A stretch of DNA of 21,005 nt from a virus, in IMG/VR virus record IMGVR_UViG_3300020401_000119, positions 1-21,005 of that record; one strand, 5' to 3'. This document shows, in pieces, positions 1-21,005 of the stretch. Under the pieces are notes generated by a model, which ran no database searches, was not told the DNA's origin, and worked only from the letters and a program-made list of their open reading frames with translations. Position 1 is the first letter of the stretch; each line of letters begins with the position of its first letter. The position numbers and the translations under genes were made by a program.

Positions 1-191
1 AATGTTCTTGCAGAAAGATTAGTGTAACTAATTTCTGTAACATTTGCTAAAACACCGTTTCCATCAGCCGCTGCATTTGTTCCTGCTGTTGGATCTGTGT
101 TAGAGAGCGCAATTTTAAACGTGTCTGCGTTCATATCCATTGCGTTAGCCAGATTGACCACAAAGTCATTAACTTTTGTAAAACTTGCCAT
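1..191 (-). CDS. Phage structural protein, N-terminal part (runs off the window)
   Basis: Only the first 63 or so residues lie in the window, beginning MASFTKVNDFVVNLANAMDM and continuing past the left edge without a stop. The start ATG at 191 is preceded by AGGAG about 10 nt upstream, inside the end of the adaptor gene, and directly follows that gene's stop. The opening (FTKVNDFVxxLA, then a stretch of the type FKIALSNTDPT) is a pattern I associate with phage virion proteins encoded after the head-tail adaptor. These are usually annotated as minor structural or tail-fibre-associated proteins, and no biochemical role is established for them. Position in the late operon agrees with a virion component. 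The family call rests on the N-terminus alone. Confidence 0.7.
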   Translation of the reverse strand, partial: MASFTKVNDFVVNLANAMDMNADTFKIALSNTDPTAGTNAAADGNGVLANVTEISYTNLSART

Positions 192-812
192 TTATCCAAA
201 ACTCCTAATTCTCATTCTGTGGCCTGATCCGCTAGACTTGGCCTGTTGGTCTTCCATATTTGTACCACTTATTGCGTTTTGATACAACTCCGCCCAAACT
301 TTCGTCCGGGCATCTTCACCTAAGTACGGGGCGCTGTGTGTCAGGGCTCCGTAAAGATAAATATCTGGGTAGTAAGTTAAAACCCAGTTTGTCGCAATAC
401 TATTGCTCAACGCCTCTATTCTTTCGTAGTAAAGCATCTCAATAGTATAATCCTGATCCGGCGTTGGATAAACTTCAAATGATCCATCTACCGGGGCATA
501 AAATCTTGGGGTTCCTGAGGAATTGCTCTCAGCTCTTTTATCCATTAATTCGCTAAGAGTTATAAGCTCCAATCTAAATTCTGTAGTACCCGTCAACATC
601 AAGCGTATACCCTCAATAAAATCGAGTGGGAAAGCTGTGTATTGAGTATCTAAAAGAGCCACCTTCCGGCTCTCCATTCTCCAGTGCCTGAGGCGTCTAT
701 TCATATCGGCCTCGGCTAGAGTTATAAAATCAGGAATAACTGAAGTAAGATCGTCACGATTTAAAAAATCTGCTATCGAATTTTTTAAGTCGGTATAGTT
801 TGCAATACTCAT
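192..812 (-). CDS. Head-tail adaptor (P22 gp4 / SU10-type adaptor)
   Basis: This 206-aa protein likely forms the ring that docks below the portal and connects the head to the tail. The N-terminal region is typical of short-tailed-phage adaptors: a helix NYTDLKNSIADFLNRDDL, then FITLAEADMNRRLRHWRME, a conserved pattern with an arginine-rich end. The middle carries the FYAPVDGSFEVYPTPDQDYTIEMLYYE strand segments, and the C-terminus has helices around YPDIYLYGALTHSAPYLGED. Its ATG overlaps the stop of the preceding gene by 4 nt (ATGA), which implies translational coupling. Its place two genes after the major capsid protein fits the call. Known of the family: the adaptor assembles on the portal after DNA packaging. 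Inferred: the same role here. Confidence 0.82.
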   Translation of the reverse strand: MSIANYTDLKNSIADFLNRDDLTSVIPDFITLAEADMNRRLRHWRMESRKVALLDTQYTAFPLDFIEGIRLMLTGTTEFRLELITLSELMDKRAESNSSGTPRFYAPVDGSFEVYPTPDQDYTIEMLYYERIEALSNSIATNWVLTYYPDIYLYGALTHSAPYLGEDARTKVWAELYQNAISGTNMEDQQAKSSGSGHRMRIRSFG

Positions 813-1108
813 AGCGTGCTTTCTCTTGTTCTAGTCCAAGCATTATCGCTATCATTTAGCCACTTAAATAATGCCTTAGGATCGTCAGCGATACCCTTAC
901 GCTTTAATTCGTAGTATATTGGCAGCGGTATTGAGGCAACTTTATTAACGTCCTTATGTCTCTTATCCATATTGTTTCTCTGCTTTTTATTAGCCTCCAC
1001 AATTGGTTTAACGTCCATAACTGTCTCAACGACATACTCACCCTTGCCAGTTACGTGCCAATACTTCTTTATCCCGGTTACTGGATCATGGCTCCATAAT
1101 CTTTTCAT
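809..1108 (-). CDS. Small conserved phage protein between capsid and adaptor genes
   Basis: A 99-aa protein of unknown function. The N-terminal half (RLWSHDPVTGIKKYWHVT) looks beta-rich. The centre is charged (NKKQRNNMDKRHKD). The C-terminal half, IPLPIYYELKRKGIADDPKA followed by LFKWLNDSDN, is a helical motif that I recognise from proteins in the same position in other phages with SU10-like capsids. The ATG at 1108 is preceded by a weak ribosome-binding site (AAGGA about 12 nt upstream). It lies 73 nt after the capsid gene, behind hairpins, and overlaps the adaptor gene by 4 nt. Position suggests a head-completion or virion-associated role, but that is inference only. Confidence 0.7.
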   Translation of the reverse strand: MKRLWSHDPVTGIKKYWHVTGKGEYVVETVMDVKPIVEANKKQRNNMDKRHKDVNKVASIPLPIYYELKRKGIADDPKALFKWLNDSDNAWTRTRESTL

Positions 1109-1135
1109 CTTATATAAGTCCTTGTTTTTAAAGGG

Positions 1136-1174
1136 CTATTCCCTGGGAATAGGGGCAACAATTAAGCTGCCCCT
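1136..1174 (-). terminator. Overlapping hairpins after the capsid gene (partial terminator or processing site)
   Basis: Read on the minus strand, the capsid gene stop is followed by AGGGGCA, a 10-nt loop and TGCCCCT (a perfect 7-bp stem, 1151-1174). An overlapping near-perfect palindrome CTATTCCC-A-GGGAATAG follows (1136-1152), then CCCTTTAAAAA. The two hairpins cannot fold at the same time. No long U tract follows, so a leaky terminator or a 3'-end stabiliser that raises capsid expression over downstream genes is more likely than full termination. Confidence 0.5.
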
Positions 1175-1181
1175 AAAGTTA

Positions 1182-2144
1182 TTATGATGTTGTGAGATCG
1201 AACACGCCGGCGTGGCCAGCCTCATTGGTAACTTGGAGTCCCATTTCGCCTATGACCATTTTTCTGGTTGCGTCTCCAGTTTTAGCTAGATCAACGGTCT
1301 GGATAGGACGTAGAACAGCGATTTCTGCTAACTCTGGGTCTAGCAGAAAGCAGTCTCTTTCTCTTTGAAAAAGGTTAACTACACAGGATAAGCTCCCAAA
1401 ATCCGACAGATACACATCAGCCGCACCGATAATGGTGGTTGGACCATCACTTGGAGCCATGTAGCGCTGTGCAGCGATACCAGCAAAACCTGATACTTTG
1501 GTTTTGTTGAACGGGCCAGTCATCATGATTGATGGCTTACCGCCAGAAGTATACGCTAACTGCATTGCTGATTTTAACATAGCCTCAGTAAATACGGCCT
1601 GTGTTCCGTCAGTACGAGCGTCAGTACCGTCACCAGTTGGGCTTGCAGGACTTCCTGCTGAACCCATAACGTCGTTAGTTGCAATCCATGCACCTAAGCC
1701 AGCGGTCTCACGCGGTGTACTTGAGTTTCCTGCTACGGCGGCGTTATTATCCGTGAAAACAGCCTCGTAGTCTCGGCGGAGCTCACGTCCTCGCTTTGCA
1801 ACTTGCATCGCCATTTCATCAGATCGCCCGGCTAAGGACTGATCAGATAGGTTGTCAGCGACGATAGCTGTTCTACGCAAAATGTGCGTATAGTTACCGA
1901 CGCGAGTTGTTGCAGATGTACTGTCGAAAGTGTCTCCGACATTATCGCCATCAGCTCTCGCCGTTTTTGAAACAGCGTTTAATGAGTCAGTCTGCCACTC
2001 AAAATATGTATTGGAAACATTGACTGTTCCAAGGTTACTTTGCAGTGGGACCTCTTCGGGCGAGATCGAGCTGATTACGTCCGAAAGCTGTTCACGAATA
2101 CCTTTGGCGTCAAAGGATGTGAACGTATTGGTAGTTATAGCCAT
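1182..2144 (-). CDS. Major capsid protein (SU10-like / DUF5309 family)
   Basis: This 320-aa protein is the likely shell subunit with an HK97-type fold. It starts AITTNTFTSFDAKGIREQLS, followed by DVISSISPEEVPLQSNLG, the N-terminal signature I associate with SU10-type major head proteins annotated as DUF5309. Family-like segments follow: an ARADGDN stretch, a VGNYTHILRRTAIVADNLSD region (about residues 81-100), an E-loop and helix with GRSDEMAMQVAKRGRELRRD, and a C-terminal domain ending in MVIGEMGLQVTNEAGHAGVF. A strong ribosome-binding site (AGGAGG, spacing 6) precedes the ATG, as expected for the most abundant protein. The gene sits directly after the scaffold gene and is followed by hairpins. 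Length fits the family. The subfamily name is from memory, so the general call is firmer than the name. Confidence 0.9.
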   Translation of the reverse strand: MAITTNTFTSFDAKGIREQLSDVISSISPEEVPLQSNLGTVNVSNTYFEWQTDSLNAVSKTARADGDNVGDTFDSTSATTRVGNYTHILRRTAIVADNLSDQSLAGRSDEMAMQVAKRGRELRRDYEAVFTDNNAAVAGNSSTPRETAGLGAWIATNDVMGSAGSPASPTGDGTDARTDGTQAVFTEAMLKSAMQLAYTSGGKPSIMMTGPFNKTKVSGFAGIAAQRYMAPSDGPTTIIGAADVYLSDFGSLSCVVNLFQRERDCFLLDPELAEIAVLRPIQTVDLAKTGDATRKMVIGEMGLQVTNEAGHAGVFDLTTS

Positions 2145-2153
2145 TACAGCCTC

Positions 2154-3155
2154 CTAGAGTAAGTGTTTAATTGCGGCAGCGGCGTCAGCCACTTTGCCAG
2201 TTTGACGTGCGCGTTGTAGCGCTTGTTTTTGCTCAGTCTTAGGTTTTGGCTGCGTGTTTCGAGATCCAGCTCTTAGAGTTCTGGGCTGTTGCTTCTTAGG
2301 CTTAGTCTTTGCCTCCGTCGCTTTAGTCTGCCCTTTGTCATACAGCATGGCTTTCCTCGCTACTTTTACAAGTGTCGCATTTGTTAATCCGCTAATGTCT
2401 TGCTCCGAAAATCCTTCTCCAAGGAGAAAGTCACGGACCTGTTTAGCCTCATTCGCTGCGACTTTTGTATCGCGCCACTCCGGGATTAAGTCGGGCAAAA
2501 TTTCTCGCTGCTGCGCTTGGTATTGCATTTGCATATTTTGAATACGCTCCGCTTCAACCTGTTGCATTCGCTCACGCTCGGCCTTAACGGCTTCAATAGA
2601 AGCTAGTCGCTCCTTTTGCTGTTTCTGCCAAGCACGTTCTGCCTTCCTTGCCATGTTAGGATCCTGATCATACAGAGTGTCCCAATCTGGCTCCGGCTCC
2701 TGTTGCTCTAAACGATCCTGCAATGCAGGAAGCATTTGAGCATATTGAGCACGTTCACGCTCCATCTCAATTGCTTGAGCTTCTACTGATTTTCTGTATT
2801 CAGAAAGCTCTTGAGTTTTGCGTGTATAATCTCTTTGTCTTAGGTTTCCGCGCCTGAGCTCTTCAACAGTTATCTCCTCGCCGTCTACTTCGACTACTTG
2901 TCCAAGTATGTCCAGAGATGCGTCTTCGAACTCTTCTGCTTCCTCTTCAACTTCAAGACCGTCTTCAGATACTTGCGTATCCTCGGACATTTCGACTTCT
3001 TCCACCTGTTCTTCAACTTGTTCAGCTTCAGTGGTTTCAGTCTCAAGCGCAACCTGTTCCTCCGTCACGGTATCCTCTTGGGGCGTTAGTAAGGCTTTAA
3101 TTGCATTTCTTGCTGTGTTCAGATCAGTCCCTCTCGGGTTGTTGGCTTCTGACAT
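2154..3155 (-). CDS. Capsid scaffolding protein
   Basis: A 333-aa, highly charged protein lying between portal and capsid genes, the usual place for the assembly scaffold. Residues about 25-85 are strongly acidic and low-complexity, rich in E, V and T. The middle (about 100-220) is a long predicted coiled coil rich in E, R and Q (for example REILPDLIPEWRDTK after a glutamine-rich helix). The C-terminus is basic (KTKPKKQQPRTLRAGSRN) and ends with a short helix, ADAAAAIKHLL. In P22 and related phages the basic C-terminal helix-turn-helix of the scaffold binds coat protein, and the same use is likely here. The ATG has GGAG 8 nt upstream. No protease motif is visible, so scaffold release without cleavage is possible. 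Confidence 0.8.
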   Translation of the reverse strand: MSEANNPRGTDLNTARNAIKALLTPQEDTVTEEQVALETETTEAEQVEEQVEEVEMSEDTQVSEDGLEVEEEAEEFEDASLDILGQVVEVDGEEITVEELRRGNLRQRDYTRKTQELSEYRKSVEAQAIEMERERAQYAQMLPALQDRLEQQEPEPDWDTLYDQDPNMARKAERAWQKQQKERLASIEAVKAERERMQQVEAERIQNMQMQYQAQQREILPDLIPEWRDTKVAANEAKQVRDFLLGEGFSEQDISGLTNATLVKVARKAMLYDKGQTKATEAKTKPKKQQPRTLRAGSRNTQPKPKTEQKQALQRARQTGKVADAAAAIKHLL

Positions 3156-3176
3156 TGCTTAACTCCGTATTATGCG

Positions 3177-3422
3177 CTATTTTCTATTTTTTTCAATAGT
3201 AGCGTTTTGTTTTAATCTGTGCAGCATAGTTTTTACATTTTCAATGCCGCACGCTCTACCAAAAATAACCTCCCGGCCATCCTTGTCACTGGGGTCAGAT
3301 TTTTTAAATTCTTCCCAGATCTCTGCTTCCAGCTCATCTATAAAACGAGGTAATTCTGTATTTAGAAGCCTGTCAGCCTCCGCCCCGTCATCTATGATTT
3401 GCTGCCTAGTTTTCTTTATCAT
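3177..3422 (-). CDS. Small charged helical protein between portal and scaffold
   Basis: An 81-aa protein that I do not recognise. It is almost entirely helical and charged (for example ELPRFIDELEAEIWEEFKKS, then a short turn at DPSDKDGRE, then a basic C-terminal helix MLHRLKQNATIEKNRK). Its ATG lies inside the last codons of the portal gene (17-nt overlap) with AAGG upstream, so translation is probably coupled to portal synthesis. Phages of this layout often have a small head-assembly or scaffold-associated protein here. No function can be assigned from sequence. Confidence 0.65.
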   Translation of the reverse strand: MIKKTRQQIIDDGAEADRLLNTELPRFIDELEAEIWEEFKKSDPSDKDGREVIFGRACGIENVKTMLHRLKQNATIEKNRK

Positions 3423-5535
3423 CTACAGCGCCTTTTAATACTTCAGCCTGAGCCTTCATAACTTCACGATTGATCGCCAGATCTGATCTGATTTTTTCGA
3501 CGTTTAGCTGCGTTCCATACTTAGCCTTCATTTCTTCAGCCTTAACAAATAAATCAGCGTCAAGCTCATCTCGTTTACGATCATCATCCATCATCATTTT
3601 TTCGCGCTCTAAATTAAGCTCCGCCGCCTTTTTCTGAATGTCGGCCTGTATCTGCTGGATTTGAACGGCAATGAGTTGCTCTTGAATATCTGGCTTATCC
3701 TCTTCTGGAGGCGGTTGGAATTGTGCCGGGTCACTCCAGAATTGCGAGGTATCTTTAAACCCGGCAAGCTCTGTCATCGCCTTCAGTGTATTGGCAAGCT
3801 TATTAATGTCAGTCAGTGGGTTTACAGCGCCCATAGTCTGCATTGCCTCTCTCTGCATCTCACCAATCTGTTTGAGCATCATCATACGCTCAGTGTCTGT
3901 GCCACGCCCAAGAGCGACACGGACAGACACGTCCATATTGCTATTCCAAGTACGGGGATCTATCGGGATAAAATCGTTAGTCAGCCGTACCATGCGCGGC
4001 GCGTCTTGGTGCGTGGTTAATAAGTGTAGAACAATTTTATATAGTTGCTTCATGCCAGTCTCGGCAAATATGCGCGCAATCAGCTCTATGTGTTGCTGTG
4101 CGGCGCTTACAGTGGCGTTAACGGCTGCCGCCGTCGAAGACTGCAAGGCTCCAGCGTCGAGCCCTGCTGAGGCTTTTGAGATGCCTGTACGGGCCTCTTT
4201 AAGCTCATCCATATACTTTAAGACCGGGAATGCCTGTTGACCGACAAATGGCATACTGAGCATTTGAACGGCTCCATTTTGCCTCTGGCGGATTATGGAT
4301 CCGACTTCGGTTGACATGGCGTCGTCTAAATTAACCATACCCTCAGTAATCGCCATGCGTGGGTGAATAGACATTGAGAGACTGTCTAGAGTATTACGCA
4401 TGATAGAAGATTTGATTTTCTGTATATCCATGACGGCGTCGGCGACACTCATACCGAAGAAATCGTGAGCCTCTGGATCCGGGCAGAATACAGCAAATGG
4501 AACGACTGAGCACGGCTCGTTCATAAGAACGATACTCTCGTCACCTACGGTGCAAACTTTTCTAAGCTCTGCTATACCATCGCCGTCATAATCGACTTTT
4601 ATGTAACTTTCGACATATAGCACTTTTTTCATTGCCTTGTCGTCACGGTCATGCATTTCACTAGTTAAAGATTTATTCCTAGTGTATCGCTCTATGTTGC
4701 TTTCCATGTCGTCGTAGTTGGCCCCGGCGTCTGATACTATGTCGTAATCGTATCCCATAGCGACGAGCTCGGAGACAGTCATAACCCGGCGGTGACCGAC
4801 ATATGACGCCTGATCCAATGACTTTGCTTCACGCGAAATTAGGAACTCCTCAGGTGGAACGGCCTCCATCTTAACTCTACCGTCCGGGTGAGTGTATGTA
4901 GCCCTCACTGAGTGCACCATTGGAGGCGGTAACATTTCACCCGTCATTGGATCCATCATGGGCTCACCGGCTGGCTCAGAGGCTAAGACTTGAACCTCAA
5001 CGTCATTATCTGACATGAGAGCTGCGAGAGCATTATCGTCTAGCCCGGTCCAGTCGTGTGTCTCAAATTTTGTCTGATCATCCCAGTAGCATTTTAGTAC
5101 GCCTACTTTACGAATTAGAGCATCTTTAAAGGCTGCGTGGATCTGTAAAAAACCGTCGTTGTCTCTATTGATAACGTACCGGGCATATTCCGTCGCTTGC
5201 TTTGCCGCCTCTATATCCTCAGCCGATTGTGGCGCGTATTCCACCGTATTCTCAGTAGAATTAAAAATACGCATCAGAGATGGCATAATGGCCTGTACGG
5301 TATCCCGGACATCCATACTTACAATTTGAGATCTGCCGGCCTCTTCATTACCGAAGGGATCTCCCCTGTAATATTCAGTGGCCGTGGCGCGCAGTGGAGA
5401 TACCCAGTTATCAACAAAATCAATTGCGTCTTCTATCTCTTTTCCTACGATACCTTTCAGCTCCTCATCGTCCATGATGTTAGGATCGAGTTCAGCTTCC
5501 AGCTCTTGCACGAGTTCGCTTATTTCATTTTCCAT
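3406..5535 (-). CDS. Portal protein (P22-like)
   Basis: A 709-aa protein, the expected size for a P22-type portal, which forms the dodecameric vertex through which DNA is packaged and ejected. Recognisable portal segments are DFVDNWVSPLRATATEYYRG near the N-terminus, IMPSLMRIFNSTENTVEYAP, VKMEAVPPEEFLISREAKSL, a region reading VYVESYIKVDYDGDGIAELRK with small differences, and PFAVFCPDPEAHDFFGMS with a following long helix MDIQKIKSSIMRNTLDSLSM. The C-terminal 100 residues (after about 600) are a long coiled coil, like the barrel helix of P22 gp1. I chose the ATG at 5535, not the ATG at 5553, because AGGAAGG sits about 8 nt before it and it directly follows the stop of the previous gene. Confidence 0.92.
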   Translation of the reverse strand: MENEISELVQELEAELDPNIMDDEELKGIVGKEIEDAIDFVDNWVSPLRATATEYYRGDPFGNEEAGRSQIVSMDVRDTVQAIMPSLMRIFNSTENTVEYAPQSAEDIEAAKQATEYARYVINRDNDGFLQIHAAFKDALIRKVGVLKCYWDDQTKFETHDWTGLDDNALAALMSDNDVEVQVLASEPAGEPMMDPMTGEMLPPPMVHSVRATYTHPDGRVKMEAVPPEEFLISREAKSLDQASYVGHRRVMTVSELVAMGYDYDIVSDAGANYDDMESNIERYTRNKSLTSEMHDRDDKAMKKVLYVESYIKVDYDGDGIAELRKVCTVGDESIVLMNEPCSVVPFAVFCPDPEAHDFFGMSVADAVMDIQKIKSSIMRNTLDSLSMSIHPRMAITEGMVNLDDAMSTEVGSIIRQRQNGAVQMLSMPFVGQQAFPVLKYMDELKEARTGISKASAGLDAGALQSSTAAAVNATVSAAQQHIELIARIFAETGMKQLYKIVLHLLTTHQDAPRMVRLTNDFIPIDPRTWNSNMDVSVRVALGRGTDTERMMMLKQIGEMQREAMQTMGAVNPLTDINKLANTLKAMTELAGFKDTSQFWSDPAQFQPPPEEDKPDIQEQLIAVQIQQIQADIQKKAAELNLEREKMMMDDDRKRDELDADLFVKAEEMKAKYGTQLNVEKIRSDLAINREVMKAQAEVLKGAVDDKEN

Positions 5536-5536
5536 C

Positions 5537-6694
5537 TTACTCGCCTTCCTCATTTTCTATCTGCGATAACAGGCCAAGGCCAGCTAGGCCAGCCATTATA
5601 TTTGGGTCATATACGTCTTTAAATTTTGCAAACCGGCTTTTAATTACCGCCGGATCGTTAGCAGTTCTGTCAACTAACATGATGTTACTTATGTTTTCTT
5701 TTGTGAAAGCATCATCAAGGCCAAACGAGTATTTCAATCCAGCGCGGTCATCTATTCCCTCTACAAGATTAATATAAGGAATATTAGTATAACCTTTATC
5801 TGTGAGTTCTTTTCTAAAAAGATCTACACCTGTATCTAAATCAACATTTTTTGCATCAGCATAAGCGTTCATAACTTCCTTAACACCATCCTCATTTAAA
5901 ACTTTTTTTCCATCTATAGTTTCTACCATATGAGGTCTTATATCTGCTTTAATTCCAAACTCTTCAAAATCTTTAATTTCAAATGGTTTGTCAGTTCTAA
6001 TTTTTAAAGGTAGTGTTTGTCCAAATTCAGTATCTGTAACTTTTCTCCAGTTTTGAAACGCATTAAATCTATCGGCTGCCTGAGCTGGAGTTCCAACGTG
6101 AACACCTATTTGATCAAACCTTGGAGCTCTACCACCAGATTTTCTTATTACAGGCGGCCTAAGCATATTACCCTCCATCTCGTTTACCCTCATGTAATGA
6201 GCTGCATCCTCATAATTGGGTATTTTTCCCTGGGATTTCAATGACTTAGCAGGTCTTGCAGACGTTTTTAAGGCTTGTTTTAGGCCGAGGCCGCTTAAAC
6301 CAAGATCTAAGGCAGTAAAGCCTGTATTTAATGCGGCGCCGCCATAGTTGCCAGCTCTAAAATCTTTGACGGCCTGACCGCCTGACATTGCTCCAGCGGT
6401 TACGGGTAGGACGTTAGCTAATCCGGCGTTATCAAGATAATTTAAAATGCCCGACTTAGGTCCCCCAAAAGCACCTGTCCCACTTCCCGGCATAGCCCCA
6501 CCGAATAATCTTCTTGACGTATTCTTACCAATGTAAGGCGTGAGAAGATCAGTCATATCCTCTGCAAAAGTAGTATCTCTAGGTATTAATTGTGGACCTC
6601 CCGGGTTTCTCCTAGATATTTCTGTCACCTGATCCAGTAAAGAATAAGACGGTCCAAACATTGGTCCGGGAGTGCGAGTTGGTCTACTGCTCAT
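5537..6694 (-). CDS. Portal-adjacent protein with a C-terminal ADP-ribosyltransferase-like domain
   Basis: A 385-aa protein starting at the ATG MSSRPTRTPG, preceded by AAAGGCGAG about 7 nt upstream; an in-frame TTG ten codons earlier lacks such a site. Residues 1-80 are Gly/Pro-rich. Residues 90-145 form a hydrophobic, glycine-rich region (NYGGAALNTGFTALDLGLSG) that could touch membrane. Residues about 195-370 look like the ADP-ribosyltransferase-like domain of phage and plasmid polyvalent proteins: VHVGTPAQAADRF (candidate NAD-binding His199), a strand TLPLKIRTDKPFEI, DKGYTNIPYINLVEG, then SNIMLVDRTANDPAVIKSRF and a DPN motif. A canonical H-Y-E triad cannot be assigned with certainty, so activity is unproven. 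Inference: a virion protein delivered with DNA that modifies a host target. A non-enzymatic ejection protein is the main alternative. Confidence 0.55.
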   Translation of the reverse strand: MSSRPTRTPGPMFGPSYSLLDQVTEISRRNPGGPQLIPRDTTFAEDMTDLLTPYIGKNTSRRLFGGAMPGSGTGAFGGPKSGILNYLDNAGLANVLPVTAGAMSGGQAVKDFRAGNYGGAALNTGFTALDLGLSGLGLKQALKTSARPAKSLKSQGKIPNYEDAAHYMRVNEMEGNMLRPPVIRKSGGRAPRFDQIGVHVGTPAQAADRFNAFQNWRKVTDTEFGQTLPLKIRTDKPFEIKDFEEFGIKADIRPHMVETIDGKKVLNEDGVKEVMNAYADAKNVDLDTGVDLFRKELTDKGYTNIPYINLVEGIDDRAGLKYSFGLDDAFTKENISNIMLVDRTANDPAVIKSRFAKFKDVYDPNIMAGLAGLGLLSQIENEEGE

Positions 6695-6854
6695 TTTTAT
6701 CTCGCCTTTCTTCAGTGACTTCAACTTTGTATTTTATCTGCAAAGGATCGTCAGCATTTAAAGTTTGTAAAATTTTAATTTTATATGATGGATCTGTTTC
6801 AAGTAAAGACTTCGAGAAATCATCCATTTCCATTTCATAAACTAATGTCGTCAT
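6684..6854 (-). CDS. 56-aa protein between two ART-like genes
   Basis: A 56-aa open frame, MTTLVYEMEMDDFSKSLLET to the C-terminus KVEVTEERRDKNEQ. The ATG overlaps the stop of the preceding gene by 4 nt (ATGA), GGAG lies 11 nt upstream, and the stop lies 11 nt inside the next gene, so it fits tightly into the operon and is very likely translated. It is acidic, with an N-terminal strand/helix and a final charged helix. I do not recognise it. Its place between two ADP-ribosyltransferase-like genes makes an accessory or inhibitor role conceivable, but there is no direct evidence for that. Confidence 0.6.
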   Translation of the reverse strand: MTTLVYEMEMDDFSKSLLETDPSYKIKILQTLNADDPLQIKYKVEVTEERRDKNEQ

Positions 6855-7426
6855 TTTTCTAAAGTCTCCAAGTATTTTAAAAGATCCATAAACTGCCCCT
6901 CAGGAGGTTTTACAAACTCGGGCACAATTGGATCGAATTGTGTAAATACGTTTGGGCGTCCTTTTCTATTTTGTAAACCTAAATATTTAGCAGTCTTTGC
7001 CATATTCATGGCCTCAGATATTACCAGATTTGTTACCTCATTTGGAGGTAAATCAAATATTTCCTTATCAATTAATATATCTTCAACTTTTTCTCGGGCC
7101 AGAGGTAAAAATTTATCAGCGTCATCACTGATGTCATAAAACCCCTCAGACGGTTTTTTAGTTGTGTGAATAGCGTCACCTAATCCTGTTTCTTTAGAAT
7201 ACCCCTCTGATGCCCAATAACTTTGCGGTGGATATGGATCGTAAAACTCCTCCGGCTTCTGACGGAACGGAGTTGTTCGAACCCCAGATCTTGCCAACGA
7301 CGCTTCAGCCCCTCGAATATTTGGATTAGTTAAATGCTTCATAGGGTCAATAACAGGGCGCACTTTATCTGAAAAGTGTATGAGATTTAATAAACCTCTT
7401 ACTGTTGGCAAAGTAAAATTTGTCAT
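6851..7426 (-). CDS. Small ADP-ribosyltransferase-like protein (polyvalent-protein type)
   Basis: A 191-aa protein whose whole length resembles the ART-like domain found in phage and plasmid polyvalent proteins. That pattern has a HYS/HFS start, then DPxxxGTGIRGAE, then a tyrosine/phenylalanine-rich strand, GYxxExGLG, and a YDxxxD strand. Here I see LIHFSDKVRPVIDPMKHL (His17), NIRGAEASLARSGVRTTPF (Arg50), SEGYSKETGLGDAIHTT (75-90) and GFYDISDD (95-102), followed by helices and an AKTAKYLGL segment. The Glu-bearing motif usual for active ARTs is not clear, so it may have a divergent active site. Its stop overlaps the next ATG by 4 nt. A virion-delivered modifier is an inference. The ribosome-binding site is weak, which suggests coupling to the upstream gene. 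Confidence 0.55.
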   Translation of the reverse strand: MTNFTLPTVRGLLNLIHFSDKVRPVIDPMKHLTNPNIRGAEASLARSGVRTTPFRQKPEEFYDPYPPQSYWASEGYSKETGLGDAIHTTKKPSEGFYDISDDADKFLPLAREKVEDILIDKEIFDLPPNEVTNLVISEAMNMAKTAKYLGLQNRKGRPNVFTQFDPIVPEFVKPPEGQFMDLLKYLETLEK

Positions 7427-7429
7427 ATT

Positions 7430-8518
7430 TTAACGTCTCTGCATATAATTTAGGAGATCCATTTGCATACTCTGAGGCATTGAGGCCGCCGCTGTGAGGC
7501 CGAATATAGGAATACTTCCCTTTACCATACCCTTAACTACCTCTTTAGGCGTCAGGCCGGTTATTCTACTAGTTCGCTCAATTGCCTCGTTTACGAATTG
7601 GATCATAGGCTTACCAACCTTACCCGTGCCTCCGTGCCAAATAACTTCCTGCACGTTTCGAGGGTCAGTGTTATATTTGTCAGCTAATCGATGAACAGGT
7701 TTTTCTGCTGATCCATAAAAATCTGGTTTACCTTTTCCCGGGACAACCAGCTTAGTCATTTGCTCATCCATAGTGGCCCGGTCTGCGGCTCCTAAAAAAT
7801 TTGTACTAAAGTTAAATCTTTTAGGGTTTGCTATTGGATCAATCAACCCACCTTGATTTCTTAACTTTTGAGCTTGTGTTACATTAGTAGATAAAAACCT
7901 TCCTCCAATTGGGTAAGGAAATTGATGAGCATCCACAGGCAAGCCTGACTTTTTAAAATTCATAAAATTTTCAAACATAGCAGCTCTGAGATTTGCTGTT
8001 GGATCCATGCCTCCGGTCCAAGTTGCCATGCTATCAGCAAACATTTTTTTAAACATTTTCTCGCCAGTGCCGGGGCCGTATTCATCAATGAATTCTTTTT
8101 CGAGCTGGCCCATAAAATACCATTTATCAGTGTCTGGTATATCTAAGCCTTTTAGGTATGCCTCCTGTAATTTTTTCATAGCCTCAGGGCCCCCGTAGAG
8201 CTCGTCGTGCTTTGCAATAGTTTCCGGCTTTTTTGGAACAAGACTTAAAGTTCGATTTGGTGCGGCAGCCTCAGGATATTTTGTTCGATCAACGTCAAAT
8301 CTTTTTGATACGTCAAAAAATGGCTCGTATTCACCCTCGTTAATAAGTTTTTGAATTTTTGCCATTGCTTTAGTCAATGCTTTTTGCTCGGGAGATGGAA
8401 CTTTTTGATCAAAAAATTGACCGGGCTTACCCTCCTTAGGCATTTTAATTGGAGGAACAACCTGAGGATATCTTCCCCGTAAAGCAAATCTTAAAACGTC
8501 ATCTAATATACTAGCCAT
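7430..8518 (-). CDS. Unknown 362-aa late protein, polyvalent-protein-like domain
   Basis: I do not recognise this family with certainty. The ATG at 8518 overlaps the previous stop (TGATG) and has AAGGAA about 8 nt upstream; two GTG codons just before it are possible starts. Residues about 130-260 follow a pattern seen in phage polyvalent proteins: KWYFMGQLEKEF, then MFADSMATWTGGMDPTANLR, a proline-rich link, NPKRFNFSTNFLGAADRATM (a positive patch before NFxxNxxG and TMDEQM), then KYNTDPRNVQEVIWHGG. The combination of a helical N-terminus, a lysine before a glycine-containing turn and a downstream acidic residue recalls helix-hairpin-helix glycosylases, but only weakly. The C-terminus ends in a hydrophobic GSIPIFGLTAAASMP stretch. 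The neighbours suggest a virion or ejected protein. Confidence 0.55.
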   Translation of the reverse strand: MASILDDVLRFALRGRYPQVVPPIKMPKEGKPGQFFDQKVPSPEQKALTKAMAKIQKLINEGEYEPFFDVSKRFDVDRTKYPEAAAPNRTLSLVPKKPETIAKHDELYGGPEAMKKLQEAYLKGLDIPDTDKWYFMGQLEKEFIDEYGPGTGEKMFKKMFADSMATWTGGMDPTANLRAAMFENFMNFKKSGLPVDAHQFPYPIGGRFLSTNVTQAQKLRNQGGLIDPIANPKRFNFSTNFLGAADRATMDEQMTKLVVPGKGKPDFYGSAEKPVHRLADKYNTDPRNVQEVIWHGGTGKVGKPMIQFVNEAIERTSRITGLTPKEVVKGMVKGSIPIFGLTAAASMPQSMQMDLLNYMQRR

Positions 8519-8802
8519 CACCACTTTTCCTTATTTGCCCAATAGGCTGCCGACATTTTGCCTTTGGATATGTTTTTTGCGTGCCTCGCCTTGAAAGATT
8601 TACGGCGCGCCTTGTCTTTCGCCGTCTTTGGCGACTTCCCGGCTCCACTTACACCCTGCTGCCCGAAACGAATTGTCTTAACTTTATCGCCCTCCTTAGC
8701 CACGACTACGTGACTTTTCTTTGGGTGATTGGGCGTGCGCTTCGGCTTGTTGTAGCCGCTGACACCGGCCCGGGCTAGTCGTGGATCTTTTTTCTTACTC
8801 AT
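8518..8802 (-). CDS. Basic 94-aa conserved phage protein (DUF6321-like)
   Basis: A very basic 94-aa protein that I recognise as a family common in marine phages: DPRLARAGVSGYNKPKRTPN, then HPKKSHVVVAKEGDKVKTIR, FGQQGVSGAGKSPK, and a C-terminal SFKARHAKNISKGKMSAAYW. I believe it is filed as DUF6321. Its function is not established. The sequence looks like a compact nucleic-acid-binding protein. Its ATG overlaps the stop of the upstream gene by 4 nt and its own stop overlaps the next ATG by 1 nt. With the other tiny basic proteins at the head of this operon, a DNA-condensing or virion-internal role is possible (inference). Confidence 0.7.
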   Translation of the reverse strand: MSKKKDPRLARAGVSGYNKPKRTPNHPKKSHVVVAKEGDKVKTIRFGQQGVSGAGKSPKTAKDKARRKSFKARHAKNISKGKMSAAYWANKEKW

Positions 8803-9239
8803 TTCAGTATGTCTGGTAAAACGTCAAAAAATGACATTGGAGCCCGGAGGGGCATTTGCGTCATTACCGGCGCAGACTGCATTGTCTGATTATAACCCAT
8901 CGGCTTAACGCCGATTAAATTTAAAAACATACTCGAGGGTCCTCCCTCAAATCTGGGACCGCTTTCGCCTTTGCCAAAACCTCCGCCATCAAAGGCGTCA
9001 GTCAAGTCTCTTTGCATTTGAACTTTAGCAAGTCTAAACGGACCGCCCCTGACCGGGTATCCCTCGCTCTCGGCGAGTGCAGCGTAAGCGTCAGCTCTTT
9101 CGTTTGGATCAAATCCCATTCTTCTATATGAGCCAGTTGGATCCATACGAATACTATGTTCTGTAGCGTCGTAATATTCTTGGGTTCTATCTTTCATTCC
9201 AAAACCCATAGCTAGTGCATCTAGCAAACCAATTGTCAT
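8799..9239 (-). CDS. Unknown 146-aa late-operon protein
   Basis: I do not recognise this protein. It starts MTIGLLDALAMGFGMKDRTQ, has a charged middle with ERADAYAALAESEGYPVRGG, a glycine-rich segment (about residues 83-97, DAFDGGGFGKGESG) and a hydrophobic, methionine-rich C-terminus (MFLNLIGVKPMGYNQTMQSA). The last ten residues, SFFDVLPDILK, look like a short amphipathic helix. The ATG overlaps the previous stop by 4 nt and the next ATG overlaps this stop by 4 nt. The Gly/Met-rich, low-complexity C-terminus is reminiscent of virion-internal or ejection proteins, which is only a suggestion. Confidence 0.6.
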   Translation of the reverse strand: MTIGLLDALAMGFGMKDRTQEYYDATEHSIRMDPTGSYRRMGFDPNERADAYAALAESEGYPVRGGPFRLAKVQMQRDLTDAFDGGGFGKGESGPRFEGGPSSMFLNLIGVKPMGYNQTMQSAPVMTQMPLRAPMSFFDVLPDILK

Positions 9240-9415
9240 TTTTTAGACCCCTTCTTCTTGGTTGTTTTGGCGGCTTGTTTAAATGCTTTGTTACTTGGTG
9301 CACCCTTTGCACCCTTCTTACGCATTTTCTCAGGTTTTTTGCCGGCGGCTTTCTGACGTTTGATACGTTCACGTTTAGCATGGATATTGGCATAGAGGCC
9401 GCGCTTTTTAGCCAT
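9236..9415 (-). CDS. Tiny basic phage protein (MAKKRGLYANIHAKR family)
   Basis: A 59-aa lysine/arginine-rich protein beginning MAKKRGLYANIHAKRERIKR and continuing KAAGKKPEKMRKKGAKGAP, then a helix NKAFKQAAKTTKKKGSKK. I recognise this N-terminus from many marine phage genomes, where it is a hypothetical protein of about 50-60 aa. Its start overlaps the preceding stop (TAATG) and its stop overlaps the next ATG (ATGA). A nucleic-acid-binding role is likely from charge alone. A larger frame that overlaps it (9187-9393) is a shadow. Confidence 0.75.
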   Translation of the reverse strand: MAKKRGLYANIHAKRERIKRQKAAGKKPEKMRKKGAKGAPSNKAFKQAAKTTKKKGSKK

Positions 9416-9531
9416 TATTTTTTGCCCTTCTTTTTGTAGCTAATTTTTTTGCCTGACTTTTTAGCTGCCTTCTTTGCAGCCTTCATTCCCTTAGTATTGT
9501 ATGCATATGTTTTGCCGCCGACTTTTGGCAT
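9415..9531 (-). CDS. Tiny basic phage protein (MPKVGGKTYAY family), first gene of the late operon
   Basis: A 38-aa protein, MPKVGGKTYAYNTKGMKAAK, then a run of lysine/alanine helices and a KKGKK end. The start is set by a consensus ribosome-binding site, AAGGAGG with 7-nt spacing, the best in the window. It is the promoter-proximal gene of the late operon and its stop overlaps the next ATG (TAATG). The MPxVGGKxYxYTxKG opening is one I know from many marine and environmental phages. Function is unknown. High translation and high positive charge fit a protein that coats or condenses DNA, which is inference. Confidence 0.75.
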   Translation of the reverse strand: MPKVGGKTYAYNTKGMKAAKKAAKKSGKKISYKKKGKK

Positions 9532-9586
9532 GATAAGCCTCCTTCATAAGTTTGCCCTATAATACATTATTTTTAAGTTAAATAAA

Positions 9587-9612
9587 CCCCGTGCGTGGGA
9601 GGACACACGGGG
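9587..9612 (-). terminator. Terminator-like hairpin in the late-operon leader
   Basis: On the minus strand the transcript would fold CCCCGUGUGU / ACGCACGGGG, a 10-bp stem with one G-U pair and a 6-nt loop CCUCCC, directly followed by UUUAUUUAACUU. This has the form of an intrinsic terminator. It lies between the candidate late promoter (9658-9686) and the first late gene (9531), where it could act as an attenuator. The plus-strand reading lacks a following T tract. Confidence 0.6.
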
Positions 9613-9657
9613 GAGCTCCTAGGGCTCTACGGCAGAAGGGAACCCACCGCTAAATAT

Positions 9658-9686
9658 ATTGTGCCATTAATGTAGTTTTTTTTCAA
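9658..9686 (-). promoter_or_regulatory. Candidate sigma70-type promoter for the late operon
   Basis: On the minus strand: TTGAAA (5 of 6 to the -35 consensus; plus coordinates 9681-9686), a 17-nt spacer, then CACAAT (4 of 6 to the -10 consensus; 9658-9663), with AT-rich sequence around it. Transcription would start near 9651 and give a leader of about 120 nt containing the hairpin at 9587-9612. It lies in the 201-nt divergent intergenic region. Confidence 0.45.
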
Positions 9687-9732
9687 TTTGTTTAATAATA
9701 GTATACAGTAGCCGTTACCAGCAGGAGTTAAT

Positions 9733-10074
9733 ATGCCGTATAAAAGTAAAGAGCGGCGTAAGACTTACAACAGGTCTTACGGCATGAAGTGGTATCTCGA
9801 AAACAGAGAAAAAGTTTTGGAGAGTAATAAAAAGCACGTCCAGAGACACAGAGAAAAATGGTGGGAATTCAAATCAAAGTTGAGATGTGAAAAGTGCGGA
9901 TTTTCTCACCCGGCGGCTATCGACTTCCACCACCCAGAAGCAAAGGGCGATACAAAAGTAAGCCACTACGTCTCTCACAAACAGTGGAAGCGCGCGTATG
10001 AGGAGGCTGCAAAGTGCCAAATATTGTGTGCAAACTGTCATCGAGTTTTACACTACGAAGAAAAAAAATCGTAA
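9733..10074 (+). CDS. HNH endonuclease
   Basis: A 113-aa protein with a basic helical N-terminus (about 1-45, with repeated NREKVLE/HREKWW-type segments) and a compact zinc-supported HNH domain. Visible residues are the first cysteine pair CEKC (52-55), the DFHH motif with the catalytic His (64-67), a long linker, then the second pair in CQILCANCHR (C99, C102, with N101 and H103 of the HNH motif). The first-ligand knuckle and the CxNCHR end are typical of phage HNH nucleases. It could be a free-standing homing nuclease, or it could assist DNA packaging as HNH proteins near terminase genes do. It lies 3.4 kb from the large terminase and is divergent from the late operon. AGGAG sits 5 nt before the ATG. 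Confidence 0.88.
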   Translation: MPYKSKERRKTYNRSYGMKWYLENREKVLESNKKHVQRHREKWWEFKSKLRCEKCGFSHPAAIDFHHPEAKGDTKVSHYVSHKQWKRAYEEAAKCQILCANCHRVLHYEEKKS

Positions 10075-10112
10075 GTCATTGATTTCCCTGGATATTTAGT
10101 TGCATTATTAAC

Positions 10113-10140
10113 TTGATGTTAACAAAATAATAACTATATT
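10113..10140 (+). promoter_or_regulatory. Candidate promoter for the 163-aa gene
   Basis: TTGATG (10113-10118), a 16-nt spacer and TATATT (10135-10140) give a reasonable sigma70-type match, in an AT-rich 99-nt gap between two plus-strand genes. A start near 10147 would leave a short leader that contains the AAGGAG ribosome-binding site before the ATG at 10174. Confidence 0.45.
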
Positions 10141-10173
10141 AATAGGAGAAGTTAATTTTCAAGGAGATAAAAA

Positions 10174-10665
10174 ATGTTAGATCAAATTAATAATGCATTC
10201 GCAGAATTAGATCAAAAAATGCACGTTGCTGCTATTGAATTTACAAAAGAAAAGAAAGCAAACTTTCAAGAAGAGTATGATAAAAAGCAAAACGAATATC
10301 GTGATTTAATTTCTAAAGGAGAAATGAAAGGGGACCGTATTTATGGAGCTATGTATTATTGGACTGTGAACTATTACGGATCTAGAGCAATGATGAATTT
10401 AATTGATGGATGTGGTTTACAAGATGCTTTGGAAAATGTTGAAAAAAATGTCCAAGCAAAAATTGACCGACGTAATGCACAGATCATGAACGCATTAAGA
10501 AAAAAAGAAGTTACTGAAATTCCAGAGTTTAAATTAGTTGAATATTCAAACGGTGTGGAAGGCTTCTTCGACGTAGCTGGTCATAAAGTACACATCAGAA
10601 CAATCTTAGCTGGTGGTTACAATATTCAATGCCTACACGCTAGAACTTTAGTCAACATTAATTAA
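10174..10665 (+). CDS. AT-rich orphan phage protein, 163 aa
   Basis: I do not recognise a characterised family. The N-terminal half is helical and highly charged (residues 1-55, with ELDQKMHVAAIEFTKEKKAN). A middle segment, MYYWTVNYYGSRAMMNLIDG, is aromatic-rich. The C-terminal part (about 118-163) is a beta-rich domain with FKLVEYSNGVEGFFDVAG, HKVHIRTILAGGYNIQC and LHART. It has a strong ribosome-binding site (AAGGAG, 8-nt spacing), its own promoter-like element, and a GC hairpin after the stop, so it may be a monocistronic, well-expressed gene. Codons prefer A or T at third positions (AAA, GAA, TTA), unlike the GC-richer terminase and helicase genes, which suggests recent acquisition or early high expression. 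Confidence 0.75.
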   Translation: MLDQINNAFAELDQKMHVAAIEFTKEKKANFQEEYDKKQNEYRDLISKGEMKGDRIYGAMYYWTVNYYGSRAMMNLIDGCGLQDALENVEKNVQAKIDRRNAQIMNALRKKEVTEIPEFKLVEYSNGVEGFFDVAGHKVHIRTILAGGYNIQCLHARTLVNIN

Positions 10666-10671
10666 TCAACC

Positions 10672-10687
10672 GGGGGCGTAAGCCCCC
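10672..10687 (+). terminator. GC hairpin with GTAA tetraloop after the 163-aa gene
   Basis: GGGGGC-GTAA-GCCCCC forms a perfect 6-bp stem with a GNRA-type tetraloop, 6 nt past the stop codon. No T tract follows, so it is more likely an mRNA 3'-end stabiliser or RNase-processing barrier than a full intrinsic terminator. Confidence 0.5.
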
Positions 10688-10707
10688 ACAACCTACGGGA
10701 GAAAAAA

Positions 10708-10878
10708 ATGCAAGTAAAAAGTATAACATTAGCGAGGGAAGATATTAACAATCCTTTGCATCCGTTTCTATGGCAAGAAATTTGCGCGGACTTGGGCTTC
10801 GATGGTGGTAACAGAGATGGGGAAGACAACTGGCCTAACACTATTCACCTAACAGTGACTGAAGCGGAGGAGGTGTAA
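10708..10878 (+). CDS. 56-aa unknown protein
   Basis: An acidic 56-aa open frame starting MQVKSITLAREDINNPLHPF and ending HLTVTEAEEV. GGGAG lies 7 nt before the ATG, and the stop overlaps the next ATG (TAATG), so it is a convincing small gene. The FLWQEICADLGF segment followed by DGGNRDGEDNWP resembles a small alpha/beta fold, and I do not recognise it. It is the first of six genes joined by such junctions (10708-12550). Confidence 0.65.
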   Translation: MQVKSITLAREDINNPLHPFLWQEICADLGFDGGNRDGEDNWPNTIHLTVTEAEEV

Positions 10879-11123
10879 TGTTAAAAAATTGTCGAAAATT
10901 TCTAATGAAAGATCTGCCAATTGGAACTCCGTTTAAGACCAATATGGCTTCAAAAACTGTTTTTATGAAGTGTAATAAAAGAGTTGAGTATTTCGACGGG
11001 TGGTTAAAGACAGGTTACGAGTGCAAAAAAATTGCTGATCGTAACGGTAAAATCAAAAAGCCTAAGTGGGGTTACACATGGTCTGGTGACTTCCCAGTGT
11101 GGGCAGAAAAGGGAGAAGTGTAA
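10878..11123 (+). CDS. 81-aa unknown protein
   Basis: A basic 81-aa protein, MLKNCRKFLMKDLPIGTPFK through KPKWGYTWSGDFPVWAEKGE. The LPIGTPFKTxxxxKTVFMKC stretch suggests a small beta-barrel, and two lysine-rich loops follow. I know no function for it. It starts at a TAATG junction with GGAGG upstream, and its own stop overlaps the next ATG, so it is translated in coupling with its neighbours. Confidence 0.65.
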   Translation: MLKNCRKFLMKDLPIGTPFKTNMASKTVFMKCNKRVEYFDGWLKTGYECKKIADRNGKIKKPKWGYTWSGDFPVWAEKGEV

Positions 11124-11503
11124 TGCGTTTATATAATAGCAGCTATGGTCAATGGTTTGGAACACAGAGGGACGCCCAACGGGGCGCTCCTCGCGACTGG
11201 ACCGAGGTTGACGTGCCTACATCTAAGCAGGATCTCATCAACTGGTTAAACGCCAATAAAGTGGGATCAATGGCGGATGACAATTTAACTCGAGATCCTG
11301 ACGGCAATATTGTTGCGCCTTATGATCCTGATGCGCCGGTAGGTCTTTACGAGCCAGAGCTCCCCAGCTCTGACGATGTAAAGCTTGTCAAGAGCGCTGA
11401 GAGTTGGGTGCGGTGGTCACTGGATAAACTGATCATGGGCGAGAAGGATGAGGCAATCGAAATGTTAAAGCTTGGGCTAAAGGCTCAGAAGGGAGAAAAA
11501 TAA
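11123..11503 (+). CDS. 126-aa unknown phage protein
   Basis: The ATG at 11123 overlaps the previous stop (TAATG) and has GGGAG 7-8 nt upstream. An upstream GTG at 11099 in the same frame has no comparable site and would overlap the previous gene. The protein begins MRLYNSSYGQWFGTQRDAQR, then DWTEVDVPTSKQDLINWLNA, a pattern I have met in hypothetical phage proteins. Next comes an acidic, proline-rich stretch (DPDGNIVAPYDPDAPVGLYE), then a helical C-terminus (SWVRWSLDKLIMGEKDEAIE). No catalytic motif is visible. It directly precedes the metallopeptidase gene. Confidence 0.65.
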   Translation: MRLYNSSYGQWFGTQRDAQRGAPRDWTEVDVPTSKQDLINWLNANKVGSMADDNLTRDPDGNIVAPYDPDAPVGLYEPELPSSDDVKLVKSAESWVRWSLDKLIMGEKDEAIEMLKLGLKAQKGEK

Positions 11504-12141
11504 TGTCAGACAATCCATATAGCCTATCAAACCAAACAGAGTTTTTTCATAACATCATTACTGATGCATTGAATTACCTCGACGGTTACCGCTTTCAAAT
11601 GACTAAGGAGCAAAAGCAAAAAGCACACGACGTGCTAGTCGTTAAGGCTCCTAACAGGCGCAGCAATTGTAGCCGGGCTGGTTTTGATAGTATAATAATT
11701 TGCACGACTTACTGGCAAATTGAAAACGTCATCAGCGGCAAATCCCAAGGCGTCAAGGCCAGATTTAAAAAGCTGGGTTACGTCAAGCCGGGGCACTACT
11801 ACTGGAACGAGTATTGTCACTTTGATGCGGATCCTAAGTGCGGTGGTATGCACGTCAAAAAAGGCGACGTCGATCACGGTAACTTGATCCAAGTCTTGCA
11901 CGAGCTCTCACACTTTGTGCAGCACAATCTGTATCATAGTAACCCGGAATACTGGGGTAAGTATATGCGTAAGGCGCACGGTGAAGGCTTCAGAGATATT
12001 TACTCTATGCTTCGAGAGAAGTTTTGTAATGACCCGGTGGTTCGTAAAGTCTGCATCGCCCTATGGAGGGCCGGGTTTAAAGGTAACTTAAATTGGGACC
12101 AGCGTATGGCTGCCCAGAAAATTGCTAAGGAGGTAGCGTAA
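11503..12141 (+). CDS. SprT-like zinc metallopeptidase
   Basis: A 212-aa protein with a zinc-protease signature: HELSH at 133-137 (two zinc ligands and the general-base Glu) inside the helix NLIQVLHELSHFVQHN, and the third-ligand motif HGEGFRDIYSML beginning at His159. This arrangement, with the HGxxF turn about 22 residues after HExxH, is that of SprT/Spartan-like peptidases, which cut DNA-protein crosslinks in cells. No C-terminal zinc ribbon is present, but C105 and C113 flank the region before the active site. It starts at a TAATG junction. Role in the phage is unknown: clearing proteins from DNA before replication, or degrading a host factor. The metallopeptidase call is firm and the subfamily is less so. 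Confidence 0.82.
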   Translation: MSDNPYSLSNQTEFFHNIITDALNYLDGYRFQMTKEQKQKAHDVLVVKAPNRRSNCSRAGFDSIIICTTYWQIENVISGKSQGVKARFKKLGYVKPGHYYWNEYCHFDADPKCGGMHVKKGDVDHGNLIQVLHELSHFVQHNLYHSNPEYWGKYMRKAHGEGFRDIYSMLREKFCNDPVVRKVCIALWRAGFKGNLNWDQRMAAQKIAKEVA

Positions 12142-12332
12142 TGAAAAAACAAGGCGGCATAAAAGGCCACACAAATGTGGTGGAGAGTTCTCTTGTCGCA
12201 GGATCTCAGCTCGGACATAGTTTCTCACTGTCCGGGCGAGGCCACGGGAGAAAGAATAGAGTTTTGGACGGCTCGACAAACAGAGCCGCAAGGCGCGCAG
12301 CGGCGGCGGATAAGCGTAAGGGAGTTAAGTAA
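12141..12332 (+). CDS. 63-aa basic protein
   Basis: A Ser/Gly/Arg-rich 63-aa protein, MKKQGGIKGHTNVVESSLVA, then HSFSLSGRGHGRKNR and a C-terminal helix NRAARRAAAADKRKGVK. It is probably intrinsically disordered, with a basic alanine-rich helix at the end. I know no family. AGGAGG about 6 nt before the ATG and the TAATG junction with the metallopeptidase support translation; its stop overlaps the next ATG in the same way. Confidence 0.6.
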   Translation: MKKQGGIKGHTNVVESSLVAGSQLGHSFSLSGRGHGRKNRVLDGSTNRAARRAAAADKRKGVK

Positions 12333-12550
12333 TGTATGCTCTATTTATTGACAACGGTGACGAGTGGGAGCTCGTCGCCAAAAATAAACTAAAACAAAAT
12401 TTGGAATTACATTTTTATTATGACTACAATGGATACACGCATCCAAAATACGAAAGATATTATGATAAAAATGATGGCAGGATTATCGAAACTGACGGGT
12501 CAGATAAAGAAATAAATGAGGCAATAAAAAAATTAAATAAAAAAAAATAA
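12332..12550 (+). CDS. 72-aa unknown protein
   Basis: A tyrosine-rich 72-aa protein, MYALFIDNGDEWELVAKNKL, then LELHFYYDYNGYTHPKYER and a lysine-rich end, EAIKKLNKKK. The beta-strand pattern with acidic residues looks like a small globular domain with a basic tail. It starts at a TAATG junction and ends the run of coupled genes. No function can be assigned. Confidence 0.6.
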   Translation: MYALFIDNGDEWELVAKNKLKQNLELHFYYDYNGYTHPKYERYYDKNDGRIIETDGSDKEINEAIKKLNKKK

Positions 12551-12565
12551 CGTCAACTAGTAAAT

Positions 12566-12594
12566 TTGCAAAATTTGTATGTTACAGTTAAAGT
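12566..12594 (+). promoter_or_regulatory. Possible promoter for the zinc-ribbon gene
   Basis: TTGCAA (12566-12571), a 17-nt spacer and TAAAGT (12589-12594) lie in the gap before the ATG at 12615. Each hexamer matches consensus at four of six positions. A start near 12601 would leave just room for the GGGAG ribosome-binding site. An alternative -10, TATACA at 12594-12599, would place the start too close to that site. Confidence 0.3.
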
Positions 12595-12614
12595 ATACAA
12601 CCGGGAGATTTGTA

Positions 12615-12995
12615 ATGGTAACAAGTAAAGCTAATAAACATTTCACGCCTATTAACGGTAATGCTGCGAGAGTAGTCTTATCGAAGGGCACTCACTTCAA
12701 GCCTAAAAAAGAATTAAAAAACGTCTACAAGGATCCGATATATTTTAGAAAAGCGGATCACACGGCGCTGGGCGACGAGAGAAAACTCTATAAAGAAATG
12801 GTTGGTAAAAAGAATGGACGCATAACCGTTCTGGGTAAAGATTTAAATACGAAGAAAAATTGCAACGGTAGTATGTGGGTATGCAAATGCGCGTGCGGAA
12901 ATTTTTTGCTGCTTAGATCTAAAAAAATTAAAAAGGGGATAATGCAGGATAGATGCAACGAGTGCCTGTACATACAGGAGTTGAGAAACAGATAA
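12615..12995 (+). CDS. Zinc-ribbon phage protein, 126 aa
   Basis: The ATG at 12615 follows GGGAG with 7-nt spacing; an earlier in-frame ATG at 12579 falls within the promoter-like sequence and lacks such a site. The C-terminal third carries a zinc ribbon: GRITVLGKDL leads to SMWVCKCACGNFLLLRSKKI with Cys at 90, 92 and 94, and RCNEC with Cys at 114 and 117. The pattern W-x-C-x-C-x-C-G with a second CxxC about 20 residues later is common in phage proteins that accompany HNH or AP2-type DNA-binding domains. The N-terminal 60 residues are basic and have no recognised fold. A DNA- or RNA-binding role is likely. It is the last gene of the plus-strand island. Confidence 0.7.
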   Translation: MVTSKANKHFTPINGNAARVVLSKGTHFKPKKELKNVYKDPIYFRKADHTALGDERKLYKEMVGKKNGRITVLGKDLNTKKNCNGSMWVCKCACGNFLLLRSKKIKKGIMQDRCNECLYIQELRNR

Positions 12996-13093
12996 CGTAT
13001 ACGGTAAGCCGTGAGTGCCGGTGGTTTTGAGTATTTCCCACCAAACCGCGCGCAGCTAGAGCCTCGTCTCCTTTCTTGGTGATCTAGCACTAA
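12996..13093 (+). other. 98-nt non-coding stretch with hairpins before the terminator
   Basis: No convincing ORF is seen on either strand. A perfect 6-bp inverted repeat, GCTAGA (13055-13060) and TCTAGC (13083-13088), encloses a 22-nt pyrimidine-rich loop. A second hairpin, GGTGG with CCACC, lies at about 13020-13043. It could be a structured mRNA 3' UTR or a small RNA ending at the terminator just downstream. No tRNA features are visible (no T-loop consensus). Confidence 0.35.
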
Positions 13094-13123
13094 GGGCCAG
13101 TTTGATCAACTGGTCCTTTTTTA
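13094..13123 (+). terminator. Intrinsic terminator of the plus-strand island
   Basis: GGGCCAGTT-TGATC-AACTGGTCC forms a 9-bp stem (one G-T pair) with a 5-nt loop, followed by six T and then A. It ends transcription of the plus-strand genes. The T tract overlaps the stop codon of the convergent large terminase gene (13121-13123), leaving no spare DNA between the two operons. Confidence 0.88.
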
Positions 13124-14527
13124 TACAACGCCCCGGATCTCTCGACGCAGCGGCTTATTCCATGACCCGGCGGAGCTCGTGCCGTAAGCCATCGTCGTCA
13201 TTTCATTTGCTAGACAGAGACAGACTGCATCGGCTCTATCGGGTGAGTTAATGCCTCGCTTTTTCATAGCCTCCTTACTCTCGACTTGTATCTTACCTGA
13301 GCTGGTAAAGTGATACCGGGGAGCTGCCAGCTCGGCCCAGAGCCTGTCGTCGTGAGGTATTTTAACGTCCATACCCTCCAGCCAAGCCTTACATTTAAAC
13401 CAGAGCTCTGCGCGCAAATTTATATATGTATCCTTCTGGACGGATCTCTCCGATACGTTCAAGCCTCGAGCCGGGAGGCCCAGCTCTCTAAGTCGATCCA
13501 ATACACCGGCTCCTAAGCCGACGCTATCGACGATGATCTCGACGGGCTTTTTAGATGTGGATGCAGCGTCGTATTCAGCCTTCACGGCCCCGGTCAATTG
13601 CATCAAGTCTAAATTATTCCACACGATGAGTGGGTGAATTACCGGGCCCTGTCGCTTACACAAAACAGAGCTATCATTTCCCTGCCGGGCAACGTCGAGG
13701 GCCCAGATAGAAATAGTATCCTCGTGGATCTTTACGTCGTTTTTCATGGCGTGGTCAATTAAAGATACCGGGATAACTGTATCACTTTCCGATGGAGGAA
13801 AATTTCCGAGCACGCGCACATGGTACGCCGGGCTATCCTCCCCGTAGCGATTTTTCATGTCATTAACGAAGTCGTCTGAGACGCGATTACTGTCAATACA
13901 GGATACGTGCATTGTGTGCCAATTTTCTTTCAGTCGATTGTGCGTATCGTAAAAAAAGCCAGTGTTCCGGGTGGGGTTCCCGGTCAAAACTGTCGTCGCG
14001 TGAATACCCGACATTGAACCGCTGGCGGCCTCGAAAACGCTCTCCGGGATACCGCTACTCTCGTCGGCCAATAAAAGCGTGCTCGGTGAGTGAACCCCGG
14101 CGAGTGCCTCTGGTTGCTCCTGTCTCGACGTCCGGCACGATATAAACGTGCTCTCCGGGGAGCTCTTGAGCTCAATGCGGTCACTTTTTATCTCGAGTAA
14201 ATCGTCAAATGGCGGTTTTAAGCGTTTTGCAATATTTTTCATTTCAGCGAAACAGGCGTCAAAAAGTTGGGCAGAGGTGGGGGCGGTGACAACTGTCTTC
14301 GATGGCACGCGCATTAAAACGTGCCAAATGGCCGCCATAGCAACGGCAGAAGATTTACCGACGCCGTGGCCCGAGCGGCAACTGACACGTCTAATTTTTG
14401 GGTCAGCGACGGATTGCAAAAGCTCACATTGCCAGTCGTCTGGGTCCATCCCTATCACTTCCCGGGCGAATTTTACGGGATCGTTTCGATATCTTTTCAT
14501 TAATTTTAAAAATGGGTTGCTGGTCAT
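13121..14527 (-). CDS. terL: Terminase large subunit (ATPase and nuclease)
   Basis: A 468-aa motor that translocates and cuts DNA into the prohead. ATPase domain: Walker A SGHGVGKSS (52-60), Walker B LLLADE (151-156, catalytic Glu156), coupling motif TGNP (182-185) and the adenine-binding WQCELLQ segment near residue 32. Nuclease domain (RNase H fold): Asp278 in WALDVARQGND, Asp334 in IIVDSVGLG, and SPDRADAV with a third acidic residue near 428-432. All key residues are present and the length is normal. The ATG at 14527 has only a weak ribosome-binding site. It follows the small subunit after 248 nt of non-coding DNA and converges on the plus-strand island, so it is cut off from the portal gene by 7.6 kb of opposite-strand and late-operon DNA. 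Confidence 0.95.
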   Translation of the reverse strand: MTSNPFLKLMKRYRNDPVKFAREVIGMDPDDWQCELLQSVADPKIRRVSCRSGHGVGKSSAVAMAAIWHVLMRVPSKTVVTAPTSAQLFDACFAEMKNIAKRLKPPFDDLLEIKSDRIELKSSPESTFISCRTSRQEQPEALAGVHSPSTLLLADESSGIPESVFEAASGSMSGIHATTVLTGNPTRNTGFFYDTHNRLKENWHTMHVSCIDSNRVSDDFVNDMKNRYGEDSPAYHVRVLGNFPPSESDTVIPVSLIDHAMKNDVKIHEDTISIWALDVARQGNDSSVLCKRQGPVIHPLIVWNNLDLMQLTGAVKAEYDAASTSKKPVEIIVDSVGLGAGVLDRLRELGLPARGLNVSERSVQKDTYINLRAELWFKCKAWLEGMDVKIPHDDRLWAELAAPRYHFTSSGKIQVESKEAMKKRGINSPDRADAVCLCLANEMTTMAYGTSSAGSWNKPLRREIRGVV

Positions 14528-14775
14528 TTTCTACATCTCTATCTGTGATGGGGTGGTTGCAAAAGCCGGGGCGCGAACAAAAAGTAAGGGGGGGCTAAAA
14601 ATCGATAATGCTGCATCGCGGCATCGAGTTTTTCGCATAATACGTATTATGTTAATTTTTGGCTCATTTTGCCCCATTTTCTTCGCAATTGCAGAAAAAT
14701 CGGGCCGAAAGTTGACTTTTTTGCTGCTTTGCGGCATTCGCGCGCGCGCACGCGATTGTGATTGAGTGTGCGAAA
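14528..14775. other. Non-coding gap between small and large terminase genes
   Basis: A 248-nt stretch in an otherwise gap-free operon. It holds a perfect palindrome (14636-14651), an alternating purine-pyrimidine CG tract (14738-14755, prone to Z-DNA), a run of seven G at about 14588-14594, and a short hairpin ATGC/GCAT (14608-14624). Frames that cross it in both strands give proteins without recognisable character. A packaging start site or a regulatory region for the large terminase gene is the most likely content. Confidence 0.5.
14636..14651. repeat. 16-nt perfect palindrome CATAATACGTATTATG
   Basis: CATAATAC and GTATTATG are exact reverse complements with no spacer. It sits in the non-coding gap between terminase genes. 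Candidates are an operator for a dimeric DNA-binding protein or part of a packaging recognition site. The TACGTA core is also present twice in the palindrome at 16135-16152. Confidence 0.7.
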
Positions 14776-15210
14776 TCACGGATCAACTTCCTCAGCTTCT
14801 CCGTCGATAACATCACCAAGTAACTGCGCTGCTTGAGCGTGTAAGTCATTAACGCTTATATTTATAGCCACATCGCGCTGTCTCGTATCGTATTTATGAT
14901 TAAGTTTACTCGCTATCCATTTATCAGTGTCAACTTTTAATCTCGACACATTAACATCCTCAGGCTGCGCGTTTTGAGCTGTGTCAACTGCACGCTCTGC
15001 ATAATAATTCCCGGCTTCTGATAATGCCTGTTCATATCTGCCTCTCCTGCCATCAACAGCGTCGAGCCACATAGCAAATAACTTATAGCCAACGTCGAAC
15101 TCCCTCATAAGAGATCTTACTGAAGTGCCAGTAGATATTCTGTCTAGCACCTCATCCTCTCCCATCTTTTCTATTACTGCAATCTTAGCTTTTCCTACCT
15201 TACCTACCAT
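14776..15210 (-). CDS. terS: Terminase small subunit (Sf6-like)
   Basis: A 144-aa protein directly before the large terminase. The N-terminal domain (about 12-55) is a helix-turn-helix of the form IEKMGEDEVLDRISTGTSVR then SLMREFDVGYKLFAMWLDA, the DNA-recognition domain. The middle is a coiled-coil oligomerisation segment with YYAERAVDTAQ, and the C-terminal portion contains DVNVSRLKVDTDKWIASKLN then KYDTRQRDVAINISVND, a stretch typical of Sf6/gp1-type small terminase subunits. The C-terminus is acidic (GEAEEVDP), as is common for the large-subunit contact. The ATG overlaps the preceding gene by 11 nt. Its job is to recognise the packaging site and load the motor. Confidence 0.85.
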   Translation of the reverse strand: MVGKVGKAKIAVIEKMGEDEVLDRISTGTSVRSLMREFDVGYKLFAMWLDAVDGRRGRYEQALSEAGNYYAERAVDTAQNAQPEDVNVSRLKVDTDKWIASKLNHKYDTRQRDVAINISVNDLHAQAAQLLGDVIDGEAEEVDP

Positions 15211-15469
15211 CTGATCCTATCTCCCCGGCTAAAGCTGAGTACCCACAAATATCCACCCAGTGATCTGCTTTATCAGGTGATACTCTTATCCTAGATATTT
15301 TAAGCAACACCATCATCACAGCTACATCAATGTGACCTATTTCGTAGCCAGTGTAAGCTGACCACAACTTAGCAGTATTTTCAAAATTTTCCCTTGCATC
15401 TCCATAATCAGCATTGCGGTCATTATTTATGACTTTCATTGCTTCCTTTAAAATTTCATCTCTATCCAT
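15200..15469 (-). CDS. DUF6378-like phage protein, 89 aa
   Basis: The core reads DRDEILKEAMKVINNDRNAD, then YGDARENFENTAKLWSAYTG and HIDVAVMMVLLKISRIR with a final HWVDICGYSALAGE. I recognise this as the DUF6378 pattern (conserved DR...YG...NF...LW...Y, VDxxGYxALA), present in many phages. The domain is all-helical and lies close to dUTPase/MazG-like nucleotide-metabolism folds in appearance, but no activity is established. The ATG at 15469 follows the stop of the upstream gene by 2 nt; a GTG at 15478 with AGGGG 10 nt upstream is an alternative start. Confidence 0.78.
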   Translation of the reverse strand: MDRDEILKEAMKVINNDRNADYGDARENFENTAKLWSAYTGYEIGHIDVAVMMVLLKISRIRVSPDKADHWVDICGYSALAGEIGSDGR

Positions 15470-15471
15470 TT

Positions 15472-16083
15472 TTACCACGGTATCTCATCCCCTATTGACC
15501 AGTCGATTGATTTATCAATTCCATCCCTAATTACGGTTGTTATTTTTGCCTTAGGAAAACTATCGTAAGCCTCCTCTAAAAACTTAGCCGTAAAATCATT
15601 AGATAATATTCTAGCAACATCCTCGAAACTGTAAACTATCCAGTCTTTATACTTCTCACGTAATATGTGAGCATTCCTAGACGCAATACAAACGATCCTG
15701 CCACCCTCGAGCTCGACGCAATAGCAATCCTCAGCCGGAGGCTTATGCCCGGCCTCAATTGCAGTCTTTTCTAGAACGTCCCACGCTCTCATAAGTTGAC
15801 CAGCAATTTGATTAGTCGCCATTACATCGTTAGCCTCGACGGCGTAACCTAGCGCCTCGTAAGCAGCTTCAAAACGGCCAGCCATTTCTGGCGGCACAAA
15901 CGTAGGCAATGTATCACCCCATTTATCAACTTTCTCCCGGGCAATACGATCCAGCGGTTTAAGTTGTCCAATGACTTCTGCTTTAATAGGGATATCCTCA
16001 CCAGTAGGTCTGCCAAGTACATCACGTCCCTTCCTTTCAGCTTCTGTTAAAGTTATACGTTTAGTTCTCTTTTTATTTACCAC
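15472..16083 (-). CDS. Unknown 203-aa protein, first gene after the repeat region
   Basis: I do not recognise this protein. It starts at a GTG (16083) preceded by GAGGAG with 9-nt spacing, and that ribosome-binding site is part of a CCTCAGT repeat read on the other strand. The N-terminus is basic (VNKKRTKRITLTEAERKGRD). The middle is helical, with EMAGRFEAAYEALGYAVEA, and the C-terminal half has DCYCVELEGGRIVCIAS and a helical IVYSFEDVARILSNDFTAK. The last residues are GDEIPW. It starts a block running through small to large terminase, so it could have a packaging-related or regulatory role. That is inference from position only. Confidence 0.65.
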   Translation of the reverse strand: MVNKKRTKRITLTEAERKGRDVLGRPTGEDIPIKAEVIGQLKPLDRIAREKVDKWGDTLPTFVPPEMAGRFEAAYEALGYAVEANDVMATNQIAGQLMRAWDVLEKTAIEAGHKPPAEDCYCVELEGGRIVCIASRNAHILREKYKDWIVYSFEDVARILSNDFTAKFLEEAYDSFPKAKITTVIRDGIDKSIDWSIGDEIPW

Positions 16084-16093
16084 GATACTATTC

Positions 16094-16241
16094 TCCTCAG
16101 TCGTTTTATATATCCGCCTTACTCCCTCCTCAGTTACGTATATATATACGTATAACTAAGGAGGAAGGTTTTTGCGGTGTATTCTCCTCAGTGTAAGCAC
16201 TCTTCCTCAGTCGCAATTTCGGACTGAGGAAACGCCTCAGT
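16094..16241. repeat. Cluster of seven CCTCAGT-type boxes (iteron-like)
   Basis: The motif TCCTCAGT occurs at 16094-16101, 16127-16134, 16185-16192 and 16204-16211; a variant GCCTCAGT is at 16234-16241. Reverse-orientation copies lie at 16223-16230 (exact) and 16155-16162 (one mismatch). Two of them form a perfect 10-bp inverted repeat, TTCCTCAGTC with GACTGAGGAA (16203-16231, 9-nt loop). Copies 1 and 4 share a 13-mer TATTCTCCTCAGT, and copies at 16186 and 16235 share CCTCAGTGTAA. Start-to-start spacings are 33, 28, 30, 19, 19 and 11 nt. It fills the non-coding region between the primase-helicase block and the terminase block: an origin or a multi-site operator. Confidence 0.75.
16135..16152. 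repeat. 18-nt AT palindrome TACGTATATATATACGTA
   Basis: A perfect palindrome within the CCTCAGT cluster, flanked by two inverted CCTCAGT boxes, so the whole 16127-16162 segment is an imperfect inverted repeat of about 36 nt. The central TATATATA would melt easily or extrude as a cruciform. This fits a DNA unwinding element or the binding site of a dimeric regulator. Confidence 0.75.
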
Positions 16242-16461
16242 GTAAAGTCGGAGCACTCCTCTCCACTTCTTGCAGTAGTAATCTGAAGTAAGTCAGATCT
16301 GCAATTCCATCGTCACACGCTCTCATCGCCTCGTGTCTGCTTTTGTTCACAAATATGTCGGCTGTCTTAGGGTTGCTATGGTTCCACTCGATCTCGTAGA
16401 TCTCAGTCTCCTTATCGTAGACAAGCCTAGCAATTATTTCCGGTTGTTTTGCTTCACTCAT
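16237..16461 (-). CDS. 74-aa unknown protein after the primase-helicase
   Basis: The ATG at 16461 overlaps the primase-helicase stop by 4 nt (ATGA), with AGGCAGGA upstream; a GTG at 16488 in the same frame would overlap more and lacks a better site. The protein, MSEAKQPEIIARLVYDKETE, continues IYEIEWNHSNPKTADIFVNK and ends in a helix ADLTYFRLLLQEVERSA. It looks like a small beta-hairpin plus helix, with no known family. Its last codons overlap the final CCTCAGT box. Confidence 0.65.
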   Translation of the reverse strand: MSEAKQPEIIARLVYDKETEIYEIEWNHSNPKTADIFVNKSRHEAMRACDDGIADLTYFRLLLQEVERSAPTLH

Positions 16462-18659
16462 AATCCTGCCTCTTCTCCTGTTATCCACACACCGACGCCG
16501 ACAACTGTAACGTCTCTACCCTGCCTTTTATCATAAACTGGCTCCAACCTCAAAACATCAGTCTCCAACCACTTCTTAACTATAGCACGAATTTTAGCTT
16601 TCTCGTGTTTCTTTTCCGTGTCCAAGTCTAAAACTTTTGCCACTGCATTTCCTACCCACATATTTGCCCGGATGTTTTCTCTGTACGGATCCTCATTTTC
16701 CAGCGCCTCACCGACTACTCGCTGTACCTTCATTGCGTCCTTGACTGTCACGCCATCGAACAAGTCAGGCATTTTAAACGCCACTGCCACGCCGACGTAC
16801 TCACCGTTAGGAAGCTGAACGCCCTCCATGCGCCTGTACACGGCCTTCTCCGCCGGCGGAGCCAAGTTAGCCTTGCCGTCGTCAACTCTGAATATCCCGA
16901 GGCTCTCCTGTTCACTTACACCCAATTTCAGCGCGTCCTCCTGACTTACTTTGTTAATAACTCTCGCAGCCCTCGCGGCTCCTATGAGTGACCCTGCACC
17001 CCGGACACTATCTACCGTTGCGTCATCGCCGTGCATTTTTCGTATATGGTGTGTCAATACGAAAGCGCAATCCGTCTTATCTGCAATCGCCCTGACGCTG
17101 GCTATCGCCGCATTCATTGCCACGTTATCATTTTCGTTGATTTGATTGGCGCCCACCCACGGATCCACAAAAACCATGCCAATATTATTTTGCTCTATCT
17201 TATCGGCCATGTAGTCTCTGAGCTCCTCGTCTACATCGAGCCCGTCCCGGGATTGTTTAGCAAATATAATCTTGAGATCTCTCCCGGCGTCGAGAAATAG
17301 TTTTCCCTTAACATCCTTTGCCTTGACGCCGTAGTGCATCATAGCAGCCGCCACCCGGCGCTGCATCTCCTCCAGCGGATCCTCGAGGTTAATGAGCCAC
17401 ACGTTGCACCTCTCGTGCACCATGTCCTCGATTAGAGACTGTCCCGTCGCAATCGACAGAGCCTCCACTGTCTGCATCGAAGTCTTACCAATGCCACCAG
17501 CCGATGCCAATACAGACACATTAGAGCGAATGTAGTGACGGCCATAGATCCAACGCCTCGCCGGGATCTTCGCCGGGTCAATGGGATCGTATGGCGTCGG
17601 CCACTGCCTCTCCGCCTCGATGATCTCCTGTTTCTCCTGCGCTACCGGCTTTGCCAGCGACAATGCCTCTCGAAGCTTGTCCTCGCCTACTTCCTGTAGG
17701 TAGTCGTTTGCATCGACGACGTTCTCGACGCCCAGCTCGTTGAACCTGACGACATACACAGACGTGCTACCGTCGCCACTGAGCACGTCAGCGCACTTGT
17801 CTACATCTAAGTCGGGATCGGCGCATATCGTAACGTCTGAGGCTCTAGGGACGTTGTATGACTGCATCCCGGCCTTACCAAATGTACACACGATAGCGGC
17901 CTCTACTTTATCTTTCGTAGCCTGATGTATTGACAGTGCATCCTCCGGGCCCTCAACCATAACGATTGCAGCCCCGTCGTGCTCATCACCAATACGCATA
18001 ACGTTCCCGGCTATTACACCCCGGCTATACTTACTAATACCATTGTGCTCACGCTTCTTGCCCTCAGGCGTCAATAACACGGCCTGTATGCCTTGCACGT
18101 CGCCCTCCGAATTGAACGCAGGAAAGATAATCGCTGGCCCGTCGTATATGTTAGGACTAAATCGCGCTATATTCGTTGCTGTAGACGCTCTCAGGCCCCG
18201 TGAGTTGAGGTATAATAGCGCCGGGCGTATTGCATCCTTATTATCCCGGGATATCGGTACAGCCCTCTCCCACGCCTCGTTAGCCTTTTTGATTTTATCT
18301 TTTCTCGTCTCCTGATCTCGCACCAGCATTTCCTTACTGGCTAGACGCCCGATCAATCTATCGAATTCCGATACTGTGTATGGTGTAGTATCTGAGTTTT
18401 CTAAAATTTTTGGATTTTCTCCGCCACGCTTAAAGCCGGATCCTATTGTGGCCTTAATCTCTAAGTCGTGCAAGCCGACTGATTTTGCAGCCGTGTGTAA
18501 TTCTATAATGGCTAAATCTATATTAGCCGGGGCCAAGTGTGCGTGCCTACCCAGCGCATACGCAGCCTTATTGAGTGTCTCGTTTCTACCGCCCTTTAAA
18601 GTCAGCGCAACATCGCTAACGGCGCTCTCCTTTACCTTTTGAAAGTATGCTTCAGACAT
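16458..18659 (-). CDS. Fused TOPRIM primase / RecA-like (RepA-type) helicase
   Basis: A 733-aa replication protein. The N-terminal 130 residues are helical and lack a zinc-finger CxxC motif. A TOPRIM domain follows (about 160-335): IFPAFNSEGDVQGIQAVLL (178-196), VEGPED (235-240, catalytic Glu236) and the DxD of CADPD (281-283). A RecA/RSF1010-RepA type helicase domain is next: Walker A SAGGIGKTS (386-394), a WLINLEDPLEEM strand, Walker B VFVDPW (496-501), THHIR (536-540) and VRGAGSLIGAARAARV. The C-terminal 120 residues are a helical, possibly winged-helix region. The protein should both unwind DNA and lay primers at the fork. The operon runs into it from the ssDNA-binding gene. The start ATG at 18659 has GGGAG about 7 nt upstream. 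Confidence 0.9.
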   Translation of the reverse strand: MSEAYFQKVKESAVSDVALTLKGGRNETLNKAAYALGRHAHLAPANIDLAIIELHTAAKSVGLHDLEIKATIGSGFKRGGENPKILENSDTTPYTVSEFDRLIGRLASKEMLVRDQETRKDKIKKANEAWERAVPISRDNKDAIRPALLYLNSRGLRASTATNIARFSPNIYDGPAIIFPAFNSEGDVQGIQAVLLTPEGKKREHNGISKYSRGVIAGNVMRIGDEHDGAAIVMVEGPEDALSIHQATKDKVEAAIVCTFGKAGMQSYNVPRASDVTICADPDLDVDKCADVLSGDGSTSVYVVRFNELGVENVVDANDYLQEVGEDKLREALSLAKPVAQEKQEIIEAERQWPTPYDPIDPAKIPARRWIYGRHYIRSNVSVLASAGGIGKTSMQTVEALSIATGQSLIEDMVHERCNVWLINLEDPLEEMQRRVAAAMMHYGVKAKDVKGKLFLDAGRDLKIIFAKQSRDGLDVDEELRDYMADKIEQNNIGMVFVDPWVGANQINENDNVAMNAAIASVRAIADKTDCAFVLTHHIRKMHGDDATVDSVRGAGSLIGAARAARVINKVSQEDALKLGVSEQESLGIFRVDDGKANLAPPAEKAVYRRMEGVQLPNGEYVGVAVAFKMPDLFDGVTVKDAMKVQRVVGEALENEDPYRENIRANMWVGNAVAKVLDLDTEKKHEKAKIRAIVKKWLETDVLRLEPVYDKRQGRDVTVVGVGVWITGEEAGL

Positions 18660-18708
18660 TTATTTCTCCCGTAAGTTATTGATTTTATTGACTTAGTCCC
18701 TGGGAATA

Positions 18709-18730
18709 GCCCCGGGTATTTCACCGGGGC
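18709..18730 (-). terminator. GC hairpin between ssDNA-binding and primase-helicase genes
   Basis: On the minus strand GCCCCGG, an 8-nt loop and CCGGGGC form a 7-bp GC-rich stem, just after the ssDNA-binding gene stop. TATTCCCAGGGAC follows, with no U tract. This makes it a processing or stabilising hairpin, perhaps leaky. Downstream sequence shares a 13-mer with the region after the capsid gene. Confidence 0.45.
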
Positions 18731-18738
18731 CATCGTTT

Positions 18739-19323
18739 TTAGAAACCGAAATCTTTTTTCTCGGTTGCCGGTGCAGCCGGTGTAGCCGGGGCCTCGTAAC
18801 TAGAGGCAGCGGTTGGCTGTACTTCTACAGTCTTATCTTCACCGCTCGGACGGTCAATCCATTTAGCTATGTTAAATCCTACATCGTAAGAGGTTCCCTT
18901 ACCTATCACAACAGGAGTTGACGTAGTAACTTGCACGACTGGAATTTTTGTCGCAAAGTTTGGATCTTCTTCCACTTGGTTATATAGTTTAGCGATAAAC
19001 TGGTTTGCACCGTAACTATTATTGCTAAACTGTGCCTCACGGCCATTGGCCCAGCAATCAACCTCAAAACCCTTCTTGTGTGGGCTCCCCTCAGGCTTTT
19101 CAGTTTGCTGACCCGGTGACGGCCAAGCGAGAAACTCTCGCACTCCCACGTCAATGTGTAGCCATCCTAAGACAACATTTTTAATATCAATGGCAATTCC
19201 CTTACCCATATCAATCTCTTCAATGTCACCCTCAGGCGTTTTAATGGTCCACTTATTCTGTGGTAAATTTACTCTGACGTAAGACATATCAGAGGTTGTT
19301 TCACTTTCAAATTTAATTGGCAT
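18739..19323 (-). CDS. Probable ssDNA-binding protein
   Basis: A 194-aa protein with GGAG 6 nt before the ATG at 19323. A longer frame that extends upstream overlaps the exonuclease gene and is not supported. The body (1-150) is beta-rich with SDMSYVRVNLPQNKWTIKTP, a wide-spaced aromatic pattern, and KGFEVDCWANGREAQFSNNS, then GANQFIAKLYNQVEED. The C-terminal 35 residues are Pro/Ala/Thr-rich and end EKKDFGF, an acidic-hydrophobic tip of the type SSB proteins use to recruit partners. Its place between exonuclease and primase-helicase is the usual one for a phage single-strand binder that protects DNA for annealing and replication. Other folds (for example a Gp2.5-like annealer) remain possible. 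Confidence 0.65.
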   Translation of the reverse strand: MPIKFESETTSDMSYVRVNLPQNKWTIKTPEGDIEEIDMGKGIAIDIKNVVLGWLHIDVGVREFLAWPSPGQQTEKPEGSPHKKGFEVDCWANGREAQFSNNSYGANQFIAKLYNQVEEDPNFATKIPVVQVTTSTPVVIGKGTSYDVGFNIAKWIDRPSGEDKTVEVQPTAASSYEAPATPAAPATEKKDFGF

Positions 19324-19336
19324 ATGTGTCTCCTGA

Positions 19337-20119
19337 CTAATTTTGCTCTTCAGTGAATTTAAAGGTATACGGCGGTATCTGGATCGTTTGCAACTCCCCA
19401 TAATCATACGGCCATACACCGGTTTTTTGCGCCCAGACATATCTGTCCAGCGCGTATTCGACGGCTGCCCTGCCCTCTCGCAGTGACCGCTCATCGAGCT
19501 CGTAGACGCCCACAGTGTAGGGCGGTCCATTCTTATCGACGGCTATAAATACAAACCTGTCAATCTCGTGACCCTCAAGGGCCAAGCACATACGATAGAA
19601 TTGATCCTGTATGTGATAGCCAAGTTTTCCAGCCTGAGAAGCGAACCCGGCAGGACTGGGATCTATCGTCGTCTTTAAATCTATTATCGCGGCAATATCT
19701 TTTCGCCATGCATCCGGCCTACACCTTAGGTCAACATTCCTGACGTGATCCTTTACGAAAATGCTGGGCTCTATCATAATATCTCCCGATAGGATCTTAG
19801 CCGCCTCCTCATTTGCCCATACGGCCTTAGCCATCTCATTGGCTTGCTTATACTCTGCCTCGGTCAATAGAATTGCCCCGGCAGCCTCGGCCTCCTCTTT
19901 TCTCTCGCTCCAAGCCTTGCCCCGGCGCGTCTCAGGTCCACACCAGACAGTATTGGATCTGTGGGGCTCTAGACAGAGCGTGTGAGTAGCCGTGCCTAAG
20001 TCGAATGCCTGAGAAGTCTTAGGCTCTGAATACTTGTAGTGAGCTAGGCTCTTCATGGCTATTGTCTTAGCACCAGAGGCGCTGAGTGACGGCTCTAAGT
20101 GATACTTTTCGTTTTCCAT
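19337..20119 (-). CDS. RecE/DUF3799-type PD-(D/E)XK exonuclease
   Basis: A 260-aa protein starting at the ATG at 20119 directly after the RuvC-like stop; an in-frame TTG at 20137 with GGGAG upstream (adding six residues) is a credible alternative. Core motifs: LSASGAKTIAMKS near the N-terminus, FDLGTATHTLCLEP with the conserved Gly-Thr-His, DLRCRPDAWR (catalytic Asp in the D-x-R-x-R-P-D arrangement), then IIDLKTT (the DxK of the nuclease core) and IQDQFYRMCLALEG (conserved QxxxY). These are the usual features of DUF3799 exonucleases, which make single strands for recombination like RecE or lambda Exo. With the ssDNA-binding gene downstream it forms a two-component recombination unit. Confidence 0.87.
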   Translation of the reverse strand: MENEKYHLEPSLSASGAKTIAMKSLAHYKYSEPKTSQAFDLGTATHTLCLEPHRSNTVWCGPETRRGKAWSERKEEAEAAGAILLTEAEYKQANEMAKAVWANEEAAKILSGDIMIEPSIFVKDHVRNVDLRCRPDAWRKDIAAIIDLKTTIDPSPAGFASQAGKLGYHIQDQFYRMCLALEGHEIDRFVFIAVDKNGPPYTVGVYELDERSLREGRAAVEYALDRYVWAQKTGVWPYDYGELQTIQIPPYTFKFTEEQN

Positions 20120-20120
20120 G

Positions 20121-20582
20121 TTAGGAATGATAGTCAATTTGTTTACTCCCATAGTTAGCAATGAGTAGGGCCTCAGCCCGGTGCTCATCTTTTTTTCTTG
20201 TTAATTGAGACGCGAGATTTGGATACCACTGCTGTGCCAGCCGTCTACTCGCGTCCTTGTCTCTCGGTAAATTTAGTGAACGCTTCCAAGAATTAGCGTT
20301 TACGATTGTATACGGTATCCGGGATAGTGCACAAGTGCTTGTTATCTGTCCGAATGCGTAACCAATTTTAAACGTCGATACGACGCCCTGCTTAGGCATG
20401 GAATGCTGTCTCTCGACGTAAATGTGTTTAACCTTATCAACACTGTAAAGAATGTCAGTCAGGGCCCTGACGTCCACACCACCCTCGTCATAAGTGGGTA
20501 AGTCGTGGACCTCGGCCCAGCCCTCTAGGGTCACTAATCCAACACCCCCGGTTTTATAACCGCAATCAATGCCAATAATCAT
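20121..20582 (-). CDS. RuvC-like Holliday junction resolvase
   Basis: A 153-aa RNase-H-fold nuclease. Catalytic acidic residues: Asp6 in IIGIDCG at the N-terminus, Glu57 in HIYVERQ, and the C-terminal acidic cluster in KKDEHRAEALLIA (Asp132, Glu137). The linking helix MPKQGVVSTFKIGYAFGQI is typical of RuvC. The length equals the minimal RuvC domain. It resolves four-way junctions from recombination and so prevents branched DNA from jamming the packaging motor. It overlaps the upstream regulator-like gene by 17 nt and abuts the exonuclease gene. Confidence 0.88.
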   Translation of the reverse strand: MIIGIDCGYKTGGVGLVTLEGWAEVHDLPTYDEGGVDVRALTDILYSVDKVKHIYVERQHSMPKQGVVSTFKIGYAFGQITSTCALSRIPYTIVNANSWKRSLNLPRDKDASRRLAQQWYPNLASQLTRKKDEHRAEALLIANYGSKQIDYHS

Positions 20583-20751
20583 GCTTTAACTTCTTCCCTT
20601 TAACTTTTGCATCCTTGGCAAACACGCCCCGGACGTAATCATTCTCAGAGATGCCTAGGTTTTCCGCCTCATAAACAATGTGAGCAATCAGCTCTTCTTC
20701 CAGCCTGTAGCCTTTAAGCTTTCGCTGGCGCTTTTTTATTTGTGTCTGCAT
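20566..20751 (-). CDS. 61-aa ribbon-helix-helix-like DNA-binding protein
   Basis: The ATG at 20751 follows GGAGG with 5-nt spacing; another ATG at 20763 contains that site and is unlikely. The protein begins MQTQIKKRQRKLKGYRLEEE, then LIAHIVYEAENLGISENDYV and a short RGVFAKDAK helix end. A basic N-terminus, one strand and two helices with the S-x-x-D-Y-V pattern give an Arc/MetJ-like fold. This fold usually represses by binding inverted operators as dimers. It would be the first promoter-proximal regulator of the replication operon. No verification of the fold is possible here. Confidence 0.6.
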   Translation of the reverse strand: MQTQIKKRQRKLKGYRLEEELIAHIVYEAENLGISENDYVRGVFAKDAKVKGKKLKHDYWH

Positions 20752-20790
20752 TAGTACCTCCATTTGTCAGCAAGTTGTTAACATCTTGAT

Positions 20791-20796
20791 ATTATA
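20791..20796 (-). promoter_or_regulatory. Perfect -10 hexamer upstream of the regulator gene
   Basis: TATAAT on the minus strand lies 39 nt before the ATG at 20751, so a transcript starting near 20784 would have a leader of about 33 nt. No good -35 sequence lies 16-18 nt upstream: the expected place falls in a G/C hairpin. It may need an activator, or be inactive. Confidence 0.3.
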
Positions 20797-20803
20797 ATCA
20801 CAA

Positions 20804-20833
20804 CCCCTGCAAGGCTGGGGGCCGTTAAGCCCC
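20804..20833 (-). terminator. Competing GC hairpins after the incomplete gene
   Basis: Two overlapping stems share the same GC blocks. One is GGGGC with GCCCC (20818-20822 with 20829-20833, 6-nt loop), which overlaps the stop codon. The other is CCCC-A-GC with GC-A-GGGG (20804-20821, CTT loop on the minus strand), followed by UUGUGAUUAUAAU. Only one can form at once. This could be a terminator for the incomplete gene or an attenuator before the replication operon. Confidence 0.4.
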
Positions 20834-21005
20834 TCTCTCCCACACTTTAATTTCATCTAGCCAAGTGCATTCATCATCTCTAGCGACGAGCTGAAGCATT
20901 GACGCTACGGGCGCTTCCATGCCCACTGCCGCCAGATCGTTCCAACATTTTTCAGTTATGTCTTTTGTTTCGTTGAAAGCTGCGATTGCAATTTTTTCGC
21001 TATCA
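20825..21005 (-). CDS. Incomplete gene, C-terminal 59 residues
   Basis: The frame is open from the right edge and stops at 20825. The visible C-terminus reads DSEKIAIAAFNETKDITEKC, then WNDLAAVGMEAPVASMLQLV and DECTWLDEIKVWERGA. It is helical and acidic, and I do not recognise it. Its start lies beyond the window. It is transcribed in the same direction as the replication block, with hairpins between it and the regulator gene. Confidence 0.6.
   Translation of the reverse strand, partial: DSEKIAIAAFNETKDITEKCWNDLAAVGMEAPVASMLQLVARDDECTWLDEIKVWERGA

Follow-up and report, generated by a model that had tools for sequence, protein, structure and literature searches.

The analysed stretch of viral DNA (21,005 nt; the window) carries, all on the minus strand, genes for an exonuclease VIII-like protein, a 263-aa protein, a primase-helicase and an 83-aa protein, followed by an array of short repeated boxes and then by genes for a 203-aa protein, a DUF6378 protein and the terminases (Sf6-type small, then large), the small terminase gene lying ~900 bp downstream of the array (Table 1). 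A separate group of small plus-strand genes (9733–12995) lies between two minus-strand blocks, and GC skew flips there. DNA-level matching of the window to annotated phages returned no useful near match. The gene of Roseobacter phage CRP-811 in the place corresponding to that of the 263-aa protein is annotated as ssDNA-binding. The solved structure nearest to the AAA_25 core of the primase-helicase is RSF1010 RepA (1g8y; E 1.8e-9), and with this RepA/AAA_25 RecA-like core the enzyme falls within the RSF1010 RepA type; its last ~130 residues match no Pfam family. The 203-aa protein matched nothing in Pfam or PHROG, and its structure model (pLDDT 62, too low) was left uninterpreted. Its C-terminus, DEIPW (DDIPW or DEIPW in all aligned family-1 homologues), resembles the acidic tip of SSB.

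Table 1 Features of the box array and neighbouring genes in the window
Feature	Position	Strand	Remarks
203-aa protein	15472..16083	-	after the array in both helicase families; function not assigned
Predicted iteron-type origin, whole array	16084..16245	-	between 83-aa and 203-aa genes
13-nt direct repeat	16089 and 16180		TATTCTCCTCAGT
Box 1	16094..16101	-	ACTGAGGA; overlaps ribosome-binding region of 203-aa gene
AT-rich palindrome	16122..16167	.	inverted boxes on flanks; core TACGTATATATATACGTA at 16135-16152
Box 2	16127..16134	-	ACTGAGGA; flanks AT palindrome, paired with box 3
Box 3	16155..16162	+ (opposite orientation)	ACTAAGGA variant; flanks AT palindrome
Box 4	16185..16192	-	ACTGAGGA
Perfect 10-bp inverted repeat	16203-16212 / 16222-16231		
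Box 5	16204..16211	-	ACTGAGGA; arm of 10-bp inverted repeat
Box 6	16223..16230	+ (opposite orientation)	second arm of 10-bp inverted repeat
Box 7	16234..16241	-	ACTGAGGC; altered or interrupted in some near relatives
83-aa protein	16237..16488	-	between helicase and array
Primase-helicase, 733 aa	16458..18659	-	DUF7146 + Toprim_3 + AAA_25 (RepA-like) + unnamed C-terminal domain
C-terminal domain, residues 639-733	16461..16745	-	predicted winged helix, putative box reader
Predicted wing, residues 703-722	16494..16553	-	residues 708 and 713 track two variable box bases

The array comprises seven CCTCAGT-type boxes within 148 nt, five forward and two reverse, at spacings of 33, 28, 30, 19, 19 and 11 nt. 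All were found exactly where a sequence-only reading of the window had placed them, and the inverted repeat, direct repeat and AT-rich palindrome that it described were likewise located. Read along the genes, which lie on the minus strand, the box is ACTGAGGA, a correction to the sequence-only reading. In the scan for CCTCAGT-type boxes, box 3, the sole reverse copy besides that at 16223, is TCCTTAGT, and box 7 is GCCTCAGT. The open reading frames of the 83-aa and 203-aa proteins bound the array, its last box overlapping the stop of the former. CCTCAGT occurs eight times in the window (1.8 expected), six of them inside the array, and these six exact ACTGAGG/CCTCAGT copies form the largest cluster of any 7-mer in a 150-nt span, compared with at most four when the whole window was dinucleotide-shuffled 200 times. 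The spacing had also been described as near-helical, which did not hold up: there is no clean phase, with 2.7, 1.8 and 1.05 turns among the spacings. The AT-rich palindrome is probably an unwinding element. GC skew follows gene direction and has no turning point at the array, and neither it nor third-position skew has a consistent sign nearby.

Spelling and layout of the boxes in related phages

In ~100 viral contigs, and in the cultured Roseobacter phages CRP-811 and CRP-823, a RepA/AAA_25-type primase-helicase gene is closely followed by a box array. Spelling is nearly uniform inside one array and differs greatly between lineages. Loci with helicases of the window's family (family 1) came from scans of viral contigs with the 203-aa protein (18 loci) and with the helicase (79 loci). 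Their boxes read CTGAGGA in the group nearest to the window (A), GTGAGGA in nearly all boxes of group B, GTGGGGA in C, CTGCGGA in D, CTGTGGA in both E and G, and GTGCGGA in F. Two of the seven letters, the first and the fourth, vary between family-1 phages, through only about four independent changes; the fourth scarcely varies within one phage, and the first is mostly constant. As in iteron origins, several short repeats occupy one intergenic region beside an AT-rich segment, here the palindrome at mid-array, and, as in SaPIs, the array lies directly downstream of the helicase gene, with one 83-aa gene intervening in the window. The 83-aa protein is not needed for the array, because in other groups the gap between helicase and array is too short for it or holds other orfs. 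The palindromic AT core between inverted boxes is ACGTATATATATACGT or TTGCATATATATATGCAA, with small variants, and is kept, or swapped for TTGCATATATATATGCAA, while the flanking boxes change spelling.

The sequence-only reading had linked an iteron origin to the adjacent helicase and had asked whether the boxes keep their number and phase as sequence drifts. The link is supported, and the conservation asked for is seen in relatives, where even the spelling drifts and box positions are held. The further clusters for which it advised a search did not appear, each of nine long related contigs, like the window, having one cluster of its own box. One contig (IMGVR 3300046169_000058) starts inside the array, probably owing to an assembly break at the repeat. 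A scan of bacterial genomes yielded one MAG contig only, with GGTGCGG boxes; contig L124, filed as an Opitutae MAG and probably a phage contig, has the same helicase, with GGTGCGG boxes around a CCCTTATAGGGG core (3470–3640).

A search with the 203-aa protein led to CRP-811 and CRP-823, in which 11 copies of CTACAAA stand between a RepA-type helicase and the 203-aa homologue. This second helicase family shares ~22% identity with family 1, and arrays are downstream in both. Scanning with the CRP-811 helicase added 80 loci. In most of those examined an array of up to 13 copies of one spelling directly follows the helicase, while other 1-kb stretches of the same loci seldom held more than 3–4 repeats; some loci with this helicase have weaker arrays or none. 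Spellings include TCCTAAA, ACCCGAC, ATGTGAA, GTATAAA, GTATGAA, TGTAGAA, TAGGAAA, TCGGAAA, CGTACCA, CGTAACA and ATACCAA. The GTATAAA and TGTAGAA arrays of loci L147 and L156 match at all ten boxes in position (to within 1 bp) and orientation pattern, and other pairs of unrelated spellings (no common 7-mer) match at 6 to 10 boxes; randomised layouts gave at most six matching boxes across the tested pairs. Tandem boxes are most often 9–10 bp apart.

Two loci (L168, L172) carry two mixed spellings downstream of the helicase, TCCGACA and GTAGGAA (about five of each), possibly a change of specificity caught half way; in L167, a near relative, TCGGAAA occurs nine times. Arrays are weaker after the RepA-type helicases of Rhodoferax phage P26218 (seven copies of CTGCTAC) and Microcystis phage Mae-Yong1326-1 (five of GACTGGC), and none was found within the stretch examined of Rhizobium phage RHph_X2_26, which has a related helicase. 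In Manatee Spring podovirus ctfPj964 (L207, 4341–4542) ten GTGAGTA repeats lie ~700 bp after a RepA-like helicase, beyond an endonuclease V gene.

Joint change of boxes and helicase C-terminus

Helicases of groups F and G are 96–100% identical over residues 1–640 and ~60% over the last 95, where 36 of their 38 fixed differences fall. At DNA level identity is 93–97% upstream and 85–97% in the downstream gene, and ~47–68%, apart from one 87% block, across the final ~300 nt of the helicase gene and on through the array. Between D (D1) and E, whose boxes differ by a C to T change, all eight fixed helicase differences lie at residues 693–717, and for A and B the count within the last 95 residues is 19 of 30. 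For B and C only one of four is in the C-terminus (in the wing), with no rise in the ratio of C-terminus to body differences. That ratio is 0.8–2.0 within one box type and reaches 24 (F/G), 3.6 (A/B) and 2.2–3.0 (D/E) across box types. Among helicases with bodies at least 93% identical, compared in pairs that are not independent of one another, C-termini are 93% identical where the boxes agree and 71% where they differ; for the downstream 203-aa protein of the same pairs the values are 93% and 92%. Partial rank correlation of box similarity with the C-terminus given the body was weak (0.15, 0.26), and with the body given the C-terminus no lower (0.21, 0.30), because most pairs have no box in common; pairs with matched bodies were used instead.

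As the array adjoins the C-terminal codons, some exchange by linkage is to be expected, but linkage alone is argued against by the downstream gene, which is unchanged beyond the array. The pattern of differences suggests that the C-terminal domain of the helicase reads the boxes. It is scarcely probable that the 203-aa protein, rather than the helicase, binds them. In both families this protein does come after the array, and an initiator is often encoded beside its origin, but the 203-aa protein is 92–97% identical across the spelling change in the F/G and D/E pairs and its first 70 residues have little excess change (90% vs 93%); by these comparisons it is not the specificity reader. Nor would an RNA element account for the covariation, since pairing of boxes leaves the C-terminus of the helicase unexplained. 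Forward and reverse boxes are complementary, allowing box-box hairpins, and GAGGA resembles a ribosome-binding motif, but CTACAAA, ATGTGAA and CGTACCA, found at a common layout, are not Shine-Dalgarno-like, and an Rfam search matched no family; the probability of a role as RNA is negligible.

In the structure model of residues 600–733 (pLDDT 75, moderate) a beta hairpin comes after three helices, as in a winged helix. Foldseek returned no match with E <0.001 for the C-terminal domain, and its profile gave nothing significant against PDB sequences. The best VIA match (Z 7.9, all matches being below Z 8) is to the winged helices of RECQ1/BLM, a resemblance of the model that may reflect common fold only. 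The C-terminal profiles of family 1 and family 2 gave no alignment when compared, so that their common descent is unsupported. Two residues of the predicted wing track the variable letters. The best predictor of the fourth box base is residue 713, where D occurs with C, Q with A or G, and H or A with T; at residue 708 the two first bases are fully separated, V or W occurring with C, and F or A with G. Because independent changes are few, this code is put forward as a hypothesis.

Probable origin function and alternative roles of the array

The array has a fixed layout, occurs once per genome, follows the helicase gene and changes together with the C-terminus of the helicase. These features argue strongly for a replication origin of iteron type, recognised by the C-terminal domain of the marine phage's own primase-helicase, and this is very probably what the array is. 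We infer that the C-terminal winged helix of the helicase encoded upstream would bind the boxes (ACTGAGGA in the window), setting several subunits, probably two rings, on the box groups either side of the AT-rich palindrome. The palindrome would then melt, the same protein would begin unwinding and priming, and replication would start at the array. It is speculation that the 9–10 bp spacing of tandem boxes suits neighbouring subunits of a ring.

The sequence-only reading had offered as an alternative a multi-operator that divides early from packaging genes; a repressor or activator would then bind the boxes. The 203-aa, DUF6378 and terminase genes do follow the array, whose box nearest the start overlaps the ribosome-binding region. 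However, a scan of 15900–16600 found no sigma-70-like promoter or terminator, there is a single cluster per genome, and it is the helicase itself, not a regulator, that changes along with the boxes. Little stands behind the operator proposal, which we consider very unlikely, although the helicase may incidentally repress the gene that follows.

That the small terminase binds the boxes as a packaging site (cos or pac) is likewise of very low probability. Repeated boxes in both orientations make up cosB of phage lambda, which the array recalls, and the gene for the Sf6-like small terminase is close by. Nevertheless, in the D/E and B/C comparisons (in F/G loci no counterpart of the window's small terminase was found) this protein is 88% and 94% identical between box types vs 89% and 93% within them, and the helicase C-terminus, unlike the small terminase, is less similar between the D and E box types than within. 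In CRP-811, moreover, the array stays by the helicase, with head and tail genes of another kind and distant terminase genes.

The origin reading can be widened, tentatively and at somewhat short of even odds, to a large group of tailed phages in which a winged helix of the helicase would read position-locked iterons. The letters would diversify and be swapped as modules quickly enough to give many mutually exclusive origin specificities, with changes that obey a readable wing code and that may stem from conflict between co-infecting phages or satellites. If the array is an origin, both origin and reading domain are predicted in cultured Roseobacter phages and in many marine phages that are uncultured. 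With so many natural changes of spelling on an unchanging layout, these phages would also form a ready data set for specificity change in winged helices, a question usually studied with artificial libraries, and they raise the question of why different origin spellings persist where helicase bodies are 98% identical.

Comparison with known systems

SaPI Rep is a helicase of the AAA+ type. The C-terminal domains of SaPI Rep and SCCmec Cch2 recognise iterons downstream of the genes for these helicases, and the isolated domain of Cch2 binds direct repeats downstream of its operon (PMC7581432). The array and helicase described here would share the working mode of SaPI Rep/ori, but combine a RecA-like AAA_25/RepA core and Toprim in one chain and belong to tailed phages. 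Judged from its AAA_25 type and its nearest solved structure, RSF1010 RepA, the helicase core of the window does not appear to be homologous to that of SaPI Rep. Cch2 is of a different helicase class, with few 5-nt iterons and a separate primase-polymerase. In the PLE satellites of Vibrio cholerae the DNA-binding domain of RepA changes in step with the iterons of the origin, the two forming a module that can be exchanged (PMC8263062). The putative reader domain and the iterons co-vary here as in PLE, the rest of the protein being constant, but the PLE domain is an N-terminal RepA_N, its three iterons are semi-palindromic and ~30 bp long, and it belongs to a satellite initiator and not to a phage helicase.

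Alpha of phage P4 has primase, helicase and a C-terminal winged-helix origin-binding domain in one chain and acts with short iterons; its helicase core differs, and it is absent, as is any homologue of its C-terminal domain, among the listed matches of the domain described here. The iterons of RSF1010 are bound by RepC, a protein distinct from RepA; the RepA-type core is shared, and the iteron-binding role here seems fused to the helicase tail. A 2022 paper states that no function had been described for the AAA_25 family (PMC8965321), and iterons and an origin go unmentioned in the 2025 paper on CRP-811 (PMC12629253). Targeted literature searches, with most subscription journals outside their scope, found no report of this arrangement. 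On the best reading of these comparisons, the system would work like SaPI Rep/ori, Cch2 and PLE RepA/ori, but is built on a RecA-type AAA_25 helicase core.
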